Source of the DNA: Bradyrhizobium macuxiense
GTDB lineage: Bacteria; Pseudomonadota; Alphaproteobacteria; Rhizobiales; Xanthobacteraceae
Assembly (NCBI RefSeq): GCF_001542415.1
Contig: NZ_LNCU01000088.1
Coordinates: 123,855 to 187,854 of the forward strand
Direction: 5' to 3'
DNA: 64,000 nucleotides
Shown here piece after piece: positions 1 to 64,000 of the stretch. The translations under genes and the position numbers were made by a program. Each line of letters begins with the position of its first letter. The first letter of the stretch is position 1. The notes below the pieces were generated by a model. It made no database searches, was not told the DNA's origin, and saw only the letters and a list, made by a program, of their open reading frames with translations.

Positions 1-1612
1 AGCCGCCGAGGGTGGCGCCGAACAGCCGCAGATATGGGGTGGCGCCGGCGAGCGCATCGTTCGGCGCCGAGGCGAGGCGCTCGAGCAGCCATTTGCTGCT
101 GCGATCGAGCGCTGCGTGCGCGTCGCGCAGCTTTGCGCCCGTCGTGCCGAAGGCCGGATCGTTGGAGGCCTCGACCTGTTTGATGGTTGCAGCGAGCTCG
201 TCGAGCAGCGCCCACACCGACGCGCCGCCATTGGCGCCGAGCTTGCGGGTCACGAGGTCGATCGACTGGATGCCGTTGGTGCCCTCATAGATCGAGGTGA
301 TGCGGGCGTCGCGATAATGCTGCGCGGCGCCGGTCTCCTCGATGAAGCCCATGCCGCCGTGGACCTGCACGCCGAGATAGGCGACCTCGTTGCCGATGTC
401 GGTGGAGAAAGCCTTTGCAATCGGCGTCAGCAGCGCGCCGCGCGCGGCGGCATCGGAGCGGACCCTGGCGTCCTTGGCGCGCACGGAGATATCGAGCGCG
501 ACCGCCGTGGCGTAGCAGATCGAGCGCGCGGCGGCGGTCATGCTGCGCATCTGCATCAGCATGCGCTTGATGTCGGGATGCATGATGATCGGATCCATCC
601 CGTCGCCCTTGTGGCCGACGGCCTTGCCGATAGCTTTCCCTTGCCTGCGTTCCTGCGCGTAGGCCAGCGCCTGCTGATAGGCGCGATCGGCGATGCCGAC
701 GCCTTCGAGGCCGACGCCGAGCCGGGCCTGGTTCATCATCGTGAACATGCAGCGCATGCCCTGGTTTTCCTCGCCGATCAGATAGCCGATCGCGCCACCC
801 TTATCGCCCATGGTCATGGTGCAGGTCGGCGAGGCGTGGATGCCGAGCTTGTGCTCGACGCCGGAGGCATAGATGTCGTTGCGTTCGCCGAGCGAGCCGT
901 CGGCGTTGACAAGGAATTTGGGAACGAGGAACAGCGAGATCCCCTTGGTGCCGGCAGGCGCATCGGGCAATCGCGCGAGCACGAAATGCACGATGTTGTC
1001 GGTCATGTCGTGCTCGCCATAGGTGATGAAGATCTTGGTGCCCTTGATGCGATAGGTGCCGTCTGCCGCCCGCTCGGCGCGGGTGCGCAGCGCGCCGACA
1101 TCCGAACCCGCGCTGGGTTCGGTGAGTTGCATCGTGCCGGTCCATTCGCCGGTGACCATCTTCTCGAGGTAGATCTTCTTCAGCTCTTCGCTGCCATGGG
1201 CATCGAGCGCCTCGATCGCGGACAGTGTCAGCAGCGGGCAGAGACCGAAAGCAATGTTCGACGCACTCCAGATCTCGGTGCATGCGGCGTTGATCGCGAG
1301 CGGCAGGCCCTGGCCGCCGAAGGCTTCCGGACCGGATACCGCGTTCCAACCTGCGGCGGTCCAGCGCTGATAGGCATCGGGCCAGCCGGGCGCGGTCGTC
1401 ACCTTGCCGTTGTCGAGCTTGATGCCGTGCTCGTCGCCAACGCGGTTGAGCGGCGCCAGCACATCGGAGGCGAACTTGCCGGCTTCTTCGAGCACGGCGG
1501 CGGTGATGTCGCCGTCGAAATCGCCGTAATGGCCGGCCTGCACGGCGGCCGCGAGTCCCGCACCGTGATTGAGGGACAGCAGGATATCGTTGATCGGCGC
1601 ACGGTAGGTCAT
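1..1612 (-). CDS. Acyl-CoA dehydrogenase, C-terminal part beyond window
   Basis: The reading frame from the ATG at 1612 begins MTYRAPINDILLSLNH and continues open to the window edge for 537 codons. FAD-dependent acyl-CoA dehydrogenases of this long type, usually about 590-600 residues, oxidise acyl-CoA to enoyl-CoA in beta-oxidation. The flavin/substrate-binding segment (MQLTEPSAGSDVGALRT) is visible in the middle, and the YEGTNGIQ motif carrying the catalytic-base glutamate lies near residue 443. Roughly the last 55-60 residues are outside the window. Substrate chain length cannot be read from the sequence. It is divergent from the tRNA gene. Confidence 0.93.
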   Translation of the reverse strand, partial: MTYRAPINDILLSLNHGAGLAAAVQAGHYGDFDGDITAAVLEEAGKFASDVLAPLNRVGDEHGIKLDNGKVTTAPGWPDAYQRWTAAGWNAVSGPEAFGGQGLPLAINAACTEIWSASNIAFGLCPLLTLSAIEALDAHGSEELKKIYLEKMVTGEWTGTMQLTEPSAGSDVGALRTRAERAADGTYRIKGTKIFITYGEHDMTDNIVHFVLARLPDAPAGTKGISLFLVPKFLVNADGSLGERNDIYASGVEHKLGIHASPTCTMTMGDKGGAIGYLIGEENQGMRCMFTMMNQARLGVGLEGVGIADRAYQQALAYAQERRQGKAIGKAVGHKGDGMDPIIMHPDIKRMLMQMRSMTAAARSICYATAVALDISVRAKDARVRSDAAARGALLTPIAKAFSTDIGNEVAYLGVQVHGGMGFIEETGAAQHYRDARITSIYEGTNGIQSIDLVTRKLGANGGASVWALLDELAATIKQVEASNDPAFGTTGAKLRDAHAALDRSSKWLLERLASAPNDALAGATPYLRLFGATLGG

Positions 1613-1844
1613 GGCGTTACTCCCGACGAGGCGTTTGCGAATTGTCTTCCCATGAAACCCGCCGCCTCTCAACTCTCCGAAGCCGGCCGCCGCAGCGGAG
1701 GCGGGCGGTTTCGGCGATCGTGGCGTCACGCTATTACAATGGCTGGGCCGGCATCATCCCGCGGCTTTCGCGTGATTTCGGTTGCCGCCCTGTTGAAATG
1801 GTCGTGCTCCCTCTATAGACCGGCGTTGCCTTCGATCGGCGCGT

Positions 1845-1919
1845 TGGGGCGTAGCCAAGCGGTAAGGCAGCGGATTTTGATTCCGCCATTCGGAGGTTCG
1901 ATCCCTCCCGCCCCAGCCA
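1845..1919 (+). tRNA. tRNA-Gln (anticodon TTG)
   Basis: A full cloverleaf can be folded. The acceptor stem pairs TGGGGCG (1845-1851) with CGCCCCA (1909-1915), followed by discriminator G and an encoded CCA (1917-1919). The anticodon stem GCGGA/TCCGC (1870-1874, 1882-1886) encloses the loop TTTTGAT with anticodon TTG at 1877-1879, which reads CAA (Gln). The T-arm GGAGG/CCTCC holds TTCGATC. Confidence 0.97.
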
Positions 1920-2732
1920 CGAGTTGCTCCGATCTCGCGAATCTCCCGCGGGAGAGATTGCGCCGAGAGTGCAGATTTTCCATCGCCGATCGTCTTTGGA
2001 GAATAAAGCTATCGGCGGCGCATGTTGCGCGCGCCGCTGACGCGTCAACGAAATGTCGCACGATTGCGATAACTGCCGGGAATGCACGCCTCTGGCGATT
2101 GCCACGGTCCGGGCATGGCGTGCCCCCAATCTTGCAAATACGGCGATCGCTTTGCGGGCCGGATTCGGCTTCAGTGCCATCGCGAAGCCTCCGGCCGGGG
2201 CGCCAGTCGACGGTATTGGAGGGCGGCTATGTTCCTCAGATACCGGCATTTTCTGCCCAAAACGAGAGCCGGAAGACGGAATCACCGCCCCCGAAGCGGG
2301 CACTGGATACCGCGCTGCAGCGTCGAATGGTGCGTTTTCCACCCCGTTCCGCCCACTGTTGCCCACTCTTGCGCCGGGTAACGTGAATAGAAATATTTCC
2401 ATTATATTTCAATGGCTTGACAAGATGCCGCAGTTCAAAAGCCCGTGATATTTGTGCAACATTTGCCCGAAAACAGCCGCAACTGACCCGAATCCGAGCG
2501 GTCTTTTGTTGCGTGATCGGGGGCCTTCTGTCTCATATGGAACTGCGACGGAGGGGGGCATCCCGAGGTCGTCCCGTTTTAGGTGGTTCGCTTAAGTCCC
2601 TCGCGTTCAGCGGGTGTGTCCGAAGGCGCGAAGCGACTGAGCGGGGATTAAGGGACAAGGGAACCAACCTGAGGGTGTTCTACCCGGCGGATCCGGAACC
2701 TTCCCTGAGATAGAGCAACTTGGAGGTTTAAC
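1920..2732. other. Intergenic region upstream of the porin
   Basis: No convincing gene is seen in this 0.8 kb. Open frames on both strands have arginine/serine-rich, low-complexity translations and no ribosome binding site. The stretch around 2385-2460 is markedly AT-richer than its surroundings and contains TTGACA at 2417-2422, but I find no good -10 at normal spacing. It is a plausible porin promoter region without a firm call. Between 2590 and 2655 the inverted pair GTCCCT/AGGGAC suggests a structured 5' leader before the porin. Confidence 0.5.
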
Positions 2733-4286
2733 ATGAACATGGTTAAGAGCCTTATCCTCGGCTCGGCGGCGGCTCTGGTCGCGGTCGGCGGAGCTCAGGC
2801 GGCTGACCTTCCCGTCAAGGCCAAGGCCATTGAGTACGTGAAGGTTTGCTCCCTGTATGGTCCCGGCTTCTACTACATCCCGGGTACCGACACCTGTATC
2901 AAGCTGGGCGGCTACCTGCGTGTCGACGTTCTCGCGAACACCAACTCGGACGACACCGGCAACACCTCGGGCGCTGGCGCTGCGGGCAACCGTTTCACCA
3001 ACGGCTACACCTGGCGCTCTCGTGAAGACCTGAACGTCGATACGCGCACCGCGACCGAGTACGGCGTGGTTCGCACCTTCTTCGACGCGACGTTCTCGTG
3101 GACGACGGACAGCTACGCTGGCGCCGGCAACGGCTCGACGATCTACTCGCCAATCGGCACCACCCAGGCGCCGAACAACGCCAACGCCGGTGCGGTCGCT
3201 GGCGGTACGGTCGGCGTCTACTACGCCTTCATCCAGTTCGCCGGCTTCACCATCGGTAAGGCGGTGTCGCAGTTCAGCACCCCCTGGGCCAACTATCCGG
3301 GCAACAGCTACGACGGTCTCGTCGGCGGCGGCGGCACGATCACTGGTGTGAACCAGTTCACCTACACCGCGGACTTCGGCAACGGCACGTCGCTGTCTCT
3401 GTCGGCTCAGGATCAGACCCAGTACTATCAGGCTGGCGTGCAGAACCTTGGCGTCCTGACGTCGCCCTACGGTGCGTCGGACTATGCCGGCACGATCGCT
3501 CCGGACCTCGTCGCCATGCTGCGCGTCGATCAGGCTTGGGGTCTGTTCCAGGCGTCGTTCGCGGCGCATGACAACCACGCTGCCTACTTTGGTGGTTCTG
3601 AGTTGACCGGTCATCCGGACGACAAGTGGGGCTGGGCAGGTCAGTTGGCCTTGTCGATCAAGAACATCCCGACCGGACCTGGCGACACCATCAACGTTCA
3701 GGGCGTCTATACCAACGGTGCAAGCCGTTACAACATCCAGGACCTTGCTGGTTCGGCTGGTGCCAACACCATCTTCGGTCACACCAACCTCCCTGGTGCT
3801 TACCAGAGCATCGGCTTCGGCATTGCGCCTGACTCGGTGTTTATCCCCGGCGGTCAGCAGCAGCTGGTCACCACCTACGGCATGCGCGGTGCGTACGTCC
3901 ACAACTGGAGCCCGAACTGGAACACCAGCATCTACGGTGCCTGGGCTCAGGTTAACTACAACAGCACTGCGAAGACCTACATCTGCGGTGCGAGCGGGAC
4001 CGGTGTTGACGGTACGTGGGGTGCGGTGTTCGGTGCAGCCGGTGTTGCCGGCATGACCTCGTGCAACCCGAACTACAGCATTGCTCAGCTCGGTACGCAG
4101 ACCCAGTGGACCCCGGTGAAGAACCTGACCTTCTCGGCTGACTTCACCTACACCCATCTGGACCAGAACTATGCTGGCACGCTCGCCTTCCCGGGCACCG
4201 CCAGCATCGGCAAGCCGGCCGCCGTGTACGAGCTGAAGAACCAGGACACGTTCCTTCTTCTGCTCCGCGCTCAGCGCAACTGGTAA
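2733..4286 (+). CDS. Porin (alphaproteobacterial Porin_2 / Omp2b-like)
   Basis: This encodes a 517-residue outer-membrane porin. The N-terminus (MNMVKSLILGSAAALVAVGG, then AQAADLPVKAK) is a Sec signal peptide with cleavage expected after AQA. It is followed by the family hallmark: a short segment with paired cysteines (VCSLYGPGFYYIPGTDTC, then IKLGGYLRVDV). The rest is an alternating beta-strand pattern rich in Gly, Asn, Tyr and Thr, ending in the aromatic-terminated RAQRNW usual for beta-barrel insertion. Such porins form trimeric general diffusion channels. GGAGG at 2722-2726 sits six bases before the ATG at 2733; a second ATG follows two codons later. Codon use is strongly biased, as expected for an abundant protein. 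A strong terminator follows. Confidence 0.96.
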   Translation: MNMVKSLILGSAAALVAVGGAQAADLPVKAKAIEYVKVCSLYGPGFYYIPGTDTCIKLGGYLRVDVLANTNSDDTGNTSGAGAAGNRFTNGYTWRSREDLNVDTRTATEYGVVRTFFDATFSWTTDSYAGAGNGSTIYSPIGTTQAPNNANAGAVAGGTVGVYYAFIQFAGFTIGKAVSQFSTPWANYPGNSYDGLVGGGGTITGVNQFTYTADFGNGTSLSLSAQDQTQYYQAGVQNLGVLTSPYGASDYAGTIAPDLVAMLRVDQAWGLFQASFAAHDNHAAYFGGSELTGHPDDKWGWAGQLALSIKNIPTGPGDTINVQGVYTNGASRYNIQDLAGSAGANTIFGHTNLPGAYQSIGFGIAPDSVFIPGGQQQLVTTYGMRGAYVHNWSPNWNTSIYGAWAQVNYNSTAKTYICGASGTGVDGTWGAVFGAAGVAGMTSCNPNYSIAQLGTQTQWTPVKNLTFSADFTYTHLDQNYAGTLAFPGTASIGKPAAVYELKNQDTFLLLLRAQRNW

Positions 4287-4317
4287 TACCGGCTGATCTG
4301 ATCAGGATCTAACAGAG

Positions 4318-4351
4318 CCCCCGACGGGAAACCGTCGGGGGTTTTGCTTTT
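4318..4351 (+). terminator. Rho-independent terminator of the porin gene
   Basis: A perfect 10-bp stem, CCCCCGACGG (4318-4327) with CCGTCGGGGG (4332-4341), is closed by a GAAA tetraloop and followed by TTTTGCTTTT. It lies 31 bases after the porin stop codon. Its position just before the convergent gene's stop at 4373 also separates the two transcripts. Confidence 0.93.
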
Positions 4352-4372
4352 GAGGCGGCTGGAGGCGATGCG

Positions 4373-5407
4373 TCACGCCGCGAGCATGTCGCGAACCATC
4401 GGCACCACCTTGCGGCCGTAGAGCTCGATGCTCGTCATCAGCTTCTCGTGCGGCAGCGGCCCCGCCGAGTATTTCAGCTGGAAGCGCGCCAGTCCGAGCG
4501 CCTTCACCGTCGCCGCGATCTTGCGGGCCACGGTTTCCGGCGAGCCGACATAGAGCGATCCGTGGTCGGCCTCCTGCACGAACTCATCGCGCCCCATCGG
4601 CGGCCAGCCGCGCTCCTTGCCGATCCGGTCGCGCATGATCTTGTAGTCGGGCCACAGATCCTCCCTGGCTTGCGCGTCGGTCCCGGCGACATAGCCTGGC
4701 GAATGCACGCCGATCGGCTTCGGCTCGCGGCCGAACTGCTGGTAGGCGCGCCTGTGCAGGTCCACATAGGGCGCAAAGCGCGTGGGATCGCCGCCGATGA
4801 TGGCGAGCATCAGCGGCAGGTCGTAGTGCGCCGCGCGCACCACCGATTCGGGACTGCCTCCGACGCCGATCCAGGTCTTCAGCCGGCCGTGCTCGACCGG
4901 CGGATAGACCGACTGGTTGTTGAGCGGTGGCCGCAGCTTGCCCTGCCAGGTCACCGGCTCCTGCTTGAGCAGTTCGGTGAACAGATCGAGCTTCTCCTCG
5001 AACAGCTCGCTGTACTGGCGCAGGTCGAAGCCGAACAGCGGGAACGATTCGGTGAAGGAGCCGCGGCCGAGAATCACCTCGGCGCGGCCGTTCGAGACAG
5101 CGTCGACTGTGGCGAAGCGCTGGAATACGCGGATCGGATCGTCCGAGCTCAGCACCGTCACCGCCGAGCCGAGGCGGATATCTTTGGTGCGCGCGGCGAT
5201 CGCCGCCAGCACGGCCTCGGGGGAGGAGATCGCAAAGTCGGCCCGGTGATGCTCGCCGAGCCCGATAAAGTCGATCCCGAGCTCGTCGGCGAGAACAGCT
5301 TCGTCGACGACGTTGCGGATCACCTGGGCATGCGGAAGCGGTGCGCCGTCGGCGCCCTTGGTGACGTCGCCGAACGTATCGAGCCCGAATTGGAGGGGGG
5401 TAGTCAT
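4373..5407 (-). CDS. LLM-class flavin-dependent oxidoreductase (luciferase-like)
   Basis: A 344-residue protein of the bacterial luciferase-like monooxygenase superfamily. It opens with a TIM-barrel strand (LQFGLDTFGD). The LGIDFIGLGEHHRADF segment matches the family's characteristic EHH region near the first barrel strands, and RIRLGSAVTVLS-like and EVILGRGSF segments follow. These enzymes use FMNH2 or F420 to oxidise aldehydes, amines, sulfonates or other small substrates; nothing here fixes the substrate. It is the last gene of a same-strand run with the GST, SDR and TetR genes, but the 227-base gap before it may hold its own promoter. The ribosome binding site is weak. Confidence 0.9.
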   Translation of the reverse strand: MTTPLQFGLDTFGDVTKGADGAPLPHAQVIRNVVDEAVLADELGIDFIGLGEHHRADFAISSPEAVLAAIAARTKDIRLGSAVTVLSSDDPIRVFQRFATVDAVSNGRAEVILGRGSFTESFPLFGFDLRQYSELFEEKLDLFTELLKQEPVTWQGKLRPPLNNQSVYPPVEHGRLKTWIGVGGSPESVVRAAHYDLPLMLAIIGGDPTRFAPYVDLHRRAYQQFGREPKPIGVHSPGYVAGTDAQAREDLWPDYKIMRDRIGKERGWPPMGRDEFVQEADHGSLYVGSPETVARKIAATVKALGLARFQLKYSAGPLPHEKLMTSIELYGRKVVPMVRDMLAA

Positions 5408-5634
5408 TGGTCAGTCCAGTTGTCGGCGTGGCGTTGGATCCGCCACGGGCCACCCATCGCACGCAGGCTGAGAGATCGAATTGCGGCAGCTATATCCGCA
5501 AGCCTGCGCTGTGGAGCCTTCAGTTGGAGATAGCGGCGACGTAAGGGCTGTTCACGGCGGAACAAGGCCACGTGGCGAAACGCTGGGTTTCTCCGACTGG
5601 CCGGCTCGCGCCCGAAGCGCAGGTTGCTCCGCCC

Positions 5635-6558
5635 TTAGTCGGGTACGACCAGGAAGCCGGCGCGCGGGAAATGCACCACGACCTCGCCGGCGCGCGCGTC
5701 GGTCCGGCGGATCGCGATATGCTGCGCCGACAGCGACACGATCTCGCCGTGGACCGGGATCTTGCCGTAGTCATCGGGCATCACGCCGACGCGATCGCCG
5801 GGCTTGCGGCCGTTCGGATCGGCGGGGTCGCGGAAGCTCTCCGATTGCGGCGTCGACCGCGCGGCGATCTCGAGCGCGTCGGCCGACGACATCTCGGTGC
5901 GCGTGCCGTGCCCGATGCCGCGCATGCGCGTCTCCCAGGCCGAGACGCCGGGAAAATGCACCATCATCTCGTCGAGGGTGGCGACGCTCTGCCGCGCGTA
6001 CCACACGTTCATGTAAGCGCTGACGTCGGCAAGGCTGAACTCGCTGAGCAGCCATGGCCTGCCGTCGCCGAGCTGCGCCTCGATCCAGTCGACATGGGCA
6101 CGGAACTGGTCGCGCATCTGCGGCAGCGCCGCCATCATGGCGGCGACTTCGAACTTCGCGCCGCGCAGCTTCTCGCGATCCTCGATGAAGTCCTGCGGCA
6201 CCTTGTCGCCGATGAAGCCGAACACGAGATTGACGGTGCTCTGGAAGAACGGTCGGTCCGTCCACATGCCGAGCGCAGCCGGCACGCCGGCGTTGCCGCC
6301 AGGAAACAGCGTCGGTGTCGGATATCGCCGCTCCAGCTCGCGGATGATGATCTGGGTGTCGCAATAGATGTCGGCGCCGATCTGCATCGTCGGCGTGCGC
6401 CGATAGCCGCCGGTCATCGGCATCAGGTCGGGCCGCGGCATGATGCGGGAGATCCGCACCGAATTCCAGGCGAGCTTCTTGAATCCGAAGATGATGCGAA
6501 TCTTCTCGGAGAAGGGCGACTGATCGAAGTGATGCAGGATCGGCGTCGGCTCTGACAC
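5635..6558 (-). CDS. Glutathione S-transferase-like protein with C-terminal extension
   Basis: The start is placed at the GTG at 6558 because GGGAGGAG lies immediately upstream on the minus strand. An in-frame extension further upstream is low-complexity. The 307-residue product begins with a thioredoxin-like GST N-domain (PILHHFDQSPFSEKIRIIFGFKKL, with the SPFSEK segment where the active-site residue lies). An all-helical C-domain follows to about residue 215. The remaining roughly 80 residues form a small beta-rich tail (GDRVGVMPDDYG to the final VVHFPRAGFLVVPD) absent from ordinary GSTs of 200-230 residues. Substrate unknown. It follows an SDR gene by 106 bases. Confidence 0.85.
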   Translation of the reverse strand: MSEPTPILHHFDQSPFSEKIRIIFGFKKLAWNSVRISRIMPRPDLMPMTGGYRRTPTMQIGADIYCDTQIIIRELERRYPTPTLFPGGNAGVPAALGMWTDRPFFQSTVNLVFGFIGDKVPQDFIEDREKLRGAKFEVAAMMAALPQMRDQFRAHVDWIEAQLGDGRPWLLSEFSLADVSAYMNVWYARQSVATLDEMMVHFPGVSAWETRMRGIGHGTRTEMSSADALEIAARSTPQSESFRDPADPNGRKPGDRVGVMPDDYGKIPVHGEIVSLSAQHIAIRRTDARAGEVVVHFPRAGFLVVPD

Positions 6559-6664
6559 GGCTCCTCCCAGGCTGTGGGCGTCCTTCCAGGATCGCCGCAC
6601 AGCCTGACAAGATTCCGGCAGATCGCAACCTATTTCCGAGACGAAATCCCGCTCGCCGGTCGCG

Positions 6665-7423
6665 TCAGAACGACTCCGCCCACGGCCGCAGATCGAGCTC
6701 CAGCGTCCAGGCGCTGCGATGCTGATGATGCAGCACCCAATAGGCATCGGCGATGGCCGCGATGTTGAGCAGCCCGTCCGGTCCGCGATCGTCCTTCAAT
6801 TGCGGCCGCAGGCTCAGCAGGCGATCGCCCTCGATGCCGCCGTCAACGACGACGTGGCCGACATGGATTCCCTGCGGCCCGAACTCGCGCGCCACGCTCT
6901 GCGCCAGCGCGCGCAGCGCCGCCTTGGCGGAAGCGAACGGCGCGTAGTTGGCCTTGCCGCGCAGCGAGCCGCTGGCGCCGGTGAACACCAGCGTTCCGCC
7001 GCCGCGGGCGAGCAGCGCCGGAATCGCAGCCTGCGCCAGCTGGAAGCCGCCGAGCGCATGCTCGCGCCAATGTTCCTCGAAGCGCTGCTCGCTGACTTTC
7101 AGGAACGGCGCAGGCCGGTTGGAGCCCGCATTGTGCACGGCCATCGCGAGCGGCGCGAGCCGCTGGGCGGCGTCGACGAAGCGGGCAACGTCCGCAGCGG
7201 ACGACGCATCGCCGACGACGTGGGCGATCTTTGCGCCGGTCGCGGCAAGTTCGGCGGCGGTCGCAGCGAGCTTGTCGGCATTGCGGCCGGCGATCGCAAC
7301 GGGATAGCCGCCGGCGGCAAAACGACGCGCGATCGCGGCACCAAGCCCGTTCGACGCGCCGACGCCTGCGATCAGGACGCTGCCCTGCACGGCAGCCGGC
7401 TCAAGCACGGATCGATCGTTCAT
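6665..7423 (-). CDS. SDR-family protein with Tyr-to-Phe active-site change
   Basis: A 252-residue short-chain dehydrogenase/reductase fold. The glycine-rich cofactor loop (GVGASNGLG) and the HNAGSN motif (NNAG equivalent) are present, and a serine lies in GASGS. The catalytic YxxxK position reads FASAK, so the usual proton-donor tyrosine is phenylalanine; a tyrosine occurs three residues earlier. The reaction may therefore differ from a classical SDR or be absent. Start ATG at 7423 is supported by GGAGTGAGCA just before it. It lies 38 bases downstream of the TetR gene and is probably cotranscribed with it. Confidence 0.85.
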   Translation of the reverse strand: MNDRSVLEPAAVQGSVLIAGVGASNGLGAAIARRFAAGGYPVAIAGRNADKLAATAAELAATGAKIAHVVGDASSAADVARFVDAAQRLAPLAMAVHNAGSNRPAPFLKVSEQRFEEHWREHALGGFQLAQAAIPALLARGGGTLVFTGASGSLRGKANYAPFASAKAALRALAQSVAREFGPQGIHVGHVVVDGGIEGDRLLSLRPQLKDDRGPDGLLNIAAIADAYWVLHHQHRSAWTLELDLRPWAESF

Positions 7424-7461
7424 TGCTCACTCCATCAACCGAGCCCGCGTTGCGGGCGATA

Positions 7462-8031
7462 TCATTCGTCCGCCGCCATCGCGATGACGCCGTCGCGCAC
7501 CGTGCGCAGCACGGCATCGGAGCGCTTCTCATCGGTGATGACCCGCGAGATGGCGAGCGCGCCGATCATCGCGCTGACGGCCATGATCGCCCGCACGTCA
7601 CCGTCATCATCGAGCACCTCGGCGACCTTGGCGATGAACGCCTCGATATGTGGCTCCATCACGGCGCGACATTCCTCGTCCGCGCGCCCGACGTCGGAGA
7701 TCAGTGCGGCGATCGCGCAGCCCGACTTGCGGGAGTCGCGATGCGCGCGGCTGAGATAGCTCCGCGCCATCGAATTCAGGCTGACCGGCTTGTCGGGGTC
7801 GCGGGAGGCGTGCGCAGCCGCTTCGCCGGCAGCCAATGCCCGCTGCAGCGCGGCGGCGATCAGGTCCGACCGGGAGGCAAAATGCCCGTAGAATCCGCCA
7901 TGAGTGAGCTTCACGCGCTGCATCAGGCTGCCGATGCTGACGGCGTCCAATCCCTTGTCGCGGATCTGCGTCGCGGCCTCGGTCAGAATGCGTTCGCGGC
8001 TCCTGGCCTTGTCGGCCTGGGAATGGCCCAT
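7462..8031 (-). CDS. TetR/AcrR-family transcriptional regulator
   Basis: A 189-residue regulator with a typical N-terminal TetR helix-turn-helix: ARSRERILTEAATQIRDKG, then SIGSLMQRVKLTHGGFYGHF, at about residues 8-55. A helical ligand-binding domain follows. It is divergent from the crotonase gene, and the intergenic gap contains a palindromic candidate operator (8085-8108). It heads a minus-strand run with an SDR gene and a GST-like gene, so it probably autoregulates and controls both directions. The ligand is not predictable; the acyl-CoA-related neighbour makes a CoA-ester or aromatic effector possible, which is only inference. Confidence 0.93.
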   Translation of the reverse strand: MGHSQADKARSRERILTEAATQIRDKGLDAVSIGSLMQRVKLTHGGFYGHFASRSDLIAAALQRALAAGEAAAHASRDPDKPVSLNSMARSYLSRAHRDSRKSGCAIAALISDVGRADEECRAVMEPHIEAFIAKVAEVLDDDGDVRAIMAVSAMIGALAISRVITDEKRSDAVLRTVRDGVIAMAADE

Positions 8032-8084
8032 CTTGCGTCACCTTCGCCAGTTTGACTCTCGATCAGGATTATGACCATCATATA

Positions 8085-8108
8085 TCTGGATGACAAGCAT
8101 CATCCAGA
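8085..8108. promoter_or_regulatory. Candidate TetR operator
   Basis: A perfect 9-bp inverted repeat, TCTGGATGA and TCATCCAGA, separated by six bases (CAAGCA). It lies in the gap between the divergent TetR and crotonase genes, 32 bases before the crotonase ATG. Size and position fit a TetR dimer site. Confidence 0.7.
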
Positions 8109-8139
8109 ATTGGGCCGGTCACAAGAATGGGAGGAATCG

Positions 8140-8928
8140 ATGTTTGGCAGCGCAAGCGAGGGGCGGGTTCGTCACGAGCGGCACGACCGAATCCTGAAGA
8201 TCGTCATCGACAATCCCGCGAAGAAGAATGCGTTCAGTCCCGGGATGATGGCGGAGCTGTCGGACGCACTCACGCTGCTCGACACCGACGACAGCCTTTG
8301 GGTCGGCGTGCTCTGTGCCGCCGGCGACAATTTCACCGCGGGTCTCGACATGCCGAAGTTCTTCGGCCCGACCGCGACGCGCAAGCCGTTGCCGGAAGGC
8401 AATGTCGATCCGTTCGGACTCGCGAAGCGATGCCGGAAACCGATCGTCACCGCCGTGCAGGGCATCGTGTTCACGGTCGGCATCGAGATGATGCTGGCCG
8501 GCGACATCGTCGTCGCAGCCGATGACTGCCGCTTCTGCCAGATGGAGGCGAAGCGCGGCATTGCGCCGCTCGCGGGCGCGCATTTCCGCTACATCAGCCG
8601 CGCCGGGTGGGGAGATGCGATGTATCACCTGCTGCTGTGCGACGAGTTCTCGGCGACGGAGGCGCATCGCATCGGCCTCGTGCAGGAAGTCGTGCCGCCA
8701 GGGCAGCAGGTCGAACGCGCGATGACGCTGGCCGGCATCATCGCACGCAACGCGCCGCTCGGAATTCAGGTGACGAAAGAGGCGGGCCGCAAGTTCATCG
8801 AGGCCGGAGAGCAGGCCGCGATCGCGGTCATTCCGCAGATCCGCGAACGTGTGCTCAACACTGCCGATGCAGCCGAGGGCATCAGGTCCTTCGTGGAGCG
8901 TCGCGCCGCCGTCTTCCAGGGACGTTAG
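8140..8928 (+). CDS. Crotonase-family enoyl-CoA hydratase/isomerase
   Basis: Start chosen at the ATG at 8140, preceded by GGGAGGAA; an in-frame ATG at 8071 would put the operator inside the coding region. The 262-residue product has the crotonase fold: PAKKNAFSPGMMAEL, then GDNFTAGLDMPKF for the first oxyanion-hole strand, and VQGIVFTVGIEMMLAGDIVVAADD for the second. Aligned by eye to enoyl-CoA hydratase, the first catalytic glutamate is kept (E136, in CQMEAK) but the second is replaced (AMYHLLL). It may be a one-glutamate hydratase or isomerase. Divergent TetR regulation is likely. Confidence 0.9.
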   Translation: MFGSASEGRVRHERHDRILKIVIDNPAKKNAFSPGMMAELSDALTLLDTDDSLWVGVLCAAGDNFTAGLDMPKFFGPTATRKPLPEGNVDPFGLAKRCRKPIVTAVQGIVFTVGIEMMLAGDIVVAADDCRFCQMEAKRGIAPLAGAHFRYISRAGWGDAMYHLLLCDEFSATEAHRIGLVQEVVPPGQQVERAMTLAGIIARNAPLGIQVTKEAGRKFIEAGEQAAIAVIPQIRERVLNTADAAEGIRSFVERRAAVFQGR

Positions 8929-9011
8929 TCGCGTTCACGATACGTGCCCACAAATGTGGTTGTGGCAATCATGTCGCAACCATTGCATTTCGATTGCAAA
9001 TGCGTTGCGAC

Positions 9012-9102
9012 GACTCTTGTCGAGATTCGTCGAATCAGGGAGATTCGAAGCCTTACCGAATTCAATTCGTTCTGCTTTGGCTCAAGCGACCGGTCAGGAA
9101 TC
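9012..9102. promoter_or_regulatory. Cluster of GANTC (CcrM) sites before mipZ
   Basis: Five GANTC sites lie in 91 bases just before mipZ: 9012-9016, 9024-9028, 9032-9036, 9042-9046 and 9098-9102. GANTC is the recognition site of the cell-cycle methyltransferase CcrM in alphaproteobacteria. By chance one site per about 256 bases is expected. Confidence 0.65.
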
Positions 9103-9104
9103 GC

Positions 9105-9956
9105 ATGACAAACGCACATGTAATTGTCGTAGGAAACAACAAGGGCGGATCTGGCAAGTCGACAGTTGCCATGCATGTCGCCATCGCACTGATCAAGGCC
9201 GGTCAGCGCGTCGCAACCATCGATCTCGATAACAAGCAGAAGACTCTGACCCATTACGTCGAGAACCGGCGGGACTGGGCGCGAGAGGCCTCGCTGGAGC
9301 TCGGCGGCCCGACGCATATGTGCTTCGAGACGGTGAACGGAAGGACCAGCGAGGTCGAAACGCTCGGGCGCAGCGCGCTTGCAGAGATCGTGGAGCGGCT
9401 CAGCCGCTCGCATGATTTCGTCGTCGTCGACAGCCCCGGTCACGACACCTACCTGACCACGTTCACGCATTCGCTGGCGAATACGCTGATCACGCCGCTG
9501 AACGACAGCTTCCTTGATTTCGACGTCCTCGGAACCGTCGACCCGAACGATTTCAAGGTGACGGGCATCAGCCACTATTCGGAGATGGTAGAGGAGGCGC
9601 GGCGCGCGCGCAGCACTCACGATCAGCCGACTTTCGAGTGGGTGGTGCTGCGCAATCGCCTGTCCACGCTCGGCTCGCGCAACAAGCGCCTGGTTGGCGA
9701 GGCCCTGAGCGAGCTGTCGAAGACGCTGAACTTCCGCCTGGTCGACGGATTGGCCGAACGGGTGATCTTCCGCGAATTCTATCCGCGCGGACTGACGGCG
9801 ATGGATGACATCAGCCAGCTGGCATCAGGTGCGAAGCCGACGATGTCGCATGTCACCGCACGGCTCGAGATGGAGCGGCTGATGACTGCGATCATGCTCG
9901 GTCATCTGGTGGCGCGGTCGCCCGAGACGTTCGACGCCGGCCGCAACGCCGCGTAG
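9105..9956 (+). CDS. mipZ: MipZ, ParA/MinD-type division-plane ATPase
   Basis: A 283-residue P-loop ATPase. It starts MTNAHVIVVGNNKGGSGKST, a deviant Walker A motif with the signature lysine (K13) and K18. It continues with VATIDLDNKQKT and VVVDSPGHD. The later segments TPLNDSFLDFDVLGTVDP and WVVLRNRL with REFYPRGLT are the pattern I know from Caulobacter MipZ, and distinguish it from chromosome ParA or MinD. MipZ binds ParB near the poles, forms a gradient and inhibits FtsZ polymerisation so that division occurs at midcell. ATG at 9105 is the start; longer in-frame extension overlaps the crotonase and is spurious. Stands alone, with five GANTC sites upstream. Confidence 0.93.
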   Translation: MTNAHVIVVGNNKGGSGKSTVAMHVAIALIKAGQRVATIDLDNKQKTLTHYVENRRDWAREASLELGGPTHMCFETVNGRTSEVETLGRSALAEIVERLSRSHDFVVVDSPGHDTYLTTFTHSLANTLITPLNDSFLDFDVLGTVDPNDFKVTGISHYSEMVEEARRARSTHDQPTFEWVVLRNRLSTLGSRNKRLVGEALSELSKTLNFRLVDGLAERVIFREFYPRGLTAMDDISQLASGAKPTMSHVTARLEMERLMTAIMLGHLVARSPETFDAGRNAA

Positions 9957-9968
9957 GGCAGGAGATCG

Positions 9969-11480
9969 CTACCGACAGTTGGCGTTCGCGGCTTCGGCAA
10001 CGATCAGGAACGTGATCGTTGCCGGTGTGAACATGATTGGTCCCGCCGTAGTCGCTTCACCGGTGAGAGGCGGGAGTTCGTCCCGGGCATCAAGCGCAAG
10101 CATCGTTCCGTTGAGCCGAACCGAGCCATCGGCAAGACTGTCGCTTGCCAGCGTGTAGCGCTCCGCGGCCGCCGGCAACACCAGCTTCCTCGATTTCTTT
10201 CTGTCGTTGTTGATGACGAGCAGGGCAACGCCGCCCGGCGTGCCGCGCGCGCAATGCGCGTAGACGTGGAGACCCGGGCGAGCCGAGACACCGGAATCCA
10301 GCACGGTCGTTCCCATCAATCGTCGCCACAGCAGCGCGGCCCAATAGTTCGGCCGAGGCAGATGGGATTGCTCGTCGAGCAGGCCATAGTCGCTCGCGGC
10401 GAGGGTGTTGTGCATCACCACCTGAACGCCGGCCTTGGCGAGGCGCCCGAGTTGATCGAGGTAACGGAACGTATCGGTGAAGGTCGCGGCCCAGCGGTTG
10501 CCGCCGCACGCCGTTTCTCCGGTCTCGGTCAGCCAGATCGGCTTGCTCGGTGCGAGACGATCGCGCAGCGCCTTGTAGACGGCGAGCGTCTTGTCGGTTC
10601 GTGCCAGCCATCCATCTGATAGTGCGGTCCCCGGCGTGCGATCGCCGCGGCATCGGGCGGAAAGCGCGCCATAGAAATGGTAGGAGATCGCGCCGACGCC
10701 TGGCGCCACCGCGGCGAACAGCGCTGCTATTGTGGGGTTGGTGCCCGCCGTGCCGGGAGCGAGGATGGTCACATCAGGTGCGGCGCTCTTCATGAAGGCG
10801 CGGAACGCGGTGAAGTCCCGGCCGTAGGCCGTGGCGTCGTAGCCATCGGGGGCGCCGCCGGTCGCCGGGAGATCAGGCTCGTTCATGAACTCGGCCGCGG
10901 CGATATGTCCGCCGATGGATCGCGTGAAGGCGAGCCGCTGCCGTGCCTGCTCCGGTGTCCAGTGTCCGTTGGCGTCGCGCGTGCCGGCGCTGATCGCAAA
11001 TGACGTGACGATTGGCGCATCGACGGCACGCGAGAAGCCGATGACGTCGTGCCATTGCTGCCTTGTGAGGACGCCCTTGAAGCCCGCCGGCGGTGCTGAT
11101 GGCGGGGTATCAGTATCTGCAAAGAACGTGCTGTTGGCCCAGGTCCCGCTGACGCGGAGATAGGCGGGACCCAGCGCGGCCGCGAGCCTGCGCAGCCTGA
11201 TTTCGTGGAGATTGATCGGAGCGCGCGCTGCGAGGCGGTCCGCCTTCGCGGCCGCATGCGTATCGCGTGCTGCATAAGGCTTCCAGAATCGTCCGCCGCT
11301 GACCTCGACCATCTCGATGTTGTAGGACTGGAAACGCGGATCGATTGTCGCAATCCGCGGCATGGTTGCGACGTTCAGCGTCAACTCTGCCGCAGGTGCG
11401 CTCGTGCAAGCGAAGACCATCGTCGCGGCAATGATGCGCGCGAGGCGTTCGAGCAATTGGGTTCGGCTGTGTGCGCGCAA
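9969..11480 (-). CDS. Secreted GH79 (heparanase/beta-glucuronidase-like) glycoside hydrolase
   Basis: A 503-residue protein with an N-terminal signal peptide (basic stretch, hydrophobic core IIAATMVFACTSAPAA). A (beta/alpha)8 barrel follows, with the acid/base glutamate in FMNEPD (E201) and the nucleophile glutamate in WLTETGETACGG (E319). The YWAALLWRRLMGTTVL segment resembles heparanase family members. A C-terminal beta-sandwich (HVYAHCARG onward) completes the GH79 layout. Such enzymes release glucuronic acid or related residues from glycans outside the cytoplasm. The start appears to be TTG at 11480, with GAGG four bases before it. It is the last gene of a LacI-associated minus-strand cassette; the natural substrate is unknown. 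Confidence 0.85.
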   Translation of the reverse strand: MRAHSRTQLLERLARIIAATMVFACTSAPAAELTLNVATMPRIATIDPRFQSYNIEMVEVSGGRFWKPYAARDTHAAAKADRLAARAPINLHEIRLRRLAAALGPAYLRVSGTWANSTFFADTDTPPSAPPAGFKGVLTRQQWHDVIGFSRAVDAPIVTSFAISAGTRDANGHWTPEQARQRLAFTRSIGGHIAAAEFMNEPDLPATGGAPDGYDATAYGRDFTAFRAFMKSAAPDVTILAPGTAGTNPTIAALFAAVAPGVGAISYHFYGALSARCRGDRTPGTALSDGWLARTDKTLAVYKALRDRLAPSKPIWLTETGETACGGNRWAATFTDTFRYLDQLGRLAKAGVQVVMHNTLAASDYGLLDEQSHLPRPNYWAALLWRRLMGTTVLDSGVSARPGLHVYAHCARGTPGGVALLVINNDRKKSRKLVLPAAAERYTLASDSLADGSVRLNGTMLALDARDELPPLTGEATTAGPIMFTPATITFLIVAEAANANCR

Positions 11481-11540
11481 CGGTCCTCGCGGCGTCCTGA
11501 ACTCCTGTCCCTGTCAGGATGCCGCCGAGGTGAGGTGGAA

Positions 11541-12401
11541 TCAACGCGCGGATTGGTCCTGCGGCTCGTTCGCGATGCGATCCCACAGCGCGCGGATCAT
11601 GTCCTTCATGATCAGTGCCTCCTGCCAGCGATCGGACAGTTCCCGGCCGTCGGGTCCGGTGATGGCGTAGGGCGGAGGCCCGAGCTCGCACAGGAAGGTC
11701 AGTGTCGTATCGGGACCGGCGCGTTTCCTCCAGGAACGGATGCCGTACTCCCACCAGCCCATGAACAGCGAGACCCAGCCCTGATGCTGCGGGAAGCCGA
11801 GCGAGATCTGCACTTGCTCGCGGCTTGCGACACGGCCGTGGATGCCCCAGGCATTGTCGAGGATGCGGTGGATCATCGCATGGTTGACGTCATCGACCGG
11901 CCAGGCGAATTCGCGGCCGACGAGATAGTGCGAGAGATCGGCGGTCAGCCGCAGATCGGGAAAGCAGTCGAGCAGGTCGAGTGTGAAGAACAGATCGGTC
12001 GTCATGCGGTCGCGATGGGTTTCGACATGCACGGCGACACCCGCCTGCTCGCCGAGCCGTCGCCAGCCCTCAAGCAAAGGGATGCAATCCGCAAGCCGCC
12101 GCGGACGGACATCCGCCTGCAGGTTGACGTGGTCGGCGCCGAGCTGCGCTACCAGCTCGAGCACCGGTTTCAGATCATCGACCGCCTTCGGATAGCACTG
12201 CGCCTGCCAGATCATGCCGTGCGCGCGAAGGAAGCTCGTCGCCTCACGCGCAAAGGCCGGATCGATGAAGCGTACGCCGGCGCCGTCAAACCCGGCATCG
12301 CGGATCATCGCGAGCTGGGTTTGCAGCGGCCATTCCGGCTCATCGGCCAGCCGCCGCTCCATCGCCCAGAGCGACTGCAGGATACGAAGCTGCTGCGCCA
12401 T
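11541..12401 (-). CDS. Sugar isomerase/epimerase (xylose isomerase-like TIM barrel)
   Basis: A 286-residue protein of the AP-endonuclease-2/xylose-isomerase TIM-barrel family. Metal-binding-type segments typical of the family are visible: VAVHVETHRDR with glutamate and histidine, LRLTADLSHY with aspartate and histidine, and the late ELGPPPYA glutamate. Members interconvert ketoses and aldoses or epimerise sugar derivatives, and some act in inositol or uronate catabolism. The ATG at 12401 lies three bases past the MFS transporter stop, so the two are almost certainly cotranscribed. It may process the sugar released by the downstream GH79 enzyme and imported by the MFS protein (inference). Confidence 0.85.
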   Translation of the reverse strand: MAQQLRILQSLWAMERRLADEPEWPLQTQLAMIRDAGFDGAGVRFIDPAFAREATSFLRAHGMIWQAQCYPKAVDDLKPVLELVAQLGADHVNLQADVRPRRLADCIPLLEGWRRLGEQAGVAVHVETHRDRMTTDLFFTLDLLDCFPDLRLTADLSHYLVGREFAWPVDDVNHAMIHRILDNAWGIHGRVASREQVQISLGFPQHQGWVSLFMGWWEYGIRSWRKRAGPDTTLTFLCELGPPPYAITGPDGRELSDRWQEALIMKDMIRALWDRIANEPQDQSAR

Positions 12402-12404
12402 GGA

Positions 12405-13748
12405 TCAGGCCCGTGCCGGAAGCACGGCGGGCAGTTCCTCCCGTTCGGGCTCGTCGGCCGCGATATTCTCCTGGTACGTTTCAGGTCCAATCCAGATCGC
12501 GACCACCGTGCAGGCGGACAGGAACATCGCGTAGCAGGCCACCGGCCACCAGGTGCCGTAGGCTGCCACCAGTGCGGTGGCGACGAACGGCGCCGGCCCG
12601 CCCGATAGCAGCGAGCCGAGTTCGCGCGCGAAGGCGAAGCCGGCGAAGCGCCGTTGCGGCGGGAACAGCTCGGCGAAATAGGCCGCCTGCGGCCCGAACA
12701 TCGCGGCGGTCACGACAGCGCGCGCCAGGATGAAGGCGAGCGCGATCATGATCCAGCTCTTGGTGCCGACCATCCAGAAGAACGGGAAGGAGAGCGCCAC
12801 ACCGGCCAGCGCGCCGAACATGTAGACGGGCCGCCGCCCGATGCGATCGGAGAGTGCCGCGAAGCCGAGGATCGCGAACAGCTCGATCGTAAAGGCCAGC
12901 ATCAGCGCGCTCAGCGCCTCCGATTTCGGTACGCCGAGGGTGGTGATGACATAGCTCAGGCCGAACACCGGGAAGAAATAGCCGAGCCCGTTCTCGGCCA
13001 TTCGCGCGCCGAGCACGACAAAGAAGTTGCGCGGGTGACGCCGCAACGCCTCCATGGCCGGATTGCTCTCGACCTTGCCGCGCGCGACCACGGCCTCGGT
13101 ATAAACCGGCGTCTCTGTCACGCGCATGCGGACGAAGATGCCGACGACGATCAGCAGGAAGCTCGCGAGGAAGGGCAGGCGCCAGCCCCAGCTCATCAGG
13201 TCCTCGCGCGGCAGCATCGTCACCAGCGCGAACGCACCGGCGGCGAGCAGATTGCCGACGGAGACGCCGAGCGGCGCGAAGCCGCCCCAGAAGCCGCGAT
13301 GCTTCGGCGGGGCGTTCTCGACCAGATAGATCACCGCGCCGCCGTATTCGGCACCAGCGCCGAGACCCTGGATCACGCGCATCGCCACCAGCAACAGCGG
13401 CGCCCAGATCCCGACTTGCCCATAGGTCGGCAGAAGACCGATCGCGGTGGTGCCGATGCCGATCATCAGCAATGTCGCGACCAGCACCGGCTTGCGGCCG
13501 TAGCGATCGCCGAGGATGCCGAACAGCAGGCCACCAAACGGCCGTACCACGAAGCCGACGCCGAAGGTGAGGAACGACAGCAGCGTGCCGACAACGGGAT
13601 CGCTCTTCGGAAAGAACAGCTCGCCGAACACCAGCGCCGCGGCGGTGCCGTAGAGGAAGAAGTCGTACCATTCGAGCGCGGAGCCGATGCTTGCGGCCAG
13701 GATCACACGCAGGCGCGATTTTTTGGCGCCGTTTGCCATCTCGGTCAT
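12405..13748 (-). CDS. MFS transporter, metabolite:H+ symporter type
   Basis: A 447-residue twelve-helix major facilitator. The N-terminus (RVILAASIGSALEWYDFFLYG) is the signature of the metabolite:proton symporter group (ShiA/KgtP/ProP-like). The loop motif GDRYGRKPVL follows helix 2, its counterpart SDRIGRRPVYM lies after helix 8, and GLGAGAEYGGAV is in helix 4. Start ATG at 13748 follows GGGGAAACGA; a second ATG three codons later is possible. An in-frame extension upstream runs through a repeat and is spurious. It sits between the dioxygenase-like gene and the sugar isomerase gene. Substrate is probably a carboxylate or sugar acid, not determinable here. Confidence 0.9.
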   Translation of the reverse strand: MTEMANGAKKSRLRVILAASIGSALEWYDFFLYGTAAALVFGELFFPKSDPVVGTLLSFLTFGVGFVVRPFGGLLFGILGDRYGRKPVLVATLLMIGIGTTAIGLLPTYGQVGIWAPLLLVAMRVIQGLGAGAEYGGAVIYLVENAPPKHRGFWGGFAPLGVSVGNLLAAGAFALVTMLPREDLMSWGWRLPFLASFLLIVVGIFVRMRVTETPVYTEAVVARGKVESNPAMEALRRHPRNFFVVLGARMAENGLGYFFPVFGLSYVITTLGVPKSEALSALMLAFTIELFAILGFAALSDRIGRRPVYMFGALAGVALSFPFFWMVGTKSWIMIALAFILARAVVTAAMFGPQAAYFAELFPPQRRFAGFAFARELGSLLSGGPAPFVATALVAAYGTWWPVACYAMFLSACTVVAIWIGPETYQENIAADEPEREELPAVLPARA

Positions 13749-13783
13749 TCGTTTCCCCGTTATGTTTTTTGGTCGTTTTGTTT

Positions 13784-13832
13784 GAGCATGATCTTTTCGG
13801 AAAACCGGTGCCCACTTTTCCGGATCATGCTC
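13784..13832. repeat. Palindromic intergenic repeat (GAGCATGATC type)
   Basis: A 49-bp imperfect palindrome bounded by GAGCATGATC (13784-13793) and GATCATGCTC (13823-13832), with TTTTCGG and CCGGATC-type arms inside. I recognise this as a very common dispersed intergenic repeat of Bradyrhizobium and relatives. Only one copy is seen in this window. Confidence 0.75.
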
Positions 13833-13843
13833 GAGAAAGCAGC

Positions 13844-13871
13844 AATGCCCGCGGCTTCGGCCGCGGGCATT
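13844..13871 (-). terminator. Hairpin terminator after the phytanoyl-CoA dioxygenase-like gene
   Basis: A perfect 12-bp stem, AATGCCCGCGGC (13844-13855) and GCCGCGGGCATT (13860-13871), closed by a TTCG tetraloop. It lies 11 bases past the stop of the minus-strand gene ending at 13883. The trailing T-run is weak, so it may only attenuate read-through into the MFS gene. Confidence 0.65.
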
Positions 13872-13882
13872 TGTCGTCGGTG

Positions 13883-14755
13883 TTAGGCGGCGCGCGTGAA
13901 GTAGGATTTCTTCGACGCCGATTGGGTCTCGTAGATCGAGCCCTGCCGTTTCGCCGGTGGCAGCGGCATCCTCACTGGCACGTCGGCGAGCCGCGGCGTC
14001 ACCACCGAGGGCCCCGCAAGCAAGCGGCTGTCGAATTCGGCAAAGTCCTTCACGCCCATCAGCGGCCAGGCGTCGCTGGCGGCCACTTCGTAGAGCAGCA
14101 GGTTGCGCGGCCGGTTCGACGTGTTGGTCGCGGAGCCATGCAGCGCCCGCACGTGGTGGAACGACATGCTGCCGGCCTTGCCCATGCAGGGCACCGCGCG
14201 CTTGATGTCGTCCTCGATCAGGTCGGGGTCGATCAGGCCGGCGAAGCAGCCGTCGTCGCCATGATGGTTCCACATGGTGTTGCCGGTGTGCGATCCCGGC
14301 GTCACCAACATCGGGCCGTTCTCGAGATCGCAGTCGTCGAGCAGCACGCCGATCGCGAGGATGTCGTCGTTGGTGTGCGGATAGAACGCCCAGTCCTGAT
14401 GCCATTCGACCGGTGAGCCGTATTGCGCGGACTTCATATTGAGCTTGGAGCCGTGCAGGCGGAGGCCGGGGCCGATCAGTTTGGTCAGGATCGAGATGAC
14501 GGCAGGGCTGCGGACGATCTCGTCGAAAATCGGATGCGCCTTGTGCGGCGCCTTGATGCGGCGGACGCGCGGGTTTTCCCGCGAATGGCCTGGCTCGAGG
14601 TCGTAGACGTCGGTGTGCTCGGTGACATCAGCGGCACCGGCGACCAGCTCAGCGAGCACCGTGCGCACCCGTCCGAGGGTTTCCTTGTCCAGCACTTCGG
14701 GGACCACGATCACCCCGTCGCGCTTGTAGGTCTGAGCCAGTTCGTCCGAAATCAT
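13883..14755 (-). CDS. Phytanoyl-CoA dioxygenase-family Fe(II)/2-oxoglutarate oxygenase
   Basis: A 290-residue PhyH-family protein. The iron-binding facial triad is visible as WHQDW (HxD) and a distal histidine in HHVRALHGS; NRPRNLLLYE downstream carries the 2-oxoglutarate-binding arginine region. These enzymes hydroxylate a C-H bond while decarboxylating 2-oxoglutarate. The ATG at 14755 is preceded by GAGGGAG. It is the first gene transcribed leftward from the LacI operator region and probably belongs to the same regulon as the MFS transporter, isomerase and GH79 hydrolase, although a repeat and a hairpin separate it from them. Substrate unknown. Confidence 0.9.
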   Translation of the reverse strand: MISDELAQTYKRDGVIVVPEVLDKETLGRVRTVLAELVAGAADVTEHTDVYDLEPGHSRENPRVRRIKAPHKAHPIFDEIVRSPAVISILTKLIGPGLRLHGSKLNMKSAQYGSPVEWHQDWAFYPHTNDDILAIGVLLDDCDLENGPMLVTPGSHTGNTMWNHHGDDGCFAGLIDPDLIEDDIKRAVPCMGKAGSMSFHHVRALHGSATNTSNRPRNLLLYEVAASDAWPLMGVKDFAEFDSRLLAGPSVVTPRLADVPVRMPLPPAKRQGSIYETQSASKKSYFTRAA

Positions 14756-14779
14756 GCCGTTTTCTCCCTCATTTGCGCT

Positions 14780-14817
14780 ATGTTAGCGCTAACATATGGG
14801 CATGTTAGCGCTAACAT
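14780..14817. promoter_or_regulatory. Twin LacI-family operators
   Basis: Two identical 16-bp perfect palindromes, ATGTTAGCGCTAACAT, lie at 14780-14795 and 14802-14817. Their centres are 22 bp apart, about two helical turns. The central CG with flanking TTAG/CTAA is a classic LacI/GalR-family operator. They lie between the divergent dioxygenase-like gene and the LacI-type regulator gene. Confidence 0.92.
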
Positions 14818-14854
14818 TATGGCTTGGCAACCCGGAATCGTGCAGGCTCCGTCC

Positions 14855-15856
14855 ATGAGCTCCGAACTGCCCGATCCTGAGACCGAAACCGCGCCCACGC
14901 TTTCAGCAGTGGCCAAGCGGGCAGGCGTCTCCTCGATCACGGTCAGCCGGGTGGTGCGGACGCCCGATCTGGTGGCGCCGGAAACCCGGGCACGGATCGA
15001 AAAGGCGATGCGCGAGCTCGGCTATGTCCCGAACCTAGTCGCGGGCGCATTGGCGAGCGCGCGGACCAATTCGGTCGGCGTGCTGGTGCCGACGATCGCC
15101 AACTCGATCTTCGCCGACACTGTGCAGGGACTATCCGACAAGCTCGAGCCGCTCGGCTTCTCCGTCATCCTGGCGCAGTCGCGCTACGACGCGGCGCGCG
15201 AGGACCGCATGCTCGCGGCGCTGCTGTCGCGGCGGCCCGAGGCGATCATCATGGTCGGCTCGCCGGCGACGGAGGAGGGCAGTCGTCTCCTGCGCAACGC
15301 GCGCATCCCGATCGTCGAGACCTGGGACCTGCCGACAACGCCGGTCGACGCGGTCGCCGGCTTCGACAATTACAAGGCCGGCACAGCGGTCGCGCGGCAT
15401 CTGGTGGCGCAGGGACGCAAAGCGCTCGCCTTCATCGGCGGTGACGATCCGCGCGCGACGCGGCGCTGGCTCGGCTTCAAGGACGAGATTCTGGCGAGCG
15501 GCCTTGCCGAGCCGCGCCGGCTGATCCTCGATCGCAATGCGTCGGGCAGCGTGGCGGCGCATGCGCGCCTGCCCGGCGTGGATGCGGTGTTCGCCGCCAA
15601 CGATGCCCATGCGATCGGCTTCATGGCGGGCCTGCGTAGCGCGGGTCTCTTGCGCGACGGACCGGCGTCAGCGCAGCCGGTCGCCGTCGTCGGTCTCGGT
15701 GATCTGGAAATGGGCCGGCTGATCTCGCCGACATTGAGCACGATCAGCGTGCATGGCGACGCGATCGGCCGCACGGCGGCCACCCTGACGCTCGAGCGCG
15801 GCGGCGAGCGCCGCATCGACCTCGGCTTCGAGCTGGTGCTGCGCGACAGCGGCTAA
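14855..15856 (+). CDS. LacI-family transcriptional regulator
   Basis: A 333-residue LacI/GalR-type repressor. The helix-turn-helix is TLSAVAKRAGVSSITVSRVV with the hinge-helix region PNLVAGALASARTNSVGVLV. A periplasmic-binding-protein-like effector domain follows (VGVLVPTIANSIFADTVQGL onward). I place the start at ATG 14855, giving normal family length. An ATG at 14819 begins two bases after the second operator and lacks a ribosome binding site. The twin operators just upstream imply autoregulation and control of the divergent carbohydrate cassette. The TAA stop (15854-15856) is formed by the first bases of a repeat element. Confidence 0.92.
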   Translation: MSSELPDPETETAPTLSAVAKRAGVSSITVSRVVRTPDLVAPETRARIEKAMRELGYVPNLVAGALASARTNSVGVLVPTIANSIFADTVQGLSDKLEPLGFSVILAQSRYDAAREDRMLAALLSRRPEAIIMVGSPATEEGSRLLRNARIPIVETWDLPTTPVDAVAGFDNYKAGTAVARHLVAQGRKALAFIGGDDPRATRRWLGFKDEILASGLAEPRRLILDRNASGSVAAHARLPGVDAVFAANDAHAIGFMAGLRSAGLLRDGPASAQPVAVVGLGDLEMGRLISPTLSTISVHGDAIGRTAATLTLERGGERRIDLGFELVLRDSG

Positions 15857-16112
15857 AGCGCGATGAGATCAGGTTGAGCTGGAACGGCGTCGAAGGATCA
15901 CCTCTCCCTTGGGAGAGGTCGATTTGCTCCTGGCGATGCGAAGCATCGTCCAGTGCAAATCGGGTGAGGGGTTGCGGTCTATCGAGAGGGCAAGAGCCCT
16001 CACCCGGATTGCTCCGGACGATGCTTCGCATCTCCGAGCGCAATCCGACCTCTCACCGACGGGAGAGGTGAACCGAGGCCGCGCTGATCCAACCAAAACT
16101 CATCGCGCTTTA
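15854..16112. repeat. Repeat element copy A, 14-bp terminal inverted repeats
   Basis: A 259-bp element with perfect terminal inverted repeats TAAAGCGCGATGAG (15854-15867) and CTCATCGCGCTTTA (16099-16112). The interior holds further inverted arms such as CCTCTCCCTTGGGAGAGG and GATGCGAAGCATC, and the strings CTCACCC and GGGTGAGGGG. It has no coding capacity. Related copies occur at 42829-42997 (reverse orientation), 60767-61014, and a divergent one at 61461-61591. It resembles a MITE-like or composite REP element. The left end supplies the lacI-type gene's stop codon. Confidence 0.85.
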
Positions 16113-16158
16113 GTGATCTTCGCCGGTGCGGCGTGATCACGGGCCGCAGCCGCTTCAC

Positions 16159-16692
16159 TCAGCGTGCCGCGATGCCTGACTCCACATCGACGAGCAAGGC
16201 AAGAAGACCACGGAGAATAGCCATCGGAGACGGAGGGCAGCCCGGAATGTGGAGATCGACCGGTACTACTGCGGAGACCCCGCCGACCACCGCGTAGCTG
16301 CCGGCAAAGCATCCGCCGTCCTTCGCGCAATCGCCGACTGCGACAACCCACTTGGGATTGGGCATCGCATTATACGTGCGCTCCAGCGCATCGCGCATGT
16401 TTGTCGTAACGGGACCTGTGACGAGCAGGACATCGGCATGACGGGGCGAGGCAACGAACCGGATACCGAACCGTTCGACGTCGTAATACGCATTGTTCAG
16501 GGCGTGAATTTCCAGCTCGCATCCGTTGCACGAGCCTGCGTCAACCTCCCGGATCGAGAGGCTGCGGCCGAGGCGGCGTCTTGCGGTGTGGCCGACCATC
16601 GCCGCGAGCTCTGCCAGCGCGGCGTCGTCGGGACGCGGCGCCTGTTCGGTCAAGGGCTGGCGAAGCAGGCTCTGAAACAGAAGTTTACGCAT
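16159..16692 (-). CDS. hyfI: Hydrogenase-4/complex I-like small subunit (HyfI/NuoB-like)
   Basis: A 177-residue protein with the NuoB/HycG fold. The cysteines expected to bind a single [4Fe-4S] cluster are present: SCNGCE (C55, C58), GDCAKDGGC (C122, with C128 nearby) and PGCPPSP (C152). In group-4 hydrogenases and complex I this proximal cluster hands electrons to or from the active site or quinone. It is the last gene of the operon, 12 bases after the large-subunit gene, with GAGG upstream of ATG 16692. Function depends on the partner large subunit, which looks non-hydrogenase. Confidence 0.88.
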   Translation of the reverse strand: MRKLLFQSLLRQPLTEQAPRPDDAALAELAAMVGHTARRRLGRSLSIREVDAGSCNGCELEIHALNNAYYDVERFGIRFVASPRHADVLLVTGPVTTNMRDALERTYNAMPNPKWVVAVGDCAKDGGCFAGSYAVVGGVSAVVPVDLHIPGCPPSPMAILRGLLALLVDVESGIAAR

Positions 16693-16704
16693 CTCGTCCG
16701 GTCC

Positions 16705-18216
16705 TCAGAGGTCCTGCCCTGAGTAGGAGCAGTTGAACGATTTGTTGCAGAGGGGGAAATCCGCCACGATGTTGCCTTCGATCGCGGCCTCCAGCAGGGG
16801 CCATTGAAACCACGACGGATCGCGCAGGTGGCATCGCTCGATCCGGTCGCCGCTCAGCCGCAGCCATGCCAGGATATCACCCCGGAAACCCTCGACGATC
16901 GCCATGCCTTCGGAAGGCGCGGATCCATTTTGCAGTGGCACACTGATCGGACCGGCCTCGAGTCCGGCGATGATCTGATCGACGAGTGAGAGGCTTTGCT
17001 CGACCTCGCGGATCCGAATCCAGACGCGGGCATTGACGTCGCCCTCGTTCAGGACGGGGATGTCGAAGCGCAGCACGTCGTAGGGGTGATAACCGGGTGC
17101 GCGGCGTGCATCATGATTGCGGCCGCTCGCGCGCCCGACGTAACCGCCGGCGGCAAATTGCCGGGCGAGGGCGGGATTGAGGCTGCCGGAACCGACGGTG
17201 CGGTCCTGGAGCGACGCGGTGTTGTCATAGAGATCGACCAACGCCGGAAAATGCCGGCGGATCTCGCCGAGCGCGGCGCGGATCGTCGCGGGTCCGTCGC
17301 TCGCGATATCGCGCGCCAGGCCGCCGGGGACAACAACGTCCCGCATCAGGCGGTGGCCGAACGCAGCTTCAGCGGCGCGCAGCACGCGCTCGCGCAGCAC
17401 GCCGCAATGCGCGTGCATCAGCGCAAACGACGCATCATTGCAGATTGCCCCGATGTCGCCGAGATGATTGGCCAGGCGCTCGAGCTCAGCCATCAGCGCG
17501 CGCAGCCAGAGCGCGCGGCGTGGCGCCGTGATCTGCAGCGCGGCTTCGACGGCTTGCGAGAATGCCAGCGCATAGGCGACCGTGCTGTCGCCGCATACCC
17601 GGCCGGCGAGACGCGCGGCTTGCTCAATGGTGCTCGCCGCCATCAGTGCTTCGACGCCCTTGTGCGTGTAGCCGAGCCGCTCCTCCAGGCGCACCACGGT
17701 CTCTCCGCTCGCGGTGAAGCGGAAGTGCCCGGGCTCGATGATGCCGGCATGCACGGGACCGACCGCAACCTGATGCAAGCCATCACCCTCGGCCGGAAGG
17801 AACGGATAAGGCGAAGCATCGGGCGAAGCGTTGAGACGTTCGCCGAGCGGGAAGCGTGTTTGCCAGCGTCCGTGATCGAGCCAGCGCCGGCTATCCGGCG
17901 TTCCCACAGCCTCCAGTCCGAACAGGTCGTGGATGGTGCGCTCCAGTCGAAGCGCCGGACGATGATAGGCCGCGACCGACGGGTAGCGGCGATCGGGGCA
18001 ATCCAGGCTGATCACGCCGATATCGGAGGTGCGGTCATCGAGAATGGCCATGTGCACGCGCGACGGTTCGCCCCACAACCCAAGCAAACTCATGCCGCCG
18101 TTCGCGCAGGCGCTGGCGGCAGAGCGCCAGACTTCGCCGTCCACGATCGCGCGTGGCCATGGATAGTGCCGTTCCACTCTGCGGCCCGCCTGCATCAAAT
18201 CGATCAACGCCGGCAT
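16705..18216 (-). CDS. hyfG: Hydrogenase-4-like large subunit lacking most Ni ligands (HyfG/HycE-like)
   Basis: A 503-residue NuoC-NuoD fusion-type protein. The N-terminal 110 residues resemble the 30-kDa subunit (ALRLERTIHDLFGLEAVG). The rest resembles the NuoD/[NiFe] large subunit (PVHAGIIEPGHFRF, LGYTHKGVEAL). In hydrogenases two CxxC-type motifs hold Ni. Here the first reads RVCGDS (C208 then D, S211), and the C-terminus reads CNKSFNCSYSGQDL, where DPCxxC is expected. By eye at most one of four ligands remains. It probably belongs to the energy-converting-hydrogenase-related (Ehr) type and is not a true hydrogenase. AAGGAG precedes ATG 18216. Confidence 0.88.
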   Translation of the reverse strand: MPALIDLMQAGRRVERHYPWPRAIVDGEVWRSAASACANGGMSLLGLWGEPSRVHMAILDDRTSDIGVISLDCPDRRYPSVAAYHRPALRLERTIHDLFGLEAVGTPDSRRWLDHGRWQTRFPLGERLNASPDASPYPFLPAEGDGLHQVAVGPVHAGIIEPGHFRFTASGETVVRLEERLGYTHKGVEALMAASTIEQAARLAGRVCGDSTVAYALAFSQAVEAALQITAPRRALWLRALMAELERLANHLGDIGAICNDASFALMHAHCGVLRERVLRAAEAAFGHRLMRDVVVPGGLARDIASDGPATIRAALGEIRRHFPALVDLYDNTASLQDRTVGSGSLNPALARQFAAGGYVGRASGRNHDARRAPGYHPYDVLRFDIPVLNEGDVNARVWIRIREVEQSLSLVDQIIAGLEAGPISVPLQNGSAPSEGMAIVEGFRGDILAWLRLSGDRIERCHLRDPSWFQWPLLEAAIEGNIVADFPLCNKSFNCSYSGQDL

Positions 18217-18234
18217 ATCCCGTTCTCCTTCGCG

Positions 18235-19683
18235 CTAACCCAGAACGTTGGCGACGTGCTGGAACCAAACGACGAGCGGTCCCGGAAGGTAGATGCCCGC
18301 GGTCAGGACAAGCGCGAAATGCGCGAACATCGGCATGTAGGATGCGTCCGCCGGGGCGGTGCTGCCGCGCGGCTCGCCGAAGGCGACGTTCGTCAGGCGC
18401 AGCATGAGCGCCCCGAAAGCGAGCAGCAGGCCGAAAACAAGCAGGACGGCGAGCAGCGGCTGGCGCGCGAAGGTGGAGCTGACGATGAGAAACTCGCTCA
18501 TGAAGATGCCGAGTGGCGGCAGACCGGCTATCGCGACCACGCCGACCGCAAGACCCCAGCCGAGCGCCGGATGCGTTTCGGTCAGGCCGCGGATGTTGGC
18601 GATCTGTTGCGTGCCCTTCACCTGTGCAATGTGGCCGACGGCGTAGAAGATCCCCGACTTGGTGAGGCTGTGCATCACCATGTGCAGCAGGCCGGCGAAG
18701 TTGGCGAGCGGACCACCCATCCCGAACGCAAACACGATGATGCCCATGTGCTCGATCGAGGAATAGGCAAACAGCCGTTTGATATCGCGACGGCGGTACA
18801 GCATGAAGGCCGCGAACAGGAGCGAGGTCAGTCCCATCGTCACCATCAGCGGGCCCGGCGATATCGCCTCCGGATTGGCGGCCAGCAGGATCTTGAAGCG
18901 GAGCACGGCGTAGAGCGCAACGTTCAGCAGCAAGCCGGACAGTACGGCGGAGATCGGGGTCGGGCCTTCGGCATGTGCGTCCGGAAGCCAGGCGTGCAGC
19001 GGCGCCAGGCCGACCTTGGTGCCATAGCCGAACAGCAGGAAGATGAAGGCGACGTTGAGCAATGCCGGGTCGAACGTCGCGGCGCGCCCGATCAAGACGG
19101 TCCAGACCATGGCGTCCTGACCCTCGCCGACCACCGGCCGCGCGGCCATGTAGACCAAGATCGTGCCGAACAGCGCAAGCGCGATGCCGACGCTGCCGAG
19201 AATGAAATACTTCCAGGCCGCCTCGAGCGCGGCGTGCGTCCGGTAGATGCCGACCATCAGGACGGTGGTGAGCGTGGCAATCTCGACTGCAACCCACATC
19301 AGGCCGATATTGTTCGACACGAACGCGAGATTCATGCCGAACATCATGACCTGATACATGGCATGATAGAAACGCAGATAGCCCGGCGTCAGTCGTCCGG
19401 TCTCGATTTCGTGGGCGATGTAGCTCGCGCTGAACACGCTCGTAGTGAATCCGACGAAGGTGTTGAGCACGATGAAGACGATGTTGAGGTCGTCCACCAG
19501 CAGGTACTGGCCCGGTTGCGGTCGTGCGATGATGAACAGCGAAAGCGCGGCGAGGAAGGTGCCGAGGCTTGCAACGACGTTGAGCGCGGCGGTCAGCCGG
19601 TAACCGGGCAGCGCCGCAAGGACCGCTGCGGCGCAGATCGGTATCAAAAGCACCCAGGCAACCGCATCCGACGCCGCGGTCAT
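18235..19683 (-). CDS. hyfF: Hyf/complex I-like proton-translocating membrane subunit (HyfF-like)
   Basis: A 482-residue polytopic membrane protein of the NuoL/M/N antiporter family. Typical conserved positions are seen: a glutamate in MWVAVEIATLTTVLMVG, and GYGTKVGLAPLHAWLPDAHAEGP in the broken-helix region with its lysine. KRLFAYSSIEHMGIIVFAFG follows. It should form part of the proton- or sodium-pumping arm. The ATG at 19683 overlaps the preceding stop in the sequence ATGA. It is followed after 18 bases by the large-subunit gene. Confidence 0.9.
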   Translation of the reverse strand: MTAASDAVAWVLLIPICAAAVLAALPGYRLTAALNVVASLGTFLAALSLFIIARPQPGQYLLVDDLNIVFIVLNTFVGFTTSVFSASYIAHEIETGRLTPGYLRFYHAMYQVMMFGMNLAFVSNNIGLMWVAVEIATLTTVLMVGIYRTHAALEAAWKYFILGSVGIALALFGTILVYMAARPVVGEGQDAMVWTVLIGRAATFDPALLNVAFIFLLFGYGTKVGLAPLHAWLPDAHAEGPTPISAVLSGLLLNVALYAVLRFKILLAANPEAISPGPLMVTMGLTSLLFAAFMLYRRRDIKRLFAYSSIEHMGIIVFAFGMGGPLANFAGLLHMVMHSLTKSGIFYAVGHIAQVKGTQQIANIRGLTETHPALGWGLAVGVVAIAGLPPLGIFMSEFLIVSSTFARQPLLAVLLVFGLLLAFGALMLRLTNVAFGEPRGSTAPADASYMPMFAHFALVLTAGIYLPGPLVVWFQHVANVLG

Positions 19684-20342
19684 CGCCGCTCTCCTCTGAA
19701 TTCGTCGAGAGCGCCGATGTCGACGGTGTCGAACCGTTCCCGAATGCGGAACAGGAATACGCCGATCACGATGAAAGCGATGAGGATCGAAAACGCCACG
19801 CTGATTTCCACGACGAGCGGCATGCCCTTGGCGCCCGTCGCGGCGAGCACCAAACCGTTCTCCAGCGACATGAAGCCGACGACCTGGCTGACCGCGTTGC
19901 GTCGCGTCACCATGACCAGCAATCCCAGCAGCACAACCGACAGCGCGAAGGCGAGGTCTTCTCGAGCCAGGGGATCGGCAGCACCTGTCACCCGCAGCAT
20001 CAGCACCATGGAGAGGGCGACGAGCCCCATCCCCGCCAGCATGGTGGGCCCGATGCCCACGGCAGTCTCGATGTCGCGATGAATGCCGAGCTGCTTGATG
20101 ATCCGGTGCAGCGCCACCGGGATGATGATGGCCTTGAAGACCAGCGCGATGACCGCGGTCACATAGAGATGCGGTGCGTTCTGGACGTACGCCTGCCAGG
20201 CGACCGAAAGCGCGAGCACCAATGCATGAAGCGCGAAGATGTTGAGCAACGCGTACAAGCGGTCCTGGTACAGCATCATGAAGCTTATCAGGACGAGGCC
20301 GCCGGCGAGCAGATGGGCGATGTCAAAAGCGAGATTGGGCAT
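19680..20342 (-). CDS. hyfE: Hyf membrane subunit, HyfE-like (NuoK-related)
   Basis: A 220-residue protein with about six to seven transmembrane segments, beginning PNLAFDIAHLLAGGLVLISF. The segment QVVGFMSLENGLVLAA carries a membrane glutamate in the NuoK/MnhC-like half. HyfE proteins are a fusion-like membrane subunit found only in hydrogenase-4-type complexes. ATG 20342 overlaps the preceding stop (ATGA) and its own stop overlaps hyfF, showing tight translational coupling. Confidence 0.88.
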   Translation of the reverse strand: MPNLAFDIAHLLAGGLVLISFMMLYQDRLYALLNIFALHALVLALSVAWQAYVQNAPHLYVTAVIALVFKAIIIPVALHRIIKQLGIHRDIETAVGIGPTMLAGMGLVALSMVLMLRVTGAADPLAREDLAFALSVVLLGLLVMVTRRNAVSQVVGFMSLENGLVLAATGAKGMPLVVEISVAFSILIAFIVIGVFLFRIRERFDTVDIGALDEFRGERR

Positions 20343-21298
20343 CAGAAGCTCTCTGACACGAAGCGAAGAAGCGTACCGAGCAGACCGAGCATGAGCGCCG
20401 CGCCGAGGAACTCGGGAACGCGGAAGACCCGCATCTTTGCCGTCGCGGTCTCGAACAGGGCGAGCAGAAACCCCGCCAGAGCAAGCTTGAAGAGATAGGC
20501 GCCGACGCTCACGACGTAGGACAGCGGGGCGGCGCCGACGATCGTGATCTGCCACGGGAAGAACACGCAGATGATCAGCGAGATGTAGAGCAGGAGCTTG
20601 AGAAAGGCGCCGAACTCGATCATGGCGAGATGACGCCCGGAATACTCCAGGATCATCGCCTCATGCACCATGGTGAGCTCCAGGTGCGTCGCCGGATTGT
20701 CGACCGGGATGCGGGCATTCTCGGCGAGCGCCACCATGATGAGCGCGATCATCGCCATTCCGAGCGAGACGCGCAGGCCCACCTGCGACGACGCCATGAA
20801 GGTTGCGACAGTCGACAGCTGGGTCGAGCCGGCAATCAGCGCCACGCAGAATACCATCAGCATCATCGCCGGCTCGGCGAGAGCGGCAATCATCACCTCG
20901 CGGCTGGAGCCGATGCCGCCGAAGCTGGTGCCGACATCCATGCCGGCAAGTGCAAGGAAGAAGCGCGCGCTTCCGAGCAGGGCGACGATGGCGATCAGGT
21001 CGGCGCTCCAGCTGAACTGCAGGCCGGTCGCGAATGTCGGGACCAGTGCCGCCGCGACCCAGATAGCTGCAAAGGTCACGTAGGGCGTGACCCGGAACAG
21101 CCAGGAGGCGTTCTCGGCGAGCACGACCTCCTTGCGCAGCAGTCGCAGCAGGTCACGGTAGGGTTGGAAGACCGATGGTCCTTTCCGGCGCAGCAGGCGG
21201 GCCTTGATCTTGCGCACGACGCCGGTCAGCAGCGGCGCCAGCAGCAGCACCAGCGTCATCTGCCCCAACTGCACGAGCATGTCCGAGATCACGACCAT
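20342..21298 (-). CDS. hyfC: Hyf membrane subunit, HyfC/NuoH-like
   Basis: A 318-residue protein of the NuoH/HycD/HyfC family. The cytoplasmic loop KARLLRRKGPSVFQPYRDLLRLLRKE is the family hallmark near the quinone/active-site chamber in complex I. The later ARIPVDNPATHLELTMVHEAM loop, with its acidic residues, is equally diagnostic. It anchors the soluble module to the membrane arm. The ATG at 21298 lies inside the end of hyfB (10-base overlap); ATG 21280 is an alternative start. Confidence 0.9.
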   Translation of the reverse strand: MVVISDMLVQLGQMTLVLLLAPLLTGVVRKIKARLLRRKGPSVFQPYRDLLRLLRKEVVLAENASWLFRVTPYVTFAAIWVAAALVPTFATGLQFSWSADLIAIVALLGSARFFLALAGMDVGTSFGGIGSSREVMIAALAEPAMMLMVFCVALIAGSTQLSTVATFMASSQVGLRVSLGMAMIALIMVALAENARIPVDNPATHLELTMVHEAMILEYSGRHLAMIEFGAFLKLLLYISLIICVFFPWQITIVGAAPLSYVVSVGAYLFKLALAGFLLALFETATAKMRVFRVPEFLGAALMLGLLGTLLRFVSESF

Positions 21299-23304
21299 AT
21301 CGCGAGCACCAGCAGCAGCGTGACGAGGGTTGCAAAGACGAGGCTGAGATAGCGGCGGATGGTCAGGAACTGGAGCTGGTTCAGCCGATCGGCGAAAAAC
21401 CACACCGCTTTGGTCAAGGGCGTGTACAGCCGTTCCCAGACCAGATCGTGCATATCGACCGTGAGGCGAGCCGGCCGCGGATCGCCCGGCGACGGCATGT
21501 CGACATGCTCGCGGGCCTGGAAGATCAGCGTGCCGAAGACGCGGCGTATCGGCTGTGCGAAACTTGCGCCGGAATACTGCGCCGCCGGCGTCGGATCAGC
21601 AAAGCCACAGCCCCAGGCGGGGCCGCGCCTGATCGCGCGCGACGCAAAGCGGTGGATGAAATAGACTGCAAGCGACGCCGCGGCCGTTATGAAAACGAAG
21701 ACGAGCAATCCGTTGTAGGAGCTGCGGCTCTCTGCGATCGGAACGATCGAGAGCCAGGGATCGTTGGCCTGGACCGGCATGCGGTGGCCAATGATGGCCT
21801 GCGCGACGGGCGCAAGGCCGTCGATGACCAGGCCGGGCAGAATTCCGGCCAGGAAGCAGAGCGCAGCGAGGCCGTACATCGCCGCCAGCGAGCAACGATC
21901 GACCTCACCGGCAGCTGCAGCGACGGGGCTTCGCGCGCGGCCGAGAAATGTGACGCCGAAGGCCTTGACGAAACATGCCGCTGCGAGCGCCGCTGCCAGC
22001 GCCAGCAATGCGCCGACGGCGGGCACCATGATCTTCAGCCCCCATTGCGGCAGATCCGGGCTCCGCAGCACCGCCTGGAAAACGAGCCACTCCGACACGA
22101 ACCCGTTGAACGGCGGAAGCGCCGAGATCGCGACGCATCCGACGAGAAAGGCGAAGCTCGTGAGCGGCATGCGGTGGATCAGGCCACCCAGTTTCTCCAT
22201 GTCGCGCTCGCCGGTTGACGTCAGCACGGCACCGGCTCCGAAGAACAGCAGGCTCTTGAAGAACGAATGGTTGAGGACATGGAATAGCGCCGCCGTGAAG
22301 GCGAGGGCTGCCGCCAGGCCAAGGCCGTTCGCCTGAAAGGCGAGCGCAAGGCCGAGGCTCGCAAAGATGACGCCGACGTTCTCGATCGTGCTGTAGGCAA
22401 GGAGGCGCTTGATGTCGTTTTCCATCAGCGCATAGAGGATTCCCATGACAGCGGTCGCGCCGCCGAGCACCAGCACGACGATTCCTGCCGACCAGCCTGG
22501 CGGGCCGAGCAGATCAAACACGACCCGGATGAATCCGTAGATCGCGACCTTCGTCATGACGCCGCTCATCAGCGCCGAGACATGGCTCGGAGCTGCAGGG
22601 TGGGCGAGCGGCAGCCAGACATGCAATGGCACCAGGCCGGCCTTCGATCCGGCGCCGAGCAACATCAGCGCAAGCACCAGCGCGGCTTCTGAGGGCGCAT
22701 GCGGGGCGCTGCGTATGGCGGCAAATCCGTAGCCGACGCCGGCCCCCGACAGCAGACCGAAGGCGAGCAACAGGGCCAGCGTTCCGAAGCTTGCCATCAC
22801 AAGATAGACGTAGCCCGCTCGCGCATTGTCCGCTTCGCGATGGTGCGCCATGACAAGCGCCCATGATGCGAGCGACATGAACTCCCAGCACAGCAGAAAG
22901 GTGAACGCGTCATCCGCAAGCACGACGAGATTCATTCCGGCCAGGAAGGCTGGGAAGAAGGGAAGGACGCGGTGCGGCGCGGATTCGTGGCTGCCATAGC
23001 CAAGGCCGTAAAGACTTGCCGCAGCACCGCCGAGATTGACCACCGCAAGAAAGAATGCGGCGAGCGCGTCGAGGCGGAAATGTGATCCGAGCCAGGGCAG
23101 GCCGATCGGCAGCACCATTTCCGTCGCTTCGGCGTGGGCGACGAGGAAGGACAGGGCGCGGGCGAACGCGATCAACGAGATCACAAGCGTTGCGCCGTAG
23201 ACGACGGTTGTCGATTTGTTCGATCTGTTCGCTGCGATCGCGAGAAGGGTCGTTCCCAGCAGAGCGGCCACACACCAGACCTGCTGATCGACCCCCGGTA
23301 TCAC
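21289..23304 (-). CDS. hyfB: Hyf proton-translocating membrane subunit, HyfB-like (NuoL-related)
   Basis: A 671-residue NuoL/HyfB-type protein with about 14-16 membrane helices. Conserved charged positions for ion translocation are visible: the glutamate in LCWEFMSLASW, the lysine in GAGSKAGLVPLHVWLPLAHPAAP, and a second lysine in SGVMTKVAIYGF. The NDIKRLLAYSTIENVGVI segment follows. The C-terminal stretch after residue 560 contains an amphipathic region (VDMHDLVWERLYTPLTKAVWFF) and a final helix. Translation starts at GTG 23304, overlapping the preceding regulator's stop as GTGA. Confidence 0.9.
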   Translation of the reverse strand: MIPGVDQQVWCVAALLGTTLLAIAANRSNKSTTVVYGATLVISLIAFARALSFLVAHAEATEMVLPIGLPWLGSHFRLDALAAFFLAVVNLGGAAASLYGLGYGSHESAPHRVLPFFPAFLAGMNLVVLADDAFTFLLCWEFMSLASWALVMAHHREADNARAGYVYLVMASFGTLALLLAFGLLSGAGVGYGFAAIRSAPHAPSEAALVLALMLLGAGSKAGLVPLHVWLPLAHPAAPSHVSALMSGVMTKVAIYGFIRVVFDLLGPPGWSAGIVVLVLGGATAVMGILYALMENDIKRLLAYSTIENVGVIFASLGLALAFQANGLGLAAALAFTAALFHVLNHSFFKSLLFFGAGAVLTSTGERDMEKLGGLIHRMPLTSFAFLVGCVAISALPPFNGFVSEWLVFQAVLRSPDLPQWGLKIMVPAVGALLALAAALAAACFVKAFGVTFLGRARSPVAAAAGEVDRCSLAAMYGLAALCFLAGILPGLVIDGLAPVAQAIIGHRMPVQANDPWLSIVPIAESRSSYNGLLVFVFITAAASLAVYFIHRFASRAIRRGPAWGCGFADPTPAAQYSGASFAQPIRRVFGTLIFQAREHVDMPSPGDPRPARLTVDMHDLVWERLYTPLTKAVWFFADRLNQLQFLTIRRYLSLVFATLVTLLLVLAIWS

Positions 23305-23573
23305 ATCGGCACCTTCGGCGTATTCGATCCGGTCTTCAGTCGTACGCCGCGGCCGCCGCCGCTACTGACGGCTCCCTCGTTGATGACCTCGACACCGGCG
23401 GCGCCGAGTGCGTCGATCAGTTTAACGAGCGAGTCGACGTTGCCCCGGATGGTGCCCTCGCTCGCCTCCATGCGCTGTATGGTCGGCACCGAAAGCCCGG
23501 ATAGTTCGGCAAGTTGCCGTTGGTCGATGCCAAGCAGGGCTCTCGCAGCTCGCAGCTGCGCCGCAGTGATCAT
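23301..23573 (-). CDS. Small XRE-type helix-turn-helix regulator heading the hyf-like operon
   Basis: A 90-residue protein with an N-terminal XRE/Cro-type helix-turn-helix (TAAQLRAARALLGIDQRQLA then ELSGLSVPTIQRMEASEG). A short tail follows (VDSLVKLIDALGAAGVEVINEGAV). Proteins of this size are common as stand-alone DNA-binding regulators. Its stop overlaps the start of the HyfB-like gene, so it is in the same transcript and probably translationally coupled. It likely autoregulates the operon. A candidate promoter lies 40-68 bases upstream of its start. Confidence 0.88.
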   Translation of the reverse strand: MITAAQLRAARALLGIDQRQLAELSGLSVPTIQRMEASEGTIRGNVDSLVKLIDALGAAGVEVINEGAVSSGGGRGVRLKTGSNTPKVPM

Positions 23574-23612
23574 CGGTCTGGCCGTCGATTGAGAGGGTCG
23601 ATTCGAATGTCA

Positions 23613-23641
23613 TTCATACACACCAAGTAGTGATGTTACAA
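23613..23641 (-). promoter_or_regulatory. Candidate promoter of the XRE-hyf operon
   Basis: On the minus strand TTGTAA (23636-23641) and TATGAA (23613-23618) are separated by exactly 17 bases, in an AT-rich pocket directly upstream of the XRE gene. This matches a moderate sigma-70-type promoter by eye only. Confidence 0.4.
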
Positions 23642-23727
23642 GTGCAATAAATGATATCTCAGACATCACCGCCTGAACAGCGACAGCCGTTTACCTGTGG
23701 CGGGCCGATGGCGTCGCGCGGACGCGC

Positions 23728-24621
23728 TCAGCTGGAGATTTTTCGATAGATCGCCGCAGCCCGGCGCAAGAGCCGGCCCTTCTTCTTCCGTTCGTCCAGT
23801 TTCTTGTGTGCGGCTGTTTCGCTTCGCCGCTCCAATGTATCGACACTTTCGACGAGTGTGCGGCGCACCTCCGCGTCGTTCAGTTCGCCGAGGACTTGCT
23901 GCCCCTTGCGCAATTGCTTCAGGATATCCCGCCACGGTGCGAAGTCGTCCGCGGGCAATCCGCCTTCCGAGAATTCGATGGCGTAGCGCAGCCGCTTGCT
24001 GGCCAGCCGCACCCGATGCCGCTTGTTTTTGCCCATGCCCTGCAGGCCGCGGCTCTTGCGGGTGAGCTTCTTGTGCCATTGCGTCAGCTGGCGGGCGTGG
24101 AAGACCGAGACCGGCACCGCCCGCCGTTTCGCGGCGCTGCGATCCTGTCTCGTGGTCCACGGACCGCTGCCGACCCAGTCCCACATGCCCTCGAACCATT
24201 GTTGATAGCGTTGGCTTTGGAGCGCGTCGGTGAGCTGCTCGAACGCCTCGACGCGTGCAGCCCTGAACATGCGCTCCTCGGGCAGCCCCTTGCTGTTCTC
24301 GATCGCGACGTCGAGATCGCGGGTTGCGCCGAGATACCCGCTCAGCCATTTCAGCTCGGATTTCAGTCGTGCCCATTCGGTGTCCCCCACCATCCGTCCG
24401 TAAAACCTGATCGCGGTCTTCAGCCGCGTCAACGCGATCCGGGTGCGATGCAGCGCGGTGGTATCGCCGGCACGGACGGCCTCGTGATTGGTGGCGACTT
24501 CCTCGAGACATTCGGACAGGATCAGGCGAAACGCGGTCTCACAACGCATGGCCTGGCTGAGGTGACGCGGACGCTTCGGATGGGCAACGCGCCCTTTGGC
24601 CGGACTTGCCGATGACGTCAT
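23728..24621 (-). CDS. CHAD domain-containing protein
   Basis: A 297-residue conserved-histidine alpha-helical (CHAD) protein. Paired histidine/basic motifs expected of the family are seen: ALHRTRIALTRLKTAIRFYG near the N-terminus and KNKRHRVRLASKRLRYAIEFSE in the second half. The tail is rich in Lys and Arg. CHAD proteins bind inorganic polyphosphate and are often found on polyphosphate granules; a function beyond that is not known here. I start it at ATG 24621, which has GAGAG upstream; a 16-residue longer in-frame form is possible. No CYTH domain is fused. Confidence 0.88.
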   Translation of the reverse strand: MTSSASPAKGRVAHPKRPRHLSQAMRCETAFRLILSECLEEVATNHEAVRAGDTTALHRTRIALTRLKTAIRFYGRMVGDTEWARLKSELKWLSGYLGATRDLDVAIENSKGLPEERMFRAARVEAFEQLTDALQSQRYQQWFEGMWDWVGSGPWTTRQDRSAAKRRAVPVSVFHARQLTQWHKKLTRKSRGLQGMGKNKRHRVRLASKRLRYAIEFSEGGLPADDFAPWRDILKQLRKGQQVLGELNDAEVRRTLVESVDTLERRSETAAHKKLDERKKKGRLLRRAAAIYRKISS

Positions 24622-24931
24622 GAATTCTCTCGCGCCGCAGTCGGAGCCGCGAAACGCTACCGGCGGCATCCTGAACCCGAAGCTTTCCGGGTTGATCGAT
24701 TTCGATCAAGGGTTTTCTGAAAAGCCCCGCTTCAACCATGCTGCATAGCGAAAAAATGTGGCGTGCGCACAACTGCGACGGGAGGTCGTTGCGCAGGCGG
24801 CCTTGCTGCGCGAGCGCATGCCCGTCGTTCGGCGACGGTCCGCCGATTTTTGCACGCACGATTCCGTGAGGCTGGATATTTCGTGCGCGAAATAGTTGAG
24901 TATTTCGTGTGCGAAATATATACGGATCAGC
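24622..24931. other. Intergenic region between divergent CHAD and MarR genes
   Basis: A 310-base gap between divergent genes. The right end holds the twin MarR-type operators. The middle (24720-24860) shows no gene or clear promoter that I can support. Confidence 0.5.
24877..24918. promoter_or_regulatory. Twin MarR-type operators
   Basis: Two near-identical palindromes lie directly before the MarR gene: TATTTCGTGCGCGAAATA (24877-24894, perfect) and TATTTCGTGTGCGAAATA (24901-24918, one central mismatch). Their centres are 24 bp apart. The ATTTCG/CGAAAT half-sites and 18-bp size fit MarR dimers. Confidence 0.85.
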
Positions 24932-25366
24932 ATGAGAGCAGAGCACCGGCTGATCTTTCTTTTGACCGTGGCCTATCGACGGCTGCAGCGCGCCATCGAG
25001 CAGGAGACGGCCGCGCACGATCTGACGTCGGCCCAGGCGGGTGTGCTGTTCTATCTCGGGCGCAATGGCGGCGCGCTGATCGGCGACGTCTCGCAGGCGG
25101 TCGACATCGTGCCGTCGGCGATGACCGGGCTTGCCGATCGGATGGAACGTGCGGGCCTCGTGAAGCGCCGGCGCGACGGTGAGGATGGCCGCAGCCAGCG
25201 GCTCTATCTGACCGCGGCGGGACAGGAGCTCGGCAAGCGTGCCGCGACGCGGACCAGGGTGATCAACAACCGCCTGATGGACGGATTTTCGGAAGCCGAG
25301 ATCGACGTGGTGTCGCGCTGGCTGACCAGCCTGCAAGAGAAATTCCCGAAAGACAAAGACGCCTAG
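24932..25366 (+). CDS. MarR-family transcriptional regulator
   Basis: A 144-residue winged-helix regulator. The recognition region is GDVSQAVDIVPSAMTGLADR MERAGLVKRR (with the wing DGEDGRSQRLYLT), and dimerisation helices lie at both ends (LIFLLTVAYRRLQRAIEQE). I start at ATG 24932; upstream in-frame TTG lies inside the operators. Twin palindromes just upstream imply autorepression. The enoyl-CoA isomerase-type gene 81 bases downstream on the same strand is a probable target. The stop codon TAG overlaps the edge of a small repeat. Confidence 0.92.
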   Translation: MRAEHRLIFLLTVAYRRLQRAIEQETAAHDLTSAQAGVLFYLGRNGGALIGDVSQAVDIVPSAMTGLADRMERAGLVKRRRDGEDGRSQRLYLTAAGQELGKRAATRTRVINNRLMDGFSEAEIDVVSRWLTSLQEKFPKDKDA

Positions 25367-25430
25367 AGCGTTTTCGAGCGAAGTCGGCACCGGTTCGCGT
25401 GAAGAAAACGCGTCAAGACAAGACTCTAGA
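25363..25430. repeat. Short dispersed repeat (CTAGAGCGTTTTCGAGC type)
   Basis: A 68-bp sequence bounded by CTAGAG and CTCTAG, with internal partial inverted arms (GCGTTTTC and GAAAACGC). I recognise it as a common intergenic repeat in Bradyrhizobium-like genomes. It overlaps the MarR stop and fills most of the gap before the next gene. One copy in this window. Confidence 0.65.
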
Positions 25431-25447
25431 GGCAACAGGAGTGAGAC

Positions 25448-26218
25448 ATGAGTGAACTGGTCGACGTAGCCCTGGACGCAGGCGTCCTTACCGTGACGAT
25501 GGCGCGTCCGGACAAGAAGAATGCGATTACGAATGCGATGTATGGCGCGATGGCCGATGCGCTGGAGCGTGCGGAAAGCGATTCCGCGATCCGCGTCGTG
25601 CTGCTGCAGGGCGACGGCGACAGCTTCACCGCCGGCAACGATCTCGCTGATTTCGCTGCGGTCTCGCAAGGCGCGCGCGTCGAGCGCCACGTGTCGCGCT
25701 TTCTCGCAAGCCTCGCGGCTGCGAGGCGGCCGCTGGTTGCCGCCGTGCAGGGCAATGCGGTCGGCATCGGCACCACCATGCTGTTGCATTGCGACCTCGT
25801 CTACCTCGCGCCGAACGCCAGGCTGATCACGCCATTCGTCAACCTCGCGCTGGTTCCCGAGGCAGCCTCGACCCATCTCCTGCCGCAGCGCATCGGCTAT
25901 GCGCGCGCCTACGCGATGTTCGCGCTCGGCGAGCCCGTCGAGGCGGAGGCTGCGGTCTCTATCGGCCTGGCCAACGCAGTCGTCCCGCTCGACGATCTCC
26001 GCGCCAGGGCGCGGGCAGCGGCCGAAGCGCTCGCCAAGCGGCCGCTCGGCTCGCTCGTGCACACCAAGGCCCTGATGCGCGACACCGCTGCGATATCTGC
26101 GCAGATGGCGCGCGAGAGCGAGATCTTCCAGGAGCGGTTGATGAGCGCCGAAGCGCGCGAGGCCTTCGCTGCCTTTGCCGAGCGCCGCCCGCCGGATTTC
26201 TCCAGGATCACGGGATAG
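25448..26218 (+). CDS. Enoyl-CoA hydratase/isomerase, Delta3-Delta2-enoyl-CoA isomerase type
   Basis: A 256-residue crotonase-fold protein: PDKKNAITNAMYGAMADAL, the oxyanion segment GDSFTAGNDLADF and the second oxyanion segment QGNAVGIGTTMLLHCDLVY. Neither hydratase glutamate is at its usual place, but LALVPEAAS puts a glutamate (E138) where peroxisomal-type Delta3,Delta2-enoyl-CoA isomerases carry their catalytic base. Isomerase activity in unsaturated fatty-acid degradation is therefore the best guess. It follows a MarR regulator and probably shares its control. Start ATG has AGGAGTGAG upstream. Confidence 0.9.
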   Translation: MSELVDVALDAGVLTVTMARPDKKNAITNAMYGAMADALERAESDSAIRVVLLQGDGDSFTAGNDLADFAAVSQGARVERHVSRFLASLAAARRPLVAAVQGNAVGIGTTMLLHCDLVYLAPNARLITPFVNLALVPEAASTHLLPQRIGYARAYAMFALGEPVEAEAAVSIGLANAVVPLDDLRARARAAAEALAKRPLGSLVHTKALMRDTAAISAQMARESEIFQERLMSAEAREAFAAFAERRPPDFSRITG

Positions 26219-26321
26219 GCCTGATCATCAAAACCGTGTCGGCGAGCGTCATCGGGGTTGACGCCGCCGCCATGATCGAACATCTCGTTTCGCAGCACAC
26301 TGCAGTCCGGCGAGGCGAGGC

Positions 26322-27191
26322 ATGAGCGACAGTCACACGCTGCGTGGCGAGGGGATCGCCGCGACCATTCTGGCGCAGGGCGCGGAACTGTCGTCGCTCC
26401 AGAATATCGAAGGCGCCGAGCTGTTATGGCAGGCCGGCCCGCAATGGCCACGGCATGCGCCCGTGCTGTTCCCGATCGTCGGCCGGCTGAAGAACGATAC
26501 GCTGCGTCACGACGGCAAGTCCTATCCGATGACGCAGCACGGCTTTGCGCGTGACCGGCGCTTCGCGTGGGTGGAGCAGGGGCCGCGATCCTGCAAGCTC
26601 TCGCTCACCGACGACGCCGAGACCCGCGCGCGCTATCCCTTCGCCTTCAGGCTCGAGGTCACCTACACGGTCGACCGCGCCGATCTCACGGTCGGCTTCG
26701 ACGTCATCAACACCGGCGAGGTAACGTTGCCGGCCTCGCTCGGCGGTCATCCCGCCTTCAACTGGCCGCTGCTGCCGGGATTGCCGAAGGATGCTTATGC
26801 GCTGACCTTCGAACAGGATGAGCCGGCGCCGATCCGGCGGCTGAAGGGCGGGTTGATGCGGCCGCAAACAGAGCCCAGCCCGGTCGCAGGCAGGACGCTT
26901 GCACTGTCGGAGCAGCTGTTCGATGACGACGCCATGATCCTCGATCAGGTCGCGAGCACATCCGTTCGCTTCGCCGCGGGCCAAGGTCCGGCGATCGAAC
27001 TGTCCTGGAGCGGTTTTCGTGAGCTCGGCGTCTGGTCGAAGCCGGGCGGTGCGCCGTTCCTCTGCATCGAGCCGTGGCACGGATTTGCAAGTCCGGTGGA
27101 GTTCGACGGCGAATTTGCCGACAAGCCCGGCTTGATGCACATCGCGCCGGGCGCGCGGCAGTCGCTGAGCTATCGCATCCGCGTCAGTTGA
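26322..27191 (+). CDS. Aldose 1-epimerase family protein
   Basis: A 289-residue galactose-mutarotase-like beta-sandwich protein. Segments expected for the family include PVLFPIVGRL, YPMTQHGFARDRRF (catalytic-histidine region), SLGGHPAFNWPL (second histidine) and CIEPWHGF with the base glutamate near the end. Enzymes of this type interconvert alpha and beta anomers of sugars or hexose-6-phosphates (YeaD/LacX-like subgroup). It starts at ATG 26322 after GGCGAGGC and stands 103 bases after the enoyl-CoA isomerase gene. It is convergent with the TetR gene. Confidence 0.9.
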   Translation: MSDSHTLRGEGIAATILAQGAELSSLQNIEGAELLWQAGPQWPRHAPVLFPIVGRLKNDTLRHDGKSYPMTQHGFARDRRFAWVEQGPRSCKLSLTDDAETRARYPFAFRLEVTYTVDRADLTVGFDVINTGEVTLPASLGGHPAFNWPLLPGLPKDAYALTFEQDEPAPIRRLKGGLMRPQTEPSPVAGRTLALSEQLFDDDAMILDQVASTSVRFAAGQGPAIELSWSGFRELGVWSKPGGAPFLCIEPWHGFASPVEFDGEFADKPGLMHIAPGARQSLSYRIRVS

Positions 27192-27227
27192 GCCTTGGCT
27201 TTATCCACGGAGGCCGAAGGCCGCTTA

Positions 27228-27866
27228 TCAGGACGAGCGACGGTTCGGCGTGCTTCGGGAAACGACGAGCGCCCGAACAACAAGTGCGATGCGTTCGTCA
27301 CGCGCGCTGGGCCTGATCCGGCCTGACCGTTCGAGTGCAGCGAGCCCATGAAGGGCCGCCCAAAAAGTCTCGGTCGCGGCCTCGACATCGGCACAGAACG
27401 GCTTGACCGCTGCAGCAATGGCTTCGAAACCAGCGTGTAGTTCAGGCCTGGTCTCGGCCGAGGCGAACCGCAGGCTGGTCGGGAGTATGAACATGGCCTC
27501 GTAGAGCGCAGGGCGACTGAGCGCAAAGGTGAGATAGGCCACGGCGACATTCTTGAGGGCGTTTCGTCCGGTCGATCCACTTGCCGCTTCGCGAAGAGCT
27601 GTTGTGAGTTCCTGAAAACCCTCGACTGCAACTGCCGCAACAATCGCATCCCGATTCTCGAAATGTGAGTAGAGGACGGGCTGGCTATATTCGATCTCGT
27701 CGGCCAGACGGCGGATTGTAACGGCATCCCATCCTTCGCGCTCTGCGATCACGCGCGCTGCCGCGACAATGCGATGCTCGCGCTCGGCACGTTGCCTTCC
27801 TTTCCGCTCGGCGGTTCCCAATCTTCGATCTCCCGGATCTGGAAGGCCCAAATATCTCAATAGCAT
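27228..27866 (-). CDS. TetR/AcrR-family transcriptional regulator
   Basis: A roughly 212-residue regulator with a TetR N-domain (HRIVAAARVIAEREGWDAVT then IRRLADEIEYSQPVLYSHFEN). A helical C-domain resembling the WHG-type TetR C-terminus follows. The first ATG is at 27866 and has no obvious Shine-Dalgarno; a TTG about 15 codons downstream, preceded by GGGAG, could be the true start. It is divergent from the DUF4267 gene, with tandem palindromes between them, so local autoregulation and control of the two small membrane proteins is likely. Confidence 0.88.
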   Translation of the reverse strand: MLLRYLGLPDPGDRRLGTAERKGRQRAEREHRIVAAARVIAEREGWDAVTIRRLADEIEYSQPVLYSHFENRDAIVAAVAVEGFQELTTALREAASGSTGRNALKNVAVAYLTFALSRPALYEAMFILPTSLRFASAETRPELHAGFEAIAAAVKPFCADVEAATETFWAALHGLAALERSGRIRPSARDERIALVVRALVVSRSTPNRRSS

Positions 27867-27880
27867 ACCGATGCTTGACA

Positions 27881-27918
27881 ATCTAGCAATGCTATACAAT
27901 GATCTAGCGGCGCTAGAT
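27881..27918. promoter_or_regulatory. Tandem TetR-type operators
   Basis: ATCTAGCGGCGCTAGAT (27902-27918) is a perfect 17-bp palindrome. ATCTAGCAATGCTATAC (27881-27897) is an imperfect copy 21 bp away. TTGACA at 27875-27880 adjoins the first copy. They occupy the gap between the divergent TetR and DUF4267 genes. Confidence 0.8.
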
Positions 27919-27946
27919 TATCTTGTTTAACTAACGGGACACGGCG

Positions 27947-28327
27947 ATGCATTGGCTTACGCTCGGACTGGCACTGCTCCTGGCCCTCGCGATCATCGCG
28001 ATCGGCACCCTGTATGTTGCGAGCCCGCTGACCGCGACACGCAGCTTCGGCCTGCCGCTTCCCGAAGATGGCGTCAACATCGCTTGGTGGCTTCGCCTCA
28101 AGGGGGTGCGCGACATTGCATCGGGATTGGCGGTGTTGGCGTTCATGGCCTGGGGCATTCCTCTGGGGATCGGCATCATCCTGCTTGTAGAAGCCATCAT
28201 CCCCGTCGGCGACATGCTGCTCATTCTTGCGGCGAAAGGCTCCACCAGAAGCGCCTTCGCCATGCACGGCCTTACGGCGGTGATCATGGTCTTGACGGCC
28301 GTTCCCATGATGATTGGGGGGCGCTGA
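27947..28327 (+). CDS. DUF4267 small membrane protein
   Basis: A 126-residue protein with four predicted membrane helices, beginning MHWLTLGLALLLALAIIAIG. It has the DUF4267 pattern: SFGLPLPEDGVNIAWWLRLK then GVRDIASGLAVLAF. Function unknown. It is followed at once by a DoxX-like gene (stop TGA at 28325-28327, next ATG at 28329) and lies downstream of TetR-type operators. The pair is therefore an induced two-gene membrane-protein operon. Confidence 0.85.
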   Translation: MHWLTLGLALLLALAIIAIGTLYVASPLTATRSFGLPLPEDGVNIAWWLRLKGVRDIASGLAVLAFMAWGIPLGIGIILLVEAIIPVGDMLLILAAKGSTRSAFAMHGLTAVIMVLTAVPMMIGGR

Positions 28328-28328
28328 G

Positions 28329-28649
28329 ATGGTCCATGCTCTTTCGGTCTGGCTGCTGGTTGCCGGCTTCTTCGGCGCAGGCCTCATAAACGCGATCGGC
28401 ACGCCCGCGACGCAAAGCGATTTCGTTCGGTGGGGTTATCCGCGCTGGTGGGGCCGCGTGACCGGCGGACTGGAAATGGTGAGCGCCGTTCTGATTGCGC
28501 TTCCCGTCAGTCGGATTGCCGGCCTGACGCTTGGGGCGGCCATCATAGCGGTTGCGGTTCTGACCGTTCTACGTCACCGCGATTTTTCGCACCTGGTGCC
28601 GCTTGGTGTCTTTGTCGCCGCGATAGCGCTCGCAGGGCTCTCGTCGTGA
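28329..28649 (+). CDS. DoxX-like small membrane protein
   Basis: A 106-residue four-helix membrane protein, with the pattern WLLVAGFFGAGLINAIG and FVRWGYPRWWGRVTGGLEMV typical of the DoxX-like family. Catalytic function is not established for this family. The ATG at 28329 lies one base after the DUF4267 stop, so translation is probably coupled. A longer in-frame start upstream would overlap the previous gene and is less likely. Confidence 0.85.
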   Translation: MVHALSVWLLVAGFFGAGLINAIGTPATQSDFVRWGYPRWWGRVTGGLEMVSAVLIALPVSRIAGLTLGAAIIAVAVLTVLRHRDFSHLVPLGVFVAAIALAGLSS

Positions 28650-28670
28650 AAAGCGGCGCGTCGCTACGGC

Positions 28671-28871
28671 TCAATGCGCGCGTGGATCGAGCACGCTCGT
28701 GATCCCGCTGACTGATGGCGGATTCTCACGTGCCCATGCTTCATGCGCGGCTAGATCCCGGTAATGGTCAGCCATGCGCAGCAGCCGTTTGCGGATGCCC
28801 TGGTCCTTCTCGCCCTTGGCCTGGTCTGCGAGCTGCGAGGCTCGTTCAAGAAGCGCTTTCGGATCGATCAC
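28671..28871 (-). CDS. Small hypothetical helical protein
   Basis: A 66-residue protein starting at GTG 28871, with GGAG seven bases upstream on the minus strand. The sequence (IDPKALLERASQLADQAKGE, then KRLLRMADHYRDLAAHEAWA) is amphipathic helical and charged. I recall similar short proteins in Bradyrhizobium but no assigned function. It is convergent with the DoxX-like gene. It could also be started further upstream at a TTG, which lacks a binding site. Confidence 0.6.
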   Translation of the reverse strand: MIDPKALLERASQLADQAKGEKDQGIRKRLLRMADHYRDLAAHEAWARENPPSVSGITSVLDPRAH

Positions 28872-28958
28872 GGCAAAGCTCCAGATGCGGTTTCGCCTGA
28901 CAGTCAACGATCGCAGGCAAGCACGGTTCCCGCACGGTTTGATGACAGCCTTGCAGCG

Positions 28959-29960
28959 TCACAGCTGGAACAAGCCGAGCCCTTCCATGACGTAGCATTT
29001 GGTGCGTTCCGTGGTGTCCCGTGCCTTCAGGGTTCCGCGTCTGATGATATCGACAACGAGGTCGCGATCGGTGGCCAGCTCGGTGCGCCGTGCCCGGATC
29101 GGCGCGATCAACTCCTGGAGAATGTTCTCCAGGCGCCGCTTGACGCTTGAATCGCCGAGACCGCCGCGCCGATAGCGCGCCTTCAAATCCTCGACCGCAT
29201 TGCGATCGTCGTCAAACGCGTCGAGATAGGTGAAGACGACATTGCCTTCGACCTTGCCGGGGTCGCTGACACGCAGATGGTCGGGATCGGTGAACATCGC
29301 GCGCACGGCAGCGGAAATGTCATCGGGCGAGGCCGAGAGCGGAATGGCGTTGCCGGCGGACTTGCTCATCTTCGAGCGTCCATCGACGCCCGGCAGCCGC
29401 CCCGCACGCGGGATGATCGCCTGCGCCTCCTGCAACAGCTCGCGTCCGGCCAGCGCATTGACGCGGCGAACGATCTCGTTGGTCTGCTCGATCAGGGGAG
29501 CCTGGTCCTCGCCGACCGGCACGACCGTTGCGCGGAAGGCGGTGATATCAGCAGCCTGCGATGCGGGATGGCAAAGGAAGCCGGCCGGGATGTCGCGTCC
29601 GAAACCGCGCGCGCGGATTTCATCCTTGATGGTGGGGTTGCGCTCGAGCCGAGCGACCGTGACGAGGTTGAGATAGAGCATCGACAGCTCCGCAAGCGCG
29701 GGAAGCTGCGATTGCAGGCAGATCGACGTTCGTTCCGGATCGATGCCGACGGCAAGATAGTCCAGTGCGACCTCGATGACATTGTCGCGGACCTTGCCGA
29801 CGTCGTGGGCATTGTCGGTGAGGGCCTGCATATCCGCGAGCAGCAGGAACTGCCGGTGCGTGTCCTGAAACGCGAGACGGCTTTTCAGCGAGCCGACATA
29901 GTGGCCCAGATGAAGCGGCCCGGTGGTGCGGTCACCGGTGAGAATGATCGGTTTGGTCAT
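28959..29960 (-). CDS. trpS: Tryptophanyl-tRNA synthetase
   Basis: A 333-residue class I aminoacyl-tRNA synthetase that charges tRNA-Trp. The HIGH motif appears as HLGH (residues 17-20) and the KMSKS loop as KMSKS (197-201). The dimer/Trp-binding segments ARLERNPTIKDEI and GFLCHPASQAADITAF lie between. The N-terminus MTKPIILTGDRTTGPLHLGH resembles the TrpRS group common in Firmicutes more than the usual proteobacterial form as I remember it, so this may be a second, acquired enzyme. ATG 29960 has GGAG nine bases upstream; a longer in-frame reading runs through the leader and is spurious. Expression is probably controlled by the attenuator upstream. Confidence 0.96.
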   Translation of the reverse strand: MTKPIILTGDRTTGPLHLGHYVGSLKSRLAFQDTHRQFLLLADMQALTDNAHDVGKVRDNVIEVALDYLAVGIDPERTSICLQSQLPALAELSMLYLNLVTVARLERNPTIKDEIRARGFGRDIPAGFLCHPASQAADITAFRATVVPVGEDQAPLIEQTNEIVRRVNALAGRELLQEAQAIIPRAGRLPGVDGRSKMSKSAGNAIPLSASPDDISAAVRAMFTDPDHLRVSDPGKVEGNVVFTYLDAFDDDRNAVEDLKARYRRGGLGDSSVKRRLENILQELIAPIRARRTELATDRDLVVDIIRRGTLKARDTTERTKCYVMEGLGLFQL

Positions 29961-30013
29961 CGTATCTCCATTCGGTTGGAATGGGGACGCCGCATTGCGA
30001 GCTGGATGACATG

Positions 30014-30037
30014 AAAAGGCCGCCCGATGCGGCGGCC
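30014..30037 (-). terminator. Attenuator terminator hairpin before trpS
   Basis: On the minus strand GGCCGCC (30031-30037) pairs with GGCGGCC (30018-30024) around a six-base loop. UUUU (30014-30017) follows directly. It lies between the leader-peptide ORF and trpS, 54 bases before the trpS ATG. An alternative pairing of GGCCGCC with GGCGGGCC just after the leader stop would prevent it. Confidence 0.8.
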
Positions 30038-30070
30038 CCGAAAATGCATGAACGCGTTCGGCCCGCCTTG

Positions 30071-30118
30071 TCAGAAGGCGCGCCACCAGAAATTGGCGAT
30101 GAGGATCGAATGCTTCAT
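30071..30118 (-). CDS. Trp-rich leader peptide of trpS (TrpL-like)
   Basis: A 15-codon ORF from ATG 30118 to TGA 30071 reads MKHSILIANFWWRAF, with tandem tryptophan codons at positions 11-12. The stop lies inside a hairpin CGCCTT/AAGGCG (30075-30080 with 30064-30069), and segment 2 can instead pair with the terminator's 5' arm. This is the standard layout of ribosome-mediated trp attenuation: low Trp-tRNA stalls the ribosome on UGG-UGG and favours the antiterminator. No Shine-Dalgarno is seen; the promoter position suggests that the message may start at the AUG (leaderless), as I recall for the rhizobial trpE leader. Confidence 0.75.
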   Translation of the reverse strand: MKHSILIANFWWRAF

Positions 30119-30125
30119 GCCGCAA

Positions 30126-30154
30126 CGCGTAGGGCAAACCGGCGGTATGGTCAA
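30126..30154 (-). promoter_or_regulatory. Candidate promoter of the trpS leader transcript
   Basis: Minus-strand TTGACC (30149-30154) and TACGCG (30126-30131) are separated by 17 bases. The ATG of the leader peptide begins seven bases after the -10, at the expected transcription start. The -35 is good, the -10 weak. Confidence 0.5.
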
Positions 30155-30202
30155 GACGGCAAGGAGACGTACGCTAGTCCTGCTGCGTCACACACCTCGT
30201 AA

Positions 30203-30305
30203 CCCTCATGGTGAGGAGCGCGGAACGCGCGTCTCGAACCATGAGGCCCCATCTGTGGCCTACATCCTTCGAGACGCCCGCTTCGCGGTCTCCTCAGGAT
30301 GAGGG
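30203..30305. repeat. Dispersed inverted repeat (CCCTCATGGTGAGGAGC type), copy 1
   Basis: A 103-bp element bounded by CCCTCATGGTGAGGAGC and CTCCTCAGGATGAGGG, with internal GTCTCGAACCATGAGGCC and CATCCTTCGAGACGC arms. A second copy in opposite orientation is at 56203-56303. It is a common non-coding repeat family in Bradyrhizobiaceae. Here it fills the gap between the trpS leader promoter and the SDR gene. Confidence 0.8.
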
Positions 30306-30327
30306 TACGTCTATGACGTAATACGTC

Positions 30328-31062
30328 TTAGTTGAACGCCATGCCGCCGCTCATCGCGATGGTCTGGCCGGTCATGTAGGGATTGTTGACCAGCAGCATC
30401 ACGGCTTGAGCGACTTCCTCGGACGTGCCGAAACGTCCTATGGGGATGCGGCTAACCAGCCCGGTCTGCCCTCTCATCATGTCGGTCTCGATCAACGACG
30501 GCGCAACGGCGTTCACGGTGATGCCTTCCTTGACGAGCCGTGCGGCATAGCCGCGGGTCAAGCCTTCGATGCCGGCCTTGGACGCGTTGTAGTGCGGCCC
30601 GATCGAACCTCCACCGCGCGCGGCGCCAGAGGAGATGTTGACGATGCGGCCCCACTGCTTGGTTCGCATCATCGGCAGCACGGCCTGCGTGCACAGGAAG
30701 ACCGATTTGAGATTGACCGTGATGGTGCGGTCGAAGTCCTCTTCCGTGAGATCGTCGACGCCCTTGACGATCGCGATCCCGGCATTGTTGACGAGGATGT
30801 CGATCGGGCCGAGTCCCGATGTCGCGCGCTCCACCATGTCGGCGACCGCGGCGGCTTCCGAGACGTCGGCGGCGATTGCGACCGCCCGGCCGCCCGCAGC
30901 GGTGATGCCTTTCGCCAGCGTCTCTGCTTCGGCGGCTCGCTCGCGATAGTTGATCGCGACCGCGGTGCCGGCTTCCGCCAGCATCCTGACAATGGCCGCG
31001 CCGATCCCGCGCGACCCTCCGGTTACGAGCGCCACATGTCCGTGCAGGCTGTCCGTTGCCAT
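30328..31062 (-). CDS. SDR-family oxidoreductase (FabG-like)
   Basis: A 244-residue classical short-chain dehydrogenase/reductase. TGGSRGIG is the NADP-binding glycine motif, NNAG is at VNNAGIAIV, the catalytic serine is in NISSGAA, and the catalytic pair YxxxK reads YNASK. It resembles 3-oxoacyl-ACP reductases but stands alone, without other fatty-acid synthesis genes, so the substrate is uncertain. ATG 31062 has GGAGGTG upstream. The gene is divergent from the DUF3830-puuE genes. Confidence 0.92.
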   Translation of the reverse strand: MATDSLHGHVALVTGGSRGIGAAIVRMLAEAGTAVAINYRERAAEAETLAKGITAAGGRAVAIAADVSEAAAVADMVERATSGLGPIDILVNNAGIAIVKGVDDLTEEDFDRTITVNLKSVFLCTQAVLPMMRTKQWGRIVNISSGAARGGGSIGPHYNASKAGIEGLTRGYAARLVKEGITVNAVAPSLIETDMMRGQTGLVSRIPIGRFGTSEEVAQAVMLLVNNPYMTGQTIAMSGGMAFN

Positions 31063-31262
31063 CGGGGCACCTCCCTCGTGTGTCCCTGTCAGGTTCGCAA
31101 ACGGCGTCGCGGGATGCAATGCGACCCTGCTCAAATCTGCGTTGCCGGCGTGTCCCGCGTCGAAAAACCGGTTTTTGCGGCCGGAATCGGCCTTGCTTCC
31201 GGCGCGGGCCGGCGGCAATGCTGGCGGTGTCACTCCTTCCAAAAGCCACCCACGAGAGATCG

Positions 31263-31676
31263 ATGAGCAAACTGATTGTCCGCGCCGGCGAGTTCACCTT
31301 TGACGCCCGTTTCGAGGAGCAGCTTGCACCGAAAACGGTCGCCGCCTTCCGTAAGGCGATGCCGTTCGAGAGCCAGGCGATCCATGTGCGCTGGAGCGGC
31401 GAGGGCGTCTGGATGCCGCTCGGCGATCTCGATTTCGGCGTGTCCTACGAGAACCACACCAGCTACCCGGCGCCGGGCCAGATCATCCTCTATCCCGGCG
31501 GCATCAGCGAGACCGAGATCCTGCTTGCCTATGGCGGCGTGCATTTCGCCAGCAAGATGGGCCAGCTCGCCGGCAACCACTTCATCACCCTGACCTCGGG
31601 GCTTGAGAACCTCACCATCTTCGGCAAGACGGTGCTGTGGAAGGGCGCGCAGAAGATCCGCTTCGAGGAAGTCTGA
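31263..31676 (+). CDS. DUF3830 family protein (cyclophilin-like fold)
   Basis: A 137-residue protein with the DUF3830 pattern: FEEQLAPKTVAAFRKAMPFE, HVRWSGEGVWMPLGD, ENHTSYPAPGQIILYPGGIS and EILLAYGG. The family has a cyclophilin-like beta-barrel and no assigned enzymatic activity; it is often encoded next to amidohydrolases. Here it is followed after one base by puuE, which suggests a role in ureide or amide breakdown. ATG 31263 is preceded by GAGAG. Confidence 0.85.
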   Translation: MSKLIVRAGEFTFDARFEEQLAPKTVAAFRKAMPFESQAIHVRWSGEGVWMPLGDLDFGVSYENHTSYPAPGQIILYPGGISETEILLAYGGVHFASKMGQLAGNHFITLTSGLENLTIFGKTVLWKGAQKIRFEEV

Positions 31677-31677
31677 T

Positions 31678-32616
31678 GTGAGCGAGCCCCGTTATCCGCG
31701 CGATCTCCGCGGCTACGGCCGCAATCCACCCGATCCGAATTGGCCGGATGACGCGCGGATTGCGGTCCAGTTCGTGGTCAATTTCGAGGAGGGCGGCGAG
31801 AACAACATCCTGCACGGCGATTCCGCTTCGGAGGCGTTCCTCTCGGACGTGCTGGGCGCCCACCCCTGGGTCGGTCAGCGCCATGCCAACATCGAGTCGA
31901 TGTTCGAATATGGCTCACGCGCCGGCTTCTGGCGGCTGTGGCGGATGTTCACCGAGCGCAAGATGCCGACCACCGTGTTCGGCGTCGCAATGGCGCTCAA
32001 GCGCAATCCGGACGTTGTCGCCGCGATGCAGGAGGCAGGCTGGGATATTGCCAGCCACAGCCTGCGCTGGGTCGAGCACAAGGACATGTCGGAAGCCGAG
32101 GAGCGCGAGGAGATCAATCGCGCCATTGCCGTCCACACCGAAGCAACCGGCGCGCGCCCGCTCGGCTGGTACACCGGCCGCTCCTCGATCAATACGCTCC
32201 GGCTGCTGATGGAGACGGGCGGCCTGCGCTATCTCTGCGATTCCTACGCCGACGATCTGCCGTACTGGATCAAGGCCGCCGGCACCGAGCCGCATCTGGT
32301 GATCCCCTACACGCTCGATGCCAACGACATGCGCTTCGTCAATGCGCAAGGCTTCGGCGGCGGCGACGGATTCTACACCTACCTGAAAGACAGTTTCGAC
32401 GTGCTCTATGCCGAGGGCGCGACCCGACCTGCGATGATGTCGATCGGCCTGCATTGCCGGGTGGTCGGCCGTCCCGGCCGCGCCGCCGCGCTGATGCGCT
32501 TCCTCGACTACGTCCAGAAGCACGAGCGGGTCTGGGTGCCGACGAGGCTTGCGATCGCCGAGCATTGGCACGCCAATCTGAAGCATCTCGCCGGACAGGC
32601 GTTCGAAATCGGCTAG
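31678..32616 (+). CDS. puuE: Allantoinase PuuE-like polysaccharide deacetylase-fold protein
   Basis: A 312-residue NodB-fold protein. The start YPRDLRGYGRNPPDPNWPDD then ARIAVQFVVNFEEGGENNIL is the PuuE signature. Later segments include DIASHSLRW, GWYTGRSSINTLRLL, LPYWIK and IGLHCRVVGRPGRAAALMRF. PuuE-type allantoinases open the allantoin ring to allantoate without the metal site of the amidohydrolase type. It starts at GTG 31678, just after the DUF3830 stop, with GAGGAAG upstream. Allantoate could be handled by the M20 hydrolase at 39692-40960 (inference). Confidence 0.9.
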   Translation: MSEPRYPRDLRGYGRNPPDPNWPDDARIAVQFVVNFEEGGENNILHGDSASEAFLSDVLGAHPWVGQRHANIESMFEYGSRAGFWRLWRMFTERKMPTTVFGVAMALKRNPDVVAAMQEAGWDIASHSLRWVEHKDMSEAEEREEINRAIAVHTEATGARPLGWYTGRSSINTLRLLMETGGLRYLCDSYADDLPYWIKAAGTEPHLVIPYTLDANDMRFVNAQGFGGGDGFYTYLKDSFDVLYAEGATRPAMMSIGLHCRVVGRPGRAAALMRFLDYVQKHERVWVPTRLAIAEHWHANLKHLAGQAFEIG

Positions 32617-32754
32617 CCAGGTTCCGCGCCGTCGTTTTGGCGCAGAATCCCGTGCACCCGAGTTGCACCGCATGGATTGCTGCGTTGCACTGATATCAGA
32701 AGCGATCCCGGATTCCGCGCGTTAGTTGCCTGCAATGCGGGAGCAGGCGGGTTC

Positions 32755-33906
32755 ATGCAAGATGTCCGGGACATCCTGACCAGGTTGGAACACACGTTTC
32801 GTTGGGTTCCAGATTGGGTGTTCGGTCTCGCTCTGATCACGGCTGCCGTTGCCGTGGCCCTCGTCGTTCATTCCATCGCCCAGCGCATCGTCCACCGCAT
32901 GGTTGGACCGAAGAACTCCGTCGCTCCGATGCTGCTTGACCGGACATCCGGTCCGACGCGGCTGGCGCTGTGTCTTGCCGCCGTCGCGCTGGTGCTACCG
33001 CTGGCGCCGCTCGACGATTTGCTGCGCCAGGCGCTCGGTCATTTCTTCGGCGTCTCTGTCATCGCCTTGGTCGGGTGGATATCGATCCGCGCCGTCGACA
33101 TGGCCTCGGTGAGATATCTGGATAAATTCCGGCTCGATGTCGCGGAGAATTTCCTGGCACGCAAGCACGTGACCCAGGTTCGCGTCTTCAAGCGGGTTAC
33201 GGATACCTTGATCATCATCATCGCGGTCTCCACCGCGCTGATGACGTTCGACTCGGTCAGGCAATATGGCGTCAGCCTGTTCGCGTCTGCCGGCGCGGCC
33301 GGCTTGATCGTCGGTCTTGCGGCGAGGCCCTTGCTCAGCAACCTGATCGCCGGCCTGCAGATCGCCATCACGCAGCCGATCCGGATCGAGGATGCCGTGA
33401 TCATCGAGAATGAATGGGGCTGGGTCGAGGACATCGCCTCGACCTATGTCGTGATCCGCTTGTGGGACTGGCGACGCATGGTGGTGCCCTTGTCCTACTT
33501 CATCGAACGTCCGTTCCAGAACTGGACGCGCGACGCGCAGTCGCTGATTGGCGCGATCGCGCTGCATGTCGACTATAGCGCCGACGTGCCGGCGATCCGG
33601 AAAAAGCTGGAGCAGGTGGCGAAGGACTCAAGGCTTTGGGATGGTGCGGTCGTCAATTTGCAGGTGATCGACACCCATCCGCGCACCATCGAGCTGCGTG
33701 CGTTGGTCAGCGCGCGCAATGCGCCGCAATCCTGGGATCTGCGTTGCGAGATTCGCGAGAAGCTGCTTGCGTTCATTCGGGACGAGATGCCGCAGGCTCT
33801 GCCGCGCGATCGGGCGATCCTGGCGCCTGCCGTTGATGATTTCGGCAGGGCGTTCCTGCGCGGTGCGCCAGCACGGGGGCGTGCGGCGGCGCCGTCACGC
33901 AATTAG
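32755..33906 (+). CDS. Mechanosensitive ion channel, MscS family
   Basis: A 383-residue membrane protein with about four helices before the MscS pore domain. The pore helix reads LFASAGAAGLIVGLAARPLL, rich in Gly and Ala, followed by the beta-domain segment SNLIAGLQIAITQPIRIEDAV and then GWVEDIASTYVVIRLWDWRR. Such channels release solutes under hypo-osmotic shock. Start ATG 32755. It lies 138 bases after puuE and is not obviously connected in function with the nitrogen genes around it. Confidence 0.92.
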   Translation: MQDVRDILTRLEHTFRWVPDWVFGLALITAAVAVALVVHSIAQRIVHRMVGPKNSVAPMLLDRTSGPTRLALCLAAVALVLPLAPLDDLLRQALGHFFGVSVIALVGWISIRAVDMASVRYLDKFRLDVAENFLARKHVTQVRVFKRVTDTLIIIIAVSTALMTFDSVRQYGVSLFASAGAAGLIVGLAARPLLSNLIAGLQIAITQPIRIEDAVIIENEWGWVEDIASTYVVIRLWDWRRMVVPLSYFIERPFQNWTRDAQSLIGAIALHVDYSADVPAIRKKLEQVAKDSRLWDGAVVNLQVIDTHPRTIELRALVSARNAPQSWDLRCEIREKLLAFIRDEMPQALPRDRAILAPAVDDFGRAFLRGAPARGRAAAPSRN

Positions 33907-33919
33907 TCAGCGACTTGCC

Positions 33920-35452
33920 TCAGTGCCCCGCCATGTGCCGGCCGATCTCGGTGAGGTCGGCTTCGCTGGCGCGGGCCTCGTGGACGAACGCGCCGTGGAA
34001 CATCACGACCAGCCGATCCGACAGCTCCAGCAGTTCGTCGAGGTCCTCGCTGACCAAGAGTACCGCCGCACCGCGGTTGCGCGCGGCCATGATCTCGGCA
34101 TGGATCTGCGCCACCGCGGCAAAGTCGAGCCCGAAGCAGGGATTGGCGGCGATCAGCACCTCGACGTCGCCACCGAGCTCGCGCGCCAGCACCGCGCGCT
34201 GCACGTTACCACCTGACAGCGCCGCGATCGGCGTCTCCGGCGTGCGGGTCTTGATCTTGTAGCGTCCGATCTTGCGCTCGGCGCCTTTCCGGAACGCCGC
34301 GCGGTTCAGCCACCAGCCGCCACGCGCAAACGGCGCGCGGTCGAACTCGCGAAACGCGATGTTGTCGGCGACGCTCATGCCGCCGACGCAGGCGTTCTTC
34401 AGCGGCTCCTCCGGCAGCAGCGACATCCGGTGGCGGCGCATCTCCTCGCGGGTCGCCGCATAGGTCTCGCCCTGCACCCGGATCGCGCCGCTCTCGGCCT
34501 CGCGCTGGCCGGCCAGCACCTCGACGAGCTGACGCTGACCGTTGCCGGATACGCCGGCGATGCCGACGATCTCGCCGCTCTTCACCGTCAGCGATACGCC
34601 GTGCACGGCAATGGCGCCCGCATCATCAAGCGCGGTGAGCTTGTCGAGCTCGAGCCGGGCGGCTCCGGCTTCTCCGGTGCGCGGCGGCTGCACGGTCAGT
34701 TGCTCGGCGCCGATCATGGTGCGCGCCATCTCGTCGGGCGTGAGGTCGGCGACCTTGCCGGCACCGGCCAGCTTGCCGCGGCGCAGGATCGTCACCTCGT
34801 CGGCAAAGGCCATCACCTCGCGGAACTTGTGTGTGATCATCAGGATGGTCAATTCACCCGCGACCACCATCGCACGCAGCATGCCGAGCACCTCGTCGGC
34901 CTCGCCCGGCGTCAGCACCGAGGTCGGTTCGTCCAGGATCAGGAAGCGGCGCTTCAGATAGAGCTGCTTGAGGATCTCGCATTTCTGGCGCTCGCCCGCG
35001 GAGATATCGGAGACCTTGGCGTCGAGCGGTACCTTGAAGGGCATCCGTGAGAGGAACGCTTCCAGCGCCTTCTTTTCCTTGCGCCAGTCGACCACGATCG
35101 GGACGTCGTCGCGCGCCAGCACCAGGTTCTCGGCGACCGTCATCGCCGGCACCAGCGTGAAGTGCTGATAGACCATGCCGAGGCCGAGCGCGTGGGCATC
35201 CTTCGGGTTGGCGATGCTCTGCTGGCGCCCGCCGACGATGATGTCGCCTTCGGTCGCGCGGTAATAGCCCATGATGCATTTCACGAGCGTGCTCTTGCCC
35301 GCGCCGTTCTCGCCGAGCAGCGCGTGGAACGAGCCGGGCCGCACCTTCAATTCGACATTGTCGAGCGCGAGGAAATCGCTGAACCGCATCGTCATGGCGA
35401 TGGCGTTGACGCCGAACGCGCCGGAGGGGGCAGGCGGCTCGCCGATGATCAC
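33920..35452 (-). CDS. ABC transporter ATP-binding protein, two ATPase domains (nucleoside/BMP type)
   Basis: A 510-residue protein with two ABC domains, as in RbsA and the nucleoside transporters. The first domain has a good Walker A (GENGAGKST), a signature [12 protein letters not shown] and Walker [12 protein letters not shown]. The second has a degraded P-loop (GVSGNGQRQ), [14 protein letters not shown] and [12 protein letters not shown]. One active and one degenerate site is normal in this family. It starts at GTG 35452, overlapping the biuret-hydrolase-like gene's stop as GTGA. It energises the importer formed with the two permeases and BMP protein upstream. Confidence 0.93.
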
Positions 35453-36132
35453 GACAGCGTCCCGATCAGATCGGCGGATTTCGCCACCGCGCCGAACACG
35501 CCGCCCTGCATCTTGATCATCTTCAGCGCGTGATCGTGATTGCTCTTGTCGGTCGCGCCGCAGCAATCCTCGATCAGCACGCATTCGAAGCCGCGGTCGT
35601 TGGCCTCGCGCATCGTGGTGTGGACGCAGACGTCGGTGGTGATGCCGGTCAGCACGATGTTCTCGATGCCGCGCAGCCGCAGCATCAATTCGAGGTCGGT
35701 GGCGCAGAACGAGCCCTTGCCCGGCTTGTCGATAACAGGCTCGCCCGGCAGCGGCGCCAGATCGGGGATGATCTCCCAGCCGGGCTCGCCGCGGACCAGG
35801 ATGCGGCCGCACGGGCCGGGATCGCCGATGCCCGCGCCGATCTGCCGCGAGCGCCAGCGCTTGTTGGCGGGCAGGTCGGTGAGGTCGGGCCGGTGGCCTT
35901 CGCGGGTATGGATGATGTGAAAGCCCTGCGCGCGCATCACAGCGAGCAGCTTCTTGATCGGCTCGATCGGGGCGCGGGTCAGCGACAGATCGTAGCCCAT
36001 CTTGTCGACATAGCCCCCGACGCCGCAGAAATCGGTCTGCATGTCGATGATGATGAGCGCGGTGTTCTGCGGACGCAGGTCGCCATTGTATGGCCAGGCG
36101 TAGGGCTCGGACTTCACGTAGCGCTCGGGCAT
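35449..36132 (-). CDS. biuH: Isochorismatase-family amidohydrolase, probable biuret hydrolase
   Basis: A 227-residue cysteine hydrolase. The catalytic Asp-Lys-Cys triad is in IIDMQTDFC (D30), [10 protein letters not shown] (K136) and TGITTDVCV (C169). Long stretches ([40 protein letters not shown]) match what I remember of rhizobial biuret hydrolase BiuH, and the triad spacing is the same. BiuH splits biuret to allophanate and ammonia. Related ureidoacrylate or triuret hydrolases are the main alternatives. It is embedded in a BMP-type ABC importer operon, overlapping the ATPase gene, so the substrate is probably imported. No allophanate hydrolase gene is seen in the window. Confidence 0.82.
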
Positions 36133-36145
36133 GGGACGGTCTCGG

Positions 36146-37072
36146 CTATCGGGTGATGGACAATTCGGCCGGCGCGCCGGTCACCGTGCGTTTCGGCGAG
36201 CAGGTGATGATCATGATCGCCAGCGTCAGGATGTAGGGCGCGGCGTTGAAAAGGTGATAGCCGGAGGTGATGCCGACCGATTGCAGCGCCGGCCCGAGCG
36301 CTGCGGCGCCGCCGAAGGCGAGCGAGGTCCACAGGCACAGCATCGGGTCCCAGCGCGCGAAGATGACGAGCGCGACCGCGGTGATGCCCTGTCCCGACGA
36401 AAGACCCTCGTTCCAGCTGCCGGGATAGAACAGTGACAGGAACGAGCCGCCGATACCGGCGAGGAAGCCGCCGACCATGGTGGCGCGCAGCCGGATCAGG
36501 AGCACCGAATGGCCCATCGCGCGCGCCGCGTCCGCGCTTTCGCCGGCGGTGCGGATCAACAGGCCCCAGCGCGTGGTCCTGAAGGCCCAATAGAGCAGTG
36601 GCGCGATCGCGACGCCGATCAGGAACAGCACGTTGATGCGCAGCGCCGCGCGCAGCTGCGGCACGTCGCTCCACCAGCCGAAGTCGATCGCCGGCAGCCG
36701 GGCGGCGGTGGGTTCGATCAACGGCTTGCCGAGGAAGAACGCAAGGCCGGTGCCGAGCAGCATCAGCGCGATGCCGACCGCGATGTCGTTGACCCGCGGC
36801 AGCGAGCATATGCCCGCGTGCAGCGCGCCGAACATTGCGCCGGTGACGCCGGCGGCGAGCACGCCGAGCCACGGCGAGCCCGAGAGATAGGAGATGCCAT
36901 ATGCGCTCATCGCGCCCATCACCAGCGTCCCCTCGAGGCCGAGATTGATCCGGCCGCTCCGCTCGGTGATGCATTCGCCAAGGCTGACGAACAAAAACGG
37001 CGTCGAGACGCGGATGGCGCCACCGAACACGGCGAGCGGAACGGTCCAGAGTCCGATCGAGGCATCCGCCAT
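36146..37072 (-). CDS. ABC transporter permease (nucleoside/BMP type)
   Basis: A 308-residue inner-membrane permease of the branched-chain/ribose-like group (YufQ-like). It has about nine or ten helices and the family segments [35 protein letters not shown] and [14 protein letters not shown]. It pairs with the 369-residue permease encoded just upstream (stop/start one base apart). Start ATG 37072. The biuret-hydrolase-like gene follows 13 bases downstream. Confidence 0.92.
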
Positions 37073-37073
37073 G

Positions 37074-38183
37074 TCAGGATTTCCCCTTCAGGAAGCCGAT
37101 GCGCCCGTAGAGGGCGTCGCTCGCGAGCACGAACACGAAGATGATGCCTTGCAGCACCAGCACCGAGGCGTCGGGCAGGCCAAGCCGCCGCTGCAACAGA
37201 CCGCCGGACGCACTGATGCCGCCGAGCAGGATCGCCACCGGAATGATCGCAAGCGGATTCTGGCGTGCGAGGAACGCGACGAGGATGCCGGTGAAGCCGT
37301 AGCCGGCGGCGAGATTGGCGTTGGTGCGGCCCTGCACGGCGGCAACCTCGATCATGCCGGCAAGCCCGGCGCAGCCGCCGGCGAGGAAGCAGACCGTCAG
37401 GATCAGCTTGCTGACACTGAGGCCCACGATCTTGGCGGCGCGGATATTGCCGCCGGCAACGCGCGCGGCGAAGCCGAAGGTGGTGTGATAGATCAGCACG
37501 TAGGCGGCAACAGCGGCGACGAGCCCGAACACCAAACCCCAATGCACCTCGGTGCCGGGAATGCTGCCGATCATGTTGGCGGCGCCGATCTCGCGGGTCG
37601 ACGGCTTGTTGAGGCTCGCGGGGTCGCGCATCGGCCCCTCGACCAGATGGTTGAGGATCGCAAGCGCGATGTAGACCAGCAGCAGGCTCGAGATCGTCTC
37701 GTTGACCCCGCGATATTGCCGCAAGGCGCCCGACAGCGTGATCCAGAGGCCACCGCCGATCACGCCCGCGATCACCATCGCGACCTGCACGACGATCGGT
37801 GCCGCGCCCTGCAGCGCCAGCGCGGCCGATGTTGCCGTGAGCGCACCGATCAGCAGCGCGCCTTCGCCACCGATGATTACCATGCCGAGCTGCGCGGGCA
37901 GCGCCGTGCACAGCGCGGTCAGGATCAATGGTGCGGCGCGGGTCAGCGTGTTCTGCCAGGAGAACCAGGTGCCGAATGCGCCGTAGTACATGTAGAAATA
38001 GAGATCGAGCGGGTTCTTGCCGTAAATCGCGATGAAGGCGCCGAACACCGCGAGCGCGCCGACCAGCGCCGCGCCCGGGATCAGGATGTATTCGATGGTC
38101 GCGCCGTAGCGCTGGAGGAATCCGACATCGGCGGCCGGAACAACTCCGGCCGCATCGACCGATTCCACCGCATCAGTCGTCAC
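37074..38183 (-). CDS. ABC transporter permease (nucleoside/BMP type)
   Basis: A 369-residue permease, YufP-like, with a cytoplasmic N-tail and about ten helices. Recognisable parts are LGMVIIGGEGALLIGALTAT, GALRQYRGVNETISSLLLVY and FTGILVAFLARQNPLAIIPV. It forms the heterodimeric channel with the permease downstream. Start ATG 38183 overlaps the binding-protein stop by four bases (ATGA), showing cotranscription and coupling. Confidence 0.92.
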   Translation of the reverse strand: MTTDAVESVDAAGVVPAADVGFLQRYGATIEYILIPGAALVGALAVFGAFIAIYGKNPLDLYFYMYYGAFGTWFSWQNTLTRAAPLILTALCTALPAQLGMVIIGGEGALLIGALTATSAALALQGAAPIVVQVAMVIAGVIGGGLWITLSGALRQYRGVNETISSLLLVYIALAILNHLVEGPMRDPASLNKPSTREIGAANMIGSIPGTEVHWGLVFGLVAAVAAYVLIYHTTFGFAARVAGGNIRAAKIVGLSVSKLILTVCFLAGGCAGLAGMIEVAAVQGRTNANLAAGYGFTGILVAFLARQNPLAIIPVAILLGGISASGGLLQRRLGLPDASVLVLQGIIFVFVLASDALYGRIGFLKGKS

Positions 38184-39289
38184 GCGGTCGCTCCGATCAC
38201 GCCGTCGACGAGATAGTCCATCCTCTCGAGTTCGGGATCCTGCTGGCCGCGGTCGGTGCCACCGGCGATCACGGTCTTGCCCTTGTTGTCGACGATCGGG
38301 CCCTTGAAGATGGTATAGCCGTCGGCCATGAACTTGGCCTTGACCTCGTCGGCATGCTTGCGCGCTTCCGCCGAGACCATCTCGCCATAGGGCGAGACCT
38401 TGACGATCTCTTCCTTCAGGCCGCCGCGATAGAAGTTCGGGATCGCTTCACCGGCGGTGATCATCTTGACGAACTTCGGATAGAGCGCCTCCCAATTCCA
38501 CTCGGCACCGGTGAGATAGGCCTTCGGCGCCAGCGGCGACTGGTTGACGTGATAGCCGCAGACCATCGCGCCGCGGCGCGCGGCGTTCTCGACCATCGTC
38601 TTCGGACCGTCGACGTGGCAGGTCAGTACGTCGATGCCCTGGTCGATCAGGCTGTTGGTGGCCTCGGCTTCCTTGACCGGCATCGACCAGTCGCCGGTGA
38701 AGATCACCTGCGTGGTGGCCTTCGGGTTGGCGAGCTTGGCGCCGAGCGTGAAGGCGTTGATGTTGCGCAGCACCTGCGGGATCGGTTTCGCCGCCACGAA
38801 GCCGAGCTTGCCGCTCTTGGTCGAGTAACCGGCGACGATGCCGGAGATGTATTGCGCCTCGTCGATGTAGCCGAAATAGCTGCCGGCGTTCTTCGGGTCC
38901 TTGTCGGTCCATAGGCCGCCGCAATGCTCGAAATGCAGTTTCGGAAACTTGCTCGCCATCTTGACGACGTGCGGATTGTAGTAGCCGAACGAGGTCGGAA
39001 ACAGCAGCGTGGCGCCGTCGAGATTGATCATGGACTCGATGGTCTTCTCGACCGCATCGGTCTCCGGCACCTTCTCTTCCTCGACCACCTTGATGCCGGG
39101 CAGCTTCTTCACCGCTGCCGCGCCTTGCGCGTGCGCCTGGTTGTAGCCGTAGTCGTCGCGCGACCCGACATAGATGAAGCCGACCGTGGTCTCGGCTGCG
39201 GCTGCGCCGCGAATGCCGAATGTGCTGCTCAATGCCAGCGCCGCGCTTCCCTGCAACAAATGCCTTCGTGAAATCCTGCCAAAATCCAT
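38180..39289 (-). CDS. BMP-family ABC substrate-binding protein, Tat-exported
   Basis: A 369-residue periplasmic binding protein of the basic membrane protein (BMP/PnrA-like) family. The N-terminus ISRRHLLQGSAALALSSTFG is a twin-arginine signal. Family pattern follows in VGFIYVGSRDDYGYNQAHAQ and the GYIDEAQYISGIVAGYST region. BMP proteins usually bind purine nucleosides. With a biuret-hydrolase-like gene and ureide genes nearby the ligand here may be a small ureide or nucleobase compound, which is inference. First gene of its operon; divergent from the M20 hydrolase gene. Confidence 0.92.
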   Translation of the reverse strand: MDFGRISRRHLLQGSAALALSSTFGIRGAAAAETTVGFIYVGSRDDYGYNQAHAQGAAAVKKLPGIKVVEEEKVPETDAVEKTIESMINLDGATLLFPTSFGYYNPHVVKMASKFPKLHFEHCGGLWTDKDPKNAGSYFGYIDEAQYISGIVAGYSTKSGKLGFVAAKPIPQVLRNINAFTLGAKLANPKATTQVIFTGDWSMPVKEAEATNSLIDQGIDVLTCHVDGPKTMVENAARRGAMVCGYHVNQSPLAPKAYLTGAEWNWEALYPKFVKMITAGEAIPNFYRGGLKEEIVKVSPYGEMVSAEARKHADEVKAKFMADGYTIFKGPIVDNKGKTVIAGGTDRGQQDPELERMDYLVDGVIGATA

Positions 39290-39691
39290 CGCCTGCTCCC
39301 TCCGGCGGTCCGCCCGCCTGTCCTTGTCGCAGCCGCGCCCTGACGGCGGAGCTCAGAGGGGATGTCGCAAGCTTCGTGCCAGAGCGCGTTTCGCGGTCAC
39401 AACGACGTAAACGATTGAAGAAGAAGGAGAACGTGTTGCGTGGGCAGGGCGTCCGAGGGCCGTGCATTCGCTCTTTGCATATATTTTAGGCTATCGAGCG
39501 ACATTGTATGCAATCCCGTTGAGCACCCGCTAACCTGGTGAGTGCGGTCGAGGCCTTGGCCGGGACTGCGCAAAAGGCCTGACGTGCTGACTGGTGAATT
39601 GAACCGGGCCTGCTACGAGTGAGGGGCGGTCGGAGGCGCAGGCCGGTTCGGCCGATGGGATCGATACGGTCGCGCGGGAGAGCTGAGCGAG
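39290..39691. other. Divergent promoter region, BMP importer / M20 hydrolase
   Basis: A 402-base gap between divergent operons. An AT-richer pocket lies around 39475-39515 with a partial palindrome (39503-39514). No gene is supported in it. Confidence 0.5.
39503..39514. promoter_or_regulatory. Possible GntR-type operator
   Basis: ATTGTATGCAAT is a 12-bp near-palindrome with one mismatched pair at the centre. It resembles the ATTGTATACAAT sites of some GntR/FCD regulators. No GntR gene lies in the window, so this is tentative. Confidence 0.3.
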
Positions 39692-40960
39692 ATGGAAACG
39701 GCAGCCGGAACCAAGCAGTCATCGCTCGGCGAGGAGATCGTGGCGCGGATAGATGCGCTTGCCGCGATCTCGGAGACGCCCGAGCACTTGGCGCGCATCT
39801 TCCTGACGGATGAGCACCGCAGGGCCGCCGATCTGATCCTGTCGTGGATGCGAGAGGCGGGCATGAGTGCCCATCTCGACGCGATCGGCAATGTCTGCGG
39901 CCGCTACGAAGGCGATCAGCCCGGTTTGCCGTGCCTCATGCTCGGCTCGCATTACGATACGGTGCGCGACGCCGGCAAATGGGACGGGCCGCTCGGCGTG
40001 ATCACCGCGATCGCCTGCGTCACGGATCTCAATCGACGCGGCAAGCGGCTGCCATTCGCGATCGAGGTCGTGGGCTTCGCGGATGAGGAGGGGGTGCGCT
40101 TCGCCTCGACCTTGCTCGGCAGCCGTGCGGTGGCCGGCACGTTCGACACGGGCGTGCTCGACACGCGAGATCGCGCCGGGACATCGCTGCGCGACGCCCT
40201 GACCCAGTTCGGGCTCGATCCCGATCATATCAGTAACGCAGCGCGCGCACGCCGCGACCTGCTCGGTTATGTCGAGCTTCATATCGAGCAAGGGCCTGTG
40301 CTGGAGGAGAAGAAACTGCCCGTCGGCGTCGTCACCGCGATCGCGGGTGCGACCCGGCTTGTCGCCAATCTCACCGGCGTGGCCGGCCACGCCGGCACCG
40401 TGCCGATGCCGCTCCGACGCGACGCGCTAGCCGGCGCAGCTGAATGCATCGTTGCGATCGAGCAGTTCTGCAAGGCCGATCAAGCCGGCCTCGTCGGCAC
40501 CGTCGGCCATATCAGCGCCATGCCCGGCGCGACCAACGTGATCCCGGGCAAGGTGTCCTTCACTATGGACATCCGCTCGCAGAGCGACGCGCATCGCAAG
40601 CATGCGGTGACTGAGATCTTGCAGCGGATCGAGGTGATCGCGAAACGCCGCGAGCTGACGCTGCACGTCGATGTCACCCACGAAAACCGCAGCGTGCCCT
40701 GCGCGGCGTGGCTGACGGCGCAGATCGCCGGCGCCGTCGCGACCGAGGGCTTCGCTGTGTTCGAACTGCCGAGCGGGGCGGGACATGACGGCATGGCGAT
40801 GGTCGATATCGCCGATATCGGCATGATCTTCGTGCGCTGCCGCGACGGGATCAGCCATAACCCGGCCGAGCATGTCGAACTCGTCGACGCCGAGACCGGC
40901 GCGAGGGTGCTGCTGCGCTTGATCGAGAACTTCAAGCCGCACGACGCGGCCAATAGCTGA
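39692..40960 (+). CDS. M20-family allantoate/N-carbamoyl amidohydrolase
   Basis: A 422-residue Zn-dependent amidase/carbamoylase. Metal-ligand motifs are seen: LGSHYDTVRDAGKWDG (H87, D98), FADEEGVRF (E132/E133), ELHIEQGPVLE (H197) and the late ISHNPAEH. The dimerisation domain occupies about residues 215-330. This family includes allantoate amidohydrolase (AllC), N-carbamoyl-amino-acid hydrolases and beta-ureidopropionase. Location beside puuE and the BMP importer favours allantoate or another ureido compound. Start ATG 39692 follows GGGAGAG. It is divergent from the importer operon and probably shares regulation. Confidence 0.9.
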   Translation: METAAGTKQSSLGEEIVARIDALAAISETPEHLARIFLTDEHRRAADLILSWMREAGMSAHLDAIGNVCGRYEGDQPGLPCLMLGSHYDTVRDAGKWDGPLGVITAIACVTDLNRRGKRLPFAIEVVGFADEEGVRFASTLLGSRAVAGTFDTGVLDTRDRAGTSLRDALTQFGLDPDHISNAARARRDLLGYVELHIEQGPVLEEKKLPVGVVTAIAGATRLVANLTGVAGHAGTVPMPLRRDALAGAAECIVAIEQFCKADQAGLVGTVGHISAMPGATNVIPGKVSFTMDIRSQSDAHRKHAVTEILQRIEVIAKRRELTLHVDVTHENRSVPCAAWLTAQIAGAVATEGFAVFELPSGAGHDGMAMVDIADIGMIFVRCRDGISHNPAEHVELVDAETGARVLLRLIENFKPHDAANS

Positions 40961-41184
40961 ACCTGACGCGCCTGGCGCGCGGCCGACGTGGGGGCGCGCT
41001 GTTCGCATCGCACGCAACCCAACCATGGGTTGTGTTTTGGCGCGAAGGTGCGGTACGATTACACGGGCCTCGTCGAGCCAATATGCAGTTCGTGCCAAAT
41101 CCGGACGGATTCGGCCCCGGAACCAACGTGAGGCTATTGCGGCCCGCCGTGAACCGCTAGACTTCCCTGAACCGGGGATAGGAC

Positions 41185-42423
41185 ATGAGGTCGTCCGTCG
41201 TTCAGGACATTCAGTTCCCAAAACAACCGGCGCTGCAGTTGATCTATGACACGGCGCCGATCGGTCTTGCCTACCTTTCTCCCGACTGCCGCTATCTCCA
41301 GATCAACCAGCGTCTCACCGAGATCTGCGGCATTTCGGTCGAGGGTCATCTCGGACGTACGGTACGCGATTGCGTGCCCGCATTGGCCTCGGCGGTCGAA
41401 GGCATCGTTCGTTCGATCATGGAGACTGGGAAACCCGTGACCGGCGTTGAGGTCTACGGCCAGCGCCCGGGGCACAATGACGAGCGATGCTGGATCACGT
41501 ATTGGCACCCGCAGCGCGCGCCGAACGGGAGCATCGTCGGCGTCAACGTTGCGGCCGAAGAGATCACCGAGCGCAAGCGGAGCGAACGCGAGATCCGTGC
41601 CGCCCGTGATGCGGCCGAGCGGGCATTGCATCATCTGCAGGAGACCCAGGCGTCGCTGATCGAGGCGGAAAAGCTCGCGGCGCTGGGTCGGCTGGTGGCC
41701 GGCGTCGCGCACGAGATCAACAGCCCGGTCGGCACCAGCCTCACCGTCGCCTCGGTGCTCGAGCAAAAATGCGCCGACTTTGCTACCGAGGTGGCGCGCG
41801 GCAAGTTGAAGCGGTCCAGCCTGACTGATTTCATCGAAGTCGTCGAAAGCGCATCGTCGCTGCTTGTCGGCAATCTCAAGCGCGCCGCCGATCTGGTGCA
41901 ATCGTTCAAGCAGGTGGCGGTCGATCGAAACTATTTCGAACGGCGCGAGTTCGATCTCAGCGAGGTGACTGAGCAGGTTCTTTCGAACCTGCGTCCGGCG
42001 TTGCCGAAGAACAATCTGGCGCTCGAGGTCGATTGCGCGCCTCATCTTGCAATGAACAGCTATCCGGGCCCTTACGGCCAGGTGCTGACCAACCTGTTCG
42101 TCAATTCGGTTGCGCACGCGTTTCCGGATGGCAAGGGCGGCACCATCGCGATCCGGTTGCGTGCGTCCGGCGCAGACCACGTGGAAATCCTGTTCGCCGA
42201 TGATGGCTGCGGAATGGGCCACGACGTGCGGCGGCAGGCCTTCGATCCGTTCTTCACCACGCGCCGCGACAATGGCCGCATCGGGCTCGGCCTGCACATC
42301 GTCCATAACATCGTCATGAACCGGCTGGGCGGAGAACTGGATCTCGACAGTGCCCCGGGGATGGGGACAAGGGTGCGGATCACGCTGCCGCGGGTGGCGC
42401 CGCAGCGCGGGACCGACAGTTGA
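41185..42423 (+). CDS. PAS-domain sensor histidine kinase
   Basis: A 412-residue cytoplasmic histidine kinase. A PAS domain spans about residues 15-127 (LIYDTAPIGLAYLSPDCRYL to VNVAAEEITERKRSE). A coiled-coil linker follows (130-165). The phosphoacceptor H-box is LVAGVAHEINSPVG (H176), the N-box VLTNLFVNSVAHAF, and the ATP lid motifs DDGCGMG and GLGLHIVHN. No membrane segment is seen. No response-regulator gene is adjacent, so it is an orphan kinase whose partner lies elsewhere. The N-box has NSV where NAV/NAI is usual. It has the compact HWE-unlike, NtrB-like kinase ending. Confidence 0.9.
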   Translation: MRSSVVQDIQFPKQPALQLIYDTAPIGLAYLSPDCRYLQINQRLTEICGISVEGHLGRTVRDCVPALASAVEGIVRSIMETGKPVTGVEVYGQRPGHNDERCWITYWHPQRAPNGSIVGVNVAAEEITERKRSEREIRAARDAAERALHHLQETQASLIEAEKLAALGRLVAGVAHEINSPVGTSLTVASVLEQKCADFATEVARGKLKRSSLTDFIEVVESASSLLVGNLKRAADLVQSFKQVAVDRNYFERREFDLSEVTEQVLSNLRPALPKNNLALEVDCAPHLAMNSYPGPYGQVLTNLFVNSVAHAFPDGKGGTIAIRLRASGADHVEILFADDGCGMGHDVRRQAFDPFFTTRRDNGRIGLGLHIVHNIVMNRLGGELDLDSAPGMGTRVRITLPRVAPQRGTDS

Positions 42424-42557
42424 GGTCCGGGAGCGCTGAGAAGGAAATGCTCTTGCCTCTCCGTGCCGGAAAACGTCCTTCCAACTAGCTGCCGCAAAAG
42501 GCACTGCGCTACCCTTGCTTCTGGGCCTGTTGTCGCGACATCTTAAGGGCATTCCAG

Positions 42558-42791
42558 ATGGTCGCGACAATGAGCCAATCCGCATTCGATCCTTTCGGCG
42601 AGCCGGTCCCCGCAATCGATCCTTCGATTGCTCGCGGGCGTGCGTCGACATGGCTGAAGACCGCGGGCACCAGCCTGTTCTGGGTACTGGTCGTGGGCAT
42701 CGTGCTGGCGCGTGCGGTCTATTTCGAGCCCGGCGTTTTCAACTTCGAGCATGCCGTGGCCTGGGCGCAGGGTCTGTTTGCCGCGCTTTAG
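42558..42791 (+). CDS. Small single-span membrane protein, unknown function
   Basis: A 77-residue protein with one predicted membrane helix (TSLFWVLVVGIVLARAVYF). A hydrophilic N-terminus precedes it, and a short hydrophobic tail ending in FAAL follows. I do not recognise a family beyond similar short Bradyrhizobium proteins. A second in-frame ATG lies four codons in. It stands between the histidine kinase and a repeat copy; composition is like neighbouring genes. Confidence 0.65.
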   Translation: MVATMSQSAFDPFGEPVPAIDPSIARGRASTWLKTAGTSLFWVLVVGIVLARAVYFEPGVFNFEHAVAWAQGLFAAL

Positions 42792-42828
42792 ATGAGCTTG
42801 GATCGAAACGCTTCGGCCATGCACTCGC

Positions 42829-42997
42829 TTCACCTCTCCCCAATGGGGAGAGGTCGATTTGCGAAGCAAATCGGGTGAGGGGCCGCAGCTCTAACGAGGG
42901 ACCGGAACCCCTCACCCGGCGCTACGCGCCGACCTCTCCCAAGGGAGAGGTGAACCTCCGCTGCCGATCCAGCTCAACCTCATCTCATCACGCTCTT
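42829..42997. repeat. Repeat element copy B (reverse orientation, one end degraded)
   Basis: A related copy of the element at 15854-16112, in reverse orientation. The right end CTCATCACGCTCTT (42984-42997) matches the terminal inverted repeat with a few changes. The interior has CACCTCTCCCC...GGGGAGAGG and CCTCTCCC...GGGAGAGG arms. The left terminal repeat is not recognisable. It overlaps the 3' end of the LysR gene (stop 42988-42990). Confidence 0.75.
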
Positions 42998-43914
42998 GCC
43001 GCCCGCGCGCGCGACGTCTTAGCAGCTTTCGTCTCCCGGATGATCCCTTCGAACGCGACCGCCGCCGGCACCTCCAGCCGGCCGGGCGATTTGAGCTGCC
43101 ACAGCGTGCGCTCGATCGGGACGCCCTTGATCGGGATCACCTTCAGCTTTCCAAGCCTGACCTGATCGTCGATCGTCGCCATCGAAACCATGGCGACACC
43201 GACGCCCGCGGCGACCGCCTGCTTGATCGCCTCGGTGCTGCCGATCTCGAGCGTCCGCTGCGGCTCGACGCGGTGGGCGGCCAGCGCCTGCGCGACCACC
43301 TCGCGCGTGCCTGAGCCCGGCTCGCGCACGATCAGGATCTCGTCGTTGAGCTGACGGAGGTCGATCGGCCCGGGCGCCGCCGCGAAGCGGTGGTCGGGAC
43401 CGGCAATGAGGCCCATCACGTCGGTACGCCAGGCTGTGCTCGTCAGGTTCTCATCTTCCACCGGCCCCTCGACCAGGGCGATCTCGATCTCGTGCCCCAG
43501 CATCAGCGCGGCGATATCGCTGGTGTTGGCGCTGACCACGTGCAGGTCGATGCCGGGAAAGGCGCGATGGAAGATGCCGAGATATTCCGGGATCATGTAG
43601 GTCGCGATCGTCGTGCTGGCACCGATCCGCAGCGAGCCGCTGTCGAGGTTGCGCAACGCCTGCAACTCGTCCTCCGCGGCCCGCTCGGCGGCGAACAGCG
43701 TCTCCGCATGCCGCGCCAGCGCGGCGCCTTCCCGGGTCGGTCGCACCCCCTTGGGCGTCCGGTCGAGCAGCCGGCAGCCGACCTGCAGCTCGAAATCGCG
43801 CACGCCCTTAGAGATCGCCGGCTGGCTGATGTGCAGCAGGTCGGCGGCGCGGGAGAAGCTCCCGGTCTTGGCCACGGCCGCAAACAGGCGGAGCAGATGC
43901 AGGTTAAGGGACAT
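42988..43914 (-). CDS. LysR-family transcriptional regulator
   Basis: A 308-residue LysR-type regulator: N-terminal winged helix (LHLLRLFAAVAKTGSFSRAA then DLLHISQPAISKGVRDFE). A periplasmic-binding-type effector domain follows (LRIGASTTIATYMIPEYLG onward). It is divergent from the YeiH transporter gene with an 85-base gap, the usual arrangement for a LysR activator and its target; E. coli YeiE/YeiH-like or CysB-type sulfur signals are possible. Its last two residues and the stop codon lie inside repeat copy B. Confidence 0.92.
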   Translation of the reverse strand: MSLNLHLLRLFAAVAKTGSFSRAADLLHISQPAISKGVRDFELQVGCRLLDRTPKGVRPTREGAALARHAETLFAAERAAEDELQALRNLDSGSLRIGASTTIATYMIPEYLGIFHRAFPGIDLHVVSANTSDIAALMLGHEIEIALVEGPVEDENLTSTAWRTDVMGLIAGPDHRFAAAPGPIDLRQLNDEILIVREPGSGTREVVAQALAAHRVEPQRTLEIGSTEAIKQAVAAGVGVAMVSMATIDDQVRLGKLKVIPIKGVPIERTLWQLKSPGRLEVPAAVAFEGIIRETKAAKTSRARAARA

Positions 43915-43999
43915 AACTTCTCTCTATTGGGGCAGTTCGAAAATATATTAGCCAAAGTGACTGTGTTTGCGCATAAATCTTCTCCGAAAAGGAGATTTC

Positions 44000-45061
44000 G
44001 TGCCGGAACCATCCACCGAACAGGGGCAAAAGCCGGGCCCGCTCAGGCGGGCCCTTCTTCTCATTCCAGGTATCCTCCTCTGCGGAGTGGTCACGGTCAT
44101 CTCGCTCGGCGTCCAGGCCGTCGAGGAGCGCGTGTTCGACCACCCCTATATCGAGGCGCTGGTCGTCGCGATCCTCTTGGGCATGGCGGTGCGCACCGCC
44201 TGGCAGCCGTCGGAGCGCTGGCGCTCGGGCATCGCCTTCAGCGCCAAGCAGCTGCTCGAGGTCGCGGTGATGCTGCTCGGCGCCTCGATCAGCTTCGCGG
44301 CGATCGTGGCATCCGGCTATCTCCTGATCGGCGCGATCGCCGTGACCGTGGTGATCATGCTGGCGATCAGCTATGGCCTCAGCCGGCTGCTCGGGCTCAA
44401 GGCCAAGCTCTCGGTCCTGATCGCCTGCGGCAACTCGATCTGCGGCAATTCCGCGATCGCGGCCGTTGCTCCCGTGATTGGAGCCGATGGTGACGACATC
44501 GCTTCGTCGATCTCGTTCACTGCCATTCTCGGCGTACTGATGGTGCTCGGCCTGCCGCTGCTGATTCCCCTGCTGCAGCTCTCGGCCACGCAATACGGCA
44601 TTCTCGCAGGGCTCACGGTCTATGCCGTGCCGCAGGTGCTGGCGGCGACCGTGCCGGCCGGCATCGTCAGCACCCAGCTCGGCACGCTGGTGAAGCTGGT
44701 GCGGGTCTTGATGCTGGGCCCGATCGTGGTCGGCCTCTCGCTACTTGTCGCGCGGCGCCGCAAGCAGGAGGCCGGGGCCGCCAAGGCCGTGTCCATCAGT
44801 CCCTTCAAGCTGGTGCCCTGGTTCATCATCGGCTTCCTGGTGCTCGCCGCGCTGCGTTCGTTCCAGCTCGTGCCCGACATCGTGATCGCGCCGGTGACTA
44901 AGACTGCGGCGATCCTCACCGTCGTGTCGATGGCGGCGCTCGGCCTCGGCGTCGACGTGCGCGTGCTCTCGACCGTCGGCGGCCGGGTAACGGCGGCCGT
45001 CACCCTGTCGCTCCTGCTGCTGCTCGGCCTGAGCATCGGGCTGGTGCATTTCTTCAAGTGA
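44000..45061 (+). CDS. YeiH-family putative membrane exporter
   Basis: A 353-residue membrane protein with about ten helices. It has the YeiH/UPF0324 pattern: IEALVVAILLGMAVRTAW, GIAFSAKQLLEVAVMLLGAS, LIACGNSICGNSAIAAVAPV and MAALGLGVDVRVL. The family is annotated as putative sulfate or sulfur-compound exporters, with limited experimental support. I start at GTG 44000, with GGAG five bases upstream; an extra 11 residues upstream are unlikely. It is divergent from a LysR regulator. Confidence 0.9.
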   Translation: MPEPSTEQGQKPGPLRRALLLIPGILLCGVVTVISLGVQAVEERVFDHPYIEALVVAILLGMAVRTAWQPSERWRSGIAFSAKQLLEVAVMLLGASISFAAIVASGYLLIGAIAVTVVIMLAISYGLSRLLGLKAKLSVLIACGNSICGNSAIAAVAPVIGADGDDIASSISFTAILGVLMVLGLPLLIPLLQLSATQYGILAGLTVYAVPQVLAATVPAGIVSTQLGTLVKLVRVLMLGPIVVGLSLLVARRRKQEAGAAKAVSISPFKLVPWFIIGFLVLAALRSFQLVPDIVIAPVTKTAAILTVVSMAALGLGVDVRVLSTVGGRVTAAVTLSLLLLLGLSIGLVHFFK

Positions 45062-45076
45062 CACCAGCTCGGCCGG

Positions 45077-46090
45077 TTATTCGGCTGCCTTCGCAGTTCC
45101 GCCAAACATCCGTGTCGGCGCAGGGAAACCGCAGGACGTGCCGTCTGTGACCTTGACCTGATCTTCCCAGGGCAGCCGGAAGCGGCCTGACACCATGTCC
45201 TGCATGAAGGTATAGGGGCAGTCCATCGCGCCGCCCTTTACCGCGACATAGCCGCGATGCCACAGCTGGTAGATGTTGTTCTCGACGCCCCAGTTGATCC
45301 GGGCCTCCCGCACGAGATCGGGCCGCACCTCGGCGGTGATGATCTCGTCCGCGCGTCCGGTGGTCCCGTGCGCGATGATGCTGCCGTCGAAATTGACGAT
45401 CATGCCTTCGCCCATCGAGTCGAACGAACCATCCGAGCCGCACATGCAGACGTTGGCCGTCACCATCAGGTTCTGGAACGCGTTGGCCTGATTGGTGAAC
45501 CGCCAGCTCTCGCGGATGGGCGCGGTATAGCCCGCGGTGCGGATCATGATCTCCGCGCCCTTGTAGGCGCATTCACGGGCCATCTCGGGGAACATGCCGT
45601 CGTGGCAGATGATCAGCGCGATCTTGGCGCCTTTCGGTCCTTCGATCACGGGGATGCCGATGTTGCCCGGCTCCCACGGTTCGACCGGAATCCAGGGATG
45701 AAACTTGCGATAATAAAGCTTGATCTCCCCGCAATCGTCGATGATCAGGCCCGAATTGTAGGGGTTGCCGTGCGGGTTGAACTCCATGATGGAGAAGCAG
45801 CCCCATATCTTGTTCTCGATGCAGGCCCGCTTGAAAGCCGCCACTTCAGGCCCGTCGAGCCGGCACATGATCTCCGGATTGGTATCCATCGACAGGCCGT
45901 GCAGCGAATATTCGGGAAACACGACGAGATCCATGGTGGAGAGATTGCGCCGCGCCTTGCCGACCATCCAGACGATACGCTCGGTCTGCCGCGCCAGATC
46001 GGCCCTGGTCGCAACCACGGGGAGTTGCAGCTGCACCAGTCCGATCACGACGCCGTTGGGTGATTTGTTGAGACCGCCAAGTCCGTTCAT
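45077..46090 (-). CDS. amiF: Formamidase AmiF-like nitrilase-superfamily hydrolase
   Basis: A 337-residue carbon-nitrogen hydrolase. The Glu-Lys-Cys triad is at VVFPEYS (E60), YYRKFHPW (K129) and IICHDGMFPE (C162). PWIPVEPWEPGNIG, AYKGAEIMIRTAGY, INFDG-like (VNFDGSIIAHG) and WGVENNIYQLWHRGYVA are as in AmiF formamidase and its aliphatic-amidase relative AmiE. The length and the short N-terminus fit formamidase, which releases ammonia from formamide. ATG 46090 has GGGAGGACA upstream. It is convergent with the YeiH gene (15 bases between the stops). Confidence 0.9.
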   Translation of the reverse strand: MNGLGGLNKSPNGVVIGLVQLQLPVVATRADLARQTERIVWMVGKARRNLSTMDLVVFPEYSLHGLSMDTNPEIMCRLDGPEVAAFKRACIENKIWGCFSIMEFNPHGNPYNSGLIIDDCGEIKLYYRKFHPWIPVEPWEPGNIGIPVIEGPKGAKIALIICHDGMFPEMARECAYKGAEIMIRTAGYTAPIRESWRFTNQANAFQNLMVTANVCMCGSDGSFDSMGEGMIVNFDGSIIAHGTTGRADEIITAEVRPDLVREARINWGVENNIYQLWHRGYVAVKGGAMDCPYTFMQDMVSGRFRLPWEDQVKVTDGTSCGFPAPTRMFGGTAKAAE

Positions 46091-46379
46091 GCCTGTCCTC
46101 CCGAATGTCTGAGGCGCGCTGCGCCATGCCGCGAACGGTCCTCGCCGTTCCGTCGGCCTCCGATCGAGCAATGATCGTGCCAGCGCGAATCTGGCGCATG
46201 TAAGGTGTCGTCACCGCAGACGGATGCGCGCGCCGCAGCGACGAGCAAACACAAGTACGGTGCCCAAGCGACTGAGATAACCGTCGATTTGACGACTGGT
46301 GCGATGGACGGGACAGTGCATCATGGCACGTCACTTGCTTGCCGAATGTGCTGATTGATTGCTCGATGGGGCGAACATC

Positions 46380-47057
46380 ATGACGAACCTGAACGGTACG
46401 ATCGCCGCGGAGCCGGAGCCGATCACGCTCGACTGGAGCAGGACCGCACTCGTGATCATCGACATGCAGCGCGATTTCATGGAGCCGGGCGGCTTCGGCG
46501 AGACGCTTGGCAACGATGTCGGCCAGCTCGTGCGTGCGGTGAAGCCGATCGCCACCGTGCTGCAGGCCGCGCGCGCCGTCGGGCTGCTTGTGGTCCACAC
46601 GCGCGAGGGCCATCTGCCTGATCTGTCCGACGCACCGCCTGCCAAGATCGAGCGCGGCGCGCCTCGCTTACGGATCGGCGATCCCGGCCCGATGGGGAGA
46701 ATTTTGATCCGTGGCGAGGCGGGGCACGACATCATCCCTGAGCTCTATCCGCTCGACAGCGAGGTCGTGATCGACAAGCCCGGCAAGGGCGCGTTCTATG
46801 CCACCGAGCTCGGCGACATCCTGCAGAAATACGGCATCGAGAACCTGCTGGTCTGCGGCGTCACCACCGAGGTCTGCGTCAACACCACCGTGCGCGAGGC
46901 CAATGATCGCGGCTATCGCTGCGTCGTGATCTCCGACGGCTGCGCGTCCTACTTCCCGGAATTCCACGAGATGGGCCTGAAGATGATCAAGGCCCAGGGC
47001 GGCATCTTCGGTTGGGTTACGGATTCGGCCGCGGTGCTGGAGGCGCTCGCTGCCTAG
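46380..47057 (+). CDS. Isochorismatase-family cysteine hydrolase
   Basis: A 225-residue amidohydrolase with the Asp-Lys-Cys triad in [16 protein letters not shown] (D28), [10 protein letters not shown] (K133) and [12 protein letters not shown] (C166). It is a distant relative of the biuret-hydrolase-like gene at 35449-36132, with [20 protein letters not shown] and REANDRGY in common. The region differs where the substrate is held, so substrate identity is open (ureidoacrylate, N-carbamoyl compounds, biuret and nicotinamide are all within the superfamily). It is divergent from amiF and stands alone. Confidence 0.88.
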
Positions 47058-47218
47058 AGGATCCTTGCGCAATTTCGGAATATTAGAAGAATATCTCCGA
47101 GTTGCCCGACGTGTCAAGTTGCCTGGTCGAACGCCGGCCGCGGCCGGTTACTTTGCATGGGGTTGTTTTCGATATTTTGGCAGCGCCCCCTGCGACGGCC
47201 CCATAACTTCATGTTGCT

Positions 47219-48043
47219 CTAGCCGCCCTTCACCGCGCCTGCGGTGAGCCCGGCCACGATCTGCCGCTGCGCCAGCACGGTGAGCAGCAGCACCGGCGCG
47301 GTTACGATCAGCGCGGCGGCGGCGAGCGGGCCCCAGCTCAACTGATCGAAGGAGATCATGTTGTAGACCGCGACCGGCAGCGTGCGCGTCTCGCGCCCGG
47401 CCAGCACGATGCCGAACACGAAGTTGTTCCAGGAAAAGATCACGGCGAGGATAAAGGCGACCGCGAGCCCCGGCTTGGCGATCGGCAGCGCGACGTGGCG
47501 GAACACCTGCCAGCGTGTGGCGCCGTCGATCAGCGCGGCTTCCTCGAGCTCCAGCGGCGTGGTCTCGAAATAGCCGATCATGATCCAGATCACGATCGGC
47601 ACCGTGACCACGAGATGGATGATGACCTGCGGCACCAGCGTGCCGAGCAGGCCGAGCCACTGGAACAGCAGGAACAGCGGGATCAGGTAGGAGAGGCCCG
47701 GCGTGATGCGCGCGATCAGGATCACGACCGCGGATTTGTGCGCGGCCATCCGCGCGATGCCGTAGCCCGCGGGCACGCCGACCAGCATCGCGAGCCCGGT
47801 CGCAGAGCCGGTCACGATCAGGCTGTTGACGAAGTAGGTCACGAAGCGATTGGAGGCGAAGACGTCGGCATAGTTCTTCCAGGCGAAATTCTCCGGGATG
47901 AACACCGGCGGATAGGCGGCGTTGTCGATCTCGAACTTCAGCGACAGCGAGGCCATCCAGAGGAAGAACAGGATCGCCGGCGAGACGATGACGAACACCG
48001 ACAGCCACAGCCCGATCCGTCCCAGCAGCTGACGCAGATTCAT
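47219..48043 (-). CDS. ABC transporter permease, carbohydrate type (MalG-like)
   Basis: A 274-residue permease with six helices. The EAA loop reads LELEEAALIDGATRWQVFRH VALPIAKPG, which couples to the ATPase. It belongs to the sugar-uptake CUT1 group with the MalF-like permease encoded just upstream. ATG 48043 overlaps the upstream stop as ATGA. The ATPase gene for this importer is not in the adjacent sequence on this side. Confidence 0.93.
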   Translation of the reverse strand: MNLRQLLGRIGLWLSVFVIVSPAILFFLWMASLSLKFEIDNAAYPPVFIPENFAWKNYADVFASNRFVTYFVNSLIVTGSATGLAMLVGVPAGYGIARMAAHKSAVVILIARITPGLSYLIPLFLLFQWLGLLGTLVPQVIIHLVVTVPIVIWIMIGYFETTPLELEEAALIDGATRWQVFRHVALPIAKPGLAVAFILAVIFSWNNFVFGIVLAGRETRTLPVAVYNMISFDQLSWGPLAAAALIVTAPVLLLTVLAQRQIVAGLTAGAVKGG

Positions 48044-48978
48044 GCGCCGCCTCCGAGCTCTGCCGTCCACAACATGCGCTTGCGCAGATAGAGCAGGAGG
48101 GCCGCGAGCGCGACGATCAACAGGAAGAACACCACCGCGATCGCCGAGCCGTAGCCGAGGTCGTAATAGACGAAGGCGACGCTGTAGAGATAGACGTTGA
48201 TCGTTTCCGACGCCGAGCCCGGTCCGCCTTGCGTGATCGCGAAGATGATGTCGAAACTCTTCACCGCATCGATCATGCGGATCATGCCCGCGATGAACAG
48301 GAACGGCATGATCAGGGGCAAGGTGATGAAGCGGAACACCTGCCAGAAATTGGCACCGTCGATCTGCGCGCTTTCGTATGGTTCGGTCGGGATCGCGGCG
48401 AGGCCGCCGAGCACGATCAGCATGACCAGAGGCGTCCACTGCCAGGTCTCGACCAGCACCAGCGACGGGATCACCGTGTTCGGGTTGAATACCCAGAGCT
48501 GCGGCGGCAGCCCGACCAGCGAGAGCAGATAGTTGAGCACGCCGAGCTGCGGGTGGAACATCATGGTCCAGACCAGCGCGATCGCCACCGGGGTTGCCAT
48601 CATCGGCATGATGAAGATGCCGCGCAGGAAGCCGCGAGCGGCGAACTTCTGGTGAAACACGATCGCGGCCAGCGTGCCGAAGATCAGCGGCAGCACCACC
48701 GACAGCGCGGTGTAGAGCAACGTATGCCCGACCGCTTCGACGAAGCGCGGGTCGGTCGGCAGCCGCAAATAATTGGCGAGCCCGACGAATGTGGTGGGCG
48801 AACCCACCTTCCATTCGTGCATGCTCATCCAGATCGTGAACACCCACGGGAAGATGATCACCGCCAGCACCACGACGAGCGCCGGGATCACGAACGGCCA
48901 ATAGGACGGCGGACGCCATTCACGCTCCGGCGCGGCGTTGTCAGCCGCGGCCGAGGTCGCTTGTATGACCGTGCTCAC
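48040..48978 (-). CDS. ABC transporter permease, carbohydrate type (MalF-like)
   Basis: A 312-residue permease with six helices. The EAA loop reads PTEPYESAQIDGANFWQVFR followed by FITLPLIMP. It starts at GTG 48978, overlapping the binding-protein stop as GTGA. It forms the channel with the MalG-like partner downstream. Confidence 0.93.
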   Translation of the reverse strand: MSTVIQATSAAADNAAPEREWRPPSYWPFVIPALVVVLAVIIFPWVFTIWMSMHEWKVGSPTTFVGLANYLRLPTDPRFVEAVGHTLLYTALSVVLPLIFGTLAAIVFHQKFAARGFLRGIFIMPMMATPVAIALVWTMMFHPQLGVLNYLLSLVGLPPQLWVFNPNTVIPSLVLVETWQWTPLVMLIVLGGLAAIPTEPYESAQIDGANFWQVFRFITLPLIMPFLFIAGMIRMIDAVKSFDIIFAITQGGPGSASETINVYLYSVAFVYYDLGYGSAIAVVFFLLIVALAALLLYLRKRMLWTAELGGGA

Positions 48979-50297
48979 GCTTTTTCGCTGCGCTCCAGGA
49001 TCGGGCGGAACTGCTCGTGCGCCTTCTTGAGCTCGGTGGCGGGATCGGCGCCCGACAGCGTAGCGGTCAAAGCCGCGCCGACGATGTCGCGGAACTCGGC
49101 GACAGGGATAATCACGGGCAGACCGAGCTTGGAGATCTTGGCGGAGTCGACCACCGACTGCAGCCACTCCTTGGTCTTCACGCCCTTCTTGACCTCGGGA
49201 TCGTCGACGATCGAGTTGCGGAACGGCACGCCGCCGCCGGCCTGCAGCAGACGCGCACCCTGTCCCTTCGAGACCACCCACTGGCAGAGCAGGTAGGCGG
49301 CTTCCTTGTTCGGGCTGGCCGCAGCGATGCCGACGCCGTCGCCGTAGGTGGACGAGAACTGGCCCTTCGGCCCGGCCGGCACGATGGTGTAGCCGACCTT
49401 GCCGACCACGCGCGAGGCCTTTGGATCTTCAAGCGGCGGCGCCCAGCCGTCGGCGTCGATCCACATCGCCGAGCGACCCTGCGTGAAGGAAGCCATCGAC
49501 TCCATCCAGTTGAAGCCGGCCACGCCCGGAGGCGCCGACTTGGTCAGCAGGCGCTGATAGAGCTTGGTGGCCTCGATCGCCTCGGGGCCGTCGGTCAGGA
49601 TGTTGCCCTTGGCATCGAGGAATTCTCCGCCATAGTTCAGATAGAAATTGGTCCACATCGCCATGTTGGCGTTGCGCAGGCCGCGGCCGACGAAGCCATA
49701 GATGCCTTCCTTCGGATCGGTCAGCTTCTCGGCGGCGATCGCCATCTCGTCGAGCGTCTTCGGGACCTCGACGCCCTTCTTCTGGAACAGCTCCTTGTTG
49801 TAGTAGAGGATGAAATAGTCGACCGACCACGGCAGCGACAGCATCTGGCCCTTGTCGTTGCGCGCATATTGCAGGCCGGCGGCGGAGAAATCGCTCTCGA
49901 CGAGATCGGGCAGCGTGAGGCTCGGATCCTTGAGGAAGCCGGACATGTCGGCGAGCCAGCCGGCCTTCTCGAACTGCCGCTTCTGCACGTGATAGCTGAG
50001 GTGAACGACGTCGAAGCTCGGTTTTCCGGACGACAGTTCGATCACGCATTTCTGCCGCTGCTGCTGCTCGGGGACCTGCTCGGACTCGACCTTGATGCCC
50101 GTCAGCTCGGTGAATTCCTTGATGTATTTTTGCAGGTTGTCGCCGCGCGGCCCCTTCGCGAGGCTGACCTCGAGCGTGGTGCCGGAATATTTCTTCCAGT
50201 TGACCTCGGCGCGGGCGGGAAATCCGGTCAGTCCGACTGCGCCAGCAGCGGCGGTGCCGGCCAGCATCTGCCGGCGCGAAATCAGGTGATGCGACAT
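48975..50297 (-). CDS. Extracellular solute-binding protein, family 1, Tat-exported
   Basis: A 440-residue sugar-type periplasmic binding protein. The N-terminus SRRQMLAGTAAAGAVGLTGF is a twin-arginine signal. The mature part begins TTLEVSLAKGPRGDNLQKYI followed by KEFTELTGIKVESEQVP, the usual family-1 opening. It is the first gene of a three-gene importer operon (binding protein, two permeases), with no ATPase gene. Specificity is not evident. It may share a general MsmK-like ATPase from elsewhere (inference). Confidence 0.93.
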   Translation of the reverse strand: MSHHLISRRQMLAGTAAAGAVGLTGFPARAEVNWKKYSGTTLEVSLAKGPRGDNLQKYIKEFTELTGIKVESEQVPEQQQRQKCVIELSSGKPSFDVVHLSYHVQKRQFEKAGWLADMSGFLKDPSLTLPDLVESDFSAAGLQYARNDKGQMLSLPWSVDYFILYYNKELFQKKGVEVPKTLDEMAIAAEKLTDPKEGIYGFVGRGLRNANMAMWTNFYLNYGGEFLDAKGNILTDGPEAIEATKLYQRLLTKSAPPGVAGFNWMESMASFTQGRSAMWIDADGWAPPLEDPKASRVVGKVGYTIVPAGPKGQFSSTYGDGVGIAAASPNKEAAYLLCQWVVSKGQGARLLQAGGGVPFRNSIVDDPEVKKGVKTKEWLQSVVDSAKISKLGLPVIIPVAEFRDIVGAALTATLSGADPATELKKAHEQFRPILERSEKA

Positions 50298-50432
50298 GTT
50301 TCTCTCCCAGGGACGGTTCTTATTTGGGAGAGATACTAGCGTCTGAACTCCGTCTGCCTAGCCCCAACCTGCGCGGCGGGCGTGCATGATTGCCGCGCCG
50401 CGCAAGTGATGATGGCTATCAAGTTATGGCGG

Positions 50433-51287
50433 CTATGCCTGAACGAACGCGAGCAGGGTGCCGTTGGCGGCAGCCGGCGGCACGCAGATGCTGCTGCCGC
50501 TGCTGACGCCGGCCCCGCCCAGCGCTTTCTTGGTCGCCGCGAGATCCGCCGCGATCACGAGGCCCGCGCCGCCGCGATCGGGCAGGCCATCAAGCGAGAC
50601 CCCGGGATAGCGCTTGCCGAGCTGATCCTTGGTCGCGAAGACGAAGTCGGCGCGATCCCCGCCTGACGGCACCGCCACGGCGCCGTCGGCCTCGTTCCGC
50701 ACGGCGACATCGATCATCTTCGACAGATGCGCCGCATCGGTCGCAGGGTCCGGCGAGACGATCAGCACCTGCTTGAGGCGTTTTGCCCCATTGGCATGCT
50801 TCATCAGCTCAGGGATCCACACAGTCTCTCGCGTCTTGTGCTGGCAGGCGAAGATGCGGACGCCGCCGGGCGCTTCCGCGGTCGGCCACTGGAAGGTGCG
50901 GAATTTTGCCGCAGAGACTGTGCCGTTCGGCAGCGTCACCGGACGCTCGAAGTCGGTCGGGCCTATCGGCGTGTAGCCGCGGGCGCGGATCTCCTCGGCG
51001 CCTTCGGCCGAATCTACCGCGGTGAACGCGATCCGCTCGATGCCTTCGCCGCGCTTCTCCAGGAAGGCGCGCGCCGGAGCATTATGTTCCGTCGGCGTCA
51101 GCACGCCGAGCAATTCCATGTAGTCAGGATCGAACATAATGGTGTAGTTGCCCGAGCCCATATGCGCGCTGTGGGTGCCGCGCGGCGATACGGTGAAGCC
51201 GAGCCGCTTGTAGTTTTCGGCGGCCTTGTCGAGGTCCTTTACCATGACCACGGCATGATCGATTCCGATGACGTTCTTGAGTGCCAC
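50433..51287 (-). CDS. VOC (glyoxalase/bleomycin-resistance fold) family protein
   Basis: A 284-residue protein beginning KNVIGIDHAVVMVKDLDKAA with a paired beta-alpha-beta-beta-beta module, and the GSGNYTIMFDPDYMELLGVL segment with a metal-ligand-like glutamate. A second VOC-like half begins near RLKQVLIVSPDPATDAAHLS. Function is unknown; VOC enzymes include dioxygenases, isomerases and antibiotic-binding proteins. Best start is GTG 51287, though the ribosome binding site is poor (GGGAAAACAAGAA). It is divergent from the FAD oxidoreductase gene. Confidence 0.82.
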   Translation of the reverse strand: MALKNVIGIDHAVVMVKDLDKAAENYKRLGFTVSPRGTHSAHMGSGNYTIMFDPDYMELLGVLTPTEHNAPARAFLEKRGEGIERIAFTAVDSAEGAEEIRARGYTPIGPTDFERPVTLPNGTVSAAKFRTFQWPTAEAPGGVRIFACQHKTRETVWIPELMKHANGAKRLKQVLIVSPDPATDAAHLSKMIDVAVRNEADGAVAVPSGGDRADFVFATKDQLGKRYPGVSLDGLPDRGGAGLVIAADLAATKKALGGAGVSSGSSICVPPAAANGTLLAFVQA

Positions 51288-51360
51288 TTCTTGTTTTCCC
51301 GGCTGTAATAAGGGACTAGAGCTAACCAGAACGATCAGGCGCCCGCAAGAAAGGATCATG

Positions 51361-52665
51361 ATGAGCAGCAATGCTGTGCGCTGGCCCAATTCGCTTTGGG
51401 CTGCGGTGACACCGTCCGGCCCTGACTGTCCCGAACTGACGGGTGCGCAGCAGGCCGATGTCGTGATCATCGGCGGCGGCTTCACCGGGCTGTCGACGGC
51501 GCTGCATCTGCGCGAGGCCAATATCGATGTCGCGATCGTCGAGGCGGCCGAGCCGGGCTGGGGCGCATCGGGGCGCAACAACGGGCAGGTGATCCCGACG
51601 CTGTCGCGGCCGGATCCCGAGGACATCGTCGCAACGCACGGCGCAGCCGGCGAGCGCTTCGTCGCGATGCTGCGCGACAGCGCCTCCACGCTGTTCGATA
51701 TCGTCAATCGCTACAAGATCGAGGCCGAGCATGAGCCGGCCGGCTGGGTGCAGCCGGTGCATTCGCCGGGCCGCATCAGGATCGCGGAGCGGCGGGTGCG
51801 GCAGTGGTCGAAATTCGGTGCACCGGTCGAATTGCTCTCGCGCGAGCAGGTCAGGGACATGCTCGGATCGGACGCATGGTATGGCGGCTTCTGGAACAGG
51901 ACCGGCGGTCACGTCAATCCGCTGGCGCTGGCGCGGGGCCTTGCGCGCACCGTGCTCGGGCTCGGCGCGCGCATCTATGCGCGCTCGCCGGCGACGCGCT
52001 TCGAGCGCCGCGGCGACCGCTGGGTGGTGAAGACGGAGAAGGGTGAAATCTCCGGCCGCGCGCTGGTGGTCGCCACCAACGCATATAGCGGCGAGTTCTC
52101 GCAGGCGCTCGTGCCGCAGATCGCCCATGAGGTGATGCCGGTATTGTCCTGGCAGATGGCGACGCAGCCGCTGTCGGACAATGTCCGCAAGACCGTCATC
52201 CCCGGCCGTCTCGCGATGTCCGATACCCACGGCGAGCTCTATTTCGCGCGCTACGATGCCCGCAACCGCCTCGTCACCGGCGGCGCGGTGATCGGTCCGG
52301 GCGACAAGGCAGCGCGGCTCAAGGCACGGGTGACGGAACAATTGCAGCGGCTGTGGCCGCAGATCGGCGACGTCTCCTTCGACTATGTCTGGAACGGCTA
52401 TGTCGGCATGACCTCCGACTTCCTGCCACGCATTCACCGGCTCGGGCCCAATGCTTTCGGCTGGACCGGCTGCAACGGCCGCGCGGTTGCGCTGACCATG
52501 CCGCTCGGCCGGGAGCTCGCCAAGGCGGTGCAGGGCGTGCCGGAAGGCGAGCTCGCGCTGCCGTTCACCGAGCCGGTCACGATCCCCGCGCACGGCCTGA
52601 TGCGCAAGCTCGCGCCGCTGATGCTGTTGGTCTACCGCCGCCGCGACGCGCGGGAGATCGCGTAG
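51361..52665 (+). CDS. FAD-dependent amine/amino-acid oxidoreductase (DAO family)
   Basis: A 434-residue DAO-fold oxidase. VVIIGGGFTGLSTALHLREA is the dinucleotide-binding motif with the acidic end of strand 2 in VAIVEAAEPGWGASGRNNGQ. GRALVVATNAYSGE and a C-terminal FGWTGCNGRAVALTMPLGRE also fit. It resembles gamma-glutamylputrescine oxidase (PuuB/PAO-like) and other glycine-oxidase relatives. I start at the second of two adjacent ATGs (51361), giving better spacing to AAGGA. The gene is convergent with the peptide-type ABC ATPase (stops adjacent). Confidence 0.9.
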   Translation: MSSNAVRWPNSLWAAVTPSGPDCPELTGAQQADVVIIGGGFTGLSTALHLREANIDVAIVEAAEPGWGASGRNNGQVIPTLSRPDPEDIVATHGAAGERFVAMLRDSASTLFDIVNRYKIEAEHEPAGWVQPVHSPGRIRIAERRVRQWSKFGAPVELLSREQVRDMLGSDAWYGGFWNRTGGHVNPLALARGLARTVLGLGARIYARSPATRFERRGDRWVVKTEKGEISGRALVVATNAYSGEFSQALVPQIAHEVMPVLSWQMATQPLSDNVRKTVIPGRLAMSDTHGELYFARYDARNRLVTGGAVIGPGDKAARLKARVTEQLQRLWPQIGDVSFDYVWNGYVGMTSDFLPRIHRLGPNAFGWTGCNGRAVALTMPLGRELAKAVQGVPEGELALPFTEPVTIPAHGLMRKLAPLMLLVYRRRDAREIA

Positions 52666-54291
52666 TCAGACCAGCGCGGCATCACGCTTGCGGGTGAAGT
52701 CGCCGCCGGGGATCGCTGCGAGCAGCGCCTGGGTGTAGGGATTTTGCGGGTTGCCGAACACCTCGGCGGTTGGCCCTTGCTCGACCACGGCGCCATCCTT
52801 CATCACGGCCACGAGATCGCATATCTGCGCCGCGACGCGCAAATCGTGCGTGATGAAGATGATGGAGAGGCCGAGCTGCTGGCGCAGTTGGGCGAGCAGC
52901 TTCAGTACCTGTGCCTGCACCGAGACATCGAGCGCCGAGACCGGCTCGTCGGCGACCAGCACATCCGGCTTCAGCGCGAGCGCGCGCGCCAGCCCGATGC
53001 GCTGCCGCTGGCCGCCGGAGAATTCGTGCGGGAAGCGATCGCCGGCGGATGGATCGAGGCCGACCAGTTCGAACAGCTTCTTCGCCTCCGCGATCGCGGT
53101 CGCGCGGTCGGTGCCGTGCACGATCGGGCCCTGCGCCACCAGCTCCGCCGCCTTGCGGCGCGGGTTGAGCGAGGCGAAGGGATCCTGGAACACCATCTGG
53201 ATGTGGCGGGTCTCGCGACGGACCGCGTCGCGCGAGAGCTTCGCCCAATCCTTGCCGTCGAGCAGGATCGAACCCGTATCGGGATCGATCAGCCGCACGA
53301 TGCAGCGGGCCAGCGTCGACTTGCCTGACCCGGATTCGCCGACGATGCCGAGCGTCGCGCCGCGCGGCAACTGCAGCGACACCTCCTTCACCGCCTCGGT
53401 GACCCGCGTGCCGCGGCCGAGGAAGCCGCCGGTGCGATAGGTCTTGGAGACGCGATCGATGGTCAGGATGTCCTTGCCGGAGAGGACTCGCGACGGTGGC
53501 GCCTTGAGCGGCGGCACCGCTGATATCAGCTGCTTGGTATAGGCATGCTGCGGATCGTTGAGCACCTTGTCGGCGGTGCCTTGCTCGACGATCGCGCCAT
53601 GCTGCATCACCACGACGCGGTCGGCGATCTCGGCGACCACGCCGAAATCATGGGTGACGAAGAGCACCGCCGTCTTCTTGCGCTGCTGCAGGTCGCGGAT
53701 CAGCTTCAGGATCTGCGCCTGGGTGGTGACGTCGAGCGCCGTGGTCGGCTCGTCCGCGATCAGGAGTTTGGGGTCGAGCGCTAGCGCCATCGCGATCATG
53801 GCACGCTGGCGCTGGCCGCCGGAGAGCTCGTGCGGATAGGCTTTCGCGGTGGCCTTGGGATCGGGAATACGGACGTCGTCGAGCAGCGCCAGCACCCGTG
53901 CATTGATCTCGGTCTTCGACAGGCGGGAGTGGACCCCGAACATCTCGCCTATCTGGTCGCCGATGGTGCGCAGCGGATTGAGCGCCGTCATCGGCTCCTG
54001 GAAGATCATTGCGATCCCGGCGCCGCGCACGTCGCGCATCTCGGCAGGACTCGCCGCGCAGAGGTCGCGGCCGTCGAACATCATCCGACCCCGTTCGATC
54101 GTCACCTCGTTCGGCAACAGCCGCATGATGGCGTTGGCCATCATCGACTTGCCCGAGCCGGATTCGCCGACCACGCAGAGGATTTCGTTCGAGGCGATCG
54201 ACAGCGAGACATCGGACAGCGCATGCGGCCGGTCCGCGCCCTTGGGCAGGCGGACCGTGAGCCCGTCGAGAGAAAGAACCGTGTCGTTCAT
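52666..54291 (-). CDS. Peptide/nickel-type ABC transporter, fused ATP-binding protein
   Basis: A 541-residue fusion of two Dpp/Opp-type ATPases. Both Walker A motifs read GESGSGKS. The signature motifs are LSGGQRQRAMIAMAL and FSGGQRQRIGLARAL, with Walker B LLIADEPTTALD and VLVADEPVSALD. Each half keeps all catalytic residues. The two domains are normally separate genes (dppD and dppF). ATG 54291 overlaps the permease stop as ATGA. It is the last gene of the importer operon. Confidence 0.93.
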   Translation of the reverse strand: MNDTVLSLDGLTVRLPKGADRPHALSDVSLSIASNEILCVVGESGSGKSMMANAIMRLLPNEVTIERGRMMFDGRDLCAASPAEMRDVRGAGIAMIFQEPMTALNPLRTIGDQIGEMFGVHSRLSKTEINARVLALLDDVRIPDPKATAKAYPHELSGGQRQRAMIAMALALDPKLLIADEPTTALDVTTQAQILKLIRDLQQRKKTAVLFVTHDFGVVAEIADRVVVMQHGAIVEQGTADKVLNDPQHAYTKQLISAVPPLKAPPSRVLSGKDILTIDRVSKTYRTGGFLGRGTRVTEAVKEVSLQLPRGATLGIVGESGSGKSTLARCIVRLIDPDTGSILLDGKDWAKLSRDAVRRETRHIQMVFQDPFASLNPRRKAAELVAQGPIVHGTDRATAIAEAKKLFELVGLDPSAGDRFPHEFSGGQRQRIGLARALALKPDVLVADEPVSALDVSVQAQVLKLLAQLRQQLGLSIIFITHDLRVAAQICDLVAVMKDGAVVEQGPTAEVFGNPQNPYTQALLAAIPGGDFTRKRDAALV

Positions 54292-55118
54292 CGGCTCTTC
54301 AGCCTTGGATTGAGCGCGTCGTTCAGACCCTGGCCGACGAGCGAGACCGCTAGCACGGTGACGAGGATCGCAATGCCGGGGATCGCCGAGACGTACCACT
54401 GCACCCGCAGCACGTCGCGGCCGAGCCCGATCAGATTGCCCCAGGAGGCGACGTTGGGATCAGACAGCCGCAAGAAGGCGAGGGCACTTTCCAGGAGGAT
54501 CGCGACCGCCATCACGACGCTGGCATAGACGATCACCGGCGGCAGCGCGTTGGGCAGGATTTCGCCGAGAATGAGCTGGATGTCCCGCATGCCGAGCGTC
54601 TTGCCGGCCTGCACGAATTCGCGGTTGCGCAGCGACAGGAACTCGGCGCGGGTCAGCCGCGCCGGTGCCGGCCACGAAACCACGCCGACCGCGATCGTCA
54701 CCGTGGTCAAGGTCGAGCCGAACACCGCGACCAGCACCAGCAGCAGCACGAAGTTCGGCAGGGTCTGGAATGCTTCCGTGATCCGCATCAGCACATTGTC
54801 GACCCAGCCGCCGTAGTAGCCGGCGAAGGCGCCGACAAGGATGCCGATCAGGATCGCGATGATGGTGGCGACGCCGCCGATCAGCAGCGAGATCCGCGCG
54901 CCGTAGAATATCTGCGCGGCGATGTCGCGCCCCGAATTGTCGGTGCCGAGCAGGAAGCGCGGATTGGTGAACGGCCAGAGCAGCGGCCGGCCGGCGAGCG
55001 CCAGCGGATCGCGCGGATAGAGCCAGCCGGCGCTGACCGCCATCGCGATGACGAGCAGCAACAGGATCAGGCCGATGACGGCCGCAGGGCTGCGGAAGTA
55101 ACGTTTCACCGCGTCCAT
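54288..55118 (-). CDS. Peptide-type ABC transporter permease (DppC-like)
   Basis: A 276-residue permease with an N-terminal helix and five more helices. The segment FLLGTDNSGRDIAAQIFYGA RISLLIG is diagnostic for DppC/OppC, as is REFVQAGKTLGMRDIQLILG for the coupling loop. It pairs with the DppB-like permease encoded two bases upstream. Confidence 0.93.
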   Translation of the reverse strand: MDAVKRYFRSPAAVIGLILLLLVIAMAVSAGWLYPRDPLALAGRPLLWPFTNPRFLLGTDNSGRDIAAQIFYGARISLLIGGVATIIAILIGILVGAFAGYYGGWVDNVLMRITEAFQTLPNFVLLLVLVAVFGSTLTTVTIAVGVVSWPAPARLTRAEFLSLRNREFVQAGKTLGMRDIQLILGEILPNALPPVIVYASVVMAVAILLESALAFLRLSDPNVASWGNLIGLGRDVLRVQWYVSAIPGIAILVTVLAVSLVGQGLNDALNPRLKSR

Positions 55119-55120
55119 CG

Positions 55121-56098
55121 CTAACCCTCCGCCGCAATGCGCGGGTCGAGCCGTGCGTAGAGCAGATCGACGACGAAGTTCACGATGATGACGAGCAGGG
55201 CGGAGACGAACACGATGCCGAGCAGCGTATTGAGGTCGCGCTGCACGACCGACTCATAGGCGAGGCGGCCGAGTCCAGGCAGCGAGAACACGCTTTCCAC
55301 CACCACCGAGCCGCCGAGCATGGTGCCGGCCTGCAGGCCGATCAGCGTCACCATCGGCAGCAGCGCGTTGCGCAGCACGTGACGGGTGATGACGTGGGTC
55401 TCGTCCAGGCCCTTGGCGCGGGCGGTCCTGATAAAATCGAGGTTCAGGACCTCGAGCATCGAGGCGCGCATGATGCGGAGATAAATCGCAAGGAAGATCA
55501 GCCCCAGCGTCAACGTCGGCAGCACGAGATGGGAGGCGATGTCGAGCAGGCGCCAGATCCCGGTCTGCACCGTGCCGATGTCCTCGAAGCCGCCCGGCGG
55601 CAGCCACTGCAGGTAGACCGAGAACACCACGATCGCCATCAGGCCGAACCAGAACGAGGGGGTGGCGTAGAAGATCAGGCCGAGCGTCGAGATCAGCGTA
55701 TCGGGCCAACGGTTGACGCCGCGCGCGGCGATCACGCCGAACACCAGGCCGAAGAAGAACGCGAACGACAGCGACGCGGTCATCAGCAGGATGGTCGGCG
55801 GCAGCCGTTCCAGGATCACGGTTGCCACCGGCTTGCCGTAGATCGCGGAAAAGCCGAGATCGAGCCGCACCAGGTGCCACAGGTAGTTGCCGAGCTGCGC
55901 CGGGACAGAGAGGTCGAGGCCGTAGAACTTGCGCAGCGCTTCGGCGGTTGCGGCATCGCCGCCGCCCATCTGCGCCATCAGCGCATCGACAGTGTCGCCC
56001 GGCGCGAGCTGCAGCAGCAGGAACACGCCGATCAGGATCAGGATAAGGGTCGGTATCGAGGCGGCGAGCCGCCGCCCCGCAAGGCTCAGGATGCGCAT
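55121..56098 (-). CDS. Peptide-type ABC transporter permease (DppB-like)
   Basis: A 325-residue permease with about six helices. It begins RILSLAGRRLAASIPTLILI with LAPGDTVDALMA (the DppB signature loop). The coupling segment is LNLDFIRTARAKGLDETHVI and GSVVVESVFSLPGLGRLAYE ends the pore region. It pairs with the DppC-like permease. The gene is separated from the binding-protein gene by 223 bases including repeat copy 2. Confidence 0.93.
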   Translation of the reverse strand: MRILSLAGRRLAASIPTLILILIGVFLLLQLAPGDTVDALMAQMGGGDAATAEALRKFYGLDLSVPAQLGNYLWHLVRLDLGFSAIYGKPVATVILERLPPTILLMTASLSFAFFFGLVFGVIAARGVNRWPDTLISTLGLIFYATPSFWFGLMAIVVFSVYLQWLPPGGFEDIGTVQTGIWRLLDIASHLVLPTLTLGLIFLAIYLRIMRASMLEVLNLDFIRTARAKGLDETHVITRHVLRNALLPMVTLIGLQAGTMLGGSVVVESVFSLPGLGRLAYESVVQRDLNTLLGIVFVSALLVIIVNFVVDLLYARLDPRIAAEG

Positions 56099-56202
56099 GC
56101 GTTATTGTGGCTGATAAAGGGTCAGAGTGCGACGGCTTTTGTCGCGCCATTTCGATCTGTTCATTAAAGGCGAGTTTGCATGGACCGCTTCGCGCCCAGT
56201 AT

Positions 56203-56303
56203 CTCCTCATCCTGAGGAGCTTGCGCAGCAAGCGTCTCGAAGGATGAGGCCACCGGCCGGGCCTCATGGTTCGAGACGCGCTTCGCGCTCCTCACCATGA
56301 GGG
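56203..56303. repeat. Dispersed inverted repeat, copy 2 (opposite to 30203-30305)
   Basis: A 101-bp relative of the element at 30203-30305, in reverse orientation. Boundaries are CTCCTCATCCTGAGGAGC and CTCACCATGAGGG, and the core GTCTCGAAGGATGAGGCC and GGCCTCATGGTTCGAGACGC is shared. It splits the peptide-type importer operon between the binding-protein gene and the first permease. Confidence 0.8.
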
Positions 56304-56321
56304 ATGAAACCGCGACCAGCC

Positions 56322-57935
56322 CTAAGTCGAAAGCCAAAGATCGTGCCAGCTCGTCGAGCCCCAGCGCGGGGTGTTGGAGTGGTTGCGCGCTTTCGCGGTG
56401 ATCACGGTGACGAATATCTGCTCGATCGGCATCCAGACCGGCAGTTCCGTGTTCACCTCCTTGACGAACTCGGCATACAGCGCCTTGCGCTTGGCCGGAT
56501 CGACCTCGGTGGCGGCATCGTCGATCGTCTTGTCGACGGTCTTGTCCTCCCAGCCCCACTGGTTGGTCCAGGGCGCGCCCTTGGGCTGGCCGGAGCGGTA
56601 CCAGACCGTGGTCGAGACCGCGGGGTCGTTGCGGTACTGGTGCCAGCCGGTGGCGAGATCGAAGGCGTGGTCGTCATAGACCTGCTTGAGGAAGCCGCCG
56701 CCGTCGTTGCGCACGATGTCGACCTGGATTCCGACCTCGGAGAGCGACTGCTGCACGAAGGTCGACCACAGCGAGATGTCTTCGCCCCACGGCGCCGGCA
56801 GCAGCTTCAGCGCGAAGCGGTTGCCGCCTCTTGCCTTGAAGCCGGCCTCGTCGAGCAGCGCGATCGCCTTGGCCTTGTCGTAGGGATATTGCGGCGTGTC
56901 CGGGCCGGGATAGAAGTCGGTCGAGGTCGAGGGGATCGGTCCGGTGCCGAGCTTGGCGAAATCGCCGAGGAAGTTGTCGATGAAGAACGGCACGTTGATC
57001 GCATGCGCGATGGCGCGGCGGACGCGGAGGTCGGACAATTCCTTGCGGCGGAAGTTGAACTCGATCGTGTTGGTGCGGGCGTTGCCCTCATTGCCCTTGG
57101 TCGAGACGATGAAGCGCTTGTCCTTGCCGAGCCGCGCCATGTCCGAGATCGTCAACCCCGAGAACGGGCTGTAGTGCAGCTCGCCGGCTTCCATCTGTGC
57201 GGCAGCCGCGGCGCGGTCGGTGATCACCTTCCAGACGATGCGGTCGAGATAGGGCGCGTTCGGCCGCCAGTAATCCGGGTTGCGGTCGGCGATGATGTAT
57301 TGGCCGCGCTCGTACTTGACGAATTTGAACGGGCCGGTGCCGACAGGCGCGAGGTTGACCGGGTTCTGCCTGATGTCGCCGCTCTCATAGAGATGCTTGG
57401 CTGAGACGTAGCCGAGGTCGGGCAGGGCCCGGAGCAGGAGGTTCAGCGGCATCGGCCGCTCGTAACGGAAGATCGCGGTCTGCGGATCTGGCGTGTCGAC
57501 CGCGGTGAGGAAGAGCTGCAGCGTCGATCCGTAGTTGAGGATCTTCTTCCACATGTTCAAGGCGGTGAATTCGACATCGGCCGAGGTGAACGGCTTGCCG
57601 TCGTGCCAGGTGACGCCCTTGCGCAGCTTGAAGGTGATGGTCTTGCCGTCCGGCGCCGCCTCCCAGCTTTCGGCGAGCACGCCGACCGGCTGGCCGTTGG
57701 CGTCGAGGTCGACCAGGTTCTCCTGGATCTTGCCGCCGATGATGTAGACGCCGGTCGAGGCCTGCAGGCTGGGGTTGAGCTGGCGCTGCTCGGCGCCGTA
57801 ATGGACGTTGAACACGCCTCCCTTGCGCGGCGTCTCCTGCGCAAAGGCCCGCATCGGATTGATGACGTTGGCCGCGATGGCGGCCGAGGTCAAAAGGGCC
57901 GTGCGGCGGTTGATCTCGAGGCGGGTCAAGTCCAT
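56322..57935 (-). CDS. Peptide-type ABC substrate-binding protein, family 5
   Basis: A 537-residue SBP_bac_5-type protein that carries peptides, nickel or other small ligands. The N-terminus INRRTALLTSAAIAANVINP is a twin-arginine-type signal. Family segments include VNVHYGAEQR-like FNVHYGAEQRQLNPSLQAST, LAESWEAAPDGKTITFKLRK GVTWHDGKPFTSADV and GTGPFKFVKYERGQ. ATG 57935 has GGAG before it. It starts the importer operon; only repeat copy 2 lies between it and the permease genes. Confidence 0.94.
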   Translation of the reverse strand: MDLTRLEINRRTALLTSAAIAANVINPMRAFAQETPRKGGVFNVHYGAEQRQLNPSLQASTGVYIIGGKIQENLVDLDANGQPVGVLAESWEAAPDGKTITFKLRKGVTWHDGKPFTSADVEFTALNMWKKILNYGSTLQLFLTAVDTPDPQTAIFRYERPMPLNLLLRALPDLGYVSAKHLYESGDIRQNPVNLAPVGTGPFKFVKYERGQYIIADRNPDYWRPNAPYLDRIVWKVITDRAAAAAQMEAGELHYSPFSGLTISDMARLGKDKRFIVSTKGNEGNARTNTIEFNFRRKELSDLRVRRAIAHAINVPFFIDNFLGDFAKLGTGPIPSTSTDFYPGPDTPQYPYDKAKAIALLDEAGFKARGGNRFALKLLPAPWGEDISLWSTFVQQSLSEVGIQVDIVRNDGGGFLKQVYDDHAFDLATGWHQYRNDPAVSTTVWYRSGQPKGAPWTNQWGWEDKTVDKTIDDAATEVDPAKRKALYAEFVKEVNTELPVWMPIEQIFVTVITAKARNHSNTPRWGSTSWHDLWLST

Positions 57936-58388
57936 ACGCGGGTCTCCAAAGCTTACCTATTCCAAGGCTTACATATAAAGGCTTACATCCGACGGACCGC
58001 CACGTAGCCATGGCGGGCTTTGCCCGATGTTACGATGGAATGCGAACGCAAGTCATTTTCTAATGCCTCGGCCTTTTGGAGGATCGTTTCCAAAACCTGA
58101 AGTCGCGCGCCGCGACGCTTCGCAACTCACATTCGCCCTGCGTCAGGCCGCGCATCGGGTGTTCACGTGGTGCATGGTGATTCTCTCCGGGAGCCGTTTT
58201 GAGCACGGTCGGGTGCGCGCAAACCCTGTAATTTCAGGGGTCGGAAGTGCCTTGACTTGGAAAAACCGCGGAAAAATCACTGATTCGGAGGCTTTCCACA
58301 GCGATATTGCTGGGGGGAGTGCAGAAAACCCTGTCTTTTTCGGCATTTTCAGCCATATCGTGCCCACTCCAGAATCAATGGAGCAACC
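57936..58388. other. Intergenic region, divergent binding protein / HU
   Basis: A 453-base gap. Next to the binding-protein gene three direct repeats of GCTTAC begin at 57951, 57967 and 57981, two of them extended to AAGGCTTACAT. Around 58250-58290 there is TTGACT followed by AT-rich sequence, a plausible but unconfirmed HU promoter. No gene is supported. Confidence 0.5.
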
Positions 58389-58688
58389 ATGGCTACCCAA
58401 TTGTCGAAGTCGCAAGTGATCGAGAAGATCGCGACCACCACCGAACTCTCCAAGCGCGATGTCAAGAACGTGTTGGACACGCTCGTCGATGTCGGCCACA
58501 AGGAGCTGAAGAAGGCCGGGGTGTTCCTCGTCCCCGGCTTCGCGAAGTTCGTCGTGGTCAAGAAGCCTGCGACCAAGGCGCGCAAGGGCACCAACCCCTT
58601 CACGGGCGAAGAGATGATGTTCAAGGCCAAGCCGGCCCGGAAGATCGTCCGCGCACGGCCGGTCAAGGCCGCCAAGGACGCGGTTTAA
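58389..58688 (+). CDS. HU-family nucleoid DNA-binding protein
   Basis: A 99-residue HU/IHF-fold protein. The helical body is KSQVIEKIATTTELSKRDVK NVLDTLVDVG. The DNA-binding beta-arm is in GFAKFVVVKKPATKARKGTN PFTGEEMMFKAKPARKIVRA, with RKGTNPFTGE in place of the canonical arm. It has a basic C-terminal tail (RPVKAAKDAV). GGAG at 58380-58383 precedes ATG by five bases. A terminator follows, so the gene is monocistronic. Confidence 0.93.
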   Translation: MATQLSKSQVIEKIATTTELSKRDVKNVLDTLVDVGHKELKKAGVFLVPGFAKFVVVKKPATKARKGTNPFTGEEMMFKAKPARKIVRARPVKAAKDAV

Positions 58689-58691
58689 GAA

Positions 58692-58719
58692 AAAAGGCCT
58701 CCGGTGACGGAGGCCTTTT
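58692..58719 (+). terminator. Rho-independent terminator of the HU gene
   Basis: AAAAGGCCTCCG (58692-58703) pairs perfectly with CGGAGGCCTTTT (58708-58719) around a GTGA loop, only three bases after the stop codon. The A-rich left arm also allows it to work from the opposite strand. Confidence 0.93.
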
Positions 58720-58817
58720 GCCTTGGTGCGCTCTTGCACGGCCATGCGGCGTGCTCGATGGGCTCCCTCTCCCCGCAAGCGGGGCGAGGTGAAGGGGGCG
58801 CATTTTCAAGCCGAAGC

Positions 58818-59597
58818 TTAGACCACCGGCGATCGGCCTCCGTCGACATTGATGGCGGTGCCGGTGATGTAGGAGCCTTGTTCGGAGGCGAGGAAGCAGG
58901 CGAGGTTGGCGAACTCCTCCGCCGTGCCGATCCGGCCGAGCGGCGTGCCCTTGGCAAGGCCTTTCGCGAACTCCGCGAAATCCATGTTCGGTGCTTGCGC
59001 GGCGTGGCGCTTGACCCACTGATCGCTCATGATCAGGCCGACCAGCAGAGCATTCACCAGGATATTGTGCTCGCCGCCTTCGCTGGCCATGACCTTGGTC
59101 AGCGCCATGCCGGCGGCGCGCGACACCGAGGTCGGCGCGGAATGGCCCGCCGGCGCCTTCGCGAAGGTGTTCAGCACGTTGATGATGCGGCCCCATTTGC
59201 GCTGCTTCATGCCGGGCCAGACCAGCCGGCTGAAGCGGATCGCGGCGAACAGCTTCAGGTCGAAGTCCTCCTGCCAGGCCTCGTCGCTGATGTTCTCGAA
59301 TGCCAGCGTGCGCGCCGTCCCGGCATTGTTGACGAGCACGTCGATCGCACCGAGATCGGCGACGATCTTGTCGTGGGTCTTGCTGATGTCGGCGGCCTTC
59401 GAGACGTCGCAGACGTAGTCGCGCACCGCGAGCCCGTCCTTCGCCAGCGCCTCGCGCGCGGCGGCGAGATCGGCCGCGCCGCGGGCGAGGATCGCCACCT
59501 TGGCGCCGGATTCGGCAAACCGGCGCGCCACCGCGATCCCGATGCCCTTGCTGCCGCCGGTCACGACGGCGACGCGATCCTTCATTGATAGTTGCAT
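58818..59597 (-). CDS. SDR-family protein with degenerate catalytic motif
   Basis: A 259-residue SDR. The nucleotide-binding motif VTGGSKGIG and VNNAG are intact. The catalytic positions are not: NISS reads NVLN and the YxxxK site reads TSVSR. It may therefore bind the cofactor without classical dehydrogenase activity, or use other residues. ATG 59597 has GGGAG on its upstream side; a longer reading runs into non-coding sequence. It is divergent from a sulfonate-type binding protein. Confidence 0.86.
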   Translation of the reverse strand: MQLSMKDRVAVVTGGSKGIGIAVARRFAESGAKVAILARGAADLAAAREALAKDGLAVRDYVCDVSKAADISKTHDKIVADLGAIDVLVNNAGTARTLAFENISDEAWQEDFDLKLFAAIRFSRLVWPGMKQRKWGRIINVLNTFAKAPAGHSAPTSVSRAAGMALTKVMASEGGEHNILVNALLVGLIMSDQWVKRHAAQAPNMDFAEFAKGLAKGTPLGRIGTAEEFANLACFLASEQGSYITGTAINVDGGRSPVV

Positions 59598-59762
59598 GCT
59601 GCTCTCCCTGTTGTCGTTGCGGGCGGCGTCAAAGAAATTCTTCCGCACCGATGCTGCGTGAAATGCTTGAGGCGGAAACCGTCCATCTTTGAAATTGCTG
59701 CGATCGGTAAAATCAAACACGCTTCCTCTCTCCAATACTGTCTTTCGAAGGGGAAAGCGAGC

Positions 59763-60716
59763 ATGCGAAACTGGCCGGGTCGGGCACTTGCGCTGGCGAT
59801 GGCCGGCTTTCTCCTTGGCTTGGGTGCGCTGCCCGCCGCGCAGGCAAGGGACAAGGTGTTTCGCATTGCGTTCCAGAAGGGCGGCGGCAATTTGATCTTC
59901 CTCAAGGAGCGCGGCATCCTCGAGCAGAAGCTGGCGCCGCTGGGCTGGACGGTGAGCTGGAATGAATTCCAGGCCGGACCACAGCTACTGGAATCGCTGA
60001 ATATTGGCGCGGCCGACTTTGGTCCGGTCGGCGAGGCGCCGCCGATCTTCGCGCAGGCCGCCGGCGCCACCATCGTCTATGCCGGTTACGAACCTGCATC
60101 GCCCCGAAATGAGGCGATCATCGTGCCCAAGGATAGTCCGATCAAGACGATCGCTGATCTCAGGAAGAAGCGCGTGGCGCTGAACAAGGGATCGAACGTC
60201 AACTATTTCCTGGTGCGTGCGCTGGAGGCGAACGGCCTGACCTACCAGGACATCGAGCCGGTCTACCTTGCGCCGGCGGATGCGCGCGCGGCATTCGAGC
60301 GCGGCGCCGTTGACGCCTGGGTGATCTGGGATCCCTATTATGCTGCGGCCGAAACCGGCCTTGGCGCGCGCAGCATTGCGGACGCCACCGGCCTTGCCGC
60401 CAATGTGTCCTTCTATATCGCGTCCCGGCCGATCGCGGAGGCGAATCCGAAGGTGCTGGAGACCGTGCTGACGGCGATCGACGAGATCGATGGCTGGATC
60501 AAGGACAATCGCAAGCAATACGCGGCCGAGCTCAGCCCGAAGATCGGCCTTCCTGCCGACATCATCGAGCGCTCGGTCAACCGCGCCGAGCTAGGTGCCG
60601 GGCGGGTCGACGCGGCCGTGCTTTCCGAGCAGCAGAAGATCGCCGATGTCTTCACCCGCCTCAAGCTGATCCCGAAGGCGATCAACGTCTTGGATGCGGA
60701 ATGGAAGACGGAGTGA
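59763..60716 (+). CDS. Sulfonate/taurine-type ABC substrate-binding protein
   Basis: A 317-residue SsuA-like periplasmic protein. A signal peptide (LALAMAGFLLGLGALPAAQA) is followed by KVFRIAFQKGGGNLIFLKER and FQAGPQLLESLNIGAADFGP, typical of aliphatic-sulfonate-binding proteins. Further signatures are DSPIKTIADLRKKRVALNKG and DAWVIWDPYYAA. It is the only ABC component in the vicinity, unless the permease and ATPase lie beyond the window. Upstream SDR is divergent. Confidence 0.92.
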   Translation: MRNWPGRALALAMAGFLLGLGALPAAQARDKVFRIAFQKGGGNLIFLKERGILEQKLAPLGWTVSWNEFQAGPQLLESLNIGAADFGPVGEAPPIFAQAAGATIVYAGYEPASPRNEAIIVPKDSPIKTIADLRKKRVALNKGSNVNYFLVRALEANGLTYQDIEPVYLAPADARAAFERGAVDAWVIWDPYYAAAETGLGARSIADATGLAANVSFYIASRPIAEANPKVLETVLTAIDEIDGWIKDNRKQYAAELSPKIGLPADIIERSVNRAELGAGRVDAAVLSEQQKIADVFTRLKLIPKAINVLDAEWKTE

Positions 60717-60766
60717 GACAACCTCTCGCGGCTGAGCGTCGCACCGCACCTGAGCTGCGGCGGTGC

Positions 60767-61014
60767 TAAGGCGCGGTGAGATTAGGTTGAGCTGGAACGG
60801 CGTCGAAGGATCACCTCTCCCTTCACCTCTCCCTTGGGAGAGGTCGATTTGCGCAGCAAATCGGGTGAGGGGTTACGGTCTATCGAGGGAGCAAGAGCCC
60901 TCACCCGGATTGCTCCGGACGATGCTTCGCATCGCCGAGCGCAACCCGACCTCTCCCCGGCGGGGAGAGTTGAACCGAGGCCGCGCCGATTCAACCAAAA
61001 CTCATCCCGCTTTA
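60767..61014. repeat. Repeat element copy C
   Basis: A 248-bp copy of the element at 15854-16112 in the same orientation. The ends are TAAGGCGCGGTGAG (60767-60780) and CTCATCCCGCTTTA (61001-61014). Most of the interior (GAGCTGGAACGGCGTCGAAG, CTCACCCGGATTGCTCCGGA) matches copy A. Its right end supplies the stop codon of the minus-strand small gene ending at 61012. Confidence 0.85.
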
Positions 61015-61299
61015 GAGCTCGTCGGGCAATTCCGCGACCAGGAAGCGATTGGAGCCATCGGCAAACTCATCGGCGAGGCCGCGATAGAGTGCGGCTTCCG
61101 CCGCAGTTGCCGCGCGGATGCGGGCAGGTTCGCAACGATTCGATGTGCGTTGGTGCCGGCGGTGAAAGTCATCGAGGGCCGCGGCGAGCCACGGCGTCTG
61201 CAGAAGCTCCAGCGCCTGCACAAGGCTCGCGGCCTCGAACGCGAATGCCGCGTCGTGACGCGTCTCGATCACAAACACCGGTCGTTCTGCGGTTACCAT
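61012..61299 (-). CDS. Small hypothetical protein
   Basis: A 95-residue protein that I do not recognise. It opens VTAERPVFVIETRHDAAFAF, then continues with a helical, Ala-rich segment. Codon use is similar to surrounding genes. ATG 61299 is a reasonable start. Its TAA stop at 61012-61014 is the terminal TAA of repeat copy C, so the last codon and the C-terminus may be recent. It may be real or an ORF by chance; the amino-acid composition is protein-like. Confidence 0.5.
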   Translation of the reverse strand: MVTAERPVFVIETRHDAAFAFEAASLVQALELLQTPWLAAALDDFHRRHQRTSNRCEPARIRAATAAEAALYRGLADEFADGSNRFLVAELPDEL

Positions 61300-61331
61300 C
61301 GAGGATGATCCGTTGCGGTGTTTGGCTGCGC

Positions 61332-61412
61332 TTAAACCGACAGCAGCACCAGCAGTATTATGCAGGTCAGGTGCGCCGCGACGATCAGAGCGAGATGGAG
61401 CGGGCCCGACAT
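61332..61412 (-). CDS. Possible 26-residue single-helix membrane peptide
   Basis: A 26-codon ORF from ATG 61412 to TAA 61332. It encodes a nearly fully hydrophobic segment (LALIVAAHLTCIILLVLLSV) with a short polar start. GGAG (61420-61423 on the minus strand) lies seven bases before the ATG. It sits just upstream of the small hypothetical gene on the same strand. Small membrane proteins of this kind are common, but this is too short for firm support. Confidence 0.4.
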   Translation of the reverse strand: MSGPLHLALIVAAHLTCIILLVLLSV

Positions 61413-61460
61413 GAGGCATCTCCGTTCAGGCGTGGGGTGAGGTGAGCACCCGCTGTCTGG

Positions 61461-61591
61461 CTCCCTCCCCCTGAAAGCGGGAGGGTGGGGTGGGGGTTGC
61501 TCTCCACGGGTGCTCGCGTTCGTGGAAGCAGGATCCCCACCCGGCTTGCGCTTGCGCGCAATCCGACCTTCCCTTTTCAAGGGGAGGTGAA
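61461..61591. repeat. Divergent relative of the repeat family
   Basis: A GC-rich stretch with arms CTCCCTCCCCCTGAAAGCGG and CCTTCCCTTTTCAAGGGGAG, and the strings CCCACCCGG, GCGCAATCCGACCT shared with copies A and C. Terminal repeats are not obvious. It lies between the small membrane ORF and the next gene. Confidence 0.5.
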
Positions 61592-61602
61592 GAGATCGCC
61601 GG

Positions 61603-62589
61603 CTAGTTCAGGCTCGCGCCGGCCGTGAAGCTGCGATCCACGGCCTTGCCGACATCCAGTGTCTTCGCAAGAATGCCGTAGCGCGTGGCGCGATCGGAGG
61701 CCTCCTGGACTTCCTTCACCACCGCTTCATCGATCACGATCGGGCTCGTCTTCTGCGCGGTATAGGCGGCGAGTAGCACGTCCTCCGGCAGCTTGGTCAG
61801 GTCGGCCGTGTTCTTCGCGTACTCCGCGAGGTGGTCGAGCGACCACAGCCGCGCCTTGTTCAGCCGCTGCACCAGGTCCTGCACCGCCGCGCGCTTGGCC
61901 GCGATCGCATTGTCGGAAGCCACGATGAAGGTGACGGTCGGCGTCAGGCCGTCGCCATCGGCGACCACGCGCGCGTTGTCCTTCAGCTTGGCGTAGGAGA
62001 CGTAGGGCTCCCAGACCGCCCAGCCGTCGATCGAGCCGGCGAGCAGCGCGATCTTGGCGTCGACCGGGCCGAGCGGCGCGAAGGTCGCGTCCTCGATCTT
62101 GTTGCCGGTCTTCTCCAGCGTCGCGTCGATCAGGAACTGGCCCCAGCCGCCGCGGGTGCCGGCCAGCCGCTTGCCCTTGAGATCGGCGGCCGTCTTGATC
62201 GGCGAGTCCGCGCGAACCAGGATCGCCTGCGTCTTCGGGTCGGCGCGAGTACCGCCGATCGCCTTGATCGGCGCGCCGGCGGCGTAGACCGTGAGGAAGG
62301 CGAGATCGCCGGTATAGCCGACATCCAGTGCGCCAGCGTTGAGCGCTTCGAGGATCGGCGCGGCCGCGGGGAATTCCGACCATTCGATCTTGTAGGGCAG
62401 GTCCTTCGCCTGTCCGGAAATCTCCAGCAGTGAGCGGTTGCCGCCCTTCTGGTCGCCGACGTGCAGCACGATCGTGTCGGCGGCGAAGGCCGCGACCGAT
62501 GTCGACAACGTGATTGCCGCCGTGATCAGTGCGGCTGCCGTGCGGCGGGTGAGGGAGTGGAGAGACCTCGGGCGGGTGAGTTTGTGCAT
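61603..62589 (-). CDS. Sulfonate-type ABC substrate-binding protein
   Basis: A 328-residue SsuA-like binding protein. The signal peptide (LHSLTRRTAAALITAAITLS then VAAFA) contains an RR pair that could be Tat-like but is not canonical. Mature features are DTIVLHVGDQKGGNRSLLEI, ALNAGALDVGYTGDLAFLTV, DSPIKTAADLKGKRLAGTRG and DGWAVWEPYV. I take ATG 62589, preceded by GGAAAGAAACG, not the longer ATG 62610. Divergent from the following gene. Confidence 0.9.
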   Translation of the reverse strand: MHKLTRPRSLHSLTRRTAAALITAAITLSTSVAAFAADTIVLHVGDQKGGNRSLLEISGQAKDLPYKIEWSEFPAAAPILEALNAGALDVGYTGDLAFLTVYAAGAPIKAIGGTRADPKTQAILVRADSPIKTAADLKGKRLAGTRGGWGQFLIDATLEKTGNKIEDATFAPLGPVDAKIALLAGSIDGWAVWEPYVSYAKLKDNARVVADGDGLTPTVTFIVASDNAIAAKRAAVQDLVQRLNKARLWSLDHLAEYAKNTADLTKLPEDVLLAAYTAQKTSPIVIDEAVVKEVQEASDRATRYGILAKTLDVGKAVDRSFTAGASLN

Positions 62590-63061
62590 GTCCGTTTCTT
62601 TCCGATTCATTCGCTGCTGCGTGGGAAGCGCGTCAACGTTCGATCAAGTCTATGAGCGGCCTGTTCGCCGTCAATGAAACGGATAACTGAATTGTCTGCC
62701 CTTGCGGCAACGACTCGCTCGTCAAACGATGCGTTCGTAGAAGGCGTCACGCCTGCTGGCCGAAGACGCTGAAATGCTGTGCAGGCCGTGCCGGCGAGAT
62801 GCGAGTCAGTGCATCGATCGCCGGAAATCGTTTCATCGTCGCGCAATGCCATCGGGGAGATAACGTCTTTCGCGCGCGTTACATTCGAAATTCCATTTCA
62901 TTGACGATGCCGCTATCGCGCCGCATCATTTGCGTGTTGCTTTGAGTGCAATCGCGCCGGAGAAATCCGCTTTTTCTAGAACATGAGCTTCGAACGACGG
63001 GCGTGCAGACCGAGAGGTTTTGCGCGTGGGGGCAGAGCCTTGCCGAAATGCAGGAGTGAAT
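62590..63061. other. Intergenic region between divergent binding-protein genes
   Basis: A 472-base gap. The right part (62880-63000) is relatively AT-rich. I see no supported gene or clear regulatory palindrome. Confidence 0.5.
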
Positions 63062-64000
63062 ATGTCTGTCGATAACAAGAAGACGGTGATGGATCGCCGC
63101 ACATTGCTGCGCGCGGGAGCCGCCGCGGCGTTCGCTGCGCCGATCGGGACTTTCGGCGCGCAAGCCTTTACGCCACGTGCGGTCGCGCCCGCGATCGACG
63201 TCTCCGAGTTTCCGATCTGCAAGACGGCGTCCGACGCGCCGCCTTTGACCGGCGCCCCGCGCAAGCTGAAACTGTCGTGGAACGCCGGCGCGGTCTGCCT
63301 TGCGCCGCTGCCGGTCGCGATCGACCATGGCTTCTTCCAGAAGCAAAATCTCGACGTCGAGCTCGTCAATTATTCCGGCTCGACCGACCAATTGCTGGAA
63401 GCGATCGCCACCGGCAAGAGCGACGCCGGCCTCGGCATGGCGCTGCGCTGGCTGAAGCCGCTGGAGCAGGGCTTTGACGTCAAGATCGCCGCCGGCACCC
63501 ATGGCGGCTGCATGCGGGTGCTGACCCGCGCCAACTCCGGTGTCGACACGCTCGCCGACCTCAAGGGCAAGATTGTCGCGGTCGGCGATCTCGCCGGGCC
63601 CGACAAGAACTTCTTCTCGATCCAGCTCGCCAAGCTCGGCATCGATCCGGTCAGGGATGTCGACTGGCGCGCCTATCCCGGCAATCTGCTCAACGTTGCG
63701 GTGGAGAAGGGCGAGGTGCAGGCGTTCCTGTCGTCGGATCCGCTGGCCTATCTCTGGCTGAAGGATCCGCAATACAAGGAAGTCGCCTCCAATCTCGACG
63801 GCGCGTATCGCGACCGCACCTGCTGCATCGTCGGCGTGCGCGGCAGCCTGGTGCGCGAAGAGCCGAAAGTCGCGCGGGCGATCACGCAGGCGCTGCTCGA
63901 TGCCGCGATGTTCACCTCGCAGAATCCGGACAAAGCGGCAAAGTCGTTCCAGCCCTACGCCCCGAAAGCGGCGAGCCTCGCCGACCTCGAAGGCATGGTG
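63062..64000 (+). CDS. Nitrate/sulfonate/taurine-type binding protein, Tat-exported (3' end outside window)
   Basis: A 5'-complete gene truncated by the window end after 313 codons. The N-terminus DRRTLLRAGAAAAFAAPIG is a twin-arginine signal. The mature part (LKLSWNAGAVCLAPLPVAID HGFFQKQNLDVELV, TGKSDAGLGMALRWLK, LADLKGKIVAV) is typical of NMT1/SsuA-like proteins. AGGAG (63052-63056) lies five bases before ATG 63062. It is divergent from the preceding binding protein; partner permease and ATPase may lie to the right. Confidence 0.92.
   Translation, partial: MSVDNKKTVMDRRTLLRAGAAAAFAAPIGTFGAQAFTPRAVAPAIDVSEFPICKTASDAPPLTGAPRKLKLSWNAGAVCLAPLPVAIDHGFFQKQNLDVELVNYSGSTDQLLEAIATGKSDAGLGMALRWLKPLEQGFDVKIAAGTHGGCMRVLTRANSGVDTLADLKGKIVAVGDLAGPDKNFFSIQLAKLGIDPVRDVDWRAYPGNLLNVAVEKGEVQAFLSSDPLAYLWLKDPQYKEVASNLDGAYRDRTCCIVGVRGSLVREEPKVARAITQALLDAAMFTSQNPDKAAKSFQPYAPKAASLADLEGMV

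Follow-up and report, generated by a model that had tools for sequence, protein, structure and literature searches.

The leader of trpS

The window (the whole stretch of 64,000 nucleotides of Bradyrhizobium macuxiense DNA analysed here) carries on its minus strand a trpS gene preceded by a short leader (Table 1). A first-pass annotation had proposed, in this order, a promoter, a 15-codon ORF with two adjacent Trp codons, a hairpin at the leader stop, an antiterminator strand, and a terminator. Sequence and fold locate all of these parts where it had placed them. The list was not complete, however: it overlooked region 5, a part that could tie the switch to initiation at trpS.

Table 1 Features of the trpS leader in the window.
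Feature	Position	Strand	Basis and remarks
-35 box TTGACC	30154-30149	minus	sequence; 17-nt spacer to the -10-like box
-10-like box TACGCG	30131-30126	minus	sequence; predicted transcription start at or adjoining the leader ATG
Leader peptide ORF, 15 codons, MKHSILIANFWWRAF then stop, probably leaderless	30118-30071	minus	ORF and related leaders
Tandem Trp codons UGGUGG, putative sensor	30088-30083	minus	sequence
Region 1, pairs with region 2; predicted to lie under a ribosome stalled at the Trp codons	30075-30085	minus	fold, sequence, swap test
Pause hairpin CGCCUU-CUGAC-AAGGCG across the leader stop codon	30080-30064	minus	sequence, fold
Region 2, AAGGCGGGCCG, antiterminator strand with region 3 as its partner	30059-30069	minus	sequence; swap support weak
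Region 3, GGGGCCGCCGCAUC, terminator 5' arm and loop; possible partner of regions 2, 4, and 5	30026-30039	minus	sequence, pairing tests
Intrinsic terminator 3:4, GGCCGCC-loop-GGCGGCC-UUUU, GGCCGCCGCAUCGGGCGGCCUUUU	30037-30014	minus	terminator scan, fold, alignment
Region 5, AAUGCGGCGUCCCC, which can also pair with region 3; part of the strand hiding the Shine-Dalgarno sequence	29983-29996	minus	pairing tests
5:6 hairpin hiding the trpS Shine-Dalgarno sequence GGAG (29966-29969)	29966-29986	minus	leader fold; class-B counterpart 92% paired
trpS, auxiliary tryptophanyl-tRNA synthetase, TrpRS II type, 333 aa, ATG 29960-29958	28959-29960	minus	profile and structure comparison

The leader ATG lies 7 nt past TACGCG. 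The leader ORF with UGGUGG of a trp-type attenuator is in place and conserved, its translation being predicted. The mutually exclusive helices 1:2, 2:3, and 3:4 are found by sequence and fold, 2:3 by complementarity alone (GGCGGGCC at 30067-30060 is complementary to GGCCGCC at 30037-30031 with one bulged G), and an intrinsic terminator precedes the gene. The RNA 30121-30010 folds 3.28 sd below its shuffles, only 1 of 200 of which is as low, and both the pause hairpin and the terminator are present in its predicted fold. Mechanical scanning of the window returns no promoter at threshold; it does return the terminator, at a rate (1 versus 0.7 expected from shuffles) that is not significant alone. 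Short ORFs with TGGTGG number four in the 64 kb, both strands together, and the chance that one of them falls on the right strand and in the right place before trpS is estimated at about 1% or less. The sole match of Rfam models at the gathering score in the whole window is a tRNA at 1845-1916, with no T-box or other Rfam leader among the matches. Upstream of the leader promoter lies a palindromic repeat (30216-30301), a partial second copy of which, with one mismatch to the pattern, occurs at 56208-56246.

The window enzyme is an auxiliary TrpRS of type II

The gene had been named trpS, and the name stands, but this is an auxiliary copy and the genome has a separate housekeeping trpS. In a profile search for the family, the contig 41 copy scores 299 bits and that of the window 212 bits, and the two enzymes are 30% identical. 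A Trp-Trp ORF is absent from the 330 nt upstream of the housekeeping gene. The best solved structures for the window enzyme are those of Deinococcus TrpRS II (2a4m and 1yi8, 372 bits), the next one scoring 214 bits. By these comparisons, the window trpS is identified as an auxiliary copy of the TrpRS II type. TrpRS II of Deinococcus radiodurans, the closest in solved structure, is likewise a second TrpRS, and it works with NO synthase according to the available text of PMC9437257. NO synthase (PF02898) has no match in this genome and has matches in 2 of 14 control genomes; a Deinococcus-like link of the auxiliary TrpRS to NO synthase was thus sought and not found.

A close TrpRS-II copy is present in 29 of 117 genomes of the genus and in 13 of 297 genomes of the order, four of the 13 belonging to the genus. 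At the level of the class, a copy is present in 34 of 385 genomes; 23 loci retrieved among these come from small genomes and are just 46-57% identical. Judged by this distribution, the TrpRS-II gene is optional. Extra, split, or interrupted copies occur in five genomes of the genus (G028, G039, G057, G077, and G110), as expected for an optional gene that comes and goes.

Conservation of the leader and its start

A Trp-Trp leader ORF lies upstream of TrpRS-II in all 29 Bradyrhizobium loci (L003-L028, L029, L030, and L031), a count that leaves aside the further close copies G028:C142, G057:C195, and G057:C228. Among alphaproteobacteria outside the genus with at least 68% identity, 13 of 15 loci have the Trp-Trp leader, and L034 and L046 have a single Trp. 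Among the best 80 of 577 confirmed loci, the named ones, 45 have it, four (L125-L127 and L131) have one Trp in the same setting, L105 has Trp-Cys, L092 has kept the hairpins and lost the Trp codons, and 29 are without such an ORF, fourteen of these being Acinetobacter. The carriers among these 80 are mostly alpha- and betaproteobacteria, with two gammaproteobacteria (L145 and L148) and a few metagenome-assembled genomes (MAGs; e.g., L124 and L150). No Trp-Trp ORF is among the ORFs listed, at most six per locus, for the 23 small-genome alphaproteobacterial loci. The finding in 29 of 29 Bradyrhizobium loci and in 45 of these 80 indicates that the leader is not a product of chance.

The fractions above were obtained without requiring TGGTGG. 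This motif was required for a set of 83 leaders, so the Trp codons are invariant in that set by construction; duplicates, pieces, and one stray ORF (L002, L029, L030, L042, L093, L111, and L129), as well as loci below 55% identity, were left out beforehand.

Of the 27 cluster representatives with a single candidate ATG, 18 have TTG of the -35 box at offset -36 or -35 relative to this ATG, and no other offset between -44 and -21 has TTG more than twice; TA peaks at -13 and -12. This spacing makes it probable that the leader mRNA is leaderless and starts with the A of the leader ATG. The conserved -35 position also argues against a transcription start below the leader ORF. Conservation strongly supports the core of the first-pass reading, namely that trpS is preceded by a leaderless Trp-Trp leader acting as a ribosome-mediated attenuator, and on this comparative footing we take the leader to be a real, conserved attenuator of the auxiliary trpS.

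Leader classes and the helices 1:2, 2:3, 3:4, and 5:6

The leaders were assigned by hand to classes A and B, as were the leader labels on the enzyme tree. Class-B leaders, found in many alphaproteobacteria, have 1:2, region 3, and region 5 and mostly no U-tract; L041 is an exception, in between. Because the U-tract is absent while regions 3 and 5 are kept, the class-B leaders look like translational attenuators.

Helix 1:2 is 99% paired in class B, and a leader's own 1:2 is better than half of its swapped partners in 32 of 38 clusters. For 2:3, the own partner exceeds half of the swaps in 25 of 38 clusters, which is weak; its core hardly varies and has no double changes, and its outer part pairs in 51% of class-B cells. 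Helix 3:4 is 100% paired in class A, where it is invariant or changed on one side and has no double changes; in class B, 61% of the cells of its lower stem are paired. Helix 5:6 is 92% paired in class B, where two of four pairs have changed on both sides. A lack of conservation of the Trp codons or the hairpins in relatives, which the first-pass annotation had named as refuting, was not observed.

As a separate observation, the Oxalobacteraceae leaders L116, L121, L125, L126, and L131 share the stretch GTGATGTGA in the segment separating region 2 from region 3. Stalled L081 has as its minimum-energy fold a three-way junction in which the anti-Shine-Dalgarno strand, too, is captured by region 2. 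We do not claim this junction as conserved, because L041, L047, and L048 have another anti-Shine-Dalgarno strand and the same GGAGC in region 2.

Region 5, a predicted additional partner of region 3

The terminator 5' arm and loop of the window, GGGGCCGCCGCAU, can pair with region 2, with the terminator 3' arm, and also with AUGCGGCGUCCCC (29983-29996), the last through 12 pairs with one mismatch (-25.1 kcal/mol). Most of the 38 leader clusters have such a region-5 partner with differing letters, for example GCCGCCGUGAUC with GAUUGCGGCGGC in Rhizobium, GCCAGCCAUG with CAUGGCUGGC in Burkholderia, GCCUCGAUUC with GGAUCGAGGC in Massilia, and GAGGGUCGCUCCAUGC with GCACGGAGCGAUCCUC in a Gemmatimonadaceae MAG. 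Region 5 ends mostly 16-28 nt upstream of the trpS ATG, with exceptions such as L074, L117, L118, L123, and L124.

Covariation of 3:5 was scored on sequence alignments unfitted to any structure, with 17 alphaproteobacterial rows in class A and 22 in class B. In class A, 92.5% of the cells are paired, compared with 41-63% for slid partners, and three pairs differ on both sides, a count reached by 3 of 500 shuffles; further pair types show no excess over shuffles in these 17 rows (301 of 500). In class B, 94.1% of the cells are paired (0 of 500 shuffles), compared with 31-66% for slid partners, and the changes on both sides amount to five pairs (1 of 500 shuffles) and 15 cells (0 of 500). A class-B partner slid by -1 has 16 double-changed cells, yet only 36% of its cells are paired. 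By this scoring, 3:5 covaries in two alignments.

When region 3 was taken from the 3:4 hairpin alone, the own 3:5 was better than half of the swaps in 32 of 38 clusters; the controls, region 3 with trpS coding sequence and 2:5, gave 19 and 18 of 38, respectively. In an energy test in which the region-3 windows were picked on the own partner, the own 3:5 reaches p 0.05 against shuffled downstream sequence in 35 of 38 clusters and beats all 37 swaps in 12. The own median over the 38 clusters is -24.35 kcal/mol, compared with -14.5 for shuffles and -17.1 for swaps. L115, L117, and L149 fail the shuffle test, and L118 is weak. The window's own 3:5 has p 0.017 against shuffles and is not significant against swaps (rank 0.32). 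A first version of the 3:5 test (29 of 83 at p 0.05) was discarded as confounded, the strongest hairpin often being 3:5 itself.

In another reading, the leader mainly feeds ribosomes to trpS by reinitiation, or makes a peptide or a terminated sRNA that acts in trans like rhizobial peTrpL and rnTrpL. The leader has been kept over long times, and S. meliloti peTrpL does act in trans, with a resistance role that the available text of PMC7298713 reports as conserved in other alphaproteobacteria. However, the leader stop is mostly about 100-130 nt before trpS (78-224 overall, L129 aside), which is far for reinitiation, and the peptide outside the two Trp residues drifts between clades while the RNA pairing is kept. 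We regard this reading as very unlikely.

Predicted opening of the trpS start

The start of trpS is hidden by pairs in or adjoining region 5. These are CCAUUC with GAAUGG in the fold of the window, CUCC with GGAG in class B, and, by eye, AUCGAG with CUCGAU at the start codon in Massilia. When 3:5 is imposed instead of 3:4 in 34 clusters (L115, L117, L118, and L149 left out), the stretch from the Shine-Dalgarno sequence to AUG is more open in 26 and less open in 4; in 29, more is gained than on average after shuffling of the start region. The gain of the window itself (0.17 versus 0.06, p 0.24) is not significant alone. The parts, their conservation, the covariation of 3:5, and the opening by imposed 3:5 over imposed 3:4 across clusters are computed results.

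Unforced equilibrium folds show no opening of the site on stalling, with 1 up and 3 down of 19 in class A and 1 up and 5 down of 19 in the beta and other leaders; in class B, 16 are up and 4 down of 40. An earlier version of the stalled and free folding leaves the site shut in most leaders. Equilibrium folding of stalled versus free leaders was tried as a guide to the direction of the translational arm and did not resolve it.

We weighed whether termination is the whole story, with 1:2, 2:3, and 3:4 setting it and 3:5 having no role, as a leftover or a side effect of GC-rich repeats. The window has all the classical parts, its own 3:5 is not better than swaps, and the unforced folds of class A show no opening, all in line with a purely classical attenuator. 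Against it stand the covariation of 3:5 in two alignments, the 35 of 38 clusters at p 0.05 against shuffles, the position of region 5 close to the ATG, and the many alphaproteobacteria with 3:5 but without a U-tract. We consider it rather unlikely.

Instead, we think it fairly probable that the auxiliary trpS is under a two-step, leaderless control by Trp codons, in which termination comes first and translation second; our confidence is slightly lowered by the window itself, whose 3:5 and opening gain are not significant against swaps and shuffled starts, respectively. When Trp-tRNA is plentiful, the ribosome would reach the leader stop, 1:2 and then 3:4 would form, and most transcripts would terminate; in the RNA that is read through, the free region 5 would keep the trpS ribosome-binding site shut through 5:6. 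When starvation or poisoning of the housekeeping TrpRS makes Trp-tRNA scarce, the ribosome would stall at UGGUGG. Region 2 would then take region 3 and block 3:4, and RNA polymerase would read on. Region 5, emerging later, would invade from the part of region 3 left free by 2:3, so that 3:5 forms and the trpS start opens. The terminator decision would in this way be carried over to translation. Since the unforced folds lack an opening on stalling, the step from stalling to 3:5 is an inference. The stalling itself, the hand-over of region 3 from region 2 to region 5, and induction in cells are likewise inferred.

The opposite direction has also to be weighed. Helices 2:3 and 3:5 overlap in the 5' half of region 3 and therefore compete, and region 5 stays unpaired with region 3 as long as region 2 occupies it. 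The 2:3 helix formed on stalling would then free region 5 to close the site, and starvation would relieve termination and lower translation, with opposed outputs. On the same footing, however, 3:5 is the stronger helix (median -20.9 versus -17.2 kcal/mol for 2:3), and part of it lies outside 2:3 and offers a place to start. In addition, an enzyme that restores Trp-tRNA should presumably not be shut off by a lack of Trp-tRNA. Opposed outputs are accordingly the reading we hold to be the most improbable.

Leader, gene, and second trpS

In the enzyme tree, the class-A alphaproteobacteria group in a single fork, where 19 of 20 rows have a terminator, among class-B lineages, and three Burkholderiales with class-B leaders (L089, L095, and L105) nest, enzymes included, among the alphaproteobacteria. 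This is a quick tree with many weak forks, made without L002, L028, L029, L030, L031, L042, L148, and rows shorter than 300 aa. Since the class-B leaders and the enzymes of these Burkholderiales both sit among alphaproteobacteria, gene and leader probably moved together.

The number of trpS copies was scored in 42 of the 80 named genomes (best 80 of 577), with split matches merged and matches below the cut-off left out. Two trpS are present in 22 of 23 genomes with a Trp-Trp leader and in 6 of 15 without a leader (Fisher p 0.00025, kinship ignored). The sole leader genome among the 23 that lacks a second trpS is L120, a MAG. The genomes of L105, L125, L126, and L092 all have two trpS. C. basilensis (L089) has the leader and two trpS, and its Cupriavidus relatives L082, L083, and L091 lack the leader and carry a single trpS. 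Presence of the leader is associated with a second trpS.

A broader proposal is a family of five-region TrpRS-II attenuators. Once read-through has occurred, the terminator strand would serve a second time, to unlock the ribosome-binding site, so that one stall would set both outputs. In many alphaproteobacteria its members would be purely translational, driven by the leaderless Trp-codon ORF, and the leader would travel with the gene and be lost when the enzyme becomes the sole TrpRS. We see this proposal as evenly balanced between true and false. Control of the kind described here would show by what means bacteria hold back a spare tRNA synthetase as long as charging works, a question that bears on starvation and on antibiotics directed at TrpRS. 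It would also be a testable case in which one RNA strand passes on to translation initiation what has been decided at transcription termination. Relatives that have or lack the U-tract, and lineages with neither leader nor second trpS, offer a natural series for studying how the output of an attenuator changes.

Comparison with known systems

An auxiliary, antibiotic-resistant TrpRS gene under ribosome-mediated transcriptional attenuation was reportedly described by Vecchione and Sello in 2010, and a comparative paper of the same year by Lopatovskaya is said to treat attenuation of aminoacyl-tRNA operons and may include trpS. In the first-pass annotation, attenuation of trpS had been held not to be a standard described case. 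This does not hold: according to the available texts, an attenuator has been predicted before trpS2 of S. avermitilis (PMC1262725), and a leaderless leader with one Trp has been found by RNA-seq in trpL2-trpS of S. lividans (PMC8079986). As here, the Streptomyces attenuators place a Trp-codon leader before trpS, leaderless in S. lividans. They are actinobacterial, however; trpL2 of S. lividans has one Trp and no U-rich run, and region 5 goes unmentioned in the available texts of these sources.

The trpE leaders of rhizobia and Bradyrhizobium (trpL, rnTrpL, and peTrpL) likewise have a leaderless ORF, consecutive Trp codons, and a terminator. The S. meliloti one is leaderless and gives rise to products acting in trans, according to the available text of PMC7298713. 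In the genome studied here, trpE (contig 49, L152) has a leader, MSTVASPSRRWWPTFS, whose ATG follows a TTGACA at a distance of about 36 nt, resembling the published Bja-peTrpL MSTAVAPARLWWRTS as given in the available part of PMC7298713. The trpE leaders control biosynthesis, whereas the trpS leader would control charging. In addition, the region-5-like complement to the terminator arm near the start is weaker in trpE leaders, reaching p 0.05 in 19 of 26 leaders of the genus and in 0 of 4 outside it (20 shuffles each).

For Caulobacter crescentus, ribosome profiling has suggested a small leader CDS on the trpS mRNA (available text of PMC4117421), which may or may not belong to the TrpRS-II leader family. 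No earlier description of a proteobacterial TrpRS-II leader or of region 5 was found in the open-licence literature. Attenuation of an auxiliary trpS is already known in Streptomyces; what is new here is region 5, its predicted link to translation, and the form without a U-tract.
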